Origin: Hyphomicrobiaceae bacterium
Lineage (GTDB): Bacteria > Pseudomonadota > Alphaproteobacteria > Rhizobiales > Hyphomicrobiaceae
Direction of reading: 5' to 3'
Assembly: GCA_022844275.1 (NCBI GenBank)
Contig: JALHMB010000001.1
Span: forward strand, 124,001-188,000
Length of the DNA stretch: 64,000 nucleotides
Positions within the stretch are counted from its first letter, which is position 1, and every line of letters begins with the position of its first letter. The notes under the pieces were generated by a model, which had not been told where the DNA came from, made no database searches, and saw nothing but the letters and a program-made list of their open reading frames with translations. The position numbers were made by a program, and so were the translations under genes. This document shows, one piece after another, positions 1 through 64,000 of this stretch.

Positions 1-1
1 C

Positions 2-316
2 GTGCTGCGCGCGGACGACACCTCTGCTGAAGCTCGTCTATGGAATGAGCTGACGGATCGCCGGCTCGGTGGCCTCAAGTTCGTGAGGCAAGCACCGATT
101 GCCAACCACTACGTCGACTTTCTATGTCGCGAGCGCAAAGTCATCATCGAGATCGATGGCGGCACTCACAGCGCAGATGCTGAAATCGCCAATGACGCCG
201 AGCGTACCGACAAGCTCAAGCAGCTTGGCTATCGGTTGTTCCGAGTTTCCAATGCCGATGTGTACGACAATCTTGATAATGTGCTGGATGCGCTGCTCAT
301 GTTTGTGAAGGTGTGA
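2..316 (+). CDS. DUF559 (Vsr-like fold) protein, 5' end clipped
   Basis: This is the C-terminal bulk of a DUF559-domain protein, a small family with an endonuclease-like fold related to very-short-patch repair enzymes. The residues AEARLW, FVRQAPI, YVDFLC and VIIEIDGGTH follow the order expected for the family, and the acidic and glutamate residues in VDFLC and IEIDGG are the presumed catalytic core. Homologues usually carry 10 to 20 more residues before the ARLW motif, and the frame is open to the window edge, so the GTG at position 2 is probably internal. Its substrate is unknown. The gene ends just before a REP-like hairpin. Confidence 0.8.
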   Translation: MLRADDTSAEARLWNELTDRRLGGLKFVRQAPIANHYVDFLCRERKVIIEIDGGTHSADAEIANDAERTDKLKQLGYRLFRVSNADVYDNLDNVLDALLMFVKV

Positions 317-341
317 TTGGGCTGCTGTCGCGCAAGCGGCT

Positions 342-386
342 GCCCCTCACCCCGACCCTCTCCCCGCCAGCGGGGAGAGGGGAAGT
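342..386. repeat. REP-like palindrome, copy 1
   Basis: A CCCTCACCCCGACCCTC lead is followed by a hairpin of CTCTCCCCGC and GCGGGGAGAG. The same layout occurs in a head-to-head pair at 15963-16076. It lies between a + strand gene and the end of aroB on -, where such extragenic palindromes usually sit. It may also stop transcription from either side, but there is no clear T tract. Confidence 0.7.
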
Positions 387-408
387 AGGGAGCGCCGCAG
401 GCGCACGA

Positions 409-1554
409 CTAAGCCCCCAACACCACCTCGCGTTCGAGGAACGCGGCAACATCCTCGGCCTCGACCTCGCGGGTGACGAAGGCATCGCCGATCGCGCGCA
501 TGAGAATGAAAGTAAGTCGGCCGGACTGAACTTTCTTGTCCTGCTGCATGAGGACGAAGAGCGTCTTTGGATCGGGGCAATCGCTGCCCGGAATGTGCGC
601 GATGCGAGTCGGTAAGCCGACGGCGCGCAAATGCCTCTCCACGCGCGCGGCCGTCCCTGCCGGACAGAGCCCGCGCTGCTCGGAAAAGCGCGCGGCCTGA
701 CACATGCCGATCGCGACAGCCTCGCCGTGCAGAAGGCGGCTTGAGTAGCCGGCCCAGGCTTCGAGAGCGTGACCGAAGGTGTGGCCGAGGTTGAGCAGCA
801 TGCGATCGCCGGTCTCGGTCTCGTCGCGCTCGACGATGCGGGCCTTCGCGGCGATGGAGACTTCGATGGCCTCGGTCAGGATCGCGGGATCATTGCCAAA
901 GAGGCGCTGCCAGTTCTGCTCGAGCCATCCGAAGAAGCGAGCGTCACCGAGCAGGCCGTACTTCGCGACCTCGGCATAACCGGCGCGCATCTCGCGGACG
1001 GGCAGCGTCGAGAGCGCCTTGGTATCGGCGAGGACCAGGCTCGGCTGATGGAAGGCGCCGATGAGGTTCTTGCCCTGGGGCGTGTTGATGCCGGTCTTGC
1101 CGCCGACGCTGCTGTCGACCTGGGCGAGCAGACTCGTCGGGATCTGCACGAAGCGCACGCCACGCCGCAGGATTGCCGCTGCAAAGCCCGCGAGATCGCC
1201 GATCACGCCGCCCCCCAGCGCAATGACGAGGTCGCCGCGTTCGAGCTTGAGCGCGAGCAGGCTCTCGCTCAAGCGCCCGAGCTCGGCGAAGCACTTGGTC
1301 GACTCGCCGGGTGGCATGGTGATGGTGCCGAGGTGGCGGTCGAACGTGCGGAGCGAGGCTTCGAGCGTGGCGAGGTGGTGCTTGGCGACGTTCTCGTCGG
1401 TCACGATAGCGGCGCGGGCCTTGCCGAAGCGAGAGACGATCATGTCGCCGGCGCGCGCGATGAGGTCGCCGCCGACGAGCACGTCATAAGAGCGCGCGTC
1501 GAGATCCACATGCACGAGGCGCTCGGCGCCGGCCGGCAGCTCAGGGCTCGCCAT
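409..1554 (-). CDS. aroB: 3-dehydroquinate synthase
   Basis: AroB converts DAHP to 3-dehydroquinate, the second step of the shikimate pathway, in the cytoplasm using NAD and a divalent metal. The 381-residue protein shows the glycine-rich ALGGGVIGDLAGF segment, the PTSLLAQVDSSVGGKTGIN block and the LLNLGHTFGHALE metal-ligand helix, all diagnostic of the family and at normal spacing. The start MASPELP is chosen because the longer frame upstream is arginine/serine rich and covers the end of aroK. The gene overlaps the end of aroK by 14 bases in the same direction, so the two are co-transcribed and probably translationally coupled. Confidence 0.97.
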   Translation of the reverse strand: MASPELPAGAERLVHVDLDARSYDVLVGGDLIARAGDMIVSRFGKARAAIVTDENVAKHHLATLEASLRTFDRHLGTITMPPGESTKCFAELGRLSESLLALKLERGDLVIALGGGVIGDLAGFAAAILRRGVRFVQIPTSLLAQVDSSVGGKTGINTPQGKNLIGAFHQPSLVLADTKALSTLPVREMRAGYAEVAKYGLLGDARFFGWLEQNWQRLFGNDPAILTEAIEVSIAAKARIVERDETETGDRMLLNLGHTFGHALEAWAGYSSRLLHGEAVAIGMCQAARFSEQRGLCPAGTAARVERHLRAVGLPTRIAHIPGSDCPDPKTLFVLMQQDKKVQSGRLTFILMRAIGDAFVTREVEAEDVAAFLEREVVLGA

Positions 1555-2176
1555 GAACAGCTCCGCTCGCGACTGCGGTCTCGATTGGATCGGGACGCGC
1601 GAGCAGGGCGGCGATGATCTCGCCGACGATGAGCTCGTGCGTGGTATCGCGGCTCTCGATCGTGATGTCAGCCTCCGCATAGACGGGATAGCGCTCGTCC
1701 ATCAGGCGCTTCATGACCGCTACAGGATCGTCGGCCTTGAGCAGCGGGCGGTTGTCGCGCTTGGCGACGCGGCGCATGAGCACGTCGAGATCGGCACGCA
1801 GCCAGACGCTGATGCCGGCCGCCTTGATCGCCGCCCGCGTCTCCGCGTTCATGAAGGCGCCGCCGCCGGTTGCGAGAACCTGTGGCCCGTTGCTGAGGAG
1901 CCGCTTGATGACCTTGCGCTCGCCGTCGCGAAAATACGTCTCGCCATGGTCCGCGAAGATCTCGGGGATCGTCTTCAGCGCGGCACGCTCGATCTCGTCA
2001 TCGGCATCGATGAAGGGGAGCCCGAGGGCAGCCGCAAGCCGGCGGCCGATCGAGGACTTGCCGCAACCCATGAGGCCGACCATGACGATGGAGCGGGCGC
2101 CGAGCTTGTCACGCACCTCCTGGGCGCGCGCGAGAAGTTCGCTCCTGTCCCGCTTCTTCCAGCCGAATCGCATCAT
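1541..2176 (-). CDS. aroK: Shikimate kinase
   Basis: AroK phosphorylates shikimate at the 3-hydroxyl with ATP. The 211-residue protein carries the Walker A loop GLMGCGKSS, the shikimate-binding FIDADDEIE and FRDGERKVIKRLL segments, and the LATGGGAF motif. It begins at MMRFGWKK; the open frame reaching further upstream has no family similarity. The N-terminal extension of about 25 residues before the P-loop is common in alphaproteobacterial AroK. It is the first gene of the aroK-aroB unit, and aroC sits separately near 42 kb. About 250 bases of noncoding DNA separate it from the divergent small gene at 2424. Confidence 0.96.
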   Translation of the reverse strand: MMRFGWKKRDRSELLARAQEVRDKLGARSIVMVGLMGCGKSSIGRRLAAALGLPFIDADDEIERAALKTIPEIFADHGETYFRDGERKVIKRLLSNGPQVLATGGGAFMNAETRAAIKAAGISVWLRADLDVLMRRVAKRDNRPLLKADDPVAVMKRLMDERYPVYAEADITIESRDTTHELIVGEIIAALLARPDPIETAVASGAVHGEP

Positions 2177-2423
2177 CGCCCGGCTCCGCGTGTTTCCCTG
2201 GCGGCAGCCGCGGCCGCGAAAAGCATTTTCTCGGGCCCCACGATATATCGCGCCTCCGTCCCGGCCCATCTCATGGTCCGCAATTCACACAATTGCAACA
2301 CGTGAGCCCTCGCAACCATGGAATAAGCCCGGTTAGAGCATTACCGGCGCCTTGGCAGGGGGGCCTCGGGCGCCATAATAGCGCCAAGGCGCCGGCCTAT
2401 CGGCAGAATGTACAGGACTTACG

Positions 2424-2570
2424 ATGCCCAGTCTTTTCAGGTTCTTGATGGTGGTTGCCGTCTTGTCGGCCATGACGGCCGGGGGCCTGTACATCCTGTC
2501 GGAATACTTCGAGCCCGATCCTCGGGAAGTTACGCAACCCGTATCCGGCGTCAAAGTGCGGCGTCAGTAG
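2424..2570 (+). CDS. Small single-pass membrane protein, conserved type
   Basis: This 48-residue frame reads MPSLFRFLMVVAVLSAMTAG and continues GLYILSEYFEPDPREV. It has one hydrophobic segment at residues 5 to 25 and then a short polar tail with the FEPDPREVTQPV stretch. Small proteins with one membrane helix followed by a xEPxPRE motif are, to my recollection, found beside aroK or xerD in many Hyphomicrobiales. Their function is unknown. The stop codon is immediately followed by the ribosome binding region of the next gene, so the two form one unit. No strong ribosome site is visible upstream, which lowers certainty on the exact start. Confidence 0.65.
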   Translation: MPSLFRFLMVVAVLSAMTAGGLYILSEYFEPDPREVTQPVSGVKVRRQ

Positions 2571-2582
2571 GTGAACCCCGCA

Positions 2583-4649
2583 ATGGCCAGAACGCCTTCC
2601 AGTGCAGTAGTCAGGACGGCGGCCTTACTTATCCTCTCAACCCTGGCGCTCAGCGGCTCCCTGCCCGGTGCATCATCGACTGTCGCTTCGGCTCAGGACT
2701 CCTGGATCTTTCCCTGGGACCAGCGGGCTCGCCGGGGCGGCGGGTCGGATAGCTCCGGCCCTCGAGAAGGCGACCGGCCGCTGGAGCCCAAGGGCGGGCG
2801 GAACACCTATCCGAGCGAGACTGACGAGAGACTGCGCGGAGACAGCGCCCCCAACGCGTCAGGACCGCGCAGCGCCGCCCCGATAGCTGTCGACCGGCAG
2901 GAGCTGGCGCCGTTAGCGACGCCACCTCCCGAACCGCCGCCGCCAGCCTCGGCCGGGGCGATGCCGCCGCCATCGTCTCAATGGGATACGCGCACGACGC
3001 CCATCCCGGACGAGCGGGGCTTCGACGACAGGGGCTTCCTGCCAGCCCCTCGCCGTGATCGTGAGTTCGCACCGTTCGCGCCACAGCCTGCTCCGCCGCC
3101 TGCACGCTCCTCTGCTTACCAAAGGCCGCAACTCCCATCGGCTGCGCCAGCACGCGTGGCGCCGCGACCATCACTGGACGGGATCACGGCAATCGAGCCG
3201 AAAGTGCTCGAGGACATCGTGGACGGCGTGGAGCTGCCACCGAAATCAGCGACGATCGCGGCACTCTGGCCCGAACCCTGGCGCGCCGCCAGCGGACAAG
3301 TATCGCCAGCCTTCGAGGCCATCCGCATCGAGGCGCTGCGTCGCGCCGGCGCCGTCGATGCGCTGAAAGCCGTGCTCGACCGGGCAACGCCGCCGCAAGA
3401 ACCTGTGCTGGCGGTCGTCGTATTGCGGGCACAGCTCCTCGTCGGAAATCGCGAGGCCGGCTGCGCACTCGCAGGCGAGGCCATCCGCAATCGCGCATCA
3501 CTGCCTGCAAGTTTCCGTCGCGATGCCGTGCTCGCGGCCGGCTACTGCGGGCTTGCCGGTGGCAATGCCGAGGCAGCCAAGCTGACGGCCGACCTCATTC
3601 GCGGCGAGAAGATCGACGCGCCCTTTGCGCTTGCTGTCCTCGGCGGCGCCGGCAAGGACGGCAAGGCGCCACCACCTCTCCCCTCGGCGATCGGCATTCT
3701 CGATTATCGGATCGGCGAAGTTGCAGGCCTCGTCTGGCAGAACACGCTCGTCGATCGCGCGGAGCCGGCCGTGCTCGCGATCATCCCGACGGCGCAAACG
3801 GTCGATCCGGGCCTCAGGATTGTCGCTGCCGAGCGCGCTGCGCGGTTGGCTCTCGTCCCGCCCAGTGTCCTCGGCGAACAGTACCGCGCCCTGCCCGTGT
3901 CGGCCGACGATGTGGCGAACGGGCTCGCGACGCGGCAGACGGGGGCCATGCGACGCGCCGTGCTCATGCAGGCTGCACTTGCCGAGCGCTCACCAGACAA
4001 AAAAGCCCGGCTGATCGCCGCTCTGCTCGATGACGCCAGCAAGGCGGGCCTCAGGGCAGCCGTTGCGCGTACGCTCGGTCCTACGATCGAGCAGATGCGC
4101 CCATCGCCGGAAATGGCGTGGTTCGCCGACAGCGCGTCGGAGATCCTCGTGCAGTCCGGACGTGGGGATGCGGTTGAAGGCTGGGCCTCACTCACCCGCG
4201 ACCTCTATCATTGGCGTGTGCTCGGTGCTCTCGCGAGCGAGACCGACGCGCCATCGAGCAGCGCGCTGGCAAGCCTCGATCGGATCGCACACGCCGGCCG
4301 GATCGAGGCGCCGCGATTGCACCGCGTCGTAACCGTACTCGATGCCCTCGACGTGCAAATACCCATCCCGCTGTGGGAGGCGGCAAGTCGCACGCCACAG
4401 CCGACCGACGGTCATCTTCCGGCGACGGGCGTGCTCGGCGAACTCAAGACGGCAAGCGACAAGCGCGAGGGCGGCCGCACCATCCTGCGCGCGGCCCAGG
4501 CGCTCGGTCCGGCGAGCGCGCCCAACGCCAATCTGCTGACGCTGGGCGATATCATCCGAGCGCTCAAGAGCGCGGGCTTCCAGCGTGAAGCACGCGCCCT
4601 CGGCATCGAGGCACTGATCGATAGCTGGCCGACGGCAGCCGGCCGTTAG
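2583..4649 (+). CDS. Large exported alpha-helical protein of unknown function
   Basis: The protein has a signal peptide (hydrophobic TAALLILSTLALSG, predicted cut after VASAQ) and then a proline- and arginine-rich disordered stretch to about residue 180. About 500 residues of alanine-rich helical sequence follow, resembling a repeat solenoid. I recognise no catalytic motif. The ATG at 2583 is preferred over GTG at 2571 because AGGTGA lies nine bases ahead. Proteins of this general form are found next to aroK in related bacteria, and the position right after the 48-residue membrane protein suggests a joint envelope role. That role is inference; the function is unknown. Confidence 0.6.
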   Translation: MARTPSSAVVRTAALLILSTLALSGSLPGASSTVASAQDSWIFPWDQRARRGGGSDSSGPREGDRPLEPKGGRNTYPSETDERLRGDSAPNASGPRSAAPIAVDRQELAPLATPPPEPPPPASAGAMPPPSSQWDTRTTPIPDERGFDDRGFLPAPRRDREFAPFAPQPAPPPARSSAYQRPQLPSAAPARVAPRPSLDGITAIEPKVLEDIVDGVELPPKSATIAALWPEPWRAASGQVSPAFEAIRIEALRRAGAVDALKAVLDRATPPQEPVLAVVVLRAQLLVGNREAGCALAGEAIRNRASLPASFRRDAVLAAGYCGLAGGNAEAAKLTADLIRGEKIDAPFALAVLGGAGKDGKAPPPLPSAIGILDYRIGEVAGLVWQNTLVDRAEPAVLAIIPTAQTVDPGLRIVAAERAARLALVPPSVLGEQYRALPVSADDVANGLATRQTGAMRRAVLMQAALAERSPDKKARLIAALLDDASKAGLRAAVARTLGPTIEQMRPSPEMAWFADSASEILVQSGRGDAVEGWASLTRDLYHWRVLGALASETDAPSSSALASLDRIAHAGRIEAPRLHRVVTVLDALDVQIPIPLWEAASRTPQPTDGHLPATGVLGELKTASDKREGGRTILRAAQALGPASAPNANLLTLGDIIRALKSAGFQREARALGIEALIDSWPTAAGR

Positions 4650-4651
4650 GG

Positions 4652-5149
4652 CTATTCCGCCGCGAGCAATCCACGGTTCTGTCCGGTTCCGCCGGTCGCG
4701 GGTGCCATCGTCGCAATGCGGCCGAGCGCCTCGACGAATGCCGCACGGCCTCCTTCAGGCAGCACGCCCAAGAGGATCTGGTCGACCTCTGCGGCGCGCA
4801 AGCGGAAGCTCTCGAGCAGCGATTTACCCTCGTCCGTGAGCCGGAGGACATTCGAACGCGCGTCGTGGCGCGCGCGACGACGAGCGATCAGGCCCTTTCG
4901 CATCAGGCGGCGTACGAGATCGGCCGTCGTCGAGCGATCGATGCCCGTTGCATCCACCAGGCCGACCTGATTGGTCCCCTCGCGCTCGCCGACGACAACG
5001 AGCACCGCGAGCTGGCGCGGCGTCAGACCGGTATCGGCAAACGCCGCCGCGAAGGCTTCGTCGGCCGCCTGCTGCGCGCGGTGCAGCAGGTGCAGTACGC
5101 AGCCATTCAGATCAAATCCGGTCACGCTTTCCTGGTTCAAAGTGCACAT
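4652..5149 (-). CDS. MarR-family transcriptional regulator
   Basis: This 165-residue protein has the winged-helix layout of MarR regulators: a dimerisation helix, LTPRQLAVLVVVG, the recognition helix region GIDRSTTADLVRRL, and the wing RRRARHDARSNVLRLTDEG. Such proteins usually repress a neighbouring gene until a small phenolic or oxidant ligand binds. It starts at MCTLNQES, where GAGGGGGA lies close upstream; a start six codons earlier is possible. It is divergent from a LysR gene with about 150 bases between, and a GTTGATCAAC palindrome in that gap is a candidate operator. It ends two bases after the convergent gene at 4649. Confidence 0.88.
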   Translation of the reverse strand: MCTLNQESVTGFDLNGCVLHLLHRAQQAADEAFAAAFADTGLTPRQLAVLVVVGEREGTNQVGLVDATGIDRSTTADLVRRLMRKGLIARRRARHDARSNVLRLTDEGKSLLESFRLRAAEVDQILLGVLPEGGRAAFVEALGRIATMAPATGGTGQNRGLLAAE

Positions 5150-5267
5150 TCCCCCTCGATAGCCCATCGGTGATCAGGCGTGCATTCGGTCCCGAGAGAC
5201 CGAAACGCGCTTTAGATCGGATGCCTACGTCGCAAGTATCGAGATCATCCGGCGGGGGAGTTTGACT

Positions 5268-5277
5268 GTTGATCAAC
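5268..5277. promoter_or_regulatory. Palindrome GTTGATCAAC, candidate MarR or LysR operator
   Basis: A perfect 10-base palindrome lies between the divergent MarR and LysR genes, about 27 bases before the LysR start. MarR proteins often bind short TTGA/TCAA-type palindromes. The assignment is inference from position and symmetry only. Confidence 0.35.
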
Positions 5278-5303
5278 GAACGGCAATCCTCTAAAAATTG
5301 GCT

Positions 5304-6197
5304 ATGGCTGTCAAAAAACGCACAGCATATCCGGACTGGGAAGATGTGCATTTCTTCCTAGAACTGGTGCGCCTCGGGAGCCTTTCGGCAGCCGCGAGAG
5401 CCCTGGGCGTGACCCATGCGACCGTCGGCCGGCGGCTCGCGTCACTCGAGACAGTACTCCGTGTGCAGCTTTTCGACCGGCACGACGGCCGATTCACGCT
5501 GACGGCGGCCGGAGAGCGCGCCGCGGCGGCGGCCGCCGCCATGTCGGATGGCGCCCAATCGATCCGTCGGCTCGCAGCCGGCCCCTCCGACGCGGTGATC
5601 GGGAAAGTCCGCCTCACGGCGACGGAGATATTCGGCTCCTACTTCCTCATGTCGCGGATGCGCGAGCTGATGGAGAAGAATCCCGGCCTCGAAATCGAAG
5701 TGGTCATCAGCAGTCGCAACCTCAGCCTTGCGCGGCGCGACGTCGATCTGGCCATCCGCCACTCGCGGCCTGAAGGCGCCAACGTGATCACGCGCAAGAT
5801 CGCGGACTACGCGAGCTACTTCTATGCCGACCGGCACTATGTCGAGACGCACCGGGATGGCCCACTGGATTTCATCGGTTTTGCCGACGACGTTGCCCAT
5901 GTCGAAGCGGCAGAGCACTGCGCGCGGGCGGTCGGCAACACGCACCGCTACTCGCTGAAGGTCAATACGCTCTTCGCGCGCCTGGCCGCGGCGCGCGGCG
6001 GCCTCGGAGTCGGGCTCATTCCGAAGTTCGTCGCCCACCAGTATCCGGATCTCGTGGCCGTTGATGTCGGCGGAGAGCCCTTGATCCGCGAGTTGTGGCT
6101 GGTCGCGCACCCGGACGTCCGGGGCGTAGCGCGGCTCCGTGTGACATTCGACTACATCGCCAATGCCGTGGTCGGCGCCCGCCACATCCTCATGTAA
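5304..6197 (+). CDS. LysR-family transcriptional regulator
   Basis: The N-terminus (DVHFFLELVRLGSLSAAARAL, then THATVGRRLASLE and LFDRHDGRFTLTAAGE) is a canonical LysR helix-turn-helix and linker, followed by a substrate-binding domain of about 200 residues. At 297 residues it has normal length. The ATG at 5304 is preferred to the TTG two codons upstream. It is divergent from the MarR gene and convergent with the solute-binding protein gene, so no target is obvious apart from possible self-regulation. The variant helix reading VTHATVGRRL resembles LysR proteins that often occur without an adjacent target operon. Confidence 0.88.
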   Translation: MAVKKRTAYPDWEDVHFFLELVRLGSLSAAARALGVTHATVGRRLASLETVLRVQLFDRHDGRFTLTAAGERAAAAAAAMSDGAQSIRRLAAGPSDAVIGKVRLTATEIFGSYFLMSRMRELMEKNPGLEIEVVISSRNLSLARRDVDLAIRHSRPEGANVITRKIADYASYFYADRHYVETHRDGPLDFIGFADDVAHVEAAEHCARAVGNTHRYSLKVNTLFARLAAARGGLGVGLIPKFVAHQYPDLVAVDVGGEPLIRELWLVAHPDVRGVARLRVTFDYIANAVVGARHILM

Positions 6198-6249
6198 ACG
6201 CGGAGCGGGCCCCGCGCTCACATTGCACCAACGTTAGCGCCGTTGACGG

Positions 6250-7830
6250 CTACTTCGGCAGCAGCCAGACGTCCGACAGATCCTGGCCTAGATAGTGGCT
6301 CGGCATGGCGTACCAGCCCTTGAGTCGCGTTGGCTGGACGACAATTCGCTGGAACCACAGGAAGGGCACGGCATTGGCTGTCGTGAGCACATAGCGATCG
6401 AGCTCGTTGACGAGCCGCTTGCGTTCGACGGGGTGGACGGCGCGCTGCTGCTCCTTGTAGAGGTTGTCGATCTTGTCGTCCTGGTGATCGGAGTAGCCGA
6501 CGGCCGTAAGTCTCTTCGAGAGCATCTTCGTGAACTGCAGCGTCGGATCGTCCGTGTAATCGGAGATGAACTCGATCGCGACGTCGAAGTTGCCGCCTGA
6601 GAGAGCCGCCTGGTAGGGCGCCGTCTCGAACTGCTCGTGCACGGCCGTGACGCCGACGCGCCGCCACTGGTCCAGCAGATAGACGCCCGCGGCTGTATAG
6701 GGATCCGTCGCCGAACGGTTCAGGAGCTTGAAGGAGAGCTTGTCGACGCCGGCCTCCTTTAGAAGCTTAGTCGCTTCCGCGCGGGCGGCTACCGGGTCCT
6801 TGCCGAAGCCGGGAATCTTGACGAGCTCGCTCTCGGGTAGTGCCATCTCGTAGCCCGGACGGGCGACGCCGCCGACATAGCGGATGGCGGCGATCTTGCC
6901 GAGCGCCGCGCCGCCGCCCCAGCGGTCGATCGCGAGAGAAAGGGCCTGGCGGACCTTCTCGTTGTCGAAGGGTGGGCGCTTGGTGTTGAAGATGACGATC
7001 AGCGCCGATGTCAGCGGCTGCTCTTTCACCCAGACCTTGTCACCGAGCTGCGCGACGAGCTGGTCACGCTCGGCCGGCGAGCGGAAACGGAACTCGGCAT
7101 CGAATTGACCGCCGAGAAGACCTGTCAGCACTGTCGCCGACTTCACGAAGAAGGCCTTGTAGCCATCGAGATAGGGAAGGTCCGGCTTGAAGTAGCCGTC
7201 GAAGCGCTTCGCGGTCCATGTTGCGCCGCGCACGTGCTCGACGAACGTAAAGGCGCCCGAGCCCATGATCTCACGTTCGGGATAGCGCGGGTTCTCTTTC
7301 AACTTGGCGGCGCTGTAGATGCAGTTGAAGGGCGATGCCAGCAGCGGCAGGACGCCGGCAACCTGCGTCTTCATTTTGAAGATGACGGTCAGATCGTCCG
7401 GCGTCTCGATGTCGCCGAAGTCCGAATAGTAGGACCGTCGCACCGAGACGATGCCCTCCAGCGGCCGGATGATGCGCTCGAAGCTGGCTTTGACGTCAGC
7501 TGACGTCAGCGGCGAGCCGTCGTGGAACTTGATGCCCTTGTGCAGCTTGAACGTATAGCTCATGCCGTCCGGCGCAGCCGTCCAGGACTCGGCCAGATCG
7601 CCAGTCACGTTCGGATAGGTCTTTCCGTGGAACTTGAGCAGCGTCGAATAGTGCGGCGCGATGGGGTGCGTGTGCCCGAACGTCGTATTCGAGTGGCAAT
7701 CGTAGTTCGGTGGCTCTGCGACGACAGCGAAATTGAGGATGCCACCGCGAACGGGGGTCTCCGCGCCCGCGGCACCGGGCAAGGCGAATGCGGCTGCGAC
7801 GGCCAGCAGCCGTCGGACAGTCTTGCTCAT
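6250..7830 (-). CDS. ABC transporter periplasmic substrate-binding protein (family 5)
   Basis: The 526-residue protein belongs to the SBP_bac_5 family that binds peptides, nickel chelates or related solutes for ABC import. It has a signal peptide (MSKTVRRLLAVAAAFALPG, cut near AGAE), the early block LAESWTAAPDGMSYTFKLHK, and GIKFHDGSPLTSADV, which are standard for the family. The start has GGGAGA seven bases upstream. No permease or ATPase gene is next to it on either side, so it is an orphan receptor here and its ligand cannot be read from context. Confidence 0.9.
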   Translation of the reverse strand: MSKTVRRLLAVAAAFALPGAAGAETPVRGGILNFAVVAEPPNYDCHSNTTFGHTHPIAPHYSTLLKFHGKTYPNVTGDLAESWTAAPDGMSYTFKLHKGIKFHDGSPLTSADVKASFERIIRPLEGIVSVRRSYYSDFGDIETPDDLTVIFKMKTQVAGVLPLLASPFNCIYSAAKLKENPRYPEREIMGSGAFTFVEHVRGATWTAKRFDGYFKPDLPYLDGYKAFFVKSATVLTGLLGGQFDAEFRFRSPAERDQLVAQLGDKVWVKEQPLTSALIVIFNTKRPPFDNEKVRQALSLAIDRWGGGAALGKIAAIRYVGGVARPGYEMALPESELVKIPGFGKDPVAARAEATKLLKEAGVDKLSFKLLNRSATDPYTAAGVYLLDQWRRVGVTAVHEQFETAPYQAALSGGNFDVAIEFISDYTDDPTLQFTKMLSKRLTAVGYSDHQDDKIDNLYKEQQRAVHPVERKRLVNELDRYVLTTANAVPFLWFQRIVVQPTRLKGWYAMPSHYLGQDLSDVWLLPK

Positions 7831-7965
7831 CGGACGTTCTCTCCCAGACATTCTGTTTGGCGCGCACGAGCCAGCGCGTTGAGGCCATATTGGCACCGGC
7901 GAGCACGCGCGCCAACGGCGCAGCGGTCTGCCTGCCACGCGTAGGGAGAGGGGCAGCGCGCGAAC

Positions 7966-8430
7966 TCAGGTATCGTGATCAGGATGCTGGCGGCTCGCGA
8001 ACCGAGGAAGCTCGCCGGCGGGTATGTCATCCTCCGTGCGGACACCGGGAAGGTCGAGAATTTTTTCTAAAAAGGGTAGGCGGCCCTCGATGCCAAACTG
8101 CTCGGTCGGTGAAACCCGGGAAGGATCGTCGAGCGAGCCGAGTGACACTGAGATCCGGTCGTTCTCCAGCACGCGATACGTAAGCGGCGTGCCGCAATCA
8201 CGGCAGAAGCCACGCTCGGCGGCCTCCGACGATCGAAAAGTGCCGGGCGCTCCCCGCGTCCATGCGAGGTCCTTGGGCGGCACACCGGCGAGCGGCGCGA
8301 AATAATTGCCGAAGGCCTTCTGGCACATGCGGCAGTGGCAAATGGAGGCGCCGGTCGGCTCCGAATAGAGCGTGTAGCGAACCGCGCCGCACTGACAGCC
8401 GCCGGTATGAATTGGTGTCCGTTCAGCCAT
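7966..8430 (-). CDS. GFA-family (DUF636/CENP-V) zinc protein
   Basis: This 154-residue protein is a member of the glutathione-dependent formaldehyde-activating (GFA) family. It has the zinc-binding cysteines in GGCQCGAVRY, CHCRMCQKAFG and FCRDCGTPL at the usual spacing. Most members have no proven activity, and the link to formaldehyde-glutathione adduct formation has been shown for only a few. It is a single-gene unit between the solute-binding protein and proline iminopeptidase genes, on the same strand as both. I chose the start MAERTP, which lies just ahead of the conserved HTGGCQCG. Confidence 0.9.
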   Translation of the reverse strand: MAERTPIHTGGCQCGAVRYTLYSEPTGASICHCRMCQKAFGNYFAPLAGVPPKDLAWTRGAPGTFRSSEAAERGFCRDCGTPLTYRVLENDRISVSLGSLDDPSRVSPTEQFGIEGRLPFLEKILDLPGVRTEDDIPAGELPRFASRQHPDHDT

Positions 8431-8517
8431 TGGGGACCTCGCTCCTTTGCTGCTGCTCCTCGCCAGAATAACGCGCGAGGGAAGCAAAAGGAGCCCGGTC
8501 GAAAGATCCGTGAATGC

Positions 8518-10807
<2,290 letters not shown>

Positions 10808-10898
10808 TGCGCAGTTTCCTCTCTCGGCGTGCCAGTGCTCGGTGTCGGTGCATTTCGCGTGGAATTTCGCGGCGCACCATAGTGCGACGGCGCCCACT

Positions 10899-10970
10899 AA
10901 AGCAACGGACTTGAAATTCACCTCAGTTCGGGACTGGGCGAGGAGTGAATTCCAAGTCCAACGTTGCTTT
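10899..10970. repeat. Long imperfect inverted repeat in the fabI-icd gap
   Basis: The 304-base gap 10808-11111 holds an inverted repeat. The left arm 10899-10924 begins AAAGCAACGGACTTG. The right arm 10940-10970 is its reverse complement apart from a 3-base bulge, one mismatch and small end differences. The loop is about 15 bases. On the - strand it lies after fabI and 90 bases before icd, so it could end fabI transcription or act as a leader or operator structure for icd. No T tract follows it directly. I see nothing else recognisable in the gap. Confidence 0.7.
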
Positions 10971-11111
10971 AGAAAGGAGATTATCTCAAAGCGTCTCTGG
11001 ACATTGAATGCGACTCCGAGACCGGGCCCACGCACGGTTCGCATTGAAGGTCCGACGCTTTGATGGAAGCGCCATGCAACGTAAGTCTGGGGTGTCCTGC
11101 GCTTTTGGGCC

Positions 11112-11984
11112 TCAGCCCTTGCCGGCTTCCTTGAGCGCAGCGCGGGCCTTCTCGACCAACTCTTCCTGGGCCTTGAGTGTCTCCAGCGAGGGCATGGAGA
11201 CGACATTGTAGCCGCAGTCGACGTAGTGCACCTCGCCGGTGACGCCACCCGAAAGGTCCGAGAGCAAGTAGAGGGCCGAGCCGCCGACCTCCGAGAGCGT
11301 GGGCGTGCGCTTGAGGGGCGCGCTCTCACCCTGGAAATTGAAGATCACGCGCGCATCCGAGATCGCGGCTCCGGCAAGCGTGCGCATGGGACCCGCAGAG
11401 AGCGCATTCACGCGAATGCCCTGGCCGCCGAAATCAGCGGCGAGATAGCGGACAGAGGCCTCCAACGCCGCCTTGGCAACGCCCATGACATTGTAGGAAG
11501 GCACCACGCGCTCCGAACCACCGTAGGTGAGCGTCAGCAGCGATCCGCCGTCCTTCATGAGCGGGGCTGCCCGCTTGGCGATCTCGGTGAAAGAGAAGCA
11601 GGAGATCACCATGGTATTGGTGAAGTTGTCGCGTGTCGTATCGGAGTAGCGACCCATGAGCTCGCGCCGATCCGAGAAGGCCAGCGCGTGCACGACGAAG
11701 TCGAGACCGCCCCAAGTCTTCTCGATCTCGCTGAACACGTTGTCGACGCTGGCGAGATCGGTGACGTCGCAGGGCACGATCACTTCGGACTTGACCGACT
11801 CGGCCAGCGGCACCGCGCGGCGCCCGAAGGCATCGCCCTGATAGGTGAAGGCGAGCTTGGCGCCATGCTTCGCGAGAGCGGTGGCGATACCCCAGGCGAT
11901 CGACCGGTCGTTGGCGACGCCCATAACGAGGCCCCGCTTGCCGGCCATCAGCGCGCCCGGCGCAAGGATGTCTTTCTCACTCAT
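11112..11984 (-). CDS. fabI: Enoyl-[acyl-carrier-protein] reductase (NADH)
   Basis: FabI performs the last reductive step of each fatty acid elongation round. The 290-residue protein has the nucleotide-binding [13 protein letters not shown] block, the [11 protein letters not shown] segment, and the catalytic tyrosine and lysine in [16 protein letters not shown], with spacing Y-x6-K typical of FabI. The C-terminus past GYNVVSMP is about 20 residues longer than in Escherichia coli. The start [10 protein letters not shown] is chosen from family alignment. It is the third gene of a fabA-fabB-fabI unit, with 174 bases between fabB and fabI. Confidence 0.96.
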
Positions 11985-12158
11985 CTGAGCCCCTACGATG
12001 CCGAGACCGGCCCGACGTCCCGCCGACAGCCAGCAGCGCTGCGTGACCGCCTTGTCGCGGCGAAAATGCTCCATTGGATCCTGGCACCCTCTGCGGCGCC
12101 AAGCGCGCCTGACCGGACCGCCAGGAAATGGGAGGCAGCGCCGGTCGGCGCCCTGCCC

Positions 12159-13385
12159 TTAGCCTGAATGGCGGCGGAATGCCAGGGTGGCATTCGTACC
12201 GCCGAAACCAAAGCTGTTCGACAGCACACAGTTAAGAGGTACTTCCCGCCGTTCACGGACGATAGGAACATCTGCGAACGCGGGATCCAGCTCGTCGATG
12301 TTGGCGCTCTCGCAGATAAAACCGTTGTTCAGCATGAGCAGCGAGAAGATTGCCTCCTGTACGCCGATGGCCCCGAGCGAGTGCCCCGTCAGCGATTTGG
12401 TCGAGGAAATGGGCGGCACGTCCTTGCCGAAGACCTCGCGGATGGCCGCGATCTCCCGCTCGTCGCCGACGGGCGTTCCCGTGCCATGGGGATTGATGTA
12501 GTCGATCTTGCCGACCGGCTTGCCGTCGAAGCCCTTGAGCGCCTGGCGCATGCAGCGCACTGCCCCCTCGCCCGACGGCGCCACCATGTCGAAGCCGTCC
12601 GACGTCGCGCCGTAGCCGACCAGTTCGCCGTAGATCTTGGCCCCACGGGCGATGGCGCGCTCGCGCTCCTCCAGAATGACCATTCCGGCGCCGCCGGCAA
12701 TTACGAACCCGTCGCGGCTTGCGTCATAGGCGCGGGAAGCTCTCGCTGGGGTATCATTGAACTTCGTGGACATGGCGCCCATGGCATCGAAGAGGACGGA
12801 AAGCGTCCAGTCCAGCTCCTCGCAGCCGCCGGCGAACATGACGTCCTGCTTGCCCCACTGGATCATCTCAGCGGCATTGCCGATGCAGTGCGCAGACGTC
12901 GCGCACGCTGACGAGATCGAATAGTTCACGCCCTTGATCTCGAAGCTGGTCGCAAGAACGCCGGATGGGCCTGAGCACATGGCCTTCGGCACCTCGAAGG
13001 GGCCGATCTTTTTTGGGCCCTTCTCGCGGGCCGTATCAGCTGATTTCACGATTGCGTAGGTCGAAGGCCCGCCCGAGCCGACGATGATGCCGGTGCGCTC
13101 GTTGACGACGTCGTCGCGCTCGAGCCCGGCATCGCGGATCGCCTGTTCCATGGCGATGTAGTTCCAGGCAACGCCTGCTTCCATGAAGCGCTTGGGCTTA
13201 CGCGGCACTGCACCTTCCCAGTCGATGGACGGCGCGCCATACACCTGGCAGCGAAAGCCGAGTTCAGCGTATTTTTCGGCCCGCGTAATGCCGGATTTGG
13301 CCTCACGAAGCGAGGCCAGCACCTCTTGCGTGCTGTTGCCGATGGACGAGACGATACCCATCCCGGTAACGACGACCCGCCTCAT
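12159..13385 (-). CDS. fabB: 3-oxoacyl-[acyl-carrier-protein] synthase I
   Basis: FabB extends acyl-ACP chains and is needed for unsaturated fatty acids made through FabA. The catalytic triad is visible: cysteine in [14 protein letters not shown], histidine in [11 protein letters not shown], and histidine in [13 protein letters not shown]. The 408-residue length is normal. The start [10 protein letters not shown] matches the usual N-terminus. The gene follows fabA by 108 bases on the same strand, which is the usual alphaproteobacterial fabA-fabB order. The pairing supports the FabB assignment over FabF. Confidence 0.96.
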
Positions 13386-13493
13386 TCTTCGCCTTCCTTC
13401 CGCTGAAGTGGCCTGCGCTGTTCGGATAGCCGAGCGGACCACCTTCAATAACAGTTTTTTGCGGCCGTTCTTCAGCGAACCGCCAGAACGACC

Positions 13494-14036
13494 TCAGGCC
13501 GATGCCGCGCCAGCCTCTTGCCCGGCCTCGAACAATCCGACCTTCAGCTCGCTCGCCGTATAAATGACCTGACCATCCGCCGTCAGCGTGCCGTCCCCGA
13601 TGCCAAGCTTCAGCTTGCGCAGGATCACGCGCTTAATATCGACAGTATACTCCAGCACGCGCACCGAAGGCAGGACCATGCCGGTGAATTTGACCTCGCC
13701 GACGCCGAGCGCGCGACCGCGACCGGGCGCGCCGAGCCATCCCAAGAAAAAGCCCGTGAGCTGCCAGAGTGCGTCGAGCCCGAGGCAGCCCGGCATGACC
13801 GGATCATCCTTGAAGTGGCAGGCGAAGAACCAATCGCAATTCGGATTACCGGCGACGGCGAGCGTCGCCTTGATCTGGCCCTTGCCGTGCGCGCCGCCCT
13901 CCTCGGAGACATGCGTGATGCGATCGAACATCAGCATCGGCGGCAGCGGGAGCTGCGCGTTGCCGGCGCCGAACAGCTCCGCGCGCCCGCACGCCAGGAG
14001 ATCGTCATAATCGAAGCTCGTCCGCCGCTCTGCCAT
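13494..14036 (-). CDS. fabA: 3-hydroxydecanoyl-[acyl-carrier-protein] dehydratase
   Basis: FabA dehydrates 3-hydroxydecanoyl-ACP and isomerises the product to the cis-3 form, the branch point to unsaturated fatty acids. The 180-residue protein keeps the active-site histidine in [13 protein letters not shown] and the aspartate in CLGLDALWQ, with the hot-dog fold layout of the family. It starts at [13 protein letters not shown]. It leads the fabA-fabB-fabI unit and is divergent from rlmN, with a 240-base gap holding both promoters. I see no irr gene in the gap, although irr is often next to fabA in related genomes. Confidence 0.97.
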
Positions 14037-14276
14037 CGCGATGCTGTCCCTGCCCCAAATTCCCTTGAAGTCCCCTGCCCCCAAGCCCGAGCCGTCGCGC
14101 CGGAGCGGCCGCGACCCGGTGCTCAAATGTTGCAGCGTTTACCTAACACATTCAATCCGCGCTTCAAACGCTGCCACATTCGCTTGAGCAGCAAGTGCCG
14201 CATCGTCGCAGCCGTGGCCTCGGTGCGCGACACCCTATATAAGGGGCACAAATCAGACGCGAATGGTTCCAATCTC

Positions 14277-15503
14277 ATGGTCCTGGTTCTCGATTCGGCC
14301 TCTGCGCCGGAAAAGCCGACCCCGTCGGCCTCCGAGTCGCCGCCCCTTCCGACGCTCGCCGGCCTCAGCCGTGACGGGCTCGGCGAGGCGTTGGCCGCCA
14401 TCGGCGTGCCCGAGAAGCAGCGCCGGATGCGCATCGGCCAGCTCTGGACCTGGATCTATGCCCACGGCGTCACGTCCTTCGACGCCATGACGGACATCTC
14501 CAAGGAGCTCAGGGCGAAGCTCGCCGCCGCCTATTCGCTCGACCGTCCCGAGATCGTCACGGAGCAGATTTCAACGGACGGCACGCGCAAGTGGCTACTG
14601 CGCCTCCCCCGCCGCGGACACGAGGCGAGGGCGCCCGAAATCGAGACCGTCTACATCCCCGAAAGCGATCGCGGCACGCTCTGCATTTCCTCGCAGGTTG
14701 GCTGCACGCTCAATTGCTCGTTCTGCCACACCGGCACCCAGCGCCTCGTGCGCAATCTCGAGATCTCCGAGATCGTCGGCCAGATTCTTCTCGCGCGCGA
14801 CCGCATCGGCGACTGGCCCGCGGGCACACCAGACGGCGTCGAGATCAAGGACAGCCATCTCCTTCCGTCGGCCGAGCGCAAGATCACCAACATCGTGCTC
14901 ATGGGCATGGGGGAGCCGCTCTACAATTTCGAGAATGTGCGCGACGCCATGATCGTCGCGGCCGACAGCGGCGGCCTCGCCTTCTCCAAGCGCCGCATCA
15001 CGCTTTCGACTTCGGGCGTCGTGCCGAACATCGCGCGCTGGGGCGAAGAAGCCGACACCATGCTCGCGATCTCGCTCCACGCGACGCGTGACGACCTCCG
15101 CGACGTGCTCGTGCCGATCAACAAGAAATATCCCATCGCCGAGCTGCTCAATGCGTGCCGCGCCTATCCCGGCCTTTCCAATGCGCGCCGCATCACCTTC
15201 GAGTACGTCATGCTCAAGGGTGTGAACGACAGTCTCGCGGAAGCGCGCGCGCTCGTCCGCCTGCTCGCCGGAATACCCGCGAAGATCAATCTCATTCCCT
15301 TCAATCCCTGGCCTGGCTCACCTTATGAGTGCTCGGAATGGGAGCAGATCGAGAAATTCGCCGAGGTCGTGAACCGCGCCGGCTACGCGAGTCCCGTGCG
15401 CACGCCGCGCGGCCGTGACATCCTCGCCGCCTGCGGCCAGCTCAAGTCGGAGAGCGTCAAGCTGCGCGCGAGCCAGCGTGCCGCCACCGCCGAGGAGCAC
15501 TGA
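14277..15503 (+). CDS. rlmN: 23S rRNA (A2503-C2) / tRNA (A37-C2) methyltransferase
   Basis: RlmN is a radical SAM enzyme that methylates A2503 of 23S rRNA and A37 of some tRNAs. The 408-residue protein has the CxxxCxxC iron-sulfur motif in [14 protein letters not shown], the GMGEPLYN segment, [18 protein letters not shown], and the methyl-carrying cysteine near the end in ILAACGQLK. The frame stays open far upstream over the fabA antisense strand, so the start MVLVLDSAS is selected for fit to homologues. The next gene starts two bases after the stop. Confidence 0.96.
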
Positions 15504-15505
15504 CC

Positions 15506-15934
15506 GTGTTCTGGCGCGCGGTCGGCCGCATCATCCTGGTGCCGCTCGGTTTCATCCTGGCCGCGCTCGCAGCGATGTTCGTTCTCTTTACGCTCGGCCT
15601 CGAACGCGTCACGCACTCCGTGCAAGGCCGCGGCGCCGACCCCGACAACTGGGTCGCGATATTCGACCTCGCCCAGGATACGATTATGCTCTTCTCGACC
15701 TTCACGATCGTGCCGGCGATCCTGCTCGTTGTCGTGGGCGAGGTGGCACGCATCCGCTCCTCGCTCTACTATATTATGGGTGGCGGGGCCGTACTCGCGG
15801 CGTGGCCGTTTCTGAGCCGCATGGGCGCGGCCGCACAGGACCCGAGCCAGCTTGGCGTCGTCTGGACAGTCTTCGCGACGGCCGGCTTCACAGGTGGCTT
15901 TATCTATTGGCTGGTCGCTGGTAGACGGGCTTAG
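15506..15934 (+). CDS. Four-helix membrane protein of unknown function
   Basis: This 142-residue protein has four hydrophobic segments, roughly residues 7-30, 60-80, 86-106 and 118-138, and no known catalytic motif. A GTG start is used, with GAGGAG eight bases upstream inside the rlmN end. The two-base spacing after rlmN means the two are co-transcribed and likely translationally coupled. It could serve in the envelope, but nothing in the sequence ties it to rRNA modification. The REP pair follows immediately after it. Confidence 0.7.
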   Translation: MFWRAVGRIILVPLGFILAALAAMFVLFTLGLERVTHSVQGRGADPDNWVAIFDLAQDTIMLFSTFTIVPAILLVVVGEVARIRSSLYYIMGGGAVLAAWPFLSRMGAAAQDPSQLGVVWTVFATAGFTGGFIYWLVAGRRA

Positions 15935-15962
15935 CTCGCGCTTTTGGCGCGCTTCTTCTTCC

Positions 15963-16076
15963 CCTTCTCCCCGTCCTTACTGGGAGAAGGTCGGGATGAG
16001 GGGCGGCCCAATTGCTAACGTCGGCTTGTGCCGCCGCCCCTCACCCTGGCCCTCTCCCCGCACGCGGGGAGAGGGG
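15963..16076. repeat. Head-to-head pair of REP-like palindromes
   Basis: Two related units face each other. The first has the stem CTTCTCCC (15964-15971) with GGGAGAAG (15982-15989) and runs to GATGAGGGGCGG. The second starts CCGCCCCTCACC near 16034 and has the stem CTCTCCCCGC with GCGGGGAGAG. The flanks GAGGGGCGG and CCGCCCCTC are also complementary, so the whole can fold as one larger structure. It sits between the rlmN unit and mmcB and belongs to the same family as the copy at 342-386. Confidence 0.75.
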
Positions 16077-16094
16077 AAATGAGCGGAAGCAGTG

Positions 16095-16613
16095 ATGTCG
16101 CTTGTGCGTTCAAATACGACCGATCGGGTCGTACCCGACGGCCCCGGTGCCCTCGTCGACAACCGGCAATCGGAGAAGGCTGCCGAGATCTGCCGCGGCG
16201 TCATGCGCGCGCTCGCCCAGCACGAGATGACGGGTCTGATCGAGACGACGCTCGCGAACGGACGGCGCGCCGACGTGATGGCGCTTTCTCCGAGCGGCAC
16301 GCTCTGGATCGTCGAGATCAAATCGAGCGTCACGGATTTCCAGGTCGACCAAAAGTGGCCGGAATACCGCGACTACTGCGATGCGCTCTACTTCGCCGTC
16401 GCGACAGACTTTCCCCAGGAGATCCTGCCGGCGGATACGGGCCTGATCGTCGCCGATCGTTTTGGTGGCGAGATCCTCCGCGCGGCACCCGAGCACAAAC
16501 TCGCACCTGCGCGTCGCAAAGCCCTTACGCTTCACTATGCGCGGCTGGCGGCGGCGCGGCTCAGCTCGGCCTTCGATGCGCACACACGCTTCGAGCCTCT
16601 GCCGCGAGAATAG
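16095..16613 (+). CDS. mmcB: MmcB-family DNA repair protein
   Basis: The 172-residue protein matches the MmcB group of alphaproteobacterial proteins, named for mitomycin C sensitivity in Caulobacter. Its core has the nuclease-like pattern: a glutamate in LIETTLANGRRADVMAL, then IVEIKSS and a YRDYCDALYFAV segment, resembling PD-(D/E)xK folds. ATG at 16095 is preferred to the GTG one codon earlier. It faces regA with three bases between stops; to my knowledge mmcB commonly neighbours the regA/actR gene in this group. A role in DNA repair is inferred from the family. Confidence 0.85.
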   Translation: MSLVRSNTTDRVVPDGPGALVDNRQSEKAAEICRGVMRALAQHEMTGLIETTLANGRRADVMALSPSGTLWIVEIKSSVTDFQVDQKWPEYRDYCDALYFAVATDFPQEILPADTGLIVADRFGGEILRAAPEHKLAPARRKALTLHYARLAAARLSSAFDAHTRFEPLPRE

Positions 16614-16616
16614 CGC

Positions 16617-17195
16617 CTACTTCGGTGCGCGCTTGGCGAGAATGCGCTGCAGCGTCCTGCGGTGCATGTTGAGGCGCCGCGCTGTCTCCGAGACATTGCG
16701 GTTGCACAGCTCATAGACGCGCTGGATGTGCTCCCAGCGCACACGATCCGCCGACATGGGATTTTCCGGCGGCGGGGCCCGCTCGCCCGAGGGCGCGAGG
16801 AGCGCGTCGGTCACGTCGTCGGCATCGGCGGGCTTGGCGAGATAGTCGACCGCGCCGAGCTTCACGGCGGAGACGGCCGTTGCGAAGTTGCCGTAGCCGG
16901 TGAGCACGATCGTGCGGGCATCCGGGCGGATGCGGGCCAGCTCCGCGATCACATCGAGGCCGTTGCCGTCATCAAGGCGCATGTCGACGACGCAGAACGC
17001 CGGCGGCTTCTGGCGGATAAGGTCAATGCCCTCGGACACGGAATGGCCCATGCGCACATCGAAGCCGCGCAACTCCATGGCGCGGCCGAGGCGCTGCAGG
17101 AACGCCTTGTCGTCGTCAACGATGACGAGCGTTCGATCCGCCGGCAGCTCATCTTGTTTGAACGAAAGGTCTTCTGACACGGCACTGTTCTCCAT
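16617..17195 (-). CDS. regA: Redox response regulator RegA/ActR
   Basis: RegA is the global response regulator paired with RegB, controlling respiration, carbon and nitrogen fixation and related redox processes. The receiver domain has the acidic VDDD, the phospho-acceptor aspartate in CVVDMRLDDGNGLDV, and the conserved lysine in DYLAKPADADD. The C-terminal helix-turn-helix NVSETARRLNMHRRTLQR is the strongly conserved RegA/PrrA/ActR DNA-binding block. The start MENSAVSE is likely but has a weak ribosome site; MLLDMENS four codons earlier is possible. It lies 78 bases after regB on the same strand. Confidence 0.95.
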   Translation of the reverse strand: MENSAVSEDLSFKQDELPADRTLVIVDDDKAFLQRLGRAMELRGFDVRMGHSVSEGIDLIRQKPPAFCVVDMRLDDGNGLDVIAELARIRPDARTIVLTGYGNFATAVSAVKLGAVDYLAKPADADDVTDALLAPSGERAPPPENPMSADRVRWEHIQRVYELCNRNVSETARRLNMHRRTLQRILAKRAPK

Positions 17196-17273
17196 ATCCA
17201 ACAGCATACCGAAGGTTGCGGTCCACGCCAAGCCCGTAGGTATATCGGCTTGAAGCCGGTTAAGGCCCGGAAA

Positions 17274-18680
17274 TCAAATAGATGCGATCGGAATCGGAGC
17301 GGGATCGGATCCCAACCTCGGGGGCAGATCGAAGGCACTCCTGGGCCAAGTAATCCGGACAACCGCACCCTTCGCTGGAGCAGTACGGTTGGCAAGCGTC
17401 ACCTGGGCGCCCGAGCGCTCGAGCAGCGTCTTGGCTATAAAGTAACCAAGCCCGAGGCCGGCCCCGACACGTCCAGCTTGCGCGCCCGAACTCGAACGCA
17501 GACCGGCTGGCCTCGTCGTTATATAGGGATCGCCGAGCGTATCCATAATCTCGGGCGAGAAGCCCGGCCCGTCGTCCGCGATCGTGATCGACACCTCCGC
17601 TTCATCCCACAAAGCCGATACCTCGACCAGCTCGCGCGCAAAGTCCACGGCATTCTCGATGATGTTTCCCAACCCGAAGATGACACCCGGGCGCCGCTCA
17701 CCGATCGGCTCGCGTCTGTCGGTGAGGGTTGAGCCATTGCGCCCCGTGGACGGTTGCGCGGTGATCTCGATGCGAATGGCCGCCGACTTGTAGGGCTGTG
17801 CCGCTTCCTGGATGAGCTGGGTCAGCGGCAGGCTGACGTGATGGGGATCCTGCTCGCCGGGACTGCGCGTGAGCTTGCGCAGGATCTCACGGCACCGCTC
17901 CGCCTGCGTGCGCAAAAGCGCTATATCCTCGGCGACATGAGGTGCCATGCTCGACGCCGACGCAGCTTCGCGCTCGAGCTCCTTGGTGACGAGGGCGATG
18001 GTGGCGAGCGGCGTGCCGAGCTCATGGGCGGCTGCGGCGGCAAGGCCGTCGAGCGCGTGCAGACGCTGCTCGCGTGCGAGCACCAGCTCGGAAGCCGCCA
18101 GTGCCGCCGTCATGAGCCGCGCCTCGCGCGAGAGCCGCGCCGTGTAGAGGGCGAGGAACAGCATGCCAGCGACGATGGCTGCCCACACGCCCGCCTTGTA
18201 GATCCACGGGAGCGCGAACATCGTGGGCGGATACCAGGGCAGCGGCATGTGGTACGCAACCAACATCGACGCCGCCGCCATCGCCAGCGCACCGAGCGCG
18301 ATCGTATTGCGAACGGGCAGCGTCGCCGCCGAGACGGTGACGGGAGCGATGAAGAGCAGCGCAAACGGGTTCTCGAGCCCACCGGTCAGATAGAGCAGTG
18401 CCGCGAGCGTGAGGATGTCACACGCGAGCACAGCCGTCGCGAAGGTCGGGCTCAGGCGATGGCGCGCCGGAAAGACTACGCGCAAGCCGACGTTCAGCCA
18501 TGCCGAGAGCGCGATGAGGAGCAGGCACCAGCCGAGCGGGAGGTCGTAGCCGAGACCCCAGTATACGAACAGCACCGTGCCAAGCTGACCGAGCACGCCG
18601 AACCAGCGCAGACGCACGATGGTCTGCATCCTGAGACGACTGTCGTGGGGGCCGAGAGAGTTCAGCTCGATGGGAGCCAT
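17274..18680 (-). CDS. regB: Redox sensor histidine kinase RegB/ActS
   Basis: RegB is a membrane sensor kinase that reads redox state through quinone and a reactive cysteine. Six hydrophobic segments fill the first 190 residues and include GGLENPF, the GGxxNPF heptapeptide linked to ubiquinone sensing. The H-box is AAAAHELGTPLATIAL. A cysteine in AERCREILRKL lies about 44 residues after that histidine, fitting the redox-box cysteine. The ATPase has NIIENAVDFA, DDGPGF and GLGLGYFIAKTLLERSGA. I chose the start MAPIELNSL by fit to homologues. It is divergent from senC and followed by regA. Confidence 0.94.
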   Translation of the reverse strand: MAPIELNSLGPHDSRLRMQTIVRLRWFGVLGQLGTVLFVYWGLGYDLPLGWCLLLIALSAWLNVGLRVVFPARHRLSPTFATAVLACDILTLAALLYLTGGLENPFALLFIAPVTVSAATLPVRNTIALGALAMAAASMLVAYHMPLPWYPPTMFALPWIYKAGVWAAIVAGMLFLALYTARLSREARLMTAALAASELVLAREQRLHALDGLAAAAAHELGTPLATIALVTKELEREAASASSMAPHVAEDIALLRTQAERCREILRKLTRSPGEQDPHHVSLPLTQLIQEAAQPYKSAAIRIEITAQPSTGRNGSTLTDRREPIGERRPGVIFGLGNIIENAVDFARELVEVSALWDEAEVSITIADDGPGFSPEIMDTLGDPYITTRPAGLRSSSGAQAGRVGAGLGLGYFIAKTLLERSGAQVTLANRTAPAKGAVVRITWPRSAFDLPPRLGSDPAPIPIASI

Positions 18681-18850
18681 GGGTGCGTCACCGCTCGCTA
18701 TACGCACGTGGTCACAGGGGCTCATCGCCGCAGGGCGCAGCCTTGTGGCGAAGCGTCGTGTAGACCAGATTGATCAAAAGAGGAAACAGTCAAGCGGCAC
18801 TAGCCCCTATCCCCGTTCAGGTATGCCAGGGGCAGCCCAAGGAACTCTCC

Positions 18851-19453
18851 ATGAATTTCCGCCTCGCCGCCGTCGCACTTGTAGCCGTCCTTGCAGGAGG
18901 GCTCGTCGCGCTTGCCGTCCTACCCGGGCCGCGCGAGCAGGTCGCGAACGTGCTGCCCTCGACAGGCAAAGCGCTGGTCGGCGGTCCCTTCTCGCTGGTC
19001 GATCACACCGGCAAGGCCGTCACGGATAAGGACTTCCGAGGCCGCTACATGCTCGTCTATTTCGGGTTCACGCACTGCCCGGACGTCTGTCCCTCGGGGC
19101 TGCAGGTCGTTGCGGCCGCCCTCGACAAAGCCGGCGCCAAGGCCGAGCAGATCACGCCGCTCCTGATCACGGTCGATCCCGAGCGCGACACGCCCGAGCA
19201 GCTCGCCTCGTACGTGCCGAGTTTCCATCCCCGCCTCGTTGGCCTCACCGGAACGCCGGAGCAAGTCGCGGCCGCGCTGAAGGCCTATCGCGTTTATGCC
19301 AAGAGGGTCGATGATCCGAAGTCGTCGGCCGGCTACACGTTCGACCACACCTCGCTCATCTACCTCATGGATCGCAACGGCGAGTACATCGCCCACTTCA
19401 CGCACGCGACCAGCGTCGACCGCATCGCCGAGCGGCTGGCGAAGCTGCAGTAG
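18851..19453 (+). CDS. senC: SCO1/SenC/PrrC copper chaperone
   Basis: SenC is a membrane-anchored thioredoxin-like protein that helps load the CuA or CuB centre of cytochrome oxidase. The 200-residue protein has an N-terminal membrane anchor (residues 5-24), the copper-binding CPDVC in FTHCPDVCPSGL, and the partner histidine in FDHTSLIYL. AAGGAA lies six bases before the ATG. It is divergent from regB, which recalls the regB-senC-regA cluster of Rhodobacter with a different gene order. A role linking copper assembly to redox signalling is established for the family. Confidence 0.95.
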   Translation: MNFRLAAVALVAVLAGGLVALAVLPGPREQVANVLPSTGKALVGGPFSLVDHTGKAVTDKDFRGRYMLVYFGFTHCPDVCPSGLQVVAAALDKAGAKAEQITPLLITVDPERDTPEQLASYVPSFHPRLVGLTGTPEQVAAALKAYRVYAKRVDDPKSSAGYTFDHTSLIYLMDRNGEYIAHFTHATSVDRIAERLAKLQ

Positions 19454-19516
19454 TATTGTCCCGGATGGCCCCGTTCTTGCTGGTCCTTCGGAGCCCCGTA
19501 GCCTCCGGAGCGTGAA

Positions 19517-20185
19517 ATGGCATCCGTCACGATCGAAGCAGAGCCGACCTCGCTTGCCATCGACCTCCAGAAGACGGCGCTCATCATCATCGACATGCAG
19601 CGCGATTTCCTGGAGCCCGGCGGCTTCGGCGAAACACTCGGCAATGACGTATCGCGGCTCGCAGTGGCCGTAGAGCCATGCCGCGCCGTACTCGATGCCG
19701 CCCGCCGCAAAGGCCTGCTCGTCATTCACACACGCGAGGGCCACCGGCCTGATCTTTCGGATGCGCCGCCAGCCAAAGTCGAGCGCGGCATTCCAAGCCT
19801 GCGCATTGGCGCGCCCGGTCCCATGGGCCGCATTCTCGTGCGCGGCGAGCCCGGTCACGACATCATTCCCGCACTTTATCCGGCAGAAGGCGAACCCGTC
19901 ATCGACAAGCCCGGCAAGGGCGCCTTCTATCAGACTGAGCTCGAGCTCATGCTGCGCAATCGCGGCATCGAGAACCTGCTCGTCTGCGGCGTGACGACCG
20001 AGGTGTGCGTCAATACCACCGTGCGCGAAGCCAATGACCGAGGCTACCGCTGCATCGTGCTGTCCGACTGCTGCGCGTCGTACTTTCCCGAATTCCACGC
20101 GGCGGGCCTCGCCATGATCAAGGCACAGGGCGGCATCTTCGGCTGGGTGTCGTCATCGAAGGCCGTACTCGCAGCGATTGATTGA
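19517..20185 (+). CDS. Isochorismatase-family cysteine hydrolase, biuret/triuret-hydrolase-like
   Basis: The catalytic triad of the cysteine hydrolase family is present: aspartate in [14 protein letters not shown], lysine in [11 protein letters not shown], and cysteine in [15 protein letters not shown]. The sequence pattern around [27 protein letters not shown] and [15 protein letters not shown] resembles enzymes that hydrolyse biuret or triuret amides, so an amide from nitrogen-rich heterocycles or ureides is the likely substrate. That substrate is inference. It follows senC by 63 bases and precedes an NCS2-like permease on the same strand, which supports uptake and breakdown of a nucleobase-like nitrogen source. 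Confidence 0.82.
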
Positions 20186-20425
20186 AACGCACGTAGCGCG
20201 CCGCTTTTCCGTTCACTCTCGCGCGACAGTGCCGCCAGAGTAGGCAGCCGAGACGCGCATTCCGGCGGTCCAGGACTCTGTGCTTCGAAACAACCTGATT
20301 GACCGCGTTGACAAAATCGCGCGCAACGTTTCCACCGGCGGACAAGCGTTACGCGTGGCGTGAATCTTGCGACGCGACCCCGATGCCGCGAGGCACTTGG
20401 CGCGGCCGCATGGGGGACCAGAGCC

Positions 20426-22006
20426 ATGGCTACCGCGACCGAAGAGCATCGCCCAGTCCTGTGGACGCCCGGCGATTGGAATGCCTTCTTCGGCTTCGGC
20501 ACCAACATCCTCGTCAACATGCTCGTACTGACGGGGCTGCTGCGCTTCGTTCTCAAGATGCCGGACAGCTTGGTCTTCGGCCGCATCCTGCCGGCGCTCG
20601 GCCTCATGATGTGCCTCTCGACGATGTACTACGCCTTCCTCGCCTATCGCCTGGCGAAGCGGACCGGGCGAACGGATGTGTGCGCGCTCCCCTCCGGCGT
20701 CAGCGTCCCGCACATGTTCGTCGTCACCTTCGTGATCATGCTGCCGATCTCGCTGCAGACGGGCGATCCGATCAAGGGCTGGCAGGCCGGCCTCGTCTGG
20801 GTGTTCTTCCAGAGTTTCATCCTGATGATCGGCGGCTTCATCGCGCCGTACATCCGCAAGATCACGCCGCGGGCTGCCCTGCTCGGCACACTGGCCGGCG
20901 TCTCCGTCACGTTCATTTCCATGCGGCCGGCGCTCGAAATGTACATGACGCCCATGATCGGTATTCCCTGCTTCGCGATCATCCTGGTCGCGTGGTTCGG
21001 CGGCTTCCGCTATCCGCGCGGCATCCCGGCAGGCCTCGTCGCCATTGCCGCGGGCATGCTGATCGCTTGGGGATCGAACCTCTTCGGTCTCAACTACGGC
21101 GGCCTCAGCCTGCAGAAGCTCGCCGCGTCGCTCACGAGCTTCGGCTTCTCGGTGCCGCTTCCCGCCTACAACGAACTGTTCGGCGGCTTCGAGTTCCTCG
21201 GCATCATTCTCGTGACCGCGATCCCGTTCGGCATCTACGACCTCGTCGAAGCCATGGACAATGTCGAGAGTGCGGAAGTGGCGGGCGATCCCTATCCCAC
21301 CACGCAGGTGCTCACGGCGGACGGTGTCGTCAGCCTGATCGGATGCCTCATGGGCAATCCTTTCATCAACGCCGTCTACATCGGCCATCCCGGCTGGAAA
21401 GCCATGGGCGGACGCATCGGCTATTCGGCGGCGACCGGGCTCATGGTCATCGTGCTCTCGTGGTTCGGCATCATCGCGCTGCTGCTGTCGCTGGTGCCCG
21501 TCGTCGCGATCTCGCCGATCCTGCTCTACATCGGCATGCTGATCGGCGCGCAGGCTTTCCAGGAAACGCCGAAGAGCCACGCGCCTGCCGTCGTTCTGGC
21601 GCTCGTGCCGCATCTCGCCGCATGGTGTAAGACGCTCATGGACGGCGCGCTGCAGGCGGCCGGCACGAATGCACATGCCATAGGCTTTGAAAAGCTCGGG
21701 CAGGTCGGCGTGCTCTACCAGGGGCTCGAAGTACTCGGCGGCGGCGCCATCCTGACCGGCCTCATCTTCGGGGCGCTCGGCGCATTCATCATCGACAGGC
21801 AATTCCTGTCGGCATCGGCGTTCGCAGCCGCGGCCGCTGTGCTGACGTTCTTCGGCTTCATGCATGGCGAGTCGGTCGGCATTGCCGTCACACCGACGGT
21901 TGCCATCGCCTACGTAGTCGTGGCCGTGTTCCTGTTCGCGCTCAGTCGAACGTCCGTGCCCGCGCCAGCACCGGCACACTCACATCACGCGGCGGCAGCT
22001 GAATAG
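20426..22006 (+). CDS. NCS2/AzgA-like purine-type permease
   Basis: The 526-residue membrane protein has about 12 to 14 hydrophobic segments and motifs of xanthine/uracil/adenine permease-type transporters, such as TDVCALPSGVSVPHM, LVEAMDNVESAEVAGDPYPTTQ and GCLMGNPFINAVYIG. The C-terminus is proline- and histidine-rich. GGGGGA lies upstream of the ATG at 20426, which I chose over an earlier in-frame start. The 240-base gap from the cysteine hydrolase gene may hold its promoter. The substrate is probably a nucleobase-like or ureide nitrogen compound; it is not proven. Confidence 0.82.
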   Translation: MATATEEHRPVLWTPGDWNAFFGFGTNILVNMLVLTGLLRFVLKMPDSLVFGRILPALGLMMCLSTMYYAFLAYRLAKRTGRTDVCALPSGVSVPHMFVVTFVIMLPISLQTGDPIKGWQAGLVWVFFQSFILMIGGFIAPYIRKITPRAALLGTLAGVSVTFISMRPALEMYMTPMIGIPCFAIILVAWFGGFRYPRGIPAGLVAIAAGMLIAWGSNLFGLNYGGLSLQKLAASLTSFGFSVPLPAYNELFGGFEFLGIILVTAIPFGIYDLVEAMDNVESAEVAGDPYPTTQVLTADGVVSLIGCLMGNPFINAVYIGHPGWKAMGGRIGYSAATGLMVIVLSWFGIIALLLSLVPVVAISPILLYIGMLIGAQAFQETPKSHAPAVVLALVPHLAAWCKTLMDGALQAAGTNAHAIGFEKLGQVGVLYQGLEVLGGGAILTGLIFGALGAFIIDRQFLSASAFAAAAAVLTFFGFMHGESVGIAVTPTVAIAYVVVAVFLFALSRTSVPAPAPAHSHHAAAAE

Positions 22007-22012
22007 GCCTCT

Positions 22013-24205
22013 TTACCACTGCATTGTCGCTGACAGGCGGAACGAGCGCGGCTCCAGCGGGTGGAAGTGGATGTCCTCGACACCGCCGGCGGGCTCGCCG
22101 GGCAAGCGCGAGGCATAATAGTAGTCGATCTGACTTGCGTCAGCGTCGAACAGATTGAAGGCGTCCAAACGCACAATCAAACCATTATCGAACTTGTAGC
22201 CGAGGCGGGCCGAGACAGTGGTTGTCGACTCCGAGCGCACGGAGTCGTCCTCAATGAGAGGCCGCGGCCCGAAGTAGCGGACCTTCGCGCCGCCGAACCA
22301 TCCCCCGTAGACATCCTGAAAGGACAGCCCAGCGCTGATCACGCCCTCGGCGGCGCCAGGAATTCGGCGCCCCGGTGCCGTGGGATCATCCTCTCGGAAG
22401 CGGGCTTGTGTGTATGCTGCGTCGAAGTCGAGCGTGAGCCAGGGCGTGAGCTTCGCGTCGATCGTGAACTCGGCGCCGACGCGGCGGCTCGGGCGGCTCG
22501 CTTCCGTGTTGCCGGCATCGCCGATGAAAACAATCTCGGAGTCGAAATCGAGGACGAACAGCGAGAGCGTGCTGAGCAAGCCGCGCCAGGGCTGAGATCT
22601 CAGCCCAATTTCTGCGCCTTCCGATCGCACCAGGAATGGCGTCTTCTCTGCGGGATCGCCGGATACGGGATCGATGGTCGTCGTCGTGCCGCGCGCATCG
22701 TTGCTGTGGAAGCCCGTGCCGGCATTCATATAGAGCTCGGTTCCGGCCCACGGGCCGAGGACGAGACCGAGCTTCGGACTGAGGATAGCGTCGCTCTCCT
22801 TGCCCGAGTTGACCGCGAGGTTGCTTGTCACGTCCGTCCAATAGACGTCGCCGCGAAGGCCCGCCGTCGTCCGAAGCCAATTGGTCCATCGCAGTGTGTT
22901 CTCGCCGAACACGCCCGCGCTCGCCTCCTTCACACGATCGTCGCGAACCGTGGAGAGCACCGTTCGCTCGCGCGTGTTGAACAGGCCAACTTTGATGTCG
23001 TCGTAGCGCGTCTGGATGCCGACCGTGGTCTCGCTCTTCACACCAAATGCCATGCTGAGGAAGGTACGGCTGGCGCTGGCGCCTACGATCACGCGATCGT
23101 CCATCTGCTTGAACTGATCGCCGTTGATGGGGTCATTGAGGAAGTAAGTGAAGTTGTGGAACAGATCGAGGCCGCTCTTGATGGCATAGGCATTGACGCG
23201 CGTTGCGGTGACGTCAGTCGTCTCGCTCCAGCGTGCCGAGAGAGAGTAGCGCTCTGCCTTTCCATAGTCGGAGGCGTCGAGTGAGCCGAAGCGGTCGATG
23301 AGCCCGCCGTCGACGGCACGTTGCGGAATCTGGCTGGTCGCATTCCACTCGCCCGAGTAGGCCATCGCCGTGACCGCGAAGCCGTTCGCGTAAGTCCCGC
23401 GCGAGAAGCGCATCACGCCGTTGAACTTGTGCAGATCCTCCTTCACATCCCACGGCCCATCGAAGTGCACGAACTCACCGGCGACGAGCATGGCGCCATC
23501 CGCGCCGACGGGTGCCGACATGCCCGTCACCGCCCGGCGATGGCCGAAGCTGCCGACCTCCACCTGGCCGAAGTTGCGCTCCAAGCGATCGACGATATCG
23601 AGGTGAATGGCACCGGCTGACGAGAAGTCGCCCTCAGAAGCGAAGTACGGGCCCTTCCGGTAGGACAGGCCGCGCATGATCTCTGGGATCATGAAGGCGG
23701 TGTCCGCGTAGCCCTGCCCGTGGCCGTGCGTCCGCATGTTGACGGGCATTCCGTCGATCGTGATGGCGATGTCGGTACCGTGGTCGAGATTGAAGCCACG
23801 AAGGAAGTACTGATTTGCCTTCCCCTCACCACTGTGCTGGGTAACGATCAATCCCGGCACGGCTTCGAGCATTTCGCCCGTGCGATAGGCCGGCTGTGCC
23901 AGAAGCTCATCGCGCGTGACGACACCTTGGCTCGCCGACTGCGCTATGCCCACATCGTTGCCGCGCGGGTCGATGGTCAGGATCGGCCCAAAGGTGGAGG
24001 CCGCGTCAGCGAGCGGCGCCGTGTCAGGGACGTTGCTCGCCACGGGAGCCGTGCTCGGCGGGGGCGCCTTTGCCTGGGCTTTCGCTTTGGCCTTTGCCGC
24101 AGGGGCTGTGACCACCAAGCCGGGCAACTGCTGAGCCTGCTGTGCCGTAGCGCTGCCACTGAGCGCCAGGACGATCGCAAACGCCACATAAACACGCCTG
24201 CCCAT
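22013..24205 (-). CDS. TonB-dependent outer membrane receptor
   Basis: This 730-residue protein has a signal peptide (MGRRVYVAFAIVLALSGSAT), an alanine/lysine/proline-rich periplasmic linker, a plug domain (LLAQPAYRTGEMLEAVPG, FLRGFNLDHGTDIAITIDG) and a 22-strand type barrel that ends in the aromatic RLSATMQW typical of outer membrane proteins. An HGHG motif lies in the plug near residue 160. It is divergent from the nikR-like gene, with a NikR-type operator 58 to 85 bases ahead of its start. This makes a nickel- or cobalt-complex receptor the best guess from known NikR-TonB pairs. The substrate is inferred. Confidence 0.9.
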   Translation of the reverse strand: MGRRVYVAFAIVLALSGSATAQQAQQLPGLVVTAPAAKAKAKAQAKAPPPSTAPVASNVPDTAPLADAASTFGPILTIDPRGNDVGIAQSASQGVVTRDELLAQPAYRTGEMLEAVPGLIVTQHSGEGKANQYFLRGFNLDHGTDIAITIDGMPVNMRTHGHGQGYADTAFMIPEIMRGLSYRKGPYFASEGDFSSAGAIHLDIVDRLERNFGQVEVGSFGHRRAVTGMSAPVGADGAMLVAGEFVHFDGPWDVKEDLHKFNGVMRFSRGTYANGFAVTAMAYSGEWNATSQIPQRAVDGGLIDRFGSLDASDYGKAERYSLSARWSETTDVTATRVNAYAIKSGLDLFHNFTYFLNDPINGDQFKQMDDRVIVGASASRTFLSMAFGVKSETTVGIQTRYDDIKVGLFNTRERTVLSTVRDDRVKEASAGVFGENTLRWTNWLRTTAGLRGDVYWTDVTSNLAVNSGKESDAILSPKLGLVLGPWAGTELYMNAGTGFHSNDARGTTTTIDPVSGDPAEKTPFLVRSEGAEIGLRSQPWRGLLSTLSLFVLDFDSEIVFIGDAGNTEASRPSRRVGAEFTIDAKLTPWLTLDFDAAYTQARFREDDPTAPGRRIPGAAEGVISAGLSFQDVYGGWFGGAKVRYFGPRPLIEDDSVRSESTTTVSARLGYKFDNGLIVRLDAFNLFDADASQIDYYYASRLPGEPAGGVEDIHFHPLEPRSFRLSATMQW

Positions 24206-24262
24206 TCCCCATCCCACCCCGATATCGCGACCCAACCGGTAGCAACGCTAGGGGGAGTGCCA

Positions 24263-24290
24263 GTATGATGTCCGTTCCAAAAGATCATAC
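24263..24290. promoter_or_regulatory. NikR-type operator, GTATGA-N16-TCATAC
   Basis: The half sites GTATGA (24263-24268) and TCATAC (24285-24290) are perfect inverted copies separated by exactly 16 bases. This is the operator form established for Escherichia coli NikR. It sits between the divergent TonB receptor and nikR-like genes and could control both. The nikR-like start is 29 bases downstream of its right edge. Confidence 0.88.
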
Positions 24291-24319
24291 TCGGTCGGTT
24301 CTAGCTCACTGAGGCTAAC

Positions 24320-24787
24320 ATGCAACGCATCACCATCACGATCGACGACGCCCTTGCCGATGAAATAGACAAGCTTGCCCAATCGCGCGGCAATCAGAAC
24401 CGATCGGAGGCCGTGCGTGATCTCGTCCGCGCCGGCATCGCGCACACGCGATCGGATACGTCAGCCGCATCGCAATGCGTGGCGGCCGTGCTCTACGTCT
24501 ACGATCAGGGGATGCGGGAACTGCCAAAGCGCATTGCCCATGCCTATCAGGATCAGCACGATCTCTCAGTGGCAACGATGCGCATTGCCCTCGACCACGA
24601 CAGCTGCATGGAAGTGGCCGTGCTCAAGGGGCGAACCGGCGATGTCGAGCGACTGGCCGAGCGCATAATTGCCGAACGTGGCGTGCAGCATGCCCGCCTG
24701 ATGGTGATACCTGCTGAAATCAAGCATACGCGGCACTCGCACGGCGACCGGCAGCCGCACGTCCATCAGCACATCAAGGTGAGGTAG
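24320..24787 (+). CDS. nikR: NikR-like ribbon-helix-helix regulator with altered metal site
   Basis: NikR is a nickel-dependent repressor with an N-terminal ribbon-helix-helix and a C-terminal ACT-like metal domain. Here the DNA-contact strand MQRITIT keeps R3, T5 and T7, and RNQNRSEAVRDL-like packing is intact. The metal domain (HDLSVATMRIALDHDSCMEV) aligns closely with E. coli NikR, but the ligands H76, H87 and H89 are Q77, R88 and A90; only the cysteine (C96) remains. A histidine-rich tail follows residue 134. The upstream operator is perfect. It overlaps the convergent gene at 24766 by 22 bases. Its signal may therefore not be canonical nickel binding. Confidence 0.9.
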   Translation: MQRITITIDDALADEIDKLAQSRGNQNRSEAVRDLVRAGIAHTRSDTSAASQCVAAVLYVYDQGMRELPKRIAHAYQDQHDLSVATMRIALDHDSCMEVAVLKGRTGDVERLAERIIAERGVQHARLMVIPAEIKHTRHSHGDRQPHVHQHIKVR

Positions 24788-25023
24788 TCCTTCGGGAGGC
24801 GGCCGTGCTGGTCGAGCAGCGCAAATCCCTCCCGCGTGGCCACGACTATTAGCCCCGCGCTCGACGTCTCCGCCCTTAGCAGATCGCGATCGACGGCATC
24901 CTCCCAGACGGTCAGGCGCGGGCAGGATGTCCGCCAGATATCCATGACCTGCTCGTAGGGACGCGGCTCCTTCGCAATCCACTCGACCAAGTCGATGATC
25001 AGCGGCTCGATGTTGCCAGACAT
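24766..25023 (-). CDS. Small conserved protein of unknown function
   Basis: This 85-residue protein reads SGNIEPLIIDLVEWIAKEPR, then YEQVMDIWRTSCPRLTVWEDA and a LIVVATREGFALL segment. The pattern suggests a small winged-helix-like fold, and similar proteins occur in other Hyphomicrobiales, but I know of no function. The ribosome site GGAGGA lies five bases before the ATG, so the start is firm. It follows the TSUP transporter gene by nine bases on the same strand and is likely co-transcribed with it. Its 3' end overlaps the end of the nikR-like gene on the opposite strand. Confidence 0.72.
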   Translation of the reverse strand: MSGNIEPLIIDLVEWIAKEPRPYEQVMDIWRTSCPRLTVWEDAVDRDLLRAETSSAGLIVVATREGFALLDQHGRLPKDYLTLMC

Positions 25024-25032
25024 CTCTTCCTC

Positions 25033-25779
25033 CTAGTTCGCCGCAATGGCGAGTTGGTAGAGGCCCTGCGCAATGTACACGCAAGCAATCGTCGTGACGA
25101 TGCGCATGGCCCAAACGCGATACTGGGCATCGCTGAGCCGCTCGAGAACCGGCTTTGCCAGTGACGTCCCTGCGACCGTTGAGACGATGGCGACGCCGAC
25201 GAGCAGCGGATCGAGCGATGCAGCCTGAGTGACCAGCCCGCCGAAGTAAGCCAGCTTCGCCGTATGGCAGCAGACCTGGCAGATGGCCTTTGTCGCCACG
25301 ATCTCACGGCGCTCGAACTTCCCGCCGAGAAAGTACGTGTCGATCAATGGCCCGGAGACACCGGCGAGCAACATCAGGATCATACTCGCCGCTCCGACCG
25401 CCACGCCGTGGAGTGGGCGCGCGGGATCCGGCTTGAGGCCTGCCGGCAGCAATCTCACGACGAATGGCGCGAACCCGAGCAGCACCAGCGTCAGAGCCGT
25501 GCTCGGCACATAGCCCCAGACGCTCCAAACAGCGAACGCGATGGCACTGCCCGCGAGAAAGCCGCCGGCACTCCGCCACCGCACGTAGCGCAGCCATAGG
25601 AGCCCCCGCCATCCGTTCGAGGTCATCTGAGTTATGGCGTGCAAGGCCATGGCCTCAGGCAGGGCGAGCACGGCAAGCAGGATACCAAGCAGGATCATGC
25701 CGCCCGCCATGCCGAAGATGCCGGACAGGAAGGAGCACGCCACCATGGCGGCGGCGAGAGCGGCGATCGTCGGGGTCAT
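25033..25779 (-). CDS. TSUP (TauE/SafE) family membrane transporter
   Basis: The protein of 248 residues has about seven to eight hydrophobic segments and the SGIFGMAGGMILLGILL signature of the TSUP family, members of which export sulfite or sulfonates or carry other small anions. A cysteine-histidine cluster, CQVCCHTAKL, lies in a membrane segment and could matter for its substrate. ATG at 25779 is preferred over a GTG one codon earlier. It is divergent from a LysR gene with a short gap containing a TGCATT/AATGCA dyad, so the LysR product probably regulates it. Substrate is not determinable. Confidence 0.82.
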   Translation of the reverse strand: MTPTIAALAAAMVACSFLSGIFGMAGGMILLGILLAVLALPEAMALHAITQMTSNGWRGLLWLRYVRWRSAGGFLAGSAIAFAVWSVWGYVPSTALTLVLLGFAPFVVRLLPAGLKPDPARPLHGVAVGAASMILMLLAGVSGPLIDTYFLGGKFERREIVATKAICQVCCHTAKLAYFGGLVTQAASLDPLLVGVAIVSTVAGTSLAKPVLERLSDAQYRVWAMRIVTTIACVYIAQGLYQLAIAAN

Positions 25780-25819
25780 CACGGCAGGTCACCTCGCAGA
25801 TCGCCATCATGCGAGATGT

Positions 25820-25839
25820 TGCATTATGCGTCCAATGCA
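25820..25839. promoter_or_regulatory. Dyad TGCATT-N8-AATGCA, candidate LysR operator
   Basis: An inverted repeat with TGCATT at 25820-25825 and AATGCA at 25834-25839 lies in the 98-base gap between the divergent TSUP transporter and LysR genes. A further TGCATT lies near 25849. LysR regulators bind interrupted dyads in such divergent gaps. The link is by position only. Confidence 0.45.
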
Positions 25840-25877
25840 TTTAACTTCTGCATTTACATGCACAATTTGGATGATAC

Positions 25878-26849
25878 ATGGACCTGACGCAGCTCCGCGC
25901 ATTCGTGACGGTCGCCGATGCGGGCGGCGTCTCGCGCGCTGCCGAGCGGCTCCATCTCAGCCAGCCCGCGCTCTCGCGGCAGCTCCAGACGCTCGAAGCG
26001 GAGCTTGGGCTCAGGCTGTTCGATCGAACGGAACGCCGCTTGCGCTTGACGTCGAGCGGCGAAGATCTCCTTCGGCGATCCAGAGCCATACTCTCCGACG
26101 CAGAGGCATTGAAGGATCGCGCCAAGTCGCTTCAGTCCGGCGACACCGGCATTCTAAGGATCGGCGCGACGCCGCCCACGATCGAAGCGCCGCTGGCCGG
26201 CTTTCTCGGTGATTGGCGCGAGCGTCATCCCGGCATCGAAGTGCATCTCGTCGAGGATGGCGGCACGCATCTGGCCGACCGTCTGCACGAGGGCGAAGTG
26301 CATGTTGCCTACGTCCCTGCTGGCGACTCCCGGTTCGATCATCAGCCCCTCTATCCGATCCATGTCGTCGCAGCCGTCGCAGCGGATCATCAACTCGCAC
26401 GCGCGCGAACACTCGAGCTGACAGCGGTGGTGGACTTCGATGTCATGCCGCTGCACGCAGGCTTCGGTTCGCGCGACTGGTTCGATGCAGCCTGCCGCGC
26501 TGCCGGTCTCCGACCCAAGGTCGTATTCGAAAGCGCTTCGCACAACGCGATCCTGGCACTCGCCGCCGCACGGTACGGCATCGGCATACTGCCATCGGCC
26601 GTCGCTCCGGCGCCCGATCGCGTACGCCTTCTGCCGCTCGTACACGAGGGCGCCGCGCTCGGGCGCTGGACCATGATCGCCTGGAGCAAGCGGCGACATC
26701 TCCCCGCCTATGCCAGGATCTTCGTCGAGGAATTCAGCGCGTATGCCCGCCTTCACTATCCCGGCCGGGCACTCTTACGGCAGGCGCCGAGGATCAAGCC
26801 CCCAGCCGGAATGGCGCAACCGTTGTCAAAAGGACGCGGCAGCGAATGA
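25878..26849 (+). CDS. LysR-family transcriptional regulator
   Basis: The N-terminal domain (MDLTQLRAFVTVADAGGVSR, AAERLHLSQPALSRQLQTLE, LFDRTERRLRLTSSGE) is a textbook LysR helix-turn-helix. The effector domain follows and includes ARYGIGILPSAVAP near the end. At 323 residues it is slightly long because of a basic tail. It is divergent from the TSUP transporter gene, which is its most likely target. A dyad in the gap fits that idea. Its inducer is unknown. Confidence 0.9.
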   Translation: MDLTQLRAFVTVADAGGVSRAAERLHLSQPALSRQLQTLEAELGLRLFDRTERRLRLTSSGEDLLRRSRAILSDAEALKDRAKSLQSGDTGILRIGATPPTIEAPLAGFLGDWRERHPGIEVHLVEDGGTHLADRLHEGEVHVAYVPAGDSRFDHQPLYPIHVVAAVAADHQLARARTLELTAVVDFDVMPLHAGFGSRDWFDAACRAAGLRPKVVFESASHNAILALAAARYGIGILPSAVAPAPDRVRLLPLVHEGAALGRWTMIAWSKRRHLPAYARIFVEEFSAYARLHYPGRALLRQAPRIKPPAGMAQPLSKGRGSE

Positions 26850-27077
26850 AGGCGCGCGCCTTAAACCCTTCTCCTCTTTCACCTTAAGCAGAATCGGCCC
26901 ACACTAAGACGTGGGAGATTGTGTCGACTGAGTGATCGTTCCATCGCGATAAGGCGCCGCACCATGCGATCGGCGAAGGTGTAACAGGCGGAACTGCCGA
27001 CCGCGTCGCACTGTTAGCAAGATGCGCCACACGACGGAATCAACGATCACTCTGGGAAACACACTGGGGAGAGAAAA

Positions 27078-28592
27078 ATGCTCTACCATTGGTACGAGCT
27101 CGGCCATGTGGCCGTGCGCCCGGTACGCGCTGCTGCCGGCTCTGCCCGGCTTCTGCTCTCCAACCCGTTCAATCCGATGACGCACACGAGCGTCGGACGC
27201 CACACGGCGGCGGCGCTCGATGTCTTCGAGCGCACGACACGGCGCTACGACAAACCGAACTACCGAATCGACCGCACGAATGTCGACGGCGTCGACGTCG
27301 GCGTGCGCGAGGAAGTGGTGTGGCAACATCCCTTCTGCCGCCTCGTCCATTTCAAACGCGACATCGCGCCGGTCCGCGCCGCTCGTGATCCACGCCTGCT
27401 GCTTGTAGCGCCCATGTCCGGCCACTTCGCGACGCTGTTGCGCGGCACGGTCGAAACCTTTCTTCCTGACCACGAGGTCTACATCACCGATTGGCAGGAC
27501 GCGCGCGACGTGCCGCTCGCGGCTGGCGAGTTCCGCCTCGAGGATTACACCGACGCGATGATCGCCATGTTCCGGCACTTCGGCGGTGACGTGCACGTGT
27601 TCTCGGTGTGCCAGCCTTCCGTGCCCGTACTCGCGGCAGTCTCGCTCATGGAAGCCGAGGGCGATCCCGACGTGCCGCTCAGCATGTCGCTCGCGGGCGG
27701 ACCGATCGACACGCGCCGCAGCCCGACGATCGTCAACCAGCTCGCCGAGCAGCGCGGTACGGACTGGTTCCGCCGCAATGTCATCACGCAGGTGCCGTGG
27801 CCCAATGCCGGCGCGGGACGCTCGGTTTATCCGGGCTTTCTGCAACTCAGCGGGTTCATGACCATGAACCTCGACCGGCACATGAACGCGCACAAGGATC
27901 TCTTCTTCCATCTCGTGCGCGGCGACGGCGACAGTGCGGAGAAACACCGCGAGTTCTACGACGAATACCTCGCTGTCATGGATCTCACCGCGGAGTTCTA
28001 TCTCGACACGGTCGACACCGTGTTCGTGCGCCATCTCCTTCCGAAGGGCGAGATGTACCACCGCGGCCGCCTCATCGATCCGAGTGCGATCCGCCGCGTC
28101 GGTCTTCTGACCATCGAAGGCGAGAAGGATGACATCACCGGCCTCGGTCAGTGCCACGCCGCAAACGACCTCTGCACCTCGCTGCCAGCGGCCGACAAGA
28201 TGAAATTCACATGTCCGCACGTCGGCCACTACGGCATTTTCAACGGCTCCCGCTTCCGCCGCGAGATTGCACCACGAATCGCGGCGTTCGCGCGCGCACG
28301 TGATCCGCGCACCAAGGCAGGAATCGCTTCGCCCGCGCTTCAACGCCGCGCGACGCGTGAAACAGCAAGCACTGAGGCGCGCGAAATTTCTTCTTCCGCC
28401 TTCACGTTCGGATCACACGAAGCGACGAGCACGCCTCGCACACCCAAGCGTCGCAATGACGCAGCTGCGTCGAAGCGCGCTTCACATTCTCTGGCAGCCG
28501 ATGCGCTGTATCTTCCTCAGCTCGCACATCTAACCATGCTGCAGCTCGCCGGCAGTCTGTTCTTCGACGGGCTCCGAGTCTGGCAGCAATAG
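27078..28592 (+). CDS. phaZ: Intracellular polyhydroxyalkanoate depolymerase
   Basis: PhaZ hydrolyses stored poly-3-hydroxybutyrate granules. The 504-residue protein matches the intracellular family that uses a cysteine nucleophile: C178 in HVFSVCQPSVPVLAA. LLLVAPMSGHFATLLRGTVE, FLPDHEVYITDWQDAR and TCPHVGHYGIFNG (catalytic histidine) are all present. GGGGAGA lies just before the ATG. Family members are about 400 to 430 residues, so the last 90 residues, rich in arginine, serine and threonine, form an unusual extension. It is a single-gene unit. Confidence 0.92.
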   Translation: MLYHWYELGHVAVRPVRAAAGSARLLLSNPFNPMTHTSVGRHTAAALDVFERTTRRYDKPNYRIDRTNVDGVDVGVREEVVWQHPFCRLVHFKRDIAPVRAARDPRLLLVAPMSGHFATLLRGTVETFLPDHEVYITDWQDARDVPLAAGEFRLEDYTDAMIAMFRHFGGDVHVFSVCQPSVPVLAAVSLMEAEGDPDVPLSMSLAGGPIDTRRSPTIVNQLAEQRGTDWFRRNVITQVPWPNAGAGRSVYPGFLQLSGFMTMNLDRHMNAHKDLFFHLVRGDGDSAEKHREFYDEYLAVMDLTAEFYLDTVDTVFVRHLLPKGEMYHRGRLIDPSAIRRVGLLTIEGEKDDITGLGQCHAANDLCTSLPAADKMKFTCPHVGHYGIFNGSRFRREIAPRIAAFARARDPRTKAGIASPALQRRATRETASTEAREISSSAFTFGSHEATSTPRTPKRRNDAAASKRASHSLAADALYLPQLAHLTMLQLAGSLFFDGLRVWQQ

Positions 28593-28893
28593 TGCCCGAT
28601 ACCTCCCGACTCAGGCGAACGCTTTGAATGTGGCGCTGATGCGTCGCGTTGCGTTGTCGCCACATCCGTATGCTCTCATGCGGCGCTCCGATGCCTAACG
28701 GGTTCGCGCGCGTCATTTCGCCTGCTAGGATTCCAGCACTCGGTGGTGCATCGGGGTGCGCCGCAGGACTGCCTCAAACGAGTGCAAAGCGCGTCGGTCG
28801 AGTGGTGTAACTGACACCGGTCGATGGGGGACACTTGCGGATGCGCAGTCGGCGCACTTCCATACGCACTTTTGGAGACGAGCGAGGACGCGC
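28593..28893. other. Noncoding gap with a hairpin after phaZ
   Basis: This 301-base gap contains no supported gene. A TGTGGCG (28629-28635) and CGCCACA (28658-28664) pair can form a stem with a 22-base loop shortly after phaZ, and GGTGT/ACACC near 28804 forms a small dyad ahead of the metallopeptidase gene. Neither has a T tract. I see nothing else. Confidence 0.4.
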
Positions 28894-29658
28894 ATGAAGC
28901 GGCGGACCGCGAAAACCACGGGCTCATCGACGCCCTCAGTCCAATTGCTGAAGGTCGATGGGATCTCGGCACCCGTAGAGGTGCGCCGGCATCCTAAGGC
29001 GCGGCGCCTGACGCTGCGCGTCAGCCGGACTCAGCACGCTGTCATCCTGACCATGCCGCGCAGCTCCGACCTGCGCGAAGCTGATCGCTTTCTATTGCGC
29101 AATCGCGATTGGGTGCGCGAGCGCCTCGAGTGCGTACCGGAGCCGGTGCCGCTCGTTGAAGGCGCGGCATTCCCGCTCCGCGGCGTGCCACACGAGATTG
29201 CCTTCGAGCCAGCTCAGCGCGGTGCCGGTGTCGTCGAGATCGTCGCGCGCGCCGGCCGTCGGGTTCCCGTGCTGATCGTCCGCGGCACGGCGGAGCACGC
29301 ACCGCGCCGGCTGCGCGACTGGCTCTATGCCGAGGCCGCACGCGACCTGCAGCTTGCAGTCACGCGGTACGCGAAGGAGATCGGCGTCAAGCCGCTACGG
29401 ATTACGCTCCGAGATCAGAAGACCCGCTGGGGCTCGTGCTCGAGCTCAGGCCAGCTCTCCTTCTCCTGGCGCCTGCTTCTGGCACCGCCCGTCGTGCTCG
29501 ACTACGTGGCCGCGCACGAGGTTGCCCATCTCGTGCACATGAACCATGGTCCGCGCTTCTGGCGCCTCGTCGACCGGATCATGCCACGCAGCGGCGAAGC
29601 CAAGGCCTGGCTGCGCATCCACGGCATGGACCTCTACCGCTATGACGTCGGTACCTGA
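28894..29658 (+). CDS. DUF45 / YgjP-like zinc metallopeptidase
   Basis: The protein of 254 residues belongs to the DUF45 (M48-related, YgjP-like) family. The zinc motif HEVAHLVHMNHGPRFW has the HExxH glutamate and the downstream NH histidine. Upstream are TRWGSCSSSGQLSFSWRLL and the N-terminal RRHPKARRLTLRVSRTQHAV region typical of the family. The chosen start MKRRTAK has GAGGA seven bases upstream. It is a soluble protein with no signal peptide. Its substrates are not established. It stands alone between phaZ and lldD. Confidence 0.9.
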   Translation: MKRRTAKTTGSSTPSVQLLKVDGISAPVEVRRHPKARRLTLRVSRTQHAVILTMPRSSDLREADRFLLRNRDWVRERLECVPEPVPLVEGAAFPLRGVPHEIAFEPAQRGAGVVEIVARAGRRVPVLIVRGTAEHAPRRLRDWLYAEAARDLQLAVTRYAKEIGVKPLRITLRDQKTRWGSCSSSGQLSFSWRLLLAPPVVLDYVAAHEVAHLVHMNHGPRFWRLVDRIMPRSGEAKAWLRIHGMDLYRYDVGT

Positions 29659-29779
29659 GCCGAAACCATAGCCGGCACGCCGCCCGCGACGTCCTCTCCC
29701 CTCCCCGATTGACCTGTTTCGTTACCGTCCAAAAGGCGCTAAGCCAGGGTCATAAGCCTGACATCCGGGGAAGCGCCGC

Positions 29780-30970
29780 ATGAGCCAAGTCATTACCTGC
29801 ATCGAGGATCTGCGCGTGCTCGCCAAGCGGCGCGTGCCGCGGATGTTCTACGACTACGCCGACTCGGGCGGGTGGACGGAGAGCACCTACCGCGCCAACG
29901 AGGAAGACTTCCAGCGCATCAAGCTGCGCCAGCGCGTGGCCGTGGACATGACCAACCGGACGCTGGCCAGCAGCATGGTGGGCATTCCCGTATCGATGCC
30001 GCTCGCCCTGGCGCCGGTCGGCATGACAGGCATGCAGCACGCCGATGGCGAGATTCTCGCCGCGCGCGCAGCCAACAAGGCCGGCGTACCTTTCACACTC
30101 TCGACGATGAGCATCTGCTCCATCGAGGACGTGGCCGAGAACACGGACAAGCCCTTCTGGTTCCAGCTCTACGTCATGCGCGACAAGGACTTCGTGAGCC
30201 GCCTGCTCGCGCGTGCCAAGGCGGCCGGCGTCTCCGCGCTCGTGCTGACGCTCGACCTCCAGATTCTCGCCCAGCGCCACAAAGATCTCAAGAACGGGCT
30301 CACGGCGCCGCCACGCCTCACGATCCCGAACATCATCGATATCGGTACGAAACCGCGCTGGTGGATGGGCATGCTCGGCACCAAGCGGCGGACCTTCCGC
30401 AATATCGTCGGGCACGCCAAGGGCGTCAGCGACATGAGCGCGCTCGGTGCGTGGACGGCGGAGCAGTTCGATCCGCGCTTGAGCTGGGATGAAGTGAAGC
30501 GCATTCGCGACGAATGGGGCGGCAAGCTCATTCTGAAAGGCATCCTCGATGTCGAGGATGCCGAGATAGCCACACAGACAGGTGCCGATGCGCTGATCGT
30601 CTCGAACCACGGCGGGCGCCAGCTCGATGGTGCGATTTCGTCCATCGCGGCGTTGCCCGAGATCGTGCGCGCGGTCGGCAACCGCATCGAGATCCATATG
30701 GATGGCGGCATCCGGACAGGCCAGGACGTGATCAAGGCGATCGCGCTCGGGGCCAAGGGCGTCTATATCGGGCGCGCCTTCACGTATGGCCTTGGCGCCA
30801 TGGGCGAGGAAGGTGTCACCAAGGCGCTGGAGATCATCCGAAAGGAGCTCGATATGACCATGGCGCTCTGCGGGCACCGCGACATTCAGAACATCACGAA
30901 CGACATTCTGGTGGGCGGCACGCAAATGCCGACCAGCGCGCCGGCAAGCCACCTGCGCGTGATCGGCTGA
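29780..30970 (+). CDS. lldD: FMN-dependent L-lactate dehydrogenase / alpha-hydroxy-acid oxidase
   Basis: The enzyme oxidises L-lactate or another alpha-hydroxy acid with FMN and passes electrons to quinones. The 396-residue TIM-barrel protein has the active-site histidine and arginine in SNHGGRQLDG, the FMN-binding WFQLYVMRD, and DGGIRTGQDVIKAIALGA. GGGGAAG lies seven bases before the ATG. Family members at this level of match include lactate dehydrogenases and other hydroxy-acid oxidases, so the exact substrate is less sure than the chemistry. Two hairpins follow it, facing rpsU. Confidence 0.92.
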   Translation: MSQVITCIEDLRVLAKRRVPRMFYDYADSGGWTESTYRANEEDFQRIKLRQRVAVDMTNRTLASSMVGIPVSMPLALAPVGMTGMQHADGEILAARAANKAGVPFTLSTMSICSIEDVAENTDKPFWFQLYVMRDKDFVSRLLARAKAAGVSALVLTLDLQILAQRHKDLKNGLTAPPRLTIPNIIDIGTKPRWWMGMLGTKRRTFRNIVGHAKGVSDMSALGAWTAEQFDPRLSWDEVKRIRDEWGGKLILKGILDVEDAEIATQTGADALIVSNHGGRQLDGAISSIAALPEIVRAVGNRIEIHMDGGIRTGQDVIKAIALGAKGVYIGRAFTYGLGAMGEEGVTKALEIIRKELDMTMALCGHRDIQNITNDILVGGTQMPTSAPASHLRVIG

Positions 30971-30993
30971 TCTTAAGTCGTAGAAAAGCGAAA

Positions 30994-31041
30994 GGCCGGG
31001 AGAGATCCCGGCCACGCATACCGGGAGGATGTCCCTCCCGG
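30994..31041. terminator. Two stem-loops between convergent lldD and rpsU
   Basis: The first stem pairs GGCCGGGA (30994-31001) with TCCCGGCC (31006-31013) over a GAGA loop. The second pairs CCGGGAGG (31021-31028) with CCTCCCGG (31034-31041). The gap between converging genes suggests bidirectional termination. The second hairpin's 21-base sequence recurs exactly near 58290, so it may be a dispersed repeat. Confidence 0.7.
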
Positions 31042-31062
31042 CTCAATGAAACGCGGAAACGA

Positions 31063-31389
31063 TCAGAACCGCGGCGCACCGCCGCTGCTACCGCCGCCCG
31101 TTCCGCTGCCACCAGCACCACCAGCGCCCGGGCCACCACGGCCACCGCCCCGACCGGGCGTCTTGGTTGCGGCGGGCTTGTTCGGCAGGAGGCCCTCGCG
31201 CTGGAGCTTCTTGCGGGCGAGCTTGCGGGCCCGGCGGACAGCCTCGGCCTTCTCGCGTACCCGGCGCTCGGAGGGCTTCTCATAATAATTACGCAGCTTC
31301 ATCTCGCGAAAAATGCCTTCGCGCTGCATCTTCTTCTTGAGCGCCTTCAGCGCCTGATCAACGTTGTTGTCGCGAACGAGAACTTGCAA
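31063..31389 (-). CDS. rpsU: 30S ribosomal protein S21, TTG start, glycine-rich tail
   Basis: S21 is a small subunit protein near the mRNA entry region. The first 60 residues ([20 protein letters not shown], then [21 protein letters not shown]) are diagnostic. No ATG fits; the frame starts at TTG at 31389 with GAGGAG eight bases upstream, giving 108 residues. The protein ends in a glycine/serine/proline-rich tail of about 30 residues after [11 protein letters not shown], longer than the core domain of about 70. Such tails vary between alphaproteobacteria. The gene is preceded by a noncoding gap shared with dksA. Confidence 0.95.
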
Positions 31390-31681
31390 GCGTACTGCTC
31401 CTCGTGGATCTGATTTTGCCGCTTTGAAAACTGAATGCGCAAGCGCCCCCGGTGCCTCTGGCAGCGGCGGCGGTACGCGTCGTGGCCGCGTTGTAGCAGA
31501 GCCGGGGGCCGAAGTCCATCGGCGCTTCCGAGCCGCGGAAAGCCTTCCGGGCATCCCGAAGGGGTCGTCGGCAGGGCTTTTCGGCCCCCTGACCGGGACC
31601 GATGACCGCGGCCGGGGGCCCGGCGCCCCAGGGGCTGCCGGCCGGCTTTGCGGCCTCGGCTAACTCTATGACGCTATTCGC

Positions 31682-31741
31682 TTGACTGTATACCCGGCTC
31701 GCATATTACGTGGCGCACTTTTCCTACGACCGAAGTCGTAG
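31682..31741 (+). promoter_or_regulatory. Likely dksA promoter and leader hairpin
   Basis: TTGACT (31682-31687) and TATTAC (31704-31709) are separated by 16 bases, close to the sigma-70 pattern. A perfect stem of CTACGAC (31724-31730) and GTCGTAG (31735-31741) over a CGAA loop lies in the expected leader, 42 bases before dksA. The rest of the 394-base gap 31390-31783 is GC-rich with many G/C tracts and holds no gene that I can support; the rpsU promoter is presumably in it. Confidence 0.55.
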
Positions 31742-31783
31742 AGGGGGGTTGGTCGATCGGGTTTGCATGATGGGTGGCAACGC

Positions 31784-32272
31784 ATGACAAAATCCGTGAA
31801 TGGAAACGGCGCAAAAAAGGGCGGCCGAAGCAACGGCAAGCCCGATGCGCGCCATAGCGAGATCACGCTCAGTCCGGGCTACAAGCCGAGCGAGGACGAG
31901 CCGTTCATGAATGAGCGGCACCGTCTCTACTTCAGGAACAAGCTGCTCGCCTGGAAGGAGGATATCCTCCGCCAGACCCGCGAGACGCTAATGGGCCTGC
32001 ACAACGACACCTCCCAGCACGCCGACCTCGCCGACCGCGCCACATCAGAGACCGACAAGGCCCTCGAACTGCGCGCCCGGGACCGCCAGCGCAAGCTGAT
32101 CGGCAAGATCGATGCAGCCATCGCCCGCATCGACGACGGCAGCTACGGCTATTGCGAGGAAACGGGCGAGCCGATCAGCCTCAAGCGGCTGGATGCGCGG
32201 CCGATCGCCACGCTCTCGATCGAGGCACAGGAGCGCCACGAGCGGCGCGAGCGGGTCTTCCGCGAGGATTGA
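31784..32272 (+). CDS. dksA: RNA polymerase-binding transcription factor DksA
   Basis: DksA binds RNA polymerase through the secondary channel and works with ppGpp on stress and growth control. The 162-residue protein has a basic N-terminus, the coiled-coil region [20 protein letters not shown], and the C-terminal domain [20 protein letters not shown]. Only one cysteine is left where classical DksA has four zinc ligands. This reduced-cysteine form is common in alphaproteobacteria. The ATG at 31784 has GGTGG upstream. A leader hairpin and promoter lie ahead, and metK follows on the same strand. Confidence 0.93.
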
Positions 32273-32406
32273 GCCGTCGGGGACGGCGCCGGCAAAGCCT
32301 TATCACGCCAGCCGAATTGTATTTGAAATGCCGTCATCTTGACCGGTCTGTAAAAGACTGCAAGAACGGCGCGTTTTTCGCACACGCCAAACCCCAGGGG
32401 GCTACC

Positions 32407-33606
32407 TTGTCGCGCCAGTCGTACCTGTTCACGAGTGAGTCGGTCTCCGAAGGCCACCCTGACAAGGTCTGCGACCGTATCTCCGACGAGATCGTCGACC
32501 TCTTCTATCGCGAAGGCCCCAAGGCCGGCATCGACCCGTGGGAGATCCGCGCGGCCTGTGAGACGCTGGCAACCACGAACCAGGTCGTGATCGCCGGCGA
32601 GACGCGGGGACCGAACACGGTCACGCATGACTGGATCAGCCACGTCGCCCGCATGGCCATCCGCGACATCGGCTATGAGCAAGAAGGCTTCCACTGGCAG
32701 AACGCCGACATCAAAGTCCTTCTCCATCCGCAATCTGCCGACATCGCGCAGGGCGTAGACTCGGGCGGCAACAAGGAGGAAGGCGCCGGCGACCAGGGCA
32801 TCATGTTCGGCTACGCGACGCGCGAGACGCCTGAGCTGATGCCAGCGCCGATCTACTACGCGCATAAGATTCTCGAAGACCTTGCCACCGCGCGCAAGTC
32901 CGGCAAGGGCGATGCCGCCAAGCTCGGCCCCGACAGCAAGAGCCAGGTCACCGTCCGCTACGAGGGCGGCAAGCCCGTCGGTGTCACGCAGATTGTCGTC
33001 TCGCACCAGCATATCGACGAGAAGCTGACGTCCAAGGACGTGCGCGCGATCGTCGAGCCGTATGTCCGCAAGACGCTGCCCGATGGATGGATCGGCAAAG
33101 ACTGCGTCTGGCACATCAATCCGACCGGCAAGTTCTTCATCGGCGGCCCCGACGGCGATGCCGGCCTCACCGGCCGCAAGATCATCGTCGACACGTATGG
33201 CGGCGCGGCCCCGCATGGCGGCGGCGCCTTCTCGGGCAAGGACCCGACCAAGGTCGACCGCTCGGCAGCCTACGCGGCACGCTACCTCGCGAAGAATGTC
33301 GTTGCTGCCGGTCTCGCCGACCGCTGCTGCATCCAGGTGTCGTATGCCATCGGCGTCGCCAAGCCGCTCTCCATCTACGTCGACACGTACGGCACGGGCA
33401 AAGTCGACGAGGCCAAGCTCGAGGCTGCTCTCGGCGAGGTCATGGACCTCTCGCCGCGCGGCATCCGCAAGCATCTCGACCTCAACAAGCCTATCTACGC
33501 GCGCACCTCGGCCTATGGCCACTTCGGCCGCAAGCCGGACAGCGAGGGCGGCTTCTCGTGGGAGACGACGGGTCTCGTCGACGCGCTGAAGAAGGCCGTG
33601 AAGTGA
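32407..33606 (+). CDS. metK: S-adenosylmethionine synthase, TTG start
   Basis: MetK makes S-adenosylmethionine from methionine and ATP. The 399-residue protein shows [20 protein letters not shown], the signature [12 protein letters not shown], and [19 protein letters not shown], all at normal positions. No ATG lies near the conserved start; TTG at 32407 directly before SRQSYLFT with AGGGGG upstream is the best choice. The 134-base leader after dksA shows no riboswitch motif that I recognise. A strong terminator follows and ends it against carA. Confidence 0.97.
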
Positions 33607-33634
33607 GGCAACTCACCTAGCTACGAACGCACGG

Positions 33635-33663
33635 AGGCCCGGGAGGTTCTGCCTCCCGGGCCT
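33635..33663. terminator. 12-bp perfect stem terminator between metK and carA
   Basis: AGGCCCGGGAGG (33635-33646) pairs with CCTCCCGGGCCT (33652-33663) over a five-base loop, followed by TTG. The genes on each side converge, so it likely serves both. It is one of the strongest hairpins in the window. Confidence 0.85.
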
Positions 33664-33682
33664 TTGTCATTCCTGACGTAGC

Positions 33683-34882
33683 TCAGCGCGCCTTGTGCTC
33701 GCGCATGAGCTCGACGAAGCGGTCGAACAGGTAGTGGCTGTCCTCCGGGCCTGGCGAAGCCTCGGGGTGGTGCTGCACGGAGAAGACCGGCTTATCCTTG
33801 AGGCGAATGCCGCAGTTCGTGCCGTCGAAGAGCGAGACGTGCGTCTCATCGACGCCCTCGGGCAGCGTCTCGCGATCGACGGCAAAGCCGTGGTTCATCG
33901 AGACGATCTCGACTTTGTTGGTCGTGTAGTCCTTCACCGGATGGTTCGCGCCATGATGCCCCTGGTGCATCTTGTGCGTCTTGGCACCGACGGCAATGCC
34001 GAGCATCTGATGGCCGAGGCAGATACCGAATGTCGGCAGGCCCGATGCCACGAGCTTCTTGATTTCAGGCACGGCATACTTACCGGTCGCAGCCGGATCG
34101 CCGGGGCCGTTCGAGAGGAACACGCCATCGGGCTTGCGCGCCAGAATGTCCTCGGCTGATGTCTGCGCCGGCACGACCGTCACGCGGCAACCGGCATTGG
34201 CGAGACAACGGAGGATGTTGCGCTTGAGGCCGTAGTCGACGGCGACGACATGGAACTCGGGATTCTCCTGGCGCGGATAGCCCTTGCCCCATACCCAGCG
34301 CATTTCATCCCAGCCGTAGCTCTGGCCGCTCGTCACCTCGGGCACGAGATCCATGCCGTCGAGACCCGGCCATGCCGCTGCCTCGGCCTTGAGCGCCTCC
34401 ATGTCGAACCTTCCGTCCGGGCTGTGGGCAATGACGGCGTTCGGCATGCCCTGCTCGCGGATGAGCGCGGTGAGCGCACGCGTATCCACATCGGCAATGG
34501 CGATGATGCCACGCGCCTTGAGCCACTGATCGAGCGTCTCAGCGGCGCGGTAGTTCGAGGGCGCCGAGATCGAGGCGCGGAGCACAGCACCGCGCGCGCC
34601 CGTGCGCGACGCAAGATTCGACGTCTCGGTGTCCTCGGAATTCGCCCCGACATTGCCGATGTGCGGGAAGGTGAACGTGATGATCTGGCCGGCGTACGAG
34701 GGATCCGTCAGGATCTCCTGATAGCCCGTCATGGCCGTGTTGAAGCAGACTTCGCCGACAGCGGTGCCGATGGCACCGAGCCCGCGGCCCTTGATGACCG
34801 TACCGTCGGCGAGGACGAGGCGGGCCGTCGCCGGCGGACGAGCCCAGGCGTCAGTGGTCGCAGCCTTGGCGGCGGTGCTCAT
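33683..34882 (-). CDS. carA: Carbamoyl-phosphate synthase small (glutamine) subunit
   Basis: CarA supplies ammonia from glutamine to CarB for carbamoyl phosphate, feeding arginine and pyrimidine synthesis. The class I amidotransferase triad is visible: cysteine in [13 protein letters not shown], and histidine and glutamate in [13 protein letters not shown]. The N-terminal [16 protein letters not shown] and [16 protein letters not shown] blocks match the family. ATG at 34882 with AGAGGTGA six bases upstream is preferred over a GTG three codons earlier. carB is not in the window, although the two are often linked. Confidence 0.97.
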
Positions 34883-35003
34883 GAGCGTCACCTCTGATTG
34901 CTGGCGCGCAAGCGCGCGGACGAGTTGTATTTAGTGTGCGGAGAGGCGGCGCGCTAGTACGCACCGCCCCTCATTCCACTCACCGATGGCCTTCAGCGCT
35001 CGG

Positions 35004-35075
35004 TAAACGCGAGCCTTTGGCCCTCAATAAACGCGAGCCTTTGGCCGTTAGTAAACGCGAGCCTTCGGCTCGACG
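35004..35075. repeat. Three 24-bp tandem copies at the 3' end of sdhA
   Basis: Three units start at 35004, 35028 and 35052. The first 14 bases, TAAACGCGAGCCTT, are identical in all three, and units 1 and 2 share the first 19. Unit 3 is the sdhA 3' coding end, while units 1 and 2 lie beyond the stop. Since 24 is a multiple of 3, each copy can encode PKARVY in the sdhA frame, the first two followed by a stop. It looks like a local tandem duplication of the sdhA end. Confidence 0.85.
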
Positions 35076-36883
35076 TACTTCATCTCGTTCGTCAGCGTGT
35101 AGGTGTGCACCGGACGGTAGTCGATACGCACCTCGCACTTCGCGTCGTCAGCCCAGGTGAGCGAGTGCTTCATCCATTCCTTGTCGTCGCGATTGGGGTA
35201 GTCCTCGCGTGCGTGCGCGCCGCGGCTCTCCTGGCGATTGTTCGCCGAGATCATGGTCACGGCCGCCTGGGCGATGAGATTGTCGTACTCGAGAGTCTCG
35301 ACGAGGTCGGAGTTCCAGACCAGCGTGCGGTCAGTGACGGCGATATCGCCCGTCTCCTTCCAGATCTCGACGATCTTTTGCGCGCCTTCCTGCAGCACCG
35401 GACCATCGCGGAACACGGCGCAGTTCGACTGCATGAGCCGCTGCATCTTGAGCCGCAGCGCCGCCGTTGGCTGACTGCCCTTGGCAAAGCGGAAGCGGTC
35501 GAGCCGCGAGAGCGCGAGATCGGAACCATCCTTCGGCAGATCCGGCTGCGCGGCGCCGGCTTCGGTCGTCTCGGCTGCCCTGAGGCCAGCCGCGCGTCCG
35601 AACACCACGAGGTCGATGAGCGAGTTGGAGCCGAGGCGGTTGGCGCCGTGCACCGAAACGCAGGCCGCCTCGCCGATGGCCATGAGGCCTGGCACAATCT
35701 GGTCGGGGTTGCCGCCCTTGAGCGTGACGACCTCGCCGTGGAAGTTCGTGGGGATGCCGCCCATGTTGTAGTGGACGGTCGGCAGCACCGGGATCGGCTC
35801 GCGGTGGAGATCGACGCCGGCGAAGATCTTGGCGCTCTCCGTGATGCCCGGCAAGCGCTCCGCCAGGATCTTCGGATCGAGGTGGTCGAGATGCAGGTAG
35901 ATGTGGTCCTTCAGCGGGCCGACGCCGCGACCCTCGCGGATCTCTACAGTCATCGAGCGGGAGACGACGTCGCGCGAGGCGAGATCCTTCACATGCGGCG
36001 CATAGCGCTCCATGAAGCGCTCGCCGTTCGCATTGGTCAGATAGCCACCCTCACCGCGTGAGCCTTCCGTGATCAGCACGCCCGCGCCGTAGATGCCGGT
36101 CGGGTGGAACTGCACGAACTCCATGTCCTGCAGCGGCAGCCCGGCGCGCAGAACCATGCCGCCGCCATCGCCCGTGCAAGTGTGCGCCGACGTGCAGGAG
36201 AAGTACGCGCGGCCATACCCGCCGGTAGCGAGAATGGTCTTGCGGGCGCGGAAGCGGTGGATCGTGCCGTCCTCGAGGCAGAGCGCGATAACGCCGCGGC
36301 AGGCGCCGTCTGCATCCATGATGAGGTCGATGGCGAAGTACTCGATGAAGAACTCAGCCGAGTAGCGCAGCGACTGGCCATAGAGCGTGTGGAGCATGGC
36401 GTGGCCGGTGCGATCGGCGGCGGCGCAGGTGCGCTGCGCCGGCGGGCCTTCGCCGAACTCGGTGGTCATGCCGCCGAAGGGACGCTGGTAGATGCGGCCG
36501 TCCTCGGTACGACTGAAGGGCACGCCGTAGTGCTCCATCTCGTACACGGCCTTCGGCGCATTCCGGCAGAGATACTCGATGGCGTCCTGATCGCCGAGCC
36601 AGTCGGCACCCTTGACGGTGTCGTACATGTGCCAGCGCCAGTCGTCCTTTCCCATGTTGCCGAGCGCGGCAGCAACGCCGCCCTGCGCCGCGACCGTGTG
36701 CGAGCGGGTCGGAAATACCTTCGTGATGCAGGCAGTCTTTAGGCCCGCCTGTGCGCAGCCGAGCGTGGCGCGAAGACCCGCGCCGCCGGCACCGACGACG
36801 ATGACGTCGTAGGTGTGGTCGGTCGTCGGATAGGCCTTGCCGTTGATCGCTGGCTTGGCGATACCGTTGGCTTGTGCGTTCAT
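35048..36883 (-). CDS. sdhA: Succinate dehydrogenase flavoprotein subunit
   Basis: SdhA oxidises succinate to fumarate within complex II at the inner membrane. The 611-residue protein has the FAD-binding [13 protein letters not shown], the covalent-FAD histidine in [20 protein letters not shown], the active site block [20 protein letters not shown], and the conserved [24 protein letters not shown] at 36883 is five bases from the end of sdhD. It closes the sdhC-sdhD-sdhA unit, after which a 24-bp tandem repeat appears in place of sdhB; sdhB is at 61257 on the other strand. Confidence 0.97.
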
Positions 36884-36887
36884 GGGC

Positions 36888-37307
36888 TCAGCTCCCGAAT
36901 GCAAGCTTCAACACGGCCAGAATGCACGTCGCACCGACGGCAATGGCGAAGAACGTGTTGAGCATGAGGAGCACGATCTTAAGCCCCTCGGAGTGGATAT
37001 AGTCCTCGATCACCGTCTGCATACCCAGGCGCATGTGGATGACACCCGACAGGATCAGCATACCGAGCGGCAAGGTCACGAGCGGGCTCGACAAGATCGC
37101 GCGTGCGTTCTGGTAGCTCGCGCCGACGAGCTTCAACATCAGGAACACCGCGAAGATGACGAGGAAGAGGTTGGCGACCCCGGTCACGCGCTGGCGCCAG
37201 AAGTGATCCGTGCCCTCCTTCGCCGAGCCGAGACCGCGCACGCGCGCGAGCGGCGTGCGGATCTGCGCGTCATTGGGCGAGGGTGTCGGGCGAAGCGTCG
37301 TGGTCAT
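36888..37307 (-). CDS. sdhD: Succinate dehydrogenase hydrophobic membrane anchor subunit
   Basis: SdhD is one of the two membrane anchors that bind haem b and ubiquinone in complex II. The 139-residue protein has three hydrophobic segments (about residues 43-63, 74-94 and 106-134) and a conserved [20 protein letters not shown] lead-in, followed later by [14 protein letters not shown], which carries the likely haem-ligand histidine. It starts 13 bases after sdhC and ends 4 bases before sdhA, so the three are one transcript. Confidence 0.93.
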
Positions 37308-37319
37308 GCGTGCGCCCTC

Positions 37320-37721
37320 TCAGAGCATGAAAGCCGCGACCCAGACGAGGATCGTCAGCGAGATCGAGCCAATGAGCGAGCCCCAGCAGAGCCTGTCGAC
37401 GGTCGCGAGATCGAAGCCGCGGCCCGTATCCCAGATCATGTGGCGGATGCCACCGAGCATGTGGTGGAAGAGCGCCCACGTGTAGCCGAAGAGAATGATA
37501 AGCCCGATCGGTTTTCCGAAGATCCACTTCGCATGATAGTAGGCTTCCGGCCCGCTCGCCGCCGAGACGAGATAGAAGGCGAGCAACAGCGTGCCGCCAT
37601 AGAGAGCCACGCCCGTGATGCGATGGATGATCGACATCATCATATTGATGAGCGGGCTGTAGATCTGGAGATGCGGCGAGATCGGGCGCTGCGTCCCGGC
37701 GGATGGCTTGGCGCTGGCCAT
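37320..37721 (-). CDS. sdhC: Succinate dehydrogenase cytochrome b556 subunit
   Basis: SdhC is the larger anchor subunit of complex II. The 133-residue protein begins with RPISPHLQIYSPLINMMMSI, the conserved entry including the SIIHRITG quinone-site segment, then has three hydrophobic segments and the haem-ligand region ALFHHMLGGIRHMIWD. It leads the sdhC-sdhD-sdhA operon. The gap upstream, 327 bases to the end of the RraA-like gene, must hold its promoter. Confidence 0.95.
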   Translation of the reverse strand: MASAKPSAGTQRPISPHLQIYSPLINMMMSIIHRITGVALYGGTLLLAFYLVSAASGPEAYYHAKWIFGKPIGLIILFGYTWALFHHMLGGIRHMIWDTGRGFDLATVDRLCWGSLIGSISLTILVWVAAFML

Positions 37722-38048
37722 ACTTTCGGCTCTCGTTAGGTGGGCGCCGTGCCGATACTCCCGGCGGGCGCCGGAGAACCTCGAAACGGGCCGCTAGGCC
37801 TCTGACTACTTAGGCGTCCGCCGTCCGTTGCCGGCCGGCCACGCACCTCCGTGGCGCCAAGGCCCCAATAACACCCCTGGCCGCCAGAAGGGCTTTTAAC
37901 GCGGTGCAGCAACGGGGGCAATTGCTGTGTTGGTTCTAAAGTGGATTTGTTCTCCGCCGAATCGGGCGGGCCTTCAACGGAAAAGACCTGGGCGACGGCC
38001 GCCCGCATGGCAGCCATCGCCCATGGGTATCCGTGCGCGCGAGCGCCC
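37722..38048. other. Noncoding gap ahead of sdhC
   Basis: This 327-base gap lies between the end of the aldolase-like gene and sdhC. On the - strand TTGCCC and TTAAAA around 37922-37896 are a weak promoter candidate. The rest is GC-rich with several inverted pieces such as GGCGCC. I see no gene and no structured RNA that I can name. Confidence 0.35.
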
Positions 38049-38753
38049 TCAGTGGATCTCTTCCTGCTTGCGGAGTGCCGCTCTCAGAATGTCGATGTTG
38101 AAGCCCGGGGCGCGGGCCTGGTCGAGGATGACGGCCTCCTTGCGCGAGAGCAGGTCGCAAGCGCCCTTGATCTTGTCGGCAACGGCGTGCGGGATCACGA
38201 CGGCACCATGGCGGTCGGCGTGAATGAGATCGCCATGCTTCACGACCATTCCGTGCACGCGCACTTCCTTGCCGAAGTCGTGGAGATGCGTGTAGGCGTG
38301 GCTCGGCGCGTAGGAACCTGCGAGCGCGAAGAAGCCCGGTGCCCACTGCGGAATGTCGCGGATGCAGCCATCGGTGATCACGCCGAGCGAGCCGAGGCCC
38401 TTGTGAACCGTGCTCTGCACCTCGCCCCAGAATGCGCCGTACCCGACTTCGGCACCATCGAGATCCTGGAGCACGGTAATCGTCGGTCCTGGCCCCGAGG
38501 CAATGTACTCGTAGTAGCCGATGCGCTGATTGCGCGCGGCTTCGCCCGTGAGCTCATTGGCGTGCGTGGCGCGGCAGGTCGCAACGCGCGCGTAGCCGAC
38601 GACGGCGACGACATCCGGGAACGGGCACACGAACGGCCTCACCGTGTAGCCGAAGAGACGGCGCTCGGGCGCCACGATCTCGAGGGCATTGCAGATGGTC
38701 GGCGTGTCGACAGTTTGCAGGAAGGCGAGCGTATCGTTGGAGATAGTGGTCAT
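38049..38753 (-). CDS. RraA-like family protein, probable 4-hydroxy-4-methyl-2-oxoglutarate-type aldolase
   Basis: The 234-residue protein belongs to the RraA/HMG-aldolase family. The metal and substrate-binding pattern appears in GVITDGCIRDIPQW and GDLIHADRHGAVVIP. Members cleave 4-hydroxy-4-methyl-2-oxoglutarate or oxaloacetate-like acids in aromatic or sugar-acid breakdown. The D-G-x-x-R-D core is intact, so catalysis is plausible. It is the last gene of a three-gene - strand unit with RidA and an Ldh-type dehydrogenase, suggesting a hydroxy-acid catabolic route. The substrate is inferred. Confidence 0.78.
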   Translation of the reverse strand: MTTISNDTLAFLQTVDTPTICNALEIVAPERRLFGYTVRPFVCPFPDVVAVVGYARVATCRATHANELTGEAARNQRIGYYEYIASGPGPTITVLQDLDGAEVGYGAFWGEVQSTVHKGLGSLGVITDGCIRDIPQWAPGFFALAGSYAPSHAYTHLHDFGKEVRVHGMVVKHGDLIHADRHGAVVIPHAVADKIKGACDLLSRKEAVILDQARAPGFNIDILRAALRKQEEIH

Positions 38754-38785
38754 GGGTGTGTCCTCGATCTCGATCGTGTTGTTGC

Positions 38786-39178
38786 CTAGTCGGCCTTTGC
38801 CGCGACGGTTTCAATCTCGACTTTGATGCCCGCGCGCGGAAACGGCATGACGACCAGGAGCGTTGCCGGCGGATTGTGATCGCCCATCACCCGCGCGCGA
38901 ACGCGGAAATAGGCGTCCAGGATGGACTTGTCGGTAACGTAGACAGTGAATTTCACGACGTCGCCAAACGTCATCTTCGACGCAGCGAGAATGATGCCGA
39001 TGCGCTCGAAGATGACCTCGATCTGCTCCTGCGGATCGTCCGGTATCGTGCCGTCGAGCCGCACGCCGACCTGACCGTTGCAAAACAGGATCCTCGCGTT
39101 CGCGGGGACTTCCATACCGTGCGCCGCATTGTGGGAATGGGCGCGGATGCGGTCGTTGAGCGTATGGGCTGTCAGCAT
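38786..39178 (-). CDS. RidA-family (YjgF/YER057c/UK114) protein
   Basis: RidA proteins hydrolyse reactive enamine/imine intermediates made by PLP enzymes or dehydrogenases. This 130-residue member has the family frame: ILFCNGQVGVRLDGTIPDD, the helix QIEVIFERIGIILAASKM, and NPPATLLVVMPFPRAGIKVE. In the last block the arginine that binds the substrate carboxylate in canonical RidA is at the expected place within PFPRAG, while some positions vary, so it may be a Rid subgroup member. It is 10 bases after the dehydrogenase gene and 32 bases before the aldolase-like gene. Confidence 0.85.
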   Translation of the reverse strand: MLTAHTLNDRIRAHSHNAAHGMEVPANARILFCNGQVGVRLDGTIPDDPQEQIEVIFERIGIILAASKMTFGDVVKFTVYVTDKSILDAYFRVRARVMGDHNPPATLLVVMPFPRAGIKVEIETVAAKAD

Positions 39179-39188
39179 CGTCGTCGTC

Positions 39189-40274
39189 TTACTGCGCCGC
39201 GAGTTGAATGCGGCGCTCGTCGACGCCAACCTTGCGCGCGGCCTCAACGATAGCACCCCAGGTATCCTCGGGCAGCGGCACGCCGTTGGCGAGGCGCTCC
39301 GCCTTGGTCCGCTCCTCGGGCTCGCCTGGGATGAGGACCTCACCGCCGGGTGTCGATGGATTGGCGCTCTTCACGAAATCAACGTAGCGCTGCACGTCCG
39401 TCGGAAAGAACCCAGTCGTGTCGAGCTTGGCCGGATCCACGTAGAAGGAGAGCATCCCGTTCGAAAACTTGCGGCCGTGCTCCGTCGCGCCCGTGCCGGT
39501 GAGCGAACCACCGAGCAGCTCGCACATCATGGCGAGCCCCGAGCCCTTGTGATCGCCAAAGGCACGGATGGCGCCCGTGCCTTTGCTATGATTGCGCGGA
39601 CCTGTCGGCGTGTAATCGCCGTAGAGCATGTGCGGGTCATTGCCGGCCTTCCCGTCGGGGCCGATCAGGGCGTCGCCCGGTAGCGCCTTGCCACCGAAGG
39701 AGGCATTGAGCACCTTGCCCTCCGCGACAACCGACGTCGCGAAATCGAGGATCACAGGCCGCTGTCCAGGACGCGGCACGCCCACACTGTAGGGCGCGGT
39801 GGAGAATCGCCGCTCCGTACCGCCGTACGGCGCGACCAGAACGCTACCCGCGGCATTGACGAAGTGCACCGACACAAGCCCCTCGGCCGCCGCCATCTCC
39901 GACCAGTCGCCGATGCGGCCGATGTGACCGACATTGCGCAGCGCCACGCAGGAGAGCCCCATCTCCTTGCACTTCTTGATCCCGATCTCGACGGCCTGCG
40001 GCCCGATCGTCTGGCCGAAACCGTACTGGCCATCGAGCACCGCAATCACCGGCGTTTCGGAAACAACCTTCACGGTGCGGTCGGCGACGAAATCACCATC
40101 GGCCTTCCATTGCAGGTAGCGCGGCACGCGCTGCACGCCGTGGCTGTCGTGACCCGTGAGATTTGCGATGACGAGATATTTGCCGATGCGCTTCCCCTCG
40201 GCCTCCGAGCAGCCCGCCTTAACGAAGATATCGCGCACGAGTTCCTCAAGCGCCTGGGCCTTGATGCGGATCAT
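39189..40274 (-). CDS. Malate/L-lactate/ureidoglycolate-type NAD(P) dehydrogenase
   Basis: The 361-residue protein is in the Ldh_2 family of NAD(P)-dependent hydroxy-acid or imino-acid dehydrogenases. The diagnostic parts are GHDSHGVQRVPRYL with the catalytic histidine, the GHIGRIGDWSEMAA segment and GDHKGSGLAMMCELLGG. It starts the three-gene - strand operon with a RidA and an RraA-like aldolase. Such a trio fits oxidation of a hydroxy or imino acid followed by hydrolysis and aldol cleavage. The actual substrate cannot be read from sequence. tRNA-Cys lies upstream. Confidence 0.85.
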   Translation of the reverse strand: MIRIKAQALEELVRDIFVKAGCSEAEGKRIGKYLVIANLTGHDSHGVQRVPRYLQWKADGDFVADRTVKVVSETPVIAVLDGQYGFGQTIGPQAVEIGIKKCKEMGLSCVALRNVGHIGRIGDWSEMAAAEGLVSVHFVNAAGSVLVAPYGGTERRFSTAPYSVGVPRPGQRPVILDFATSVVAEGKVLNASFGGKALPGDALIGPDGKAGNDPHMLYGDYTPTGPRNHSKGTGAIRAFGDHKGSGLAMMCELLGGSLTGTGATEHGRKFSNGMLSFYVDPAKLDTTGFFPTDVQRYVDFVKSANPSTPGGEVLIPGEPEERTKAERLANGVPLPEDTWGAIVEAARKVGVDERRIQLAAQ

Positions 40275-40422
40275 TGGTCCTCCCGGAAGTCAGCTTGGAT
40301 TGGGCAATTTCCCCTCTCCATCGCACGGCGGGAGGTAGTGGGTCTACTGGCGGAGCATCGCAGGACACGGAAGGGCGATGCGCGCCGAAAGAGGAGCCCG
40401 ACCGATGTTTGAAGGTTGGAAT

Positions 40423-40496
40423 TGGAGGCGACGGCCGGAATCGAACCGGCGTGCGCGGATTTGCAGTCCGCTGCGTCACCACTCCGCCACGTCGCC
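40423..40496 (-). tRNA. tRNA-Cys (anticodon GCA)
   Basis: The - strand folds as a standard tRNA. The acceptor pairs GGCGAC at 40491-40496 with GUCGCC near 40428, the anticodon GCA corresponds to 40462-40464 in the loop CUGCAAA, and the T arm GGTTCGATTCC is exact. CCA is encoded at 40423-40425. The 148 bases on its left and 221 on its right hold no gene. Confidence 0.96.
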
Positions 40497-40717
40497 ACGC
40501 CATCGGCGTCCAGGAACAGACCGCCAATAGACATGCGTCCGGGTGAGACCCCACTGCTTGCAGCAGCTAAAGGGGCGCGACGCACGGGCGACGCTCTAGC
40601 ACAGCCCCCTCGCCAAGCGCAAATGGGAGCGATCTAGCCTGCGACCCAGCGCCCCCCGCGCTCTTTTCGCGACGACGTGAGCTGACCTGCGCCATAATGA
40701 TGGTCTATAGTGAGCAA

Positions 40718-41227
40718 ATGCTCCAGTCCCGTACCGATATCGTTGTCCGCAAACCGCAGACGAGTGATGCGGAAGCGCTGGCAGAGCTATTCGGCCAGTC
40801 GTGGCGGCTCGCCTATACCGGCATTATTCCGCACGCCCATCTGGAGGGCATCATCCGCCGCCGCTCTGTCGAGTGGTGGCGCGGCGTCACGAGCCGTAGC
40901 GAAGGTATGCTGATCCTCGAGGTGAGTGGCACGGTGGCCGGGTACACGACGTTCGGCCGTGCACGCTCCAAGGGCCGCTTTCAGGGCGAAATCTTCGAGC
41001 TGTACGTCACACCTACGCATCAGGGTCTCGGCTTCGGCGAGCACCTTTTCGAAGCGGCGCGCCATGCCCTTGACGTGCGCCGGCTGTCCGGCCTCATTGT
41101 CTGGGCCCTCGCCGAGAACGATCAGGCCTGTCATTTCTACTGGCGTCGCGGCGGCCGCCCCGTTGCACGTCTCTTCGATGCCTTGGGCGACGCCAAGGTC
41201 GAACGCATCGCCTTCGGCTGGCGCTAA
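40718..41227 (+). CDS. GNAT-family N-acetyltransferase
   Basis: The protein of 169 residues has the GNAT fold: an N-terminal RKPQTSDAEALAELFGQSWR, the acetyl-CoA-binding GEIFELYVTPTHQGLGFGEH segment, and the later AENDQACHFYWRRGG. The Q/R-x-x-G-x-G/A motif reads QGLGFG. The acceptor substrate is not known. GTGAG lies ahead of the ATG at 40718, which I chose over an ATG seven codons earlier. It is a single-gene unit, convergent with the lysine-rich protein gene across a hairpin. Confidence 0.88.
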   Translation: MLQSRTDIVVRKPQTSDAEALAELFGQSWRLAYTGIIPHAHLEGIIRRRSVEWWRGVTSRSEGMLILEVSGTVAGYTTFGRARSKGRFQGEIFELYVTPTHQGLGFGEHLFEAARHALDVRRLSGLIVWALAENDQACHFYWRRGGRPVARLFDALGDAKVERIAFGWR

Positions 41228-41250
41228 ACCACAACCGTAGAAACGAAGAA

Positions 41251-41272
41251 GGGCCGGGCAGACGCCCGACCC
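41251..41272. terminator. Hairpin between GNAT and lysine-rich protein genes
   Basis: GGGCCGGGC (41251-41259) pairs with GCCCGACCC (41264-41272) apart from one mismatch, with a four-base loop and a short T-rich run, AGCTTTGT, after it. It lies between converging genes, so it likely ends both. Confidence 0.7.
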
Positions 41273-41296
41273 AGCTTTGTCACGCTTGAAGAGAGA

Positions 41297-41578
41297 TCAG
41301 CCCTTCGACGCGCAGGCCTTCTTCTTCATGTCGTAGTACTTCATGGCGCCGCACTTGCCGGGGCCTACCTTCGCAACCTTCTTCTTGGCCGGCTTCTTGG
41401 CAGCCTTCTTCTTCGGAGCAGCCTTCTTCTTGGCCGCGGCCTTCTTCTTGTCCTGGACCAGCTCGATCACGCTGTCAGACGTGATTTTCGAGGCGGGCAT
41501 CACCGCCGGCGCGGCCTGCACCGAGGTGAACAGGAACGCGCTGAGCACACCGGCCACGGCCAGCTTCACGAGTTTCAT
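41297..41578 (-). CDS. Small exported lysine/alanine-rich protein
   Basis: The 93-residue protein has a signal peptide (MKLVKLAVAGVLSAFLFTSV, cut near VQAAP). The mature part has a run of lysine/alanine/proline repeats such as KKKAAAKKKAAPKKK, then KPAKKKVAKVG, and ends with two cysteines in GKCGAMKYY and KKACASKG. Low-complexity basic exported proteins of this kind occur in several alphaproteobacteria, and their function is unknown. The basic repeats might bind an anionic surface or nucleic acid, which is inference. A cysteine pair could form a disulfide in the periplasm. It is monocistronic. Confidence 0.7.
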   Translation of the reverse strand: MKLVKLAVAGVLSAFLFTSVQAAPAVMPASKITSDSVIELVQDKKKAAAKKKAAPKKKAAKKPAKKKVAKVGPGKCGAMKYYDMKKKACASKG

Positions 41579-41882
41579 GGTAATTCCTCCACAGTCAGCA
41601 TCAGCTTGCAAGCAAGGCACTGCTGCCGATCGAGGTCTGAGCCTGCAACAACATCAGTGCCGGCTTCACACTTACACTTTCTTGTGACCTTAGGAAGCAA
41701 CACTGAATATATGATCAATATAAACCCCCTTCGTGACGCGTTAGTCACACATCTTCCGTGCTCAGCTACTTGAATGGTTGTTAATGTACCACATGAACGC
41801 TTGTTAATCTTGAGCAGAGACGTCCGTAAGACAGTTGTGCTATAGCTATTGTTGCTGCAGTGCCGCAAATACCGGATAGCCT
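41579..41882. other. AT-richer noncoding gap between divergent genes
   Basis: This 304-base gap separates the lysine-rich protein gene from aroC, which are divergent. It is notably lower in GC than its surroundings, with AATATATGATCAATATAAA near 41706-41724 containing TATATT-like -10 candidates on both strands. A TTGTTAA direct repeat occurs near 41776 and 41803. Promoters for both genes should be here; I cannot assign their exact positions. Confidence 0.45.
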
Positions 41883-42968
41883 ATGTCGCACAACACTTTC
41901 GGTCATCTTTTCCGCGTCACAACCTGGGGCGAGAGCCACGGGCCGGCGCTCGGCTGCGTGATCGACGGCTGCCCGTCCGGCATCCCCCTCAAGGTCGAGG
42001 ACATCCAGATCTATCTCGATCGCCGCAGGCCGGGGCAGTCGCGCTACACCACCCAGCGCCGCGAACCCGATGCAGTGAAGATCCTTTCGGGCGTCTTCGA
42101 CGACGACGCGGGCCAGCAGGTGACAACCGGGACGCCGATCTCGCTCATGATCGAGAACACGGACCAGCGGTCCAAGGACTACGGCGAGATTGCCGAGAAA
42201 TTCCGCCCTGGACATGCGGACTACACGTACTTCGCCAAGTACGGCATCCGTGACTATCGCGGCGGCGGGCGCTCCTCAGCGCGCGAAACGGCGGCACGCG
42301 TCGCGGCCGGCGCTGTTGCGCGCTCGGTGTTGGATGGCATCTCCATCCGCGGCGCACTCGTGCAGATCGGCAGCCGTGCCGTCGACCGTAACAGCTGGAA
42401 CTGGGACGAGGTCGACAACAATCCCTTCTTCTGCCCTGACGCGACGACCGCGGCCCAGTGGGCAGACGACCTCGACGCGGCGCGCAAGGCCGGCTCTTCG
42501 CTCGGCGCAATCATCGAAGTCGTCGCCGAGGGCGTACCGGCTGGCTGGGGCGCACCGATCTACGGCAAGCTCGATCAGGATCTGGCCTCGGCCATGATGA
42601 GCATCAACGCGGTGAAGGGCGTCGAGATCGGCGATGGCTTTGCCGCGGCTGCCCTGACGGGCGAAGCGAACGCCGACGAGATGCGCGCCGGCAATGACGG
42701 TAAGCCGGTATTTCTCTCGAACCACGCGGGCGGCATTCTCGGCGGCATCTCGACGGGACAGCCGGTGGTGGCGCGTTTCGCCGTGAAGCCGACGTCCTCG
42801 ATCCTCCAGCCGCGCCGGACAGTCGACAAGCATGGCCAGAACACTGAGATCATCACCAAGGGTCGTCACGACCCCTGCGTTGGCATTCGTGCTGTTCCGG
42901 TCGGTGAAGCCATGATGGCGCTGGTGCTGGCCGATCACTTCCTGCGCCATCGCGCCCAGAACGGCTAA
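41883..42968 (+). CDS. aroC: Chorismate synthase
   Basis: AroC makes chorismate from EPSP with reduced FMN, the last shikimate step. The 361-residue protein carries the three family signatures: [38 protein letters not shown] through [11 protein letters not shown], and [17 protein letters not shown]. It is separate from aroKB at 0.4-2.2 kb but belongs to the same pathway. It ends one base before the stop of the convergent hydrolase gene, so the two 3' ends may share a terminator region. Confidence 0.98.
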
Positions 42969-42969
42969 A

Positions 42970-43542
42970 TTAAGCGCGTCCCGGCACATTCCCGAGCGAA
43001 CGCAGGAACAACCCGAAGGTCAGCAGCCCTTCGGGCCAGGGTCCATGGCCCGACGCAGTGTTCAGATGCCCCGCATTGGCGATGATCGAGGTATCGGCAC
43101 CCCAGGCGGCGCCGAACGCCTGCGCGCGCTCGATGGAGCAGTGCGGATCATCCGAGCTGCCGATCAGGCGCGCCGGAAAAGGGAGCGGCACCATGGGCAA
43201 AGGCGTGAACCCTCCCTCCTTGGCCGGCCAGGTGTCCGTGCCTTCGAGATCGGGCGGTGCCACGAGGAAGGCGCCCATGAGGCGACTCGGCATCAGGCGT
43301 GGCGCTGCATGTACCACGGCCGACACGCCACAACTGTGCGCCACGAGCACCACAGGGCGCGGCGCCTTTGTCACTTCCTCGACGATCCGATCTACCCAGT
43401 CGGCGAGGCGCGGCGTATCCCAGTCCTTCTGCTGGATGCGCCGCGCAGTCTTGAAATGGCGCTCCCAGCGCGATTGCCAGTGATCCCAGCCGGAATTCGT
43501 CCAGCCCGGCACGATCAACATGTCGATTTCAGAAGTCCGCAT
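42970..43542 (-). CDS. RBBP9/YdeN-family alpha/beta hydrolase
   Basis: The 190-residue protein belongs to the RBBP9/YdeN (DUF1749-like) serine hydrolases. The early LIVPGWTNSGWDHWQSRWE, the nucleophile elbow VLVAHSCGVSAVVHA, LIGSSDDPHCS with the acid, and NAGHLNTASG with the histidine form the catalytic frame. It starts at MRTSEIDML. The natural substrate is unknown. It is convergent with aroC with one base between and has its own promoter region of 150 bases shared with polA on the other strand. Confidence 0.88.
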   Translation of the reverse strand: MRTSEIDMLIVPGWTNSGWDHWQSRWERHFKTARRIQQKDWDTPRLADWVDRIVEEVTKAPRPVVLVAHSCGVSAVVHAAPRLMPSRLMGAFLVAPPDLEGTDTWPAKEGGFTPLPMVPLPFPARLIGSSDDPHCSIERAQAFGAAWGADTSIIANAGHLNTASGHGPWPEGLLTFGLFLRSLGNVPGRA

Positions 43543-43692
43543 GGGCCAATTATAACCGAGCTGGCGACGCTCCTGCCACAGCGCTGGCCAGAGATTCACA
43601 TGGGACTCACATGTGACTCACCGGGGGACCCACATCCTGCCATGGCGAAAATTGGCTGACCGCGCTATGCACGCCTTCTATACTCCGCGCCC

Positions 43693-46600
43693 ATGAGCAC
43701 CGAGAGCATGACTGCAAGCGAAACCGCGCCGGCCGGGCGCATCACCGTGCCCGATGGCGAGCCTGTGCCGGTCGGCAAGGGCAGCCACATCTATCTGGTC
43801 GATGGCTCCGGCTACATTTTCCGCGCTTTCCACGCGCTCCCGCCGCTCACGCGACCGTCGGACGGCCTGCCCGTCGGCGCCGTGCACGGCTTCTGCGCGA
43901 TGCTCTGGAAGCTCATCCAGGATGCCAAAGCCGGGCGCGGACCGACGCACATCGCCGTCATCTTCGACGCCTCGCGCCTTAACTACCGCAACGACATCTA
44001 TCCCGACTACAAGGCCAACCGCCCACCGGCCCCAGAGGAACTGATCCCGCAGTTCCCGCTCATCCGCGCGGCGGTGAAAGCCTTCAACATCGCCTCCATC
44101 GAGCAGGAAGGCTTCGAGGCCGACGATCTCATCGCGACCTATGCGCGCGCCGCCGTCAATGCCGGCGGTGACGTGACGATCGTGTCCTCCGACAAGGATC
44201 TCATGCAGCTCGTCAAGCCGGGCATCGTCATGCTCGACACGATGAAGAACAAGCTCATCGGGCGCGAGGAAGTCATCGAGAAGTTCGGCCTGGAGCCGGC
44301 GTGTGTCGTCGACATCCAGGCGCTCGCCGGCGATTCGACGGACAATGTGCCGGGTGTGCCCGGCATAGGCATCAAGACGGCGGCGGAGCTGATCCGCGAG
44401 TACGGCGATCTCGACTCCCTGCTCGCGCGAGCAAGCGAGATCAAACAGCCCAAGCGCCGCGAGAAGCTCATCGAGTTCGCCGAGCAGGCGCGCATGAGCC
44501 GCGAGCTCGTTCGCCTCAAGGACGACGTGCCCATCGAGGTGCCGTTGGAAAAGCTCGGCCTGCAGGAGCAGCTTGCCGATCCCTTGCTGAGCTTCATGCG
44601 CACCATGGAGTTCAACACGCTGACAAAGCGTATCGCGGAGGCCATCGGTGTCGAGGCACCGCCGCCTCTCGAAAAGTCTGTTGGCTCCAGTGTGAGGCCG
44701 TCGAGCCCTTCCAAGAAGGAAGCCGATGACACTGCAGTAGCAAAAGCGGGCGCGGAATCGCCCGCGGCTGCCGTCGAATTCGGTCGCGCCGCCGCGCGTC
44801 AGCCCAAGATCGACCGCGCATCCTACGAGACCGTGCGCGATCTCGCGCGGCTCAATGCCTGGATTGCAGCGGCGCGGGAAGCCGGGCATGTCGCCTTCGA
44901 CACCGAGACAACGGGCCTCGATGCCATGACCGCCGACCTCGTCGGCTTCTCGCTGGCGACAGAGCCCGGCAAGGCCTGCTACGTGCCGCTCGGCCACACG
45001 ACCGGCAGCGGCGATCTTTTCGGCGCGACCGGTCTTGCCGAAGGCCAGCTCGGCATGCGGGCAGCGCTGGAAGTTCTGAAACCGCTGCTCGAAGATCCGG
45101 GCATTCTCAAGATCGGGCAGAACCTCAAGTACGACTGCCTGGTCATGCGCCGCTACGGCATCCGCGTTACGTCGATCGACGATACGATGCTGATTTCCTA
45201 CGCGCTCGACGCGGGCAAGGGCCTGCAGGGCATGGACGCGCTATCCGAGCGCCATCTCGGCCATACGCCGCTCTCTTTCACGCAGGTGATCGAGCACGCG
45301 CCGGCCGCCAAGAAGAAGTCCGAGCGCACATTTGCCGGCGTCCCGATCGACAAGGCGACGGAGTACGCCGCCGAGGATGCGGATGTAACGCTGCGCCTCT
45401 GGCTCGCGCTCAAGCCGCGCCTCGTCGCGGAGCGCATGATGACCGTGTACGAGACGCTGGAGCGACCGCTGCTGCCCGTGCTCGCGGACATGGAAGCGAC
45501 CGGCGTCAAGGTCGATCGCAACATCCTCTCGCGCCTCTCGTCGAGCTTCGCGCAGGGCATCGCGCGGCTCGAAGAAGAGGTGCAGGCGCTGGCGGGGCGT
45601 CCGTTCAATCTCGGCAGCCCGCGACAACTCGGCGAGTTGCTGTTCGACCAGCTCAAGCTCCCCGGTGGAAAACGCACCAAGAATGGCCAGTGGGAGACGC
45701 GTGCCGGCCTGCTCGATGATCTCGCGGCCAACGAGGAATTGCCGCCCGATGCGCGCAAGCTCATCAATACCATGCTGGAGTGGCGCCAGCTCTCGAAGCT
45801 CAAGAGCACCTACACCGACTCGCTCCCACTGCACATTCATCCCGATACGGCGCGCATTCACACGAGCTACGCGCTTGCGGCAACGACGACGGGCCGGCTC
45901 GCCTCGACCGATCCGAACCTGCAGAACATCCCGGCCCGCACGAAAGAGGGCCGCGAAATCCGCACGGCCTTCATCGCCGAGAACGGCGCGAAGCTCATCT
46001 CCGCGGACTACAGCCAGATCGAGCTGCGTGTGCTCGCGCACATCGCGGACATTCCACAGCTCAAGAAGGCTTTTGCCGACGGCCTCGACATCCACGCCAT
46101 GACGGCCTCGGAAATGTTCGGCGTGCCGGTGAAGGACATGCCGAGCGAGACGCGGCGGCGCGCCAAGGCGATCAACTTCGGGATCATCTACGGCATTTCG
46201 GCTTTCGGCCTCGCCAACCAGCTCGGCATTCCACGGCAGGAGGCAGGCGAGTACATCACGACGTACTTCAAGCGCTTTCCCGGTATCCGCGACTACATGG
46301 AGCGCACCAAGCAGTTCGCCCGCGACCACGGGTATGTCGAGACAGTCTTCGGGCGGCGCATCCACTATCCCGAGATCAACACGAAGAACCCGTCCATGCG
46401 CGGCTTCCTGGAGCGCGCCGCGATCAACGCACCGATCCAGGGCTCGGCCGCGGACATCATCCGCCGCGCCATGATCCGGATGCCGGGCGCGCTGGCCGAT
46501 GCCGGCCTCGATCACACGATCATGCTGCTGCAGGTGCACGACGAGCTGATCTTCGAGGCGCGCGAGGCCGAGATCGAGAAGGCCATATCCATCGTCCGCG

Positions 46601-46695
46601 AGGTCATGGAGAAAGCCGCCGAGCCGGCCGTGAAATTCTCGGTGCCGATCCACGTCGATGCGAAGGCAGCCGCGAACTGGGAAGCGGCGCACTGA
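43693..46695 (+). CDS. polA: DNA polymerase I
   Basis: PolA processes Okazaki fragments and fills repair gaps. The 1000-residue protein has three domains. The 5' nuclease (about residues 30-320) has LVDGSGYIFRAFHALPPLT and DKDLMQLV. The 3'-5' exonuclease (about 370-580) has an intact VAFDTETTGLDAM and ILKIGQNLKYDC, so proofreading looks active. The polymerase (about 590-1000) has SADYSQIELRVLAHI, RRAKAINFGIIYG and LLQVHDELIFEA. The length is slightly above that of E. coli because of an insert around residues 325-370. It is monocistronic. Confidence 0.98.
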   Translation: MSTESMTASETAPAGRITVPDGEPVPVGKGSHIYLVDGSGYIFRAFHALPPLTRPSDGLPVGAVHGFCAMLWKLIQDAKAGRGPTHIAVIFDASRLNYRNDIYPDYKANRPPAPEELIPQFPLIRAAVKAFNIASIEQEGFEADDLIATYARAAVNAGGDVTIVSSDKDLMQLVKPGIVMLDTMKNKLIGREEVIEKFGLEPACVVDIQALAGDSTDNVPGVPGIGIKTAAELIREYGDLDSLLARASEIKQPKRREKLIEFAEQARMSRELVRLKDDVPIEVPLEKLGLQEQLADPLLSFMRTMEFNTLTKRIAEAIGVEAPPPLEKSVGSSVRPSSPSKKEADDTAVAKAGAESPAAAVEFGRAAARQPKIDRASYETVRDLARLNAWIAAAREAGHVAFDTETTGLDAMTADLVGFSLATEPGKACYVPLGHTTGSGDLFGATGLAEGQLGMRAALEVLKPLLEDPGILKIGQNLKYDCLVMRRYGIRVTSIDDTMLISYALDAGKGLQGMDALSERHLGHTPLSFTQVIEHAPAAKKKSERTFAGVPIDKATEYAAEDADVTLRLWLALKPRLVAERMMTVYETLERPLLPVLADMEATGVKVDRNILSRLSSSFAQGIARLEEEVQALAGRPFNLGSPRQLGELLFDQLKLPGGKRTKNGQWETRAGLLDDLAANEELPPDARKLINTMLEWRQLSKLKSTYTDSLPLHIHPDTARIHTSYALAATTTGRLASTDPNLQNIPARTKEGREIRTAFIAENGAKLISADYSQIELRVLAHIADIPQLKKAFADGLDIHAMTASEMFGVPVKDMPSETRRRAKAINFGIIYGISAFGLANQLGIPRQEAGEYITTYFKRFPGIRDYMERTKQFARDHGYVETVFGRRIHYPEINTKNPSMRGFLERAAINAPIQGSAADIIRRAMIRMPGALADAGLDHTIMLLQVHDELIFEAREAEIEKAISIVREVMEKAAEPAVKFSVPIHVDAKAAANWEAAH

Positions 46696-46863
46696 GGCGC
46701 GCCATGCCGAGTTGCATTGGCCAGCGTTTTCGGACCATTTAGTTCCGCGACGCAGACATGGCGCCCGGTGCTGGGCGGGGCCTGTCCCTATAGCCCAAAG
46801 GCTGACATCGTTCTAAGGAACATGCAGGCCGCGCAATGCCGGCGCTCCGCGGCCGCGAAGAAT

Positions 46864-48609
46864 ATGGAAACGATCCCGATGCTCGAACGCCTGAAGTGCG
46901 ACATCCTCATCCTTGGCTCCGGTGGCGCGGGACTGTTCGCCGCGCTCCACGCGTACCAGGAGAACCCCGACCTCGACATCGTCGTCGCCACCAAGGGCCT
47001 CGTCGGCAAGTCCGGCTGCACGCGCATGGTGCAGGGCGGCTACAACGTCTCGCTCATCCCCGGCGACAGCGTCGAGCGCCACTTCATGGACACCATCGAG
47101 GGCGGCAAGTGGCTCCCCAACCAGGAGCTGGCGTGGCGCCTCGTCGAGACGGCCGTCGAGCGCGTGCGCGAGCTGGAGAACGAGGTCGGCTGCTTCTTCG
47201 ACCGCAATCCCGACGGCAGCCTGCACGGCAAGGCCTTTGCCGGTCAGACCTTCGACCGCACGGTGCACAAAGGCGATCTCACCGGCATCGAGATCATCAA
47301 CCGCCTTATGGAGCAAGTCTGGAAGCGACCGATCCGCCGGCTCGAGGAGCATCGCGCCGTCGCGCTCATTCCGACGCCCGATGGTTCCGCGCTTTCCGGC
47401 GCGCTCATGGTCGACATCCGCACGGGCAACTTCCGCTTCATCCAGGCCAAGGCCGTGCTGCTCGGCACGGGCGGCGGGCCGACCATGTACCTCTATCACA
47501 CGCCCTCCGGCGACAAGAGCACGGACGGCATCGCGATGGGCCTGCGCCTCGGCCTCGGCCTGCGCGACATGGAGATGGTGCAGTTCCACCCGACAGGCGT
47601 GCTCGCGGGCAAGGAAACCCGCATGACCGGCACCATCATCGAGGAAGGCCTGCGCGGCGCTGGCGGCTATCTGCTCGACGGCAATCAGCAGCGCTTCATG
47701 TTCAACTACGACCCGCGCGGCGAGCGTGCGACCCGCGATCTCGTCTCGCAGTCGATGTATCGCGAGATGCAAGCGGGCCGCACCACACCCAACGGCGGCT
47801 TGTACATCTCGATGGGTCATCTCGGCCGCGAGAAGGTGGCGAAGCAGTTCAAGGGCATGGTCGAGCGCTGCGCCGATTGCGGCTTCGACCTTGCTGGTGG
47901 GCTCGTCGAGGTCGTGCCGACGGCGCACTACCTCATGGGCGGGCTTCTCTGCGACGTTGAGACGAAGTCCGAACTGCCGGGTCTTTTCGTTGCCGGTGAG
48001 GATGCGGGCGGCATTCACGGCGCCAACCGGCTCGGTGGCAACGGCGTCGCCAACTCGACCGTATTCGGCGGGATTGCCGGCGACGTCATGCCGGGCTGGA
48101 TCGCGAAGAACGGTGGGCATCGCCCGCCGGATGAAGCGCTCATCGAAGCGGAGATGGCGCGCGCGCTGCATCCCTTCTCGAAGGCGCGCGGCGACATTAA
48201 CAGCATCCGTGAGGATCTGCTCAATCTCATGTGGGACGATGTCGGCATCATCCGCGATGAGGCGGGCCTGAAGCGCGGTCTCGCGCAGCTCGAAACCATG
48301 GAAGTGGAGTTGCTCGCGTCCGGCATTTCGGACCGCAGCCGCGCCTTCAATCTCACGTGGCACGACTGGCTGAACCTGCGAAGCCAGATCGAAGTTTCCA
48401 AGGTGATCGCGCTCGCCGCTCTTCAGCGCGAGAACAGTCGCGGCGCCCATTACCGCGACGACTTCAAGGATGCCGGCGACCTCGAGACATCAGCCTATAC
48501 GGTCGTGCGGCAGCAGGGCGGCAAGCTCAATGTGACGAACGAGCCGGTCAAGTTCACGATCGTCCGCCCCGGCGAAACGCTCCTCAAGGAGACGCAGGCG
48601 GCCGAATAA
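46864..48609 (+). CDS. Fumarate reductase/succinate dehydrogenase-like flavoprotein
   Basis: This is a second SdhA/FrdA-family protein, clearly different from sdhA at 35 kb. It has the FAD-binding LILGSGGAGLFAALHA, a CTRMVQGGYNV segment where SdhA has its covalent FAD histidine, the catalytic block FHPTGVLAGKETRMTGTI, and DAGGIHGANRLGGNGVANS. Lack of the SHTVAAQGG histidine suggests non-covalent FAD. Candidate roles are a soluble fumarate reductase, aspartate-oxidase-like or other dicarboxylate enzyme. The start at 46864 is uncertain by a few codons. A cupin gene follows. Confidence 0.82.
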   Translation: METIPMLERLKCDILILGSGGAGLFAALHAYQENPDLDIVVATKGLVGKSGCTRMVQGGYNVSLIPGDSVERHFMDTIEGGKWLPNQELAWRLVETAVERVRELENEVGCFFDRNPDGSLHGKAFAGQTFDRTVHKGDLTGIEIINRLMEQVWKRPIRRLEEHRAVALIPTPDGSALSGALMVDIRTGNFRFIQAKAVLLGTGGGPTMYLYHTPSGDKSTDGIAMGLRLGLGLRDMEMVQFHPTGVLAGKETRMTGTIIEEGLRGAGGYLLDGNQQRFMFNYDPRGERATRDLVSQSMYREMQAGRTTPNGGLYISMGHLGREKVAKQFKGMVERCADCGFDLAGGLVEVVPTAHYLMGGLLCDVETKSELPGLFVAGEDAGGIHGANRLGGNGVANSTVFGGIAGDVMPGWIAKNGGHRPPDEALIEAEMARALHPFSKARGDINSIREDLLNLMWDDVGIIRDEAGLKRGLAQLETMEVELLASGISDRSRAFNLTWHDWLNLRSQIEVSKVIALAALQRENSRGAHYRDDFKDAGDLETSAYTVVRQQGGKLNVTNEPVKFTIVRPGETLLKETQAAE

Positions 48610-48682
48610 GCGGCCCCTTCCACTCTCCCGCGCACGCGGTCTACACTCCCGGTATCGCAAGCAAGAAACCGTGGAGGACGCC

Positions 48683-49114
48683 ATGACCGAGAGCAAGCCG
48701 CTCAGCGGCAAGAGCTGGGATTTCGTACACAACCTCGCCAGCGAGGCTCAGTGGACGCCGGGCCTGCGCGAGATCTTCGAGTACCGCGATCTCGGCATCA
48801 AGGACGGCACCAAGGGCGACTTCGTCGCGCATCTCATCCGCCACAACGGCAAGAAGGTGCCGGACCAGGTCCAGCAGTGGCACGTGCACGAGTGCAATTT
48901 CCAGTTCGTGCTGGTCATGAACGGCTGGGCGACCTTCGAGTACGAGGGCCAAGGCCAGCACACTATCCGCAAGGGCGACTGCATACTCCAGACGCCAGGC
49001 ATCAAGCACCGCGAGATCGCCTGCTCGGAAGATTTCGAGGTGCTGGAGATCGTCTCGCCCGCCGACTTCCCGACGCGCGTTGTCGAAGGGCCGAAGGCGG
49101 CAGCCGCAGAGTAG
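48683..49114 (+). CDS. Single-domain cupin protein
   Basis: The 143-residue protein has the double-stranded beta-helix cupin pattern: QQWHVHECNFQFVLVMNGWA supplies the metal-binding histidines and glutamate of motif 1, and LQTPGIKHREIACSEDFEVL is motif 2 with its histidine. GGAGG lies six bases before the ATG at 48683, firmer than the GTG four codons earlier. It follows the flavoprotein gene by 73 bases and is probably co-transcribed with it. Its ligand or reaction is unknown. Confidence 0.83.
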   Translation: MTESKPLSGKSWDFVHNLASEAQWTPGLREIFEYRDLGIKDGTKGDFVAHLIRHNGKKVPDQVQQWHVHECNFQFVLVMNGWATFEYEGQGQHTIRKGDCILQTPGIKHREIACSEDFEVLEIVSPADFPTRVVEGPKAAAAE

Positions 49115-49138
49115 TGCGGCTCCGCGTGAGCGGACGGC

Positions 49139-50548
49139 CTACTCCTTGAAGATCACGGTCTGGCCGTCCGGCTTATCGGCGTCGATGCGCGTGAACGTGC
49201 CGTAGGCCGTGCATGTTCCGCCCTGGCCCGCACCCTGCCCACCCTTCGTCGCCACAGGGCTGAACGATGCGACGGTACAGAGCCGTGTGTTCATGCACAT
49301 AAGCAGGCAGCCTAGCGGCGCGTCCGCTGGACCCGTCTTGAGCGTCTCGCCACCAACAACAGCCGCGTACGTGCGTGTCTTGTAGCCGAAACGCAGGTTC
49401 GCAACCTCCGACTTCACGGCAGCCGCTTTCGGCGCCGGAGCCGGGGCAGCGCTCTTTGGCGCTTCAGGCGCTGTACCCTGATCGTAAGCGACGGGCAGCG
49501 ACAGGGCGAGATTGCTGTGAATGCCCGAGCGCCAGCGCGTGTCGACCGTGCGCTTGTTGACGGCGCTGAACATCTGGCAGGCGCTCTTCAGGGGCGGCAT
49601 GCCCCCATACTGGTAGCCGACACAGCCAATCGTCTCATCACACGATTTGCGGCAGGCCTCGACATCGTCAGAAGGCACCGTGGCGATGACGTCGCCATCG
49701 AGACGCGTGTGGACACGGAAGGCATAGCTCTGCGGCGTCGCCGACGGGGGCGCGGGCGGCTTTACGGCGGCGGCCGCACGTGGCGCCGGCTGCGGTGCTG
49801 GTGTTGCCTGCGGGGGCAGTGCCGGCTGTGGCGTCGGCGTCGGCTGTGGCACGGCGAAAGCCGGCGGATTGACGGGCGGCGCCGCGCGGGCTGAAGGTGC
49901 CGGCGCTGGCGGCAGCGGTTCAGGCCGTCCGCGCACGGGTCCTGCACCATCGTTCCAGCCCAGCGAGACAATCTGGACGCGTTGGTCGCGTGGCGGATGC
50001 GTATCCGTCCCCGCACCTGATCCGATCGCGCCAACTGCAGCGATGGCTTCATCATGAGTCGCGCCCATACGGCCGAGGATGAAGCCGGCGTAGCGATCCG
50101 CCTCGAGTTCGACGCGATGGTTCTGGCCGGCAAAATCCAGATGCCCGGCAATGTGATGACCGACCTCATGCGCAATGACGAACACGAGAGACCAGTATTT
50201 CTGGGTTTTCGCGCCGAGTTCGCGCATGAACGTCGAGTTGTAGAAGATGTAGCGCTGGCCATCTTCGCCGATTTGCGCCTCGGCGTTCGCCGTCTCGGCA
50301 CTCGCCCGCACCTGGATGCGGTCGGCGACGCCGGGGATGCCGGTCGCTGCGAGGATCTCGCGGAAGGTCGTGGACGCCTCTCGGTCGGATTCGAAGCTCC
50401 GCCGGATGCGCGGTGCCGTCGGGCCGTGCAAACCCCTGAGCTTGTTGCCGCCCGCCTCGTGATCGATAATGAACTGCGCATCAGCCGGGCCGGCCATGGC
50501 GATCAACGCCAGACCGGCTGCCAGTGCGCTCCAGAAGCGCGATCGCAT
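49139..50548 (-). CDS. Secreted M48-like metalloprotease with PAN-like modules
   Basis: The 469-residue protein has a signal peptide (FWSALAAGLALIAMAG, cut near ADAQ), a zinc metalloprotease domain with VIAHEVGHHIAGH (residues 125-137) and the third ligand in ELEADRYAG near 149. A proline-rich linker of about 70 residues follows. Two cysteine-rich modules come next: one around 283-345 (CRKSCDETIGCVGYQY, then SACQMFS) and one around 385-455 (GCLLMCMNTRLCTVASF, then GTCTAYG). Both fit a PAN/Apple-like pattern of adhesion domains. Protease activity is likely; the target is unknown. Confidence 0.8.
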   Translation of the reverse strand: MRSRFWSALAAGLALIAMAGPADAQFIIDHEAGGNKLRGLHGPTAPRIRRSFESDREASTTFREILAATGIPGVADRIQVRASAETANAEAQIGEDGQRYIFYNSTFMRELGAKTQKYWSLVFVIAHEVGHHIAGHLDFAGQNHRVELEADRYAGFILGRMGATHDEAIAAVGAIGSGAGTDTHPPRDQRVQIVSLGWNDGAGPVRGRPEPLPPAPAPSARAAPPVNPPAFAVPQPTPTPQPALPPQATPAPQPAPRAAAAVKPPAPPSATPQSYAFRVHTRLDGDVIATVPSDDVEACRKSCDETIGCVGYQYGGMPPLKSACQMFSAVNKRTVDTRWRSGIHSNLALSLPVAYDQGTAPEAPKSAAPAPAPKAAAVKSEVANLRFGYKTRTYAAVVGGETLKTGPADAPLGCLLMCMNTRLCTVASFSPVATKGGQGAGQGGTCTAYGTFTRIDADKPDGQTVIFKE

Positions 50549-50799
50549 GGCACCCCCAACTGTCCAGACCCCGACTTGGGTGCGGAATTTACCTAATCCA
50601 CGTGCGCCTGGCTAGCCTTCACGGCGTGTCGGCGAGCCGCGCACAGCGCTATTGTCGAGCATCAGGGCGCCGCTTAGGGTGCGACCAACATTGAAGAAAA
50701 CAGGAAACGCCGACCGCGCGCCGGACGCCGCGCCCTGAAACGGCCGCGGTTTGTCGACCGTAGGCAGAGCTGAGCATTTCTATGAACAGAGAGGAAGTC

Positions 50800-52344
50800 A
50801 TGGCATTCGACGCGAATCGCGAGGACATGATCATCGGCGTCGTCGGCACCGGAACCATGGGCCGCGGGATCGTGCAGGTATCGGCCCAGGGCGGGATGCG
50901 CGTCATCGCCTATGACGAGAAGCCGGGCGCGGCCGAGGCAGCCAAGGAGTTCATTGCCAAGTTGCTCGCCTCGCAGGTCGAGAAGGGCCGGATGCCGGCC
51001 GCGGACATGGAGGCCGCGCTCAACCGCATCACGGTCTCGACGGACCTCAAGGACATGGGCAAGGCCCACTGCGTCGTCGAAGCCATCTTCGAGCGGCTCG
51101 ACATCAAGCAGGAGATGTTTGCTCGCCTCGACGAGATCTGTGGCCCCGAGACCATCATCGCGACGAATACCTCGTCGCTTCCCGTCACCGCGATCGCGTC
51201 CAAGTCCAAGCACGCCGGCCGCATCGGCGGCATGCACTTCTTCAATCCCGTGCCGCTCATGAAGCTCGTCGAGATCATTCCGGGCCTCAAGACCGAGTCC
51301 TGGGTGACGGATGCGCTCATGACCATCGGCCGGCGCATGACGCGCGAGCCCGTGCTCTGCGTCGACAGCCCCGGCTTCCTCGTCAATCACATCGGCCGCG
51401 GTATGGGGCCGGAATGCCAGCGCATTCTCATCGAGGACATCGCGACCTTCTATGAGATCGACCGCATCATGACGGGCGCGCCGGGCTTCCGCATGGGACC
51501 GTTCACGCTCTCCGACCTCGTCGGCATCGACATCGGATCGGCGGCCATGGAGTCCATGTATCAGCAGTTCTATCAGGAGCCGGCTTACGCGCCCTCGCCC
51601 CTCATGTCCCTGCGCGCAGCCGGTGGCCTGCTCGGCCAGAAGACCGGCCAGGGCTGGTACAAGTACGAAGGCGGCAAGAAGGTCGAACCCGACGCGCGGC
51701 CGACGCCAGCGATCCTACCGAAATCCGTCTGGGTGCGCCCGAGTGATCATAACAAGGATCTGCAGGCGCCTTTCCTCGACTATCTCAAGAGCACCGGTGT
51801 CGAGATCGAGACCGAAAGCGAGCCGAGCGACGAGGCGCTGATCATTATCACGCCCGTCGGCTACGACTTGACCACGGCCGTCGCCGAACTCCATCTCGAC
51901 GGCGCGCGCACGGTGGCGGTCGATCTGCTGTTCGGCCTCAAGGGGCCGCGCACCGTGATGGTCTCGCCGGCGACCGACCCCAAGTTCCGCGATCAGGCGC
52001 ACGCGCTCATGGCGCAGGATGGCCAGACGGCCATCGTCATCAACGACAGCCCCGGCTTCGTCGCCCAGCGCGCCGTCGCCGCACTCGTCAATGTCGGCTG
52101 CAATATTGCCCAGCGCGCCGTCGGCGTTCCCGCAGACATCGACAAGGGCGCCAAGCTCGGGCTCGGTTATCCCTTCGGTCCCATCGAGTGGGGCGATCGC
52201 ATCGGTCCGGGGCGCGTTTGCTTCATCCTCGAACGACTCTTCGAGTTCTATCGCGACCCGCGCTACAAGCCCTCGCCTTGGCTCAAGCGCCGCGTCATGC
52301 TCGGCTTGCCGCTCTCGACGCCGGAAGGACTTGTGCGGCACTGA
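50800..52344 (+). CDS. 3-hydroxyacyl-CoA dehydrogenase, duplicated C-terminal domain type
   Basis: The enzyme oxidises 3-hydroxyacyl-CoA with NAD in beta-oxidation or aromatic breakdown. The 514-residue protein resembles PaaH/PaaC-type proteins with the NAD-binding GVVGTGTMGRGIVQV, the catalytic histidine-containing GGMHFFNPVPLMKLVE, and a second C-terminal dehydrogenase domain with INDSPGFVAQRAVAALVN. GAGAGGAAG ahead of ATG at 50800 favours that start. It starts a + strand row with a CoA ligase and an SDR, suggesting a joint acyl-CoA route. Confidence 0.92.
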   Translation: MAFDANREDMIIGVVGTGTMGRGIVQVSAQGGMRVIAYDEKPGAAEAAKEFIAKLLASQVEKGRMPAADMEAALNRITVSTDLKDMGKAHCVVEAIFERLDIKQEMFARLDEICGPETIIATNTSSLPVTAIASKSKHAGRIGGMHFFNPVPLMKLVEIIPGLKTESWVTDALMTIGRRMTREPVLCVDSPGFLVNHIGRGMGPECQRILIEDIATFYEIDRIMTGAPGFRMGPFTLSDLVGIDIGSAAMESMYQQFYQEPAYAPSPLMSLRAAGGLLGQKTGQGWYKYEGGKKVEPDARPTPAILPKSVWVRPSDHNKDLQAPFLDYLKSTGVEIETESEPSDEALIIITPVGYDLTTAVAELHLDGARTVAVDLLFGLKGPRTVMVSPATDPKFRDQAHALMAQDGQTAIVINDSPGFVAQRAVAALVNVGCNIAQRAVGVPADIDKGAKLGLGYPFGPIEWGDRIGPGRVCFILERLFEFYRDPRYKPSPWLKRRVMLGLPLSTPEGLVRH

Positions 52345-52455
52345 CGTTTCGTACGGCGGCTCGATGGGCCGCCGCATCAATTTCTGCCTCATGGATCGCG
52401 GCCTGGGCAGAAGCACGGCAAATCAACAACCGCGTAATCCGAGGAAAGCCCATCG

Positions 52456-54552
52456 ATGTCGTTCGAGCGCCTCTTCAATCCCAATGCCATTGCCGTTATC
52501 GGCGCTTCGAGCGATCTCTCGCGCATCAGCGGCCAACCCATTGTCGCGCTCAAAGGTGCGGGCTTTCCGCGCCCCATTCATCTGGTCAATCCGAAGTACG
52601 ACGAGTTGCATGGCCTGAGATGCTACCCGAGTGCAGCGGCCATCGGATTGCCCGTCGATCTGGCGCTGGTTGCCGTGCCGGCGAAAGGCGTACCGGACGC
52701 CATCCGCGATTGCGGCAAGGCCGGCATTCCCTATGCGATCGTGCTGACGGCGGGATTCCGCGAAGGCGGACCCGAAGGCCGCAAACTCGAGGACGAGCTG
52801 CTTCGCGCCGCGCGCGAGAGCGGTGTGCGCGTCATCGGACCGAACTGCCAGGGCGCGCTCTCTGTCCCATCGCGCATGTGGTGCGTTTTCGGCAGCGTGA
52901 GCCAGGAGACGCAGCTTCGCGAAGGCCCGGTTTCATGCGCCTTTCAGTCGGGCGGTTTTGGGTATGCCGTCGTAAACATGGCCGAGGCGCAGGGTCTCGG
53001 TTTCCGGCACGTCGTGTCGACGGGCAACGAGACCGACATCACCATGCCGGAGCTGCTCGGCGAATTCCTGGACGATCCCGGCACGAAGCTCGCCTTTGCC
53101 TACATGGAAGGCACGCCGAATGCGCGCAGCCTGCTCGATCTCGGTCGCAAGTCGCTGGAGACGGGAAAGCCCGTATTCATCTGGAAAGGCGCGCAGACCG
53201 AGAGCGGCACCAAGGCGGCCGCGTCGCATACCGCAAACATGACGGGCAACTACGATCTTTATCGCGCGGCCTTCCGCCAGTCGGGCCTCATCGAGGTACA
53301 GGACGTCGAGGAGATCGTGGATGTCGCCAAGCTCGCGCTGCAGGGACGGCTCCCCAAGGGACGCAATATCGGCGTGCTCTCGATCTCCGGCGGCTCGGGC
53401 ATCGTGTTCGCCGACCGCGCCGTGAAGGATGGCCTGACGCTGCCGAGCTTCTCGCAGCGCTCGGTCGATGCGCTGAAGGCGATCATTCCGAGCTTCGGTG
53501 CAGCCGATAATCCCGCCGACACGACGGCCGGCGTATTCAATGATCCCGGTCTCTTCACGAAGGCCCTCGACATCATTCTCGAAGATCCGGCCATCGATCA
53601 GCTTTCGATACTGCTGGCATCGGTCGGTGGCAAGGCTGCGATGCTCGCCGCTCAGGCCATCGTCGCGGCTTCGGCAAAGACCGACAAACCCGTGCATGTC
53701 GCCTGGTCCGGTCGTCGCGAGAAGTCCGAAGAAACCTGGCAGATGTTCCATGACGCCGGCGTCCCGCACATGGCCTCGCCCATACGGCTCGCGCACGCCG
53801 CGGCCGTGCTCGCGCGTTATGCTGAGGACCGCCGGCGCCTGCTGCCGCGCGTCGTGCCGAGCGTCGCGATGCCGGCAGGGCTGGAATTGCCGAGCGGAGC
53901 GGTCACACTTTCCGAGATCGAGAGCAAGGCGATTCTGTCACGCTTTGGTGTGCCGACGACGAGCGAAGTCATGGTGCCGCCAGGCGGCGACTTTACGAAG
54001 CTTACCGCGAAGCTCGCCGGACCATTCGCGGTGAAGATCGTCTCTCGCGACATCGCGCACAAGACCGAAGCAGGCGGCGTTCGTCTCAAAGTCGCTGCCG
54101 CCGATCTGCCCAAGGTGGCCGGCGAGATTATTGCGAGCGCCAAGAACTACAAGCCGGACGCCGTGATCGACGGCGTGCTCGTCAGCGAGATGGCTTCGGG
54201 CGTCGAAGCGCTCATCGGTGTCGTGAATGACGAAGGCTTCGGCCCGACCGTCGCGCTCGGTCTCGGTGGCGTGCTCACCGAAGTGCTGAAGGATGTGACC
54301 TTTCGCATCGCGCCGTTCGATATCGAGACTGCGCGCGACATGATCGCGGAGCTGCGCGGCGCCAAACTCTTCGACGGCTATCGCGGTAGCCCGCCCGCCG
54401 ACAGGGAGGCGCTCGCGGCCATGCTCGTCGAGGTCTCGCGGATGGCAGCCGCCCTCGGCGATCGCGTCAAGGAAATGGACATCAATCCGGTATTCGTGCG
54501 GCCCAAAGGCGAGGGCTGCGTCGCTGCCGACGCGCTGATCGTTCTCAGATAA
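52456..54552 (+). CDS. ADP-forming acetate-CoA ligase family protein
   Basis: The 698-residue protein is of the fused acyl-CoA synthetase (NDP-forming) family. The N-terminal CoA-binding part shows AVIGASSDLSRISGQPI and VIGPNCQG, the middle has the phosphohistidine region SHTANMTGNYDLYRAAFRQ, and the C-terminal ATP-grasp part has VKIVSRDIAHKTEAGGV and MDINPVFVRPKGEG. It likely makes or uses an acyl-CoA with ATP or GDP exchange. GAGGAAAG precedes the ATG. Its neighbours suggest a carboxylic or aromatic acid route; the acid itself is unknown. Confidence 0.87.
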   Translation: MSFERLFNPNAIAVIGASSDLSRISGQPIVALKGAGFPRPIHLVNPKYDELHGLRCYPSAAAIGLPVDLALVAVPAKGVPDAIRDCGKAGIPYAIVLTAGFREGGPEGRKLEDELLRAARESGVRVIGPNCQGALSVPSRMWCVFGSVSQETQLREGPVSCAFQSGGFGYAVVNMAEAQGLGFRHVVSTGNETDITMPELLGEFLDDPGTKLAFAYMEGTPNARSLLDLGRKSLETGKPVFIWKGAQTESGTKAAASHTANMTGNYDLYRAAFRQSGLIEVQDVEEIVDVAKLALQGRLPKGRNIGVLSISGGSGIVFADRAVKDGLTLPSFSQRSVDALKAIIPSFGAADNPADTTAGVFNDPGLFTKALDIILEDPAIDQLSILLASVGGKAAMLAAQAIVAASAKTDKPVHVAWSGRREKSEETWQMFHDAGVPHMASPIRLAHAAAVLARYAEDRRRLLPRVVPSVAMPAGLELPSGAVTLSEIESKAILSRFGVPTTSEVMVPPGGDFTKLTAKLAGPFAVKIVSRDIAHKTEAGGVRLKVAAADLPKVAGEIIASAKNYKPDAVIDGVLVSEMASGVEALIGVVNDEGFGPTVALGLGGVLTEVLKDVTFRIAPFDIETARDMIAELRGAKLFDGYRGSPPADREALAAMLVEVSRMAAALGDRVKEMDINPVFVRPKGEGCVAADALIVLR

Positions 54553-54569
54553 GAACTAGGAGAAACGCC

Positions 54570-55322
54570 ATGGATCTCGGCATTGCGGGGAAGACCGCGC
54601 TCGTCACGGGCGCCAGCATGGGCATTGGCCGCGGCATCGCCAAGGCACTCGCGGCGGAAGGTGTGCGGCTCGCACTCGTTGCGCGACGTCTCAATCTGCT
54701 CGAGGAAGTCGCAAGTGAGATCACGGCGTCGGGCGGCACCGCACCTGTCCTCATCCAGCAGGACATCATGGCCGAGGATGCCGCCGAGCAGATCGCAGGC
54801 AAGGCGCTCGCCGCACTCGGCTCGGTCAACATTCTGGTCAACAACGCCGGCGGCAGCCGTCACTTCGGCAAGGATGCCAAGGAAGAGCAGTGGACCGAGG
54901 CGCTCACGCTCAACTTCACGCGCCAGCGCCAGCTCACGCATCGCTTGCTCGATCAGATGATCGCGAACAAGTGGGGCCGCATCGTCAACATCACCGGCAA
55001 GTCCGAGCCCGATGGCGTGAACGGCGCGTTCGCCGCGAAGGCCGCCATGCACGCCTGGGCCAAGGGCCTTTCGCGCGAAGTTGGCAAGGCAGGCATCACC
55101 GTGAACTCGATCCCGCCCGGTCGCATCATGAGCGAGCAGATCCGCCGCAACTACACGCCCGAGTATCGCCAGTGGCAGGCGGACAACGAGATCCCAGTCG
55201 GCCGCTATGGCGAGCCCGAGGACATCGCGAACCTCGTCGCCTTTCTCGTCTCACCGCGCGCGGCGTACATCACCGGCGCCGTCATCCCCGTTGACGGCGG
55301 TCTGCGGCGGTATCAGTTTTAG
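54570..55322 (+). CDS. Atypical short-chain dehydrogenase lacking the YxxxK motif
   Basis: The protein of 250 residues has the classical SDR nucleotide motif TGASMGIGRGIA and NNAGG, and ends with AAYITGAVIPVDGGLRR. However, the catalytic YxxxK site is replaced: around residue 153 the sequence is NGAFAAKAAMHAWAKGL, so alanine sits where the catalytic tyrosine should be, with phenylalanine next to it. The serine position also differs (NITGKSEP). It may bind NAD(P) without classical catalysis or use another residue. It follows the CoA ligase gene by 17 bases and is probably co-transcribed. Confidence 0.85.
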   Translation: MDLGIAGKTALVTGASMGIGRGIAKALAAEGVRLALVARRLNLLEEVASEITASGGTAPVLIQQDIMAEDAAEQIAGKALAALGSVNILVNNAGGSRHFGKDAKEEQWTEALTLNFTRQRQLTHRLLDQMIANKWGRIVNITGKSEPDGVNGAFAAKAAMHAWAKGLSREVGKAGITVNSIPPGRIMSEQIRRNYTPEYRQWQADNEIPVGRYGEPEDIANLVAFLVSPRAAYITGAVIPVDGGLRRYQF

Positions 55323-55877
55323 CTATCGCGCGCCGAGCGAGCACTTCTCGGTTGACGGCACGCTCGTGGGGGTGTGGGCGTCGCGCAAGAGATTCCGCGC
55401 CATGGACGGCTCGGACGAGACGCCGTCGCATGGTGCCCGCCTCGATTGCTGGACGCCAAAACAACTAGCGCCCCGACGGGAAATACTCGTCACCGTGGCG
55501 ATAGAAATCCGCCACGCGCCATCCTCGAAACGATAGGCTTGCGTGACGCGCAACGTACGCTCGAACTCGCGGCCATCGAGGCTGCGGACCATGTGCTCGA
55601 AGTCGGCGGTCATCGCCATAGTGCCATGTATTGTGGTCGAGACGTTCTCCAACCGGGTCAGACGCGCACGCACTCGACTTGTGACCCAGTCCAGTCGATG
55701 CCCGACTTCCGGCCAGCCCTTCTCCATGCCGCCCTGCGCGCCGAAGATCATGCTGTCCGGCTTGTGCGACCAGAGTGCCTTGAATGGTTCCGAATTGCCT
55801 TCGAGCTGCGCGGCAATAGCTTTCTCGAACTCGGCGCGGAATGCCGCGAACTTTGCTTCCAGCTCTGCCTGCTGCAT
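55323..55877 (-). CDS. SnoaL/NTF2-like protein with frameshifted C-terminus
   Basis: The N-terminal 125 residues look like a SnoaL/DUF4440-type NTF2-fold protein: AAFRAEFEKAIAAQLEGNSE, then GMEKGWPEVGHRLDWV and THGTMAMTADFEHMVR-like strands. The sequence GAWR then leads into a tail of about 60 residues unlike the family. In another frame the same DNA reads RVADFYRHGDEYFPSGR and stops at 55465, the expected family ending. This is a frameshift near 55520, fitting loss of 7 bases from a GGCGCGTGGC-type duplication. The start MQQAELEAK has AGGTGG ahead. It ends the - strand SDR-phosphotransferase-DUF6285 operon. Confidence 0.72.
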   Translation of the reverse strand: MQQAELEAKFAAFRAEFEKAIAAQLEGNSEPFKALWSHKPDSMIFGAQGGMEKGWPEVGHRLDWVTSRVRARLTRLENVSTTIHGTMAMTADFEHMVRSLDGREFERTLRVTQAYRFEDGAWRISIATVTSISRRGASCFGVQQSRRAPCDGVSSEPSMARNLLRDAHTPTSVPSTEKCSLGAR

Positions 55878-55891
55878 GTCCACCTCCGGTT

Positions 55892-56251
55892 TCAACCACC
55901 TATGCCGCGCGATGCGAGAAAGCGCGGGTTCCTGACGCGCAGCTCCGCGATCAGGAGCGTGCGCAGGGCATCCGCGATGTCGCGCTCCTTGCCCTTGGGC
56001 AGCGTGCCAGCTCGGATGTCGCGCGCGAGCTGCGCCGTCGAGCCTTCACCTTCCTCGTAGAGACCATCGAGCAGCGTCCATTCGGCGGCTTCAACTTCCT
56101 CGGCGAGCGCGCGACGGGCGATCTCAAGTGCATTGGCGATCATGGCGCCGGCATAGCGTTGCTCTGGAGCGAGCGCCGGCAGTACCTCGGAGCGCAGCAT
56201 CTCGGTTGCGAGATCGAGGAGTGCATCGGCATCGATGCGACGCGTCGTCAT
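55892..56251 (-). CDS. DUF6285 protein
   Basis: The 119-residue protein is all-helical and matches DUF6285, small proteins found next to phosphotransferase-like genes. Recognisable parts are IDADALLDLATEMLRSEVLP, YAGAMIANALEIARRAL and KERDIADALRTLLIAELRV. No catalytic residues are evident. Its start overlaps the end of the phosphotransferase gene in an ATGA arrangement, so the two are coupled in translation and probably form a pair of proteins. The exact role is not known. Confidence 0.83.
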   Translation of the reverse strand: MTTRRIDADALLDLATEMLRSEVLPALAPEQRYAGAMIANALEIARRALAEEVEAAEWTLLDGLYEEGEGSTAQLARDIRAGTLPKGKERDIADALRTLLIAELRVRNPRFLASRGIGG

Positions 56252-57312
56252 GGGATCGGCCTCCCGGCTTCGAGAGCAGCAATGGCTTCGAGCGCGTCGA
56301 ATTCCATCTCGGCCGGCATGAGGCCGGTGAGCGCCAGCTCCAGCGAGCGCTCGCCGCCGGTGAGAAAGCGCTGGCCCTGCAGGAGCGCGATCGCGGCCCA
56401 GCGCGCCGCGCCGAGGATTTCCCAGAAGGCGAGCTCGGCTTCGTTGATGGGTGTGTCCGATATGGCGTTGTAACCTTCGAGCAGATCGGCGCGCGTGGTG
56501 ATGCCGCCGGCCGCAAGCGAGTCATTGCCAAAGCGCCAGCAGCGCGCGCAGAACCAGCCGAGGTCCTCGCGCGGATCACCCCAGTGGCAGAACTCCCAAT
56601 CGAGTATGCCCGTGAGGCGTCCGTCCTCGATCAGGTAGTTGCCCGTGCGGAAGTCGCCGTGCACGAGCGAGACAGGACGCGACGCGGGTTTGTGCGCGAG
56701 CAGCCAGGACAGTACATACTCAAGCGCAGGCCGAGGCTCGCTCGCCTTGTCGAGCGCGCGGCGCATTTCGGCAACGGCAGCACCAACAGCGTCGGGCTCC
56801 GGCAGCGGCAGAAACGTCAGTGTCTCTTGCGGCGGACGGATCGAATGAATGCGCGCAAGCTGGCCGCCTATCTCGCGCGCGAGGGCGGGACCATACTCGG
56901 CGAGCTTCGGATCACGCGTGATACGCCGCGCCTGCGCCGTGCCGGAGAGCAGACGCTGCACCGTGAAGGGCGCACCGATCACGCTCTTCTCCGCGCACTC
57001 GGCAATGGGCTCAGCCACCAGCACGTCTGCTGCGTGCGCTGCTTTGATGCAGGCAAACTCCCGCGGCCGATCGAGGCTCATGGGCAGTCGCGCGACCGCA
57101 TCCGTCCGCAGGACCAGCGCCTGCGATCCGGCGCGCGGGCCACCTGAGATGGCGACGTCAATGCGCCAGTTCTCTTGCACGGCGCCGCCGGACAGGAGAT
57201 CGGCCCGTGTGATCTCCGCGCGCTCGGCATCCACTGCCTGCGCGAGCCAGCGCTGCAGCGGATCGAGATTGGCCGGGTCGAGCGTACGGGGACGAGATGC
57301 AGCCATCGTCAT
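56248..57312 (-). CDS. APH-fold phosphotransferase family protein
   Basis: The 354-residue protein has the aminoglycoside phosphotransferase/choline kinase fold: LSGGAVQENWRIDV, VSLVHGDFRTGNYLIEDG with catalytic aspartate, and GILDWEFCHWGDPREDLGW with the metal aspartate. This type often appears with acyl-CoA dehydrogenase and SDR genes and is related to the kinase part of ACAD10/11, which phosphorylates 4-hydroxyacyl-CoA. That role here is inference. It overlaps the upstream SDR end and the downstream DUF6285 start, both in ATGA form. Confidence 0.87.
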   Translation of the reverse strand: MTMAASRPRTLDPANLDPLQRWLAQAVDAERAEITRADLLSGGAVQENWRIDVAISGGPRAGSQALVLRTDAVARLPMSLDRPREFACIKAAHAADVLVAEPIAECAEKSVIGAPFTVQRLLSGTAQARRITRDPKLAEYGPALAREIGGQLARIHSIRPPQETLTFLPLPEPDAVGAAVAEMRRALDKASEPRPALEYVLSWLLAHKPASRPVSLVHGDFRTGNYLIEDGRLTGILDWEFCHWGDPREDLGWFCARCWRFGNDSLAAGGITTRADLLEGYNAISDTPINEAELAFWEILGAARWAAIALLQGQRFLTGGERSLELALTGLMPAEMEFDALEAIAALEAGRPIP

Positions 57313-58079
57313 TCGGTCGGCAGGAGGTGGCCGCCGTCCACGGTCAGCACGCTCCCAGTCATGAAGGAGCCTGCATCGGACGCGAGCAGCAGCAGCGGGC
57401 CATCCAGCTCGCCGAGCGATCCGAGCCGGCGCATGGGCACGTGCGCGATCATACGCTTGCCCGCTTCGGTCTCCCAGAACTCGTCATTGAGCTCGGTCGC
57501 GATGTAGCCCGGCGCAATGGCATTCACGCGAATGCGGTCGCGCGCCAGCTCCAGCGCCATATTGCGCGTGAGCGCGATAACGGCGGCCTTCGACGCGGAG
57601 TAGGCCGAGAGTGTCTTGATCGCGCCGAGGCCGACGATCGACGAGATATTGATGATCGATCCGCCCTTCCCCGCTGCCACCATGCGGCGCGCCGCCTCCT
57701 GCCCGACGTGAAATACGCCGTCGAGGTTCACGTCCATGATCTTGCGCCACTGCTCCTCGCGCATGCGCGTGAACCAGGCGGGGTCCGTGATGCCAGCGTT
57801 GTTGACGCAGATCGAGAGCGGCCCCAGCGCGGCCTCGCCCTCGGCGAACGCGCGCTCGACGTCCTTGCGGTCCGTCACGTCCATGGCAACGGCGTGTGCC
57901 GTACCGCCGGCCGCCGTGATCCGCGCCTTAAGGGCTTCGAGCCGGTCTGTCCGGCGCGCAGCGACGACAACTTTAGCGCCCGCGGCTGCGAGGATAGTGG
58001 CGAAATGCTCGCCTAGGCCCGAGGAGGCACCCGTTACGAGCGCCGTGCGTCCGGCCAGCGAGAAGAAATTGGATGACAT
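57309..58079 (-). CDS. Short-chain dehydrogenase/reductase
   Basis: The protein of 256 residues is a classical SDR with GASSGLGEHFATIL, CVNNAGI, the catalytic serine in INISSIVGLGAIK, the tyrosine and lysine in SAYSASKAAVIALTR, and AIAPGYIATELN. It is a normal, apparently active NAD(P)-dependent oxidoreductase, unlike the SDR at 54570. It begins the - strand unit with the phosphotransferase, DUF6285 and SnoaL-like genes, so it probably handles a hydroxyacyl substrate shared with them. The exact substrate is unknown. Confidence 0.88.
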   Translation of the reverse strand: MSSNFFSLAGRTALVTGASSGLGEHFATILAAAGAKVVVAARRTDRLEALKARITAAGGTAHAVAMDVTDRKDVERAFAEGEAALGPLSICVNNAGITDPAWFTRMREEQWRKIMDVNLDGVFHVGQEAARRMVAAGKGGSIINISSIVGLGAIKTLSAYSASKAAVIALTRNMALELARDRIRVNAIAPGYIATELNDEFWETEAGKRMIAHVPMRRLGSLGELDGPLLLLASDAGSFMTGSVLTVDGGHLLPTE

Positions 58080-58185
58080 GCAGTCTCCGACGTATGTCCC
58101 TGATAGGTCGCGGCCAATTCACCACTTCCCGGGCGGAGATGCAATTTTCAGAGCGCAGGGCTCAATCGCGCCTCTGGCGCGAGCA

Positions 58186-58345
58186 GGGCTGCCGCCCTTG
58201 CAACCCGCCCGGGGGACACCCCCGGAGCCCCCGCTCTTTTGAGACTTGGAGTTCGCCACGAGCGCGATCATCAATAAAATCGGGTGGGTCCGGGAGGATG
58301 TCCCTCCCGGCAGGGGTTCGGGGACTGGTCCCCGTCGCGCGGAAC
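58186..58345. repeat. GC-rich inverted repeats between SDR and yraN genes
   Basis: The 274-base gap 58080-58353 holds several GC hairpins. CCGGGGG and CCCCCGG lie near 58210-58226. A hairpin near 58290-58310 has the same 21 bases as the one at 31021-31041. GGGGAC and GTCCCC lie near 58319-58333. The layout resembles dispersed extragenic palindromic elements of GC-rich alphaproteobacteria. It sits between the start of one - strand gene and the end of another. No gene is supported in it. Confidence 0.6.
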
Positions 58346-58353
58346 GCGCGAGG

Positions 58354-58740
58354 CTACATCCGATCGAGCGCATTCGGTATGTGCCGTGGCCAGCCGCGCC
58401 CCGCGACCAGCACGGCATCTAGCCCGACCTCGCGATCGAGGTAGCCGGGATGCCGCGAGAGCCAGTAGTCGGCGGCGCGGGCAATACGCGCGCCCTGAGC
58501 GGGCGTTAGCGCGGCTTGCGCCTCGGCGATCGTCGTGCGGCGCTTGACCTCGATGAAGGCAATACGATCACGGCGGGAGGCAATGATATCGACCTCGCCG
58601 TAGGGCGTGACGTGGCGACGAGCGATAATGCGATAACCCTTCGCGAGTAGAAGCGCGGATGCGATCCATTCCGCCCAACGACCGCGTCCGAGACGCCGGC
58701 GCCGCTCGATGAGACGGTCGCTGGCGCCGGGTGGGCTCAT
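58354..58740 (-). CDS. yraN: YraN/UPF0102 family nuclease-like protein
   Basis: The 128-residue protein matches the UPF0102 (YraN) family with a restriction endonuclease-like fold. Diagnostic parts are GRWAEWIASALLLAKGYRII, HVTPYGEVDIIASRRDRIAF and IEVKRRTT, where the D, E and K form a PD-(D/E)xK-type centre. A nucleic-acid role is inferred for the family. It overlaps rsmI by four bases in ATGA form. rsmI, an LpoA-like gene and yraN are also neighbours in E. coli, which supports the assignment. Confidence 0.92.
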   Translation of the reverse strand: MSPPGASDRLIERRRRLGRGRWAEWIASALLLAKGYRIIARRHVTPYGEVDIIASRRDRIAFIEVKRRTTIAEAQAALTPAQGARIARAADYWLSRHPGYLDREVGLDAVLVAGRGWPRHIPNALDRM

Positions 58741-59687
58741 GCTTCGTCCTTGAGGCGGAGGCCGATCTGGTAGACGCGCGAGCGTGGCGCGCCGAGATCG
58801 TCTGTGACGAGGCGCACGGCATCGCGCAGGGTCGACGTGACAAGGGCCATGCGAAGTGCCGTCTCGATATCGGCATCGCTGACTTCGCGCGGCGGTGCCG
58901 GGCCGATGACGAGCACGATCTCGCCCTTTACTGGGTTGACACCGAGTTCCGCCGCCAGAACCACGGCCAATCCGCGCCGCACCTCCTCAAAGCGCTTGGT
59001 CAGCTCGCGGGCGACCACGACCTCGCGGTCTCCCATGGTCTCAGCAATGTCGGCGAGCGTGTCGGCGATGCGCGCCGGTGACTCGAAGAGAATGAGGCTG
59101 CTTGGAATGTCCGACAATGCCTCCAGCCGTGTCCGGCGGGCGGTCTGCTTGTTCGGCAGAAAGCCGCCGAAGAAGAAGCCGTCCGTCGGCAGCCCCGAGA
59201 TTGCGAGGCCCGTCAGGATCGCCGAGGCACCAGGGAGGGCCGTGACCGGATGACCGGCAGCGATGGCCGCCCGCACGAGCTTGTAGCCCGGATCGGAAAG
59301 AAGGGGCGTGCCGGCATCTGAGATGAGTGCGATGGCGCGGCCCTCTGCCAGCTCGGCAATGACGCGCGCCAGCTCGGCATCCTCGTTGTGCTCGTGGAAG
59401 GCCCGTAGCGGGCGCTCTATGGCATACCGGGCGAGCAACGTGCGGCTAACGCGGGTGTCCTCGCAGAGGATAGCGTCGGCACGCGCGAGCGTGGTCACAG
59501 CGCGGATGGTCATGTCGCCGAGATTGCCGATGGGGGTCGCGACGACGTAGAGGCCGCCCGCGAGCGGCGTGGCCATCTCGCGCGCGGCCTGCTCGGCGAG
59601 AGCCGCCCCAATACGGGGCAGTAAAATGCTCGCATCCGGAGCTTCCGGCCCCCCGCCCTGGCGGTCGGAGGAGCTCATTTTGGACAT
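58737..59687 (-). CDS. rsmI: 16S rRNA (cytidine-1402-2'-O)-methyltransferase
   Basis: RsmI adds the 2'-O-methyl to C1402 in the 16S decoding centre using S-adenosylmethionine. The 316-residue tetrapyrrole-methylase-fold protein has GLYVVATPIGNLGDMTIRA, ILCEDTRVSRTLLARY, HEHNE, LISDAGTPLLSDPGYKLV and FESPARIADTL. There are about 38 residues before the conserved start, and an internal start MATPLAGG is also possible. It is coupled to yraN and divergent from the LpoA-like lipoprotein gene. Confidence 0.96.
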   Translation of the reverse strand: MSKMSSSDRQGGGPEAPDASILLPRIGAALAEQAAREMATPLAGGLYVVATPIGNLGDMTIRAVTTLARADAILCEDTRVSRTLLARYAIERPLRAFHEHNEDAELARVIAELAEGRAIALISDAGTPLLSDPGYKLVRAAIAAGHPVTALPGASAILTGLAISGLPTDGFFFGGFLPNKQTARRTRLEALSDIPSSLILFESPARIADTLADIAETMGDREVVVARELTKRFEEVRRGLAVVLAAELGVNPVKGEIVLVIGPAPPREVSDADIETALRMALVTSTLRDAVRLVTDDLGAPRSRVYQIGLRLKDEA

Positions 59688-59891
59688 GTCCGCCGCCTAA
59701 GCATGAGTTGCAGAAGCCGCCTTCGACGACAGTTCGTGGATGAGCCGACCGGAAAGCCTTGTTTCCGGCCGTTTCGGACTGAGTGTGGCGCATATGCCCT
59801 GTTATGGAAACCGGCAAGGGGCTATCGACTCATTAATGGCTTCTACGATCGCACAGCCCGCGTGGCTGCCGCGACGGCTTCGGGACTGTTC

Positions 59892-61109
59892 ATGACCTAT
59901 CGCCCACCTCGCCGTGCCGTGCTCCGCGCCGCTGCCATCGCAGCGACGTCGCTGGCACTGCCGAAGTTCCTGGCGGGGTGCTCGGGATCATCGGCGACGG
60001 GATCGCTCGCGAGCGGGGGAGCGACCGGATCGGCGCAGGACCCGGTGAAAGTCGGCCTCATCCTGCCAACCGGCACTGATGCGCAGACCGGCGCAATCGC
60101 AAAAGCCCTGCGGCAGGCGGCGGAGCTCGCACTTTTCGACCTGAACCAGCCCGGCCTGCAGCTCGTGGTCAAGGACGACCGCGGCAGCGAGGATGGTGCG
60201 CGAGCCGCAGTGGGCGAGGTCCTCTCCGTTGGCGCCGAGATCATTCTCGGTCCACTATTCTCACGGGCGACAGCCGCAGCGGCGCCCGCTGCACGCAAGG
60301 CAGGCGTGCCGATCATCAGCTTCTCGAATGACCGCACGGTCGCGGGCAACGGTGTCTATCTGTTAAGCTTCCTGCACGATCAGGAAGTGTCCCGCATCGT
60401 GGATTATGCCGCACGCCAAGGTCGCTCGCGCCTCGTCGCGCTGCTGCCGAAGGACGCCCTCGGCGATCAGCTCGAGCAAAGCCTGAAGGCCGCGACGGCG
60501 CGATCGGGCGTCACACTCGTTACCCTGCAGCGCTATGCCTTGAATACCAACGCCGTGCTCGAGCCCGCGCGAAGGGTGCACGAGGCGATCAAGAGTGCGC
60601 CGCCAGAAGCTCCCGTCGATGCGATGTTCCTGCCTGGCGGCGAAGATATTCTGCCCATGGTCGCGCCTTACATTCCCTATCTCGGGATCGATACCAAGCA
60701 GGTCCGCCTGCTCGGAACGGGCGGCTGGGATGCGCCCGGCATCTCGCGCGAGAAGAGCTTTGCCGGTGGCTGGTTCGCAGCCCCCGACCCCCGCGGCTGG
60801 AGCTCTTTCTCGGAGCGTTTTGCCAAGACCTACGGGGCGCCGCCGCCGCGCATCGCGAGCCTCGCTTACGATGCCGTCGGGGTTGCTGCCGCCTTCACGG
60901 GCGCCGCGCGCGGCGCCCGGTACAGCTCGGCCAATCTGACGCGGGCCAGCGGCTTCAGCGGCGTCGACGGCCGCTTCCGCCTGTCGGCCGGCGGCCTCGT
61001 CGAACGTGAGCTGGCGGTGCTCGAAGTGCGCCGGGAGGGCAATGCCGTCCTTGAGGCTGCACCGGGCGAGCCCGGGCGCCTCTATACCAGCGCGCTCGCC
61101 AAGAGCTGA
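59892..61109 (+). CDS. LpoA-like penicillin-binding-protein activator / periplasmic-binding lipoprotein
   Basis: The 405-residue protein starts with RRAVLRAAAIAATSLALPKF and a lipobox LAGC, so it is a lipoprotein. After a serine/glycine-rich linker, the mature part (VGLILPTGTDAQTGAIAKAL, AEIILGPLFSRATAAAAPAA, GVPIISFSNDRTVAGNGVY) has the type I periplasmic-binding fold of the LpoA C-terminal domain. Its place beside rsmI-yraN matches E. coli lpoA, which stimulates penicillin-binding protein 1A. It lacks the N-terminal helical domain of E. coli LpoA, so an amino-acid binding role is also possible. Confidence 0.8.
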   Translation: MTYRPPRRAVLRAAAIAATSLALPKFLAGCSGSSATGSLASGGATGSAQDPVKVGLILPTGTDAQTGAIAKALRQAAELALFDLNQPGLQLVVKDDRGSEDGARAAVGEVLSVGAEIILGPLFSRATAAAAPAARKAGVPIISFSNDRTVAGNGVYLLSFLHDQEVSRIVDYAARQGRSRLVALLPKDALGDQLEQSLKAATARSGVTLVTLQRYALNTNAVLEPARRVHEAIKSAPPEAPVDAMFLPGGEDILPMVAPYIPYLGIDTKQVRLLGTGGWDAPGISREKSFAGGWFAAPDPRGWSSFSERFAKTYGAPPPRIASLAYDAVGVAAAFTGAARGARYSSANLTRASGFSGVDGRFRLSAGGLVERELAVLEVRREGNAVLEAAPGEPGRLYTSALAKS

Positions 61110-61256
61110 GCCGTCCCCCCAAGTGATACCGTCAGATACCGTCCACAGATGGCCGTTCCGGGCATGGGCCTGCGTCTATTGGAGCGTTGACATACCCGGT
61201 CAACTCAATGAAAAGTCCGCGCCGCGACAGAGTTCCGCAGCTCGAAGGCTTGCCAG

Positions 61257-62036
61257 ATGGTCGAACTGACGCTCCCGAAAAATTCCCGTGTCCGCCCCGG
61301 CAAGACCTGGAACAGAGCTGAAGGCAAAGGTACCTGGAAGGAATTCCGGATCTATCGCTGGAGCCCCGACGACAGCGAGAACCCGCGCCTCGATACGTAC
61401 TACGTAGACCAGGCCAACTGCGGGCCCATGGTTCTCGACGCGCTGATCAAGATCAAGAACGAGATAGATCCCACGCTGACCTTCCGCCGCTCGTGTCGTG
61501 AGGGCATCTGCGGCTCGTGCTCAATGAACATCGACGGCACGAACACGCTCGCCTGCCTAAAGGCGACGGCGGACATCTCCGGGCCCGTGAAGATCTATCC
61601 ATTGCCACATCTGGAGGTCGTGAAGGATCTCGTGCCGGATCTCACGAACTTCTACGCCCAGCACAAATCCATCGAGCCGTGGCTGCAGACGACAACGCCA
61701 GAACCACCCGGCGAATGGCGCCAGGGCCGCGAGGACCGTGAGAAGCTCGACGGTCTCTACGAGTGCATTCTCTGCGCCTGCTGCTCGGCGTCCTGTCCGA
61801 GCTACTGGTGGAACTCGGACCGCTATCTCGGTCCGGCAATCCTGCTCCAGGCTTACCGTTGGGTCATCGACTCGCGTGACGAGGCGACGGGCGACCGTCT
61901 CGATAATCTCGAGGATCCCTTCCGCCTGTACCGCTGCCACACCATCCTCAACTGCTCCAAGGCCTGCCCCAAGGGCCTGAACCCGGCCAAGGCCATCGCC
62001 GAGCTGAAGAAGCTCATGGTCGAGCGACGGGTCTAG
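61257..62036 (+). CDS. sdhB: Succinate dehydrogenase iron-sulfur subunit
   Basis: SdhB carries the [2Fe-2S], [4Fe-4S] and [3Fe-4S] centres of complex II. The 259-residue protein has [37 protein letters not shown] and [17 protein letters not shown], the normal three cysteine sets. The ATG at 61257 gives normal length. It is alone, 147 bases after the LpoA-like gene, whereas the other three subunits are together at 35-37.7 kb on the opposite strand. The split is unusual for alphaproteobacteria, where sdhB is normally the last gene of sdhCDAB. Confidence 0.97.
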
Positions 62037-62046
62037 GACGCGGGTA

Positions 62047-62265
62047 TCAGCGGCGGCGGGCAATATCCGCTTCGCCCCCCGGCGTTCCCTGGAGCGTCTG
62101 CCAGCTCGTCGCCATGTCGCTCTCCAGCGGCGGCGTGCCTGCCAGATTCCACGCCCCAGCAGCAAAGACATAGGCCAACAGCCACACCAGCAGCAGGCCA
62201 ACGACGACGACGCCTGAGCCTTGAAGAGTTTGCGAGACGCTCGAATTTTCCGATGGTTTCTGCAT
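62047..62265 (-). CDS. Small single-pass membrane protein
   Basis: The 72-residue protein MQKPSENSS has one hydrophobic segment (VVVVGLLLVWLLAYVFAAG, about residues 18-37) and a polar tail ending EADIARRR. GGAGG lies six bases before the ATG, an excellent ribosome site, so the frame is likely real. I recognise no family. It ends 10 bases beyond the end of sdhB, so the two genes converge. A similar-sized one-helix protein gene lies upstream on the same strand. Confidence 0.55.
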   Translation of the reverse strand: MQKPSENSSVSQTLQGSGVVVVGLLLVWLLAYVFAAGAWNLAGTPPLESDMATSWQTLQGTPGGEADIARRR

Positions 62266-62355
62266 TTCACGTCCTCCGGCCGCACGGAGCACCTATCCGC
62301 TCGCGGCAGCGCAGGAAGCGTGCATCCGAGGCGTCAGCACCTCATCAAGTGAGCG

Positions 62356-62562
62356 TCAGTGAGGAGGATTACTGCGCAGCGCGATACCGATGTCGCCGCT
62401 CTCTTCGGCTGCGATCTCGGTGCCGGGACCGACGATGATCGCGTATCCAAGCACGCCGATCAGGAGCAGCGTGGACACGAGAGCGCAGGCACTCTGCAGC
62501 AGCGGAGCAAATCCTTGGTCTGGTGAGGTCACGATCATCTCCAATTGCAGCCCGGCGCCCAT
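62356..62562 (-). CDS. Small single-pass membrane protein, tentative
   Basis: The 68-residue frame MGAGLQLEM has one hydrophobic segment (ACALVSTLLLIGVLGYAIIV, about residues 25-44) and the tail GPGTEIAAEESGDIGIALRS. The ribosome site is not strong, and an inner start at MIVTSP is possible. No known family is recognised. It precedes the other one-helix gene by about 90 bases on the same strand, and both may belong to one transcript. Confidence is limited because the frame is short. Confidence 0.4.
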   Translation of the reverse strand: MGAGLQLEMIVTSPDQGFAPLLQSACALVSTLLLIGVLGYAIIVGPGTEIAAEESGDIGIALRSNPPH

Positions 62563-62685
62563 CGCCTGCGACTGCCATTGGAAATCTGCGCGCCGACCGT
62601 CAGCTCCAGGTCATGAGATCGTCAGGGCCACATCAACTCGGGACGGCCGATTTTCGGCTTTCCATCTGCGGGAGATCAGCTGCTA

Positions 62686-64000
62686 TCAGCCGCCGCGCGT
62701 GAAGCCATCCCGGCTCCATCCCTCGGTGCCAACGCCATTGTGGACGAAGAACAGTCCGTCCGGATCGACCTTCTGCTTGACCGCGAGGAGGCGCGGATAG
62801 TTGTCGCCCCAGTAGGACTCCTGCCACGCGTCGTCGAAGTAGTTGCTCTCGGAAACATAGGCACCGGCTAGGTGTTTCGGCACGACGCGATAGATCTCCG
62901 CCATGGCTCTCTCGACTGCCTCCGCACGCGACCTTGCCACTGTGAGATCCGGCGCGCGGCCGGGAATGCCGGGATAGGCCGGCTCGCCATTGCTTGCGAT
63001 AATGACGAGCGCGCAGGCATCGAAAGCGACGGGATTTGTGGCTGTGTCCCTGGACCGCGCCAGGGCGGTGGCGGGCGCGCCTGCAAGGCCTTTGTTGAAG
63101 TGGAGACCGAGGCCCCAGTGCCGGGCTGCAGCATGGAGTGCGTCGACGAAGCGGGATTGCTGGTCCTTTTCCAGCAGGGCCGCCGGTAGCCATGCGGACT
63201 GGTACGCATTCAGGAATTGACCCGCCTCGCCCTGGTCGCCAGTCCAGAATACATTGTCCGGCGAGGCCCCGGGGCGGCTGTCGGTAATCACCAGACCGGG
63301 ACCTTTCCTGAGCGTATCCGGATCCCAGAAGGCCAGCGCCGGCAGGGCCAGGATGGCCGGTGTGCCCTCCAGCTCGAGCCCAGGCGTGCGCCCGACCCAA
63401 TCGAAAAACGGCTGCCAGACGGCACGCGCGCGCTCTTCGCTCAGGCCCTGGAAGACCATGGCGACGCGGAGCGTGCGGTTCGGGCGCAGGACGATCTGCT
63501 CGCCCCAGTGCGGATTGAAAAGGCTCTCCGCGTAAAAGCCGACGGCGCGCTCGATCAGCGCGCGAAAGGCTTGGTCGGTTGCGGCCCGCACGGTCGCGAA
63601 GCAGCCCCCGAAGAAGTCGGGCAGCTCGTGTGTTTCGAGCGTGAGCCGCGTGACGACGCCGAGGCTGCCGCCACCGCCACCCTTGAGGCCCCAAAAGAGA
63701 TCAGCATTCCTGCAGGCGTTTGCGATGATCACCTTGCCATCTGCGGTGACGACTTCTGCCTCAAGCAGGCTGCCGGCGGCGATGCCGTAGTTTTTCGAGA
63801 AGCTGCCGAAGCCGCCACTCTGGATGAGGCCCGCAACGCCGACGGTGGCACATCCGCCACCCTGCACGTAGCGTCCGGCTCTGACCGTGACAGCATTGTA
63901 GACGTGCATCCAGATACAGCCGGCGCCGACGCTCACAGCCGGCCGCGGCGCGACGCGCCCCGCACAGCCATCGCCGACAAAGGCATCGTGCAGCTCGATA
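62686..64000 (-). CDS. BBE-type FAD-binding oxidoreductase, 5' end beyond window
   Basis: This is the C-terminal part of a flavin oxidase of the berberine-bridge-enzyme-like family. GGGCATVGVAGLIQSGGFGSF and GLKGGGGGSLGVVTRLTLETH belong to the FAD-binding domain, and the BBE C-terminal motif appears as SNYFDDAWQESYWGDNYPRL with DPDGLFFVHNGVG. The frame remains open from GTG at 63936 to the window edge, with residues HDAFVGDGCAGRVAPRPAV that fit the family, so the gene is cut off there. The substrate is unknown. It lies on the - strand 120 bases upstream of the second small membrane gene. Confidence 0.88.
   Translation of the reverse strand, partial: IELHDAFVGDGCAGRVAPRPAVSVGAGCIWMHVYNAVTVRAGRYVQGGGCATVGVAGLIQSGGFGSFSKNYGIAAGSLLEAEVVTADGKVIIANACRNADLFWGLKGGGGGSLGVVTRLTLETHELPDFFGGCFATVRAATDQAFRALIERAVGFYAESLFNPHWGEQIVLRPNRTLRVAMVFQGLSEERARAVWQPFFDWVGRTPGLELEGTPAILALPALAFWDPDTLRKGPGLVITDSRPGASPDNVFWTGDQGEAGQFLNAYQSAWLPAALLEKDQQSRFVDALHAAARHWGLGLHFNKGLAGAPATALARSRDTATNPVAFDACALVIIASNGEPAYPGIPGRAPDLTVARSRAEAVERAMAEIYRVVPKHLAGAYVSESNYFDDAWQESYWGDNYPRLLAVKQKVDPDGLFFVHNGVGTEGWSRDGFTRGG

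Follow-up and report, generated by a model that had tools for sequence, protein, structure and literature searches.

A NikR-family regulator in Hyphomicrobiales that lacks the square-planar nickel site and faces a TonB-dependent receptor across an exact NikR operator

The 64,000-nucleotide stretch of Hyphomicrobiaceae DNA that was analyzed (the window) carries a nikR-like gene and a gene for a TonB-dependent receptor, its probable target, on opposite sides of a 114-bp divergent gap (Table 1). The regulator, the only NikR in its own genome, starts with MQRITITID, so the DNA-contact strand MQRITIT is intact, as the initial annotation had stated. It shows the NikR architecture, an RHH DNA-binding domain followed by NikR_C (Pfam RHH_1, 40.1 bits; NikR_C, 78.6 bits; both exceeding the cut-offs). 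The NCBIfam models PRK02967 (168 bits, cut-off 83) and PRK04460 (108.6 bits, cut-off 105) were also matched, while TIGR02793 scored 159.2 bits, below its cut-off of 175.45. The predicted fold matched E. coli NikR (2hza/3od2; Foldseek to 2hza_A, TMt 0.85), and the fold of the metal domain is intact (TMt 0.94-0.95 by target length to 1q5y, the E. coli NikR metal domain). The potassium-site residues Glu30 and Asp34 are present and invariant over the 55 rows of alignment A2. For the receptor, the likely start was placed at the ATG at 24205, chosen by its signal peptide; the ORF list has a TTG at 24235. Promoters and terminators were looked for in 24150-24400 and Rfam families in 20000-28000, and nothing was found. 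In a plasmid search, no record reached 60% identity to the window protein.

Table 1. Positions of the regulator, its parts and neighboring features in the window (HHHC, NikR homologues with the full four-ligand set)
Feature	Positions	Strand	Remarks
TonB-dependent receptor, probable target	22013..24205	-	Pfam TonB_dep_Rec_b-barrel and Plug
Operator GTATGA-N16-TCATAC	24263..24290	none	within the divergent gap; 30-57 bases 5' of nikR
nikR-like gene, 155 aa	24320..24787	+	RHH ~1-45, NikR_C/ACT-like ~52-131, His-rich C-terminal hairpin 132-155
Codon 63 (Gln)	24506..24508	+	His in 147/147 HHHC homologues, 1/40 ligand-poor
Former nickel site, codons 77-96	24548..24607	+	Q77 24548-24550, R88 24581-24583, A90 24587-24589, C96 24605-24607
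C-terminal His hairpin, residues 132-155	24713..24784	+	His at 136, 139, 141, 147, 149, 151

NikR is a textbook repressor whose single ligand set provides its reading of nickel. When the window protein was aligned to E. coli NikR (1q5v), the four ligands of the square-planar site, H76, H87, H89 and C95, fell on Q77, R88, A90 and C96. The set is thus incomplete in the window protein, with three histidines replaced and the cysteine left, just as first noticed. His63 (His62 in E. coli) was lost along with the nickel ligands (counts in Table 1; the Fisher values for His63 and for the hairpin motif described below take no account of relatedness and do not serve as proof, and the His63 sign test, with only 4 pairs, cannot reach 0.05).

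The alignment of homologues showed that the Q/R/A site marks a conserved subgroup. Six Hyphomicrobiales genomes, including that of the window, form one clade (bootstrap/SH-aLRT 100/99; the QR clade), in which Q77 and R88 are invariant (6/6), position 90 is Ala or Ser and position 96 is Cys or Met. Only V36, T43, Q77, V84 and R88 are fixed in this clade and absent from its 12 HHHC sisters. Because the same residues recur in six separate genomes, sequencing error, which the initial annotation had named as a possible source of the substitutions, was ruled out. The nikR of the QR clade is under purifying selection, with dN/dS values of 0.14-0.28 among the five QR pairs computed (NG86) and 0.095 for the pair of the window and L007 (YN00). 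Within the clade, conservation was 63% for the tail, 69% for the metal domain and 72% for the RHH domain. That the gene is a decaying regulator under relaxed selection, or a product of sequencing error or mis-assembly, is extremely improbable: in the genus, three of five genomes gave no nikR (one of these three reaches just 87% completeness), and G444 has a fragment, but Q77 and R88 stand in open frames in all six genomes, and the dN/dS values and the conserved operator also argue against decay.

Cys96 is kept in five of the six QR-clade members and is Met in L011, which carries none of the four nickel ligands; judging from these sequences, Cys96 is dispensable. Its retention in five members, together with the ordinary operator, would fit a protein that still usefully binds nickel at the old place, through Cys96, the backbone and a tail histidine reaching in, with ordinary nickel-dependent repression. 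Such an arrangement is very unlikely given that three of the four ligands and His63 are gone and that L011 has no ligand at all.

The established operator of E. coli NikR is GTATGA-N16-TCATAC (PMC7055735, section 2.1). The divergent gap contains it without mismatch as GTATGATGTCCGTTCCAAAAGATCATAC, confirming the initial observation, and by sequence the window therefore holds a NikR operator where a regulated promoter is expected. It is the sole exact match in the window and occurs as a single copy in the 6,075,391-base genome, where base composition predicts about 0.06 exact matches overall; for the 114-bp gap the expectation is about 1e-6. With up to three mismatches allowed, the window gave 4 matches versus 7.9 expected, so only the exact match is informative. 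The exact operator was present in five of the six QR-clade members (window, G004, L007, L264 and L265); in the sixth, L011, it reads GTAAGA-N16-TCTTAC, with both halves altered alike. In the congener G003, NikR was searched for and not found. The TonB receptor is nevertheless retained there at 81% identity and the gap can be aligned to that of the window, with GGGCAA in place of GTATGA and TCATAC missing. The promoter target has been kept and is apparently maintained together with the regulator.

Relatives of the receptor adjoin nikR in L007 (67% identity) and L011 (63%), were also found in L264 and L265, and are present in 33 of 106 HHHC NikR loci. The source genome (G000) has urease and UreJ, and in the Hyphomicrobium member L007 HupE lies nearby, with ORFs that we take to be hypB/D/E. 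The receptor is probably a receptor for a nickel complex. In G004, the ORF opposite nikR joins a TonB-receptor-type signal peptide to another stretch, presumably a hydrolase (its Pfam match, at only 11.2 bits, is below the cut-off), and the rest of the receptor is found on another contig, beginning at its edge. A changed target in G004 was therefore rejected, a chimera or rearrangement being likelier.

It had been proposed at the outset that the protein switched its signal, to another metal or ligand or to the tail, under the same promoter. The missing nickel site, the conserved subgroup and the retained target agree with this proposal. A switch to another metal was not supported, as the context stays that of nickel (the receptor relatives in HHHC loci, urease, UreJ and HupE). 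A rebuilt pocket could sense Co, Zn or Cu through Cys96, His80, His93 or other residues, or it could instead recognize a metal bound to a metallophore or, as other ACT-like domains do, a small molecule. Each of the six QR proteins retains His80 and His93, as do the ASDC protein and the 21 xxP proteins (both ligand-poor groups are described below), the metal-domain fold is intact, and the neighboring outer-membrane receptor could import a chelate. However, position 96 is Met in L011 and Ser or Ala in xxP proteins, the residues fixed in the QR clade provide no new conserved ligand set, and the neighbors are still of the nickel kind. We therefore consider sensing by a rebuilt pocket improbable.

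Loss of the ligands was recurrent, five or more changes being placed on a tree from which the nickel-site columns had been left out (85 chosen rows for the careful tree; a first large tree of 189 rows was run in a quick version only). That all ligand-poor rows share one origin was rejected only moderately (AU p 0.027, the group having been named after the tree was seen). The other ligand-poor groups (xxP, f27, f33 and ASDC, and a plasmid NikR of Roseomonas marmotae) form clades separate from QR, with replacements including L/S/P/S and R/Q/P/V. Like the window protein, they lost the site together with His63 and lie mostly in Ni/Co-type transport neighborhoods: such genes were found in 15 of their 18 wide loci, the neighbors being mostly ECF or NikA-like transporters, and the TonB receptor adjoins only the ASDC member. 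The ligand-less R. marmotae protein has an ECF transporter and urease genes alongside and is still nickel-responsive in RefSeq-based annotation. The recurrence of the losses in related bacteria looks like a real change in how the metal signal is read.

The seven proteins of the f27 group lost both the ligands and the tail; among three wide f27 loci, L208 adjoins a CbiO-like gene and L209 and L217 do not. By this group, a NikR-like protein may do without ligands or tail. The main rival to sensing by the hairpin is a metal-independent repressor, in which Q77 and R88 of the next subunit would be hydrogen-bonded in the old pocket and hold a state like the nickel-bound one. The protein would always sit on the operator, autorepression would set a constant low level of receptor, and the tail would be a nickel store or a relic. 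Such a repressor would fit the invariance of Q77 and R88 while positions 90 and 96 vary, the recurrence of the pair (Q77/R88 in L138 and, swapped, R77/Q88 in five f27 proteins), the f27 proteins themselves, and the operator and dN/dS values, which suggest a protein in use. On the other hand, Gln and Arg are each one base change from His, so the recurrence is possibly mutational, a constant repressor is odd to select across genera where a weaker promoter would suffice, and the hairpin is retained in 6/6 QR proteins. On balance, this explanation is rather unlikely.

A histidine-rich tail after the ACT domain was correctly noted at first, with six histidines within residues 136-151. The hairpin motif, which was written after the tails were seen, occurs in 6/6 QR, 1/1 ASDC and 21/21 xxP proteins, the last sharing it though only 34-44% identical to the window protein. 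It is missing from the R. marmotae and Sphingobium V4 proteins, and all five f33 proteins have different, very long His tails. HHHC relatives have a His tail too; the tail is ancestral and older than the ligand loss, and its origin as a newly gained compensation was ruled out. Whether hairpin and ligand loss are associated beyond shared ancestry was tested with 4 independent pairs, and an association was not supported (same way 1.3, other way 0.5, no difference 2.2). The AlphaFold model of the window protein, a monomer without metal, showed a beta-hairpin of strands 122-139 and 147-154, with tail pLDDT of 73-79. The HHHC relative L009, modeled as a control, showed the same strands and hairpin, so the model cannot separate a sensor from a store. 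His tails are able to act as metal stores rather than sensors. The tail, although ancestral, may have become the sensor.

Our tentative preference is that nickel sensing passed to the C-terminal His hairpin of a working NikR-family repressor on the classical operator, a reading that we hold at somewhat less than even confidence. The repressor would bind the operator between nikR and the receptor gene. The square-planar site has been lost as a unit, His63, His77, His88 and His90 being gone and Cys96 optional, with the cross-subunit pair His77'/His88 turned into the invariant Gln77/Arg88. The hairpin, already present in nickel-binding relatives, would take over nickel sensing: metal on its His face (139, 141, 147, 149 and 151) would tighten or order the tetramer, the RHH domains would then hold the operator, and receptor synthesis would stop when nickel is ample.

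E. coli NikR (1q5v, 2hza, 3od2) shares with the window protein the RHH and NikR_C architecture, the fold, the MQR(I/V)TIT DNA strand and the potassium-site residues E30 and D34. In contrast to it, the window protein has other residues in place of His62 and of three of the four nickel ligands, carries the C-terminal His hairpin, which E. coli NikR is without, and neighbors a TonB receptor instead of nikABCDE. Helicobacter pylori NikR controls the TonB-dependent uptake genes fecA3 and frpB4 (PMC7055735, section 2.1) and has four planar sites of high affinity for nickel (PMC7055735). It belongs to the same family as the window protein, with 27-31% identity among the fold matches listed. H. pylori NikR also acts as an activator. 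The HHHC NikRs of Proteobacteria with a member of the same TonB receptor family close by include, among others, L009, L012, L047 and L051. In these four the receptor is divergent and the operator is identical or close to that of the window (0-2 mismatches), L009 and L012 also sharing the His hairpin motif. Unlike the window protein, they keep the full HHHC site and His63.

The window regulator is a variant of the known NikR family. The recurrent loss of the ligand set, here under a retained operator, provides natural site-swap experiments, and it points to His63 belonging with the nickel ligands to one functional unit. Annotation applies the name "nickel-responsive transcriptional regulator NikR" to proteins in which the nickel site is missing. 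It is plausible, though less likely than not, that the textbook metal site was abandoned several times in this family, whereas the fold, and here also operator and target, were retained; sensing would have moved to a C-terminal His beta-hairpin, a new kind of RHH nickel site, and in f27 perhaps vanished.

By computation, the window encodes a regulator of NikR fold that keeps its operator, has lost its nickel site as a unit and belongs to a clade under selection. RHH_1 and NikR_C were both above cut-off (Pfam); of the NCBIfam models, PRK02967 and PRK04460 passed and the stricter TIGR02793 failed. The initial annotation had claimed an exact NikR operator in the divergent gap and the loss of three of four nickel ligands, and both were borne out. 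The gap contains the operator without mismatch, and in an alignment spanning residues 1-133, H76, H87, H89 and C95 of E. coli NikR (operator and ligands as in the review PMC7055735, section 2.1) correspond to Q77, R88, A90 and C96. Sites are written below as the residues at columns 77/88/90/96, HHHC being the full nickel site. The window holds the only exact operator copy in the 6,075,391-base genome, for which base composition predicts about 0.06 copies (about 1e-6 for the gap alone); one more site had one mismatch, and a backwards control pattern also gave one at up to one mismatch. No second NikR match was found in this genome. Neither of two nearby ORFs matched a Pfam or NCBIfam family at 1e-3, the 548-aa one giving just 13.6 bits, at chance level, at E up to 10.

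Coordinates of the features discussed
Feature	Position	Strand	Remarks
548-aa ORF	window 20360-22006	+	multi-pass membrane protein by appearance
TonB-dependent receptor gene	window, likely ATG at 24205	-	divergent from nikR
Operator GTATGA-N16-TCATAC	window 24263-24290		GTATGATGTCCGTTCCAAAAGATCATAC; in the 114-bp gap between receptor and nikR
nikR-like gene	window 24320-24787	+	155 aa
85-aa ORF	window 24766-25023	-	convergent with nikR, overlaps its last 22 bases
ORF opposite nikR, congener G004	L116 1-459	-	TonB-receptor-type signal peptide fused to another stretch
NikR, Sphingobium sp. V4 plasmid	L276 3001-3465		HLRS with Arg63

Whether the substitutions mark a conserved subgroup of Hyphomicrobiales was checked, and Q77 with R88 was found in six species of one clade, here QR (bootstrap/SH-aLRT 100/99; the 85-row tree was built without columns 63, 77, 79, 88, 90 and 96). 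The members are the window protein (QRAC), that of the congener G004 (79% identity), Hyphomicrobium sp. RBC040 (L007, identical to the protein of G468), two further genomes sharing the genus code of G468 (L264, L265) and Hyphomicrobiales AWTP1-13 (L011, identical to the protein of G427). Their sites read QRAC (n=3), QRSC (n=2) and QRSM (n=1), and QR proteins occurred in 6 of the 17 genomes with a NikR match among 103 in the family-wide search. V36, T43, Q77, V84 and R88 are fixed in QR and absent from 12 HHHC sisters; H63, H77, H88 and H90, invariant in the sisters, are changed in all six. The conserved part is therefore Gln77 and Arg88, not the lone cysteine that had been emphasized. The dN/dS was 0.14-0.28 across five QR pairs (NG86), with dS of 0.9-1.5, near saturation. 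Elsewhere in the family, a distant NikR-like protein (L267, in G446) reads AHHT, and a 49-residue nikR-like remnant with His in its tail (L274, in G444) is apparently the leftover of a lost nikR gene; the low-scoring matches L268-L273 were left unclassified.

Column 63, the column of E. coli His62, played no part in defining the groups. His was present there in 147/147 HHHC and 3/3 HHRC proteins and in one of the 40 ligand-poor ones (L201), the replacements varying by lineage (Q, P, R, L, F). Across columns 1-133, the HHHC and ligand-poor sets were separated (≥0.8 versus ≤0.35) by 63, 77, 79, 88, 90 and 96 alone. Of four independent tree pairs, a mean of 3.9 showed concordant loss of His63 and of the ligands, and none the opposite; four pairs are too few, so no significance is attached to the association. 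Judging from this pattern, His63 would be a further part of the nickel site. A search of the open literature for a role of this histidine listed nothing relevant.

Across the order, 115 of 397 genomes had NikR matches, at 118 places. Of the 107 classified, 73 were HHHC and 34 were not; G026, G382 and L197-L200 (alignment too poor) and five others stayed outside. The 34 comprised the window protein itself (QRAC) and the ligand-poor groups xxP (LSPS 9, HSPA 4, QSPS 4, LSPA 4; 34-44% identical to the window protein), f27 (RQPV 5, LQPF 1, QAPR 1) and f33 (HQHC 3, HQYC 1, QRPC 1), all but one of the five f33 proteins retaining two or three ligands. G030 reads ASDC, yet its congener G007 reads HHHC. 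At least five ligand-state changes were counted on the 85-row tree, and a topology uniting the 28 ligand-poor rows in one clade was rejected (p-AU 0.027). The Sphingobium sp. V4 protein, outside this tree, is perhaps another origin in another order; in three betaproteobacterial NikRs (L069, L072, L079) the third ligand is Arg (HHRC) and His63 is retained. The most serious rival, in our view, is a repressor that has stopped responding to metal, in which a Q77'-R88 contact would replace the nickel bridge. Both the Q77/R88 of the f33 protein L138 and the swapped R77/Q88 found in f27 fit this reading, although mutation from His to Gln or Arg is an easy step. A search of largely open-access literature, judged by titles and abstract openings, showed no report of natural NikRs lacking the nickel ligands, which is no proof of absence; PMC2667541 covers NikR occurrence and predicted targets.

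The claim that the same promoter target is kept held for QR, where the operator is exact in five of six members. That of L011 reads GTAAGA-N16-TCTTAC, the mirrored position being altered in both halves. The receptor is divergent beside nikR in five of six. In G004, the ORF opposite nikR is probably an assembly chimera rather than a real fusion, because the signal peptide alone lies there and the remainder of the receptor sits at the edge of another contig; by our reading, its second stretch may be a hydrolase. The congener G003, without a NikR match, serves as a natural knock-out: its receptor is retained (81% identity) and the upstream region can be aligned, but GGGCAA replaces GTATGA, and TCATAC and a nikR start codon are absent. 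These comparisons argue that operator and regulator are maintained together in QR. The operator is not retained in every ligand-poor lineage: when the 300 bases next to nikR were scanned and two mismatches allowed, sites occurred in 13/21 xxP, 2/5 f33 and 0/7 f27 genes (HHHC, 23/146), and ASDC (L117) had no operator within that distance.

In the window's genome, urease and UreJ/HupE are present, and [NiFe] hydrogenase gave no match above cut-off (a single one at 23.8 bits). In the genome of L007, a hydrogenase is present and urease gave no match; close to its nikR are HupE and ORFs that, by our reading, may be hypB, hypD and hypE. Receptor relatives occurred in 33/106 HHHC loci, with varying flanks and distances. 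For the other ligand-poor NikRs, 15 of 18 wide loci (annotated with Pfam for ten proteins) contained CbiM, CbiO, NikK (DUF4198) or NikA-like binding protein matches, and L203, L209 and L217 did not; among f27 loci, one of three had a transport-type match. L208 was counted on CbiO alone, the lower-scoring CbiO matches may represent another type of ABC ATPase, and the NikA-like proteins score below NCBIfam nickel cut-offs. NikK/CbiM/CbiO-type genes adjoin NikR in L210 and L211 (the loci of the f33 proteins L138 and L182). Roseomonas marmotae has a ligand-less NikR (LSPS, Gln63; tail failing the strict motif below), annotated as nickel-responsive, which stands opposite a DUF4198-CbiM-CbiQ gene row with urease genes nearby. 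The window NikR may sense a different metal or ligand, though no result of this analysis suggests one.

The C-terminal tail motif (H-x-H-x(2-10)-H-x-H, optional -x-H, then a short end with Val/Ile), defined after the tails were inspected, was present in 6/6 QR, 1/1 ASDC, 21/21 xxP and 15/147 HHHC proteins and absent from f27 (0/7), f33 (0/5) and HHRC (0/3). The f33 proteins (L138, L182, L185, L186, L191; 261-267 aa) have tails with a median of 130 residues and 47 His. Since L009, L012 and other HHHC relatives carry the same tail as the window protein, the tail most likely predates ligand loss. AlphaFold2 placed strands at 122-139 and 147-154 in the window protein (mean pLDDT 87, with 73-79 for the tail) and likewise in L009; from the strand pattern, one face would carry His139, 141, 147, 149 and 151. 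None of 12 sequence-matched solved structures reached past residue 133, and the best 50 of 65 structure matches (E up to 0.001) aligned at most 135 columns. We infer that the window NikR would repress its own gene and the receptor, with nickel read by the C-terminal His hairpin.
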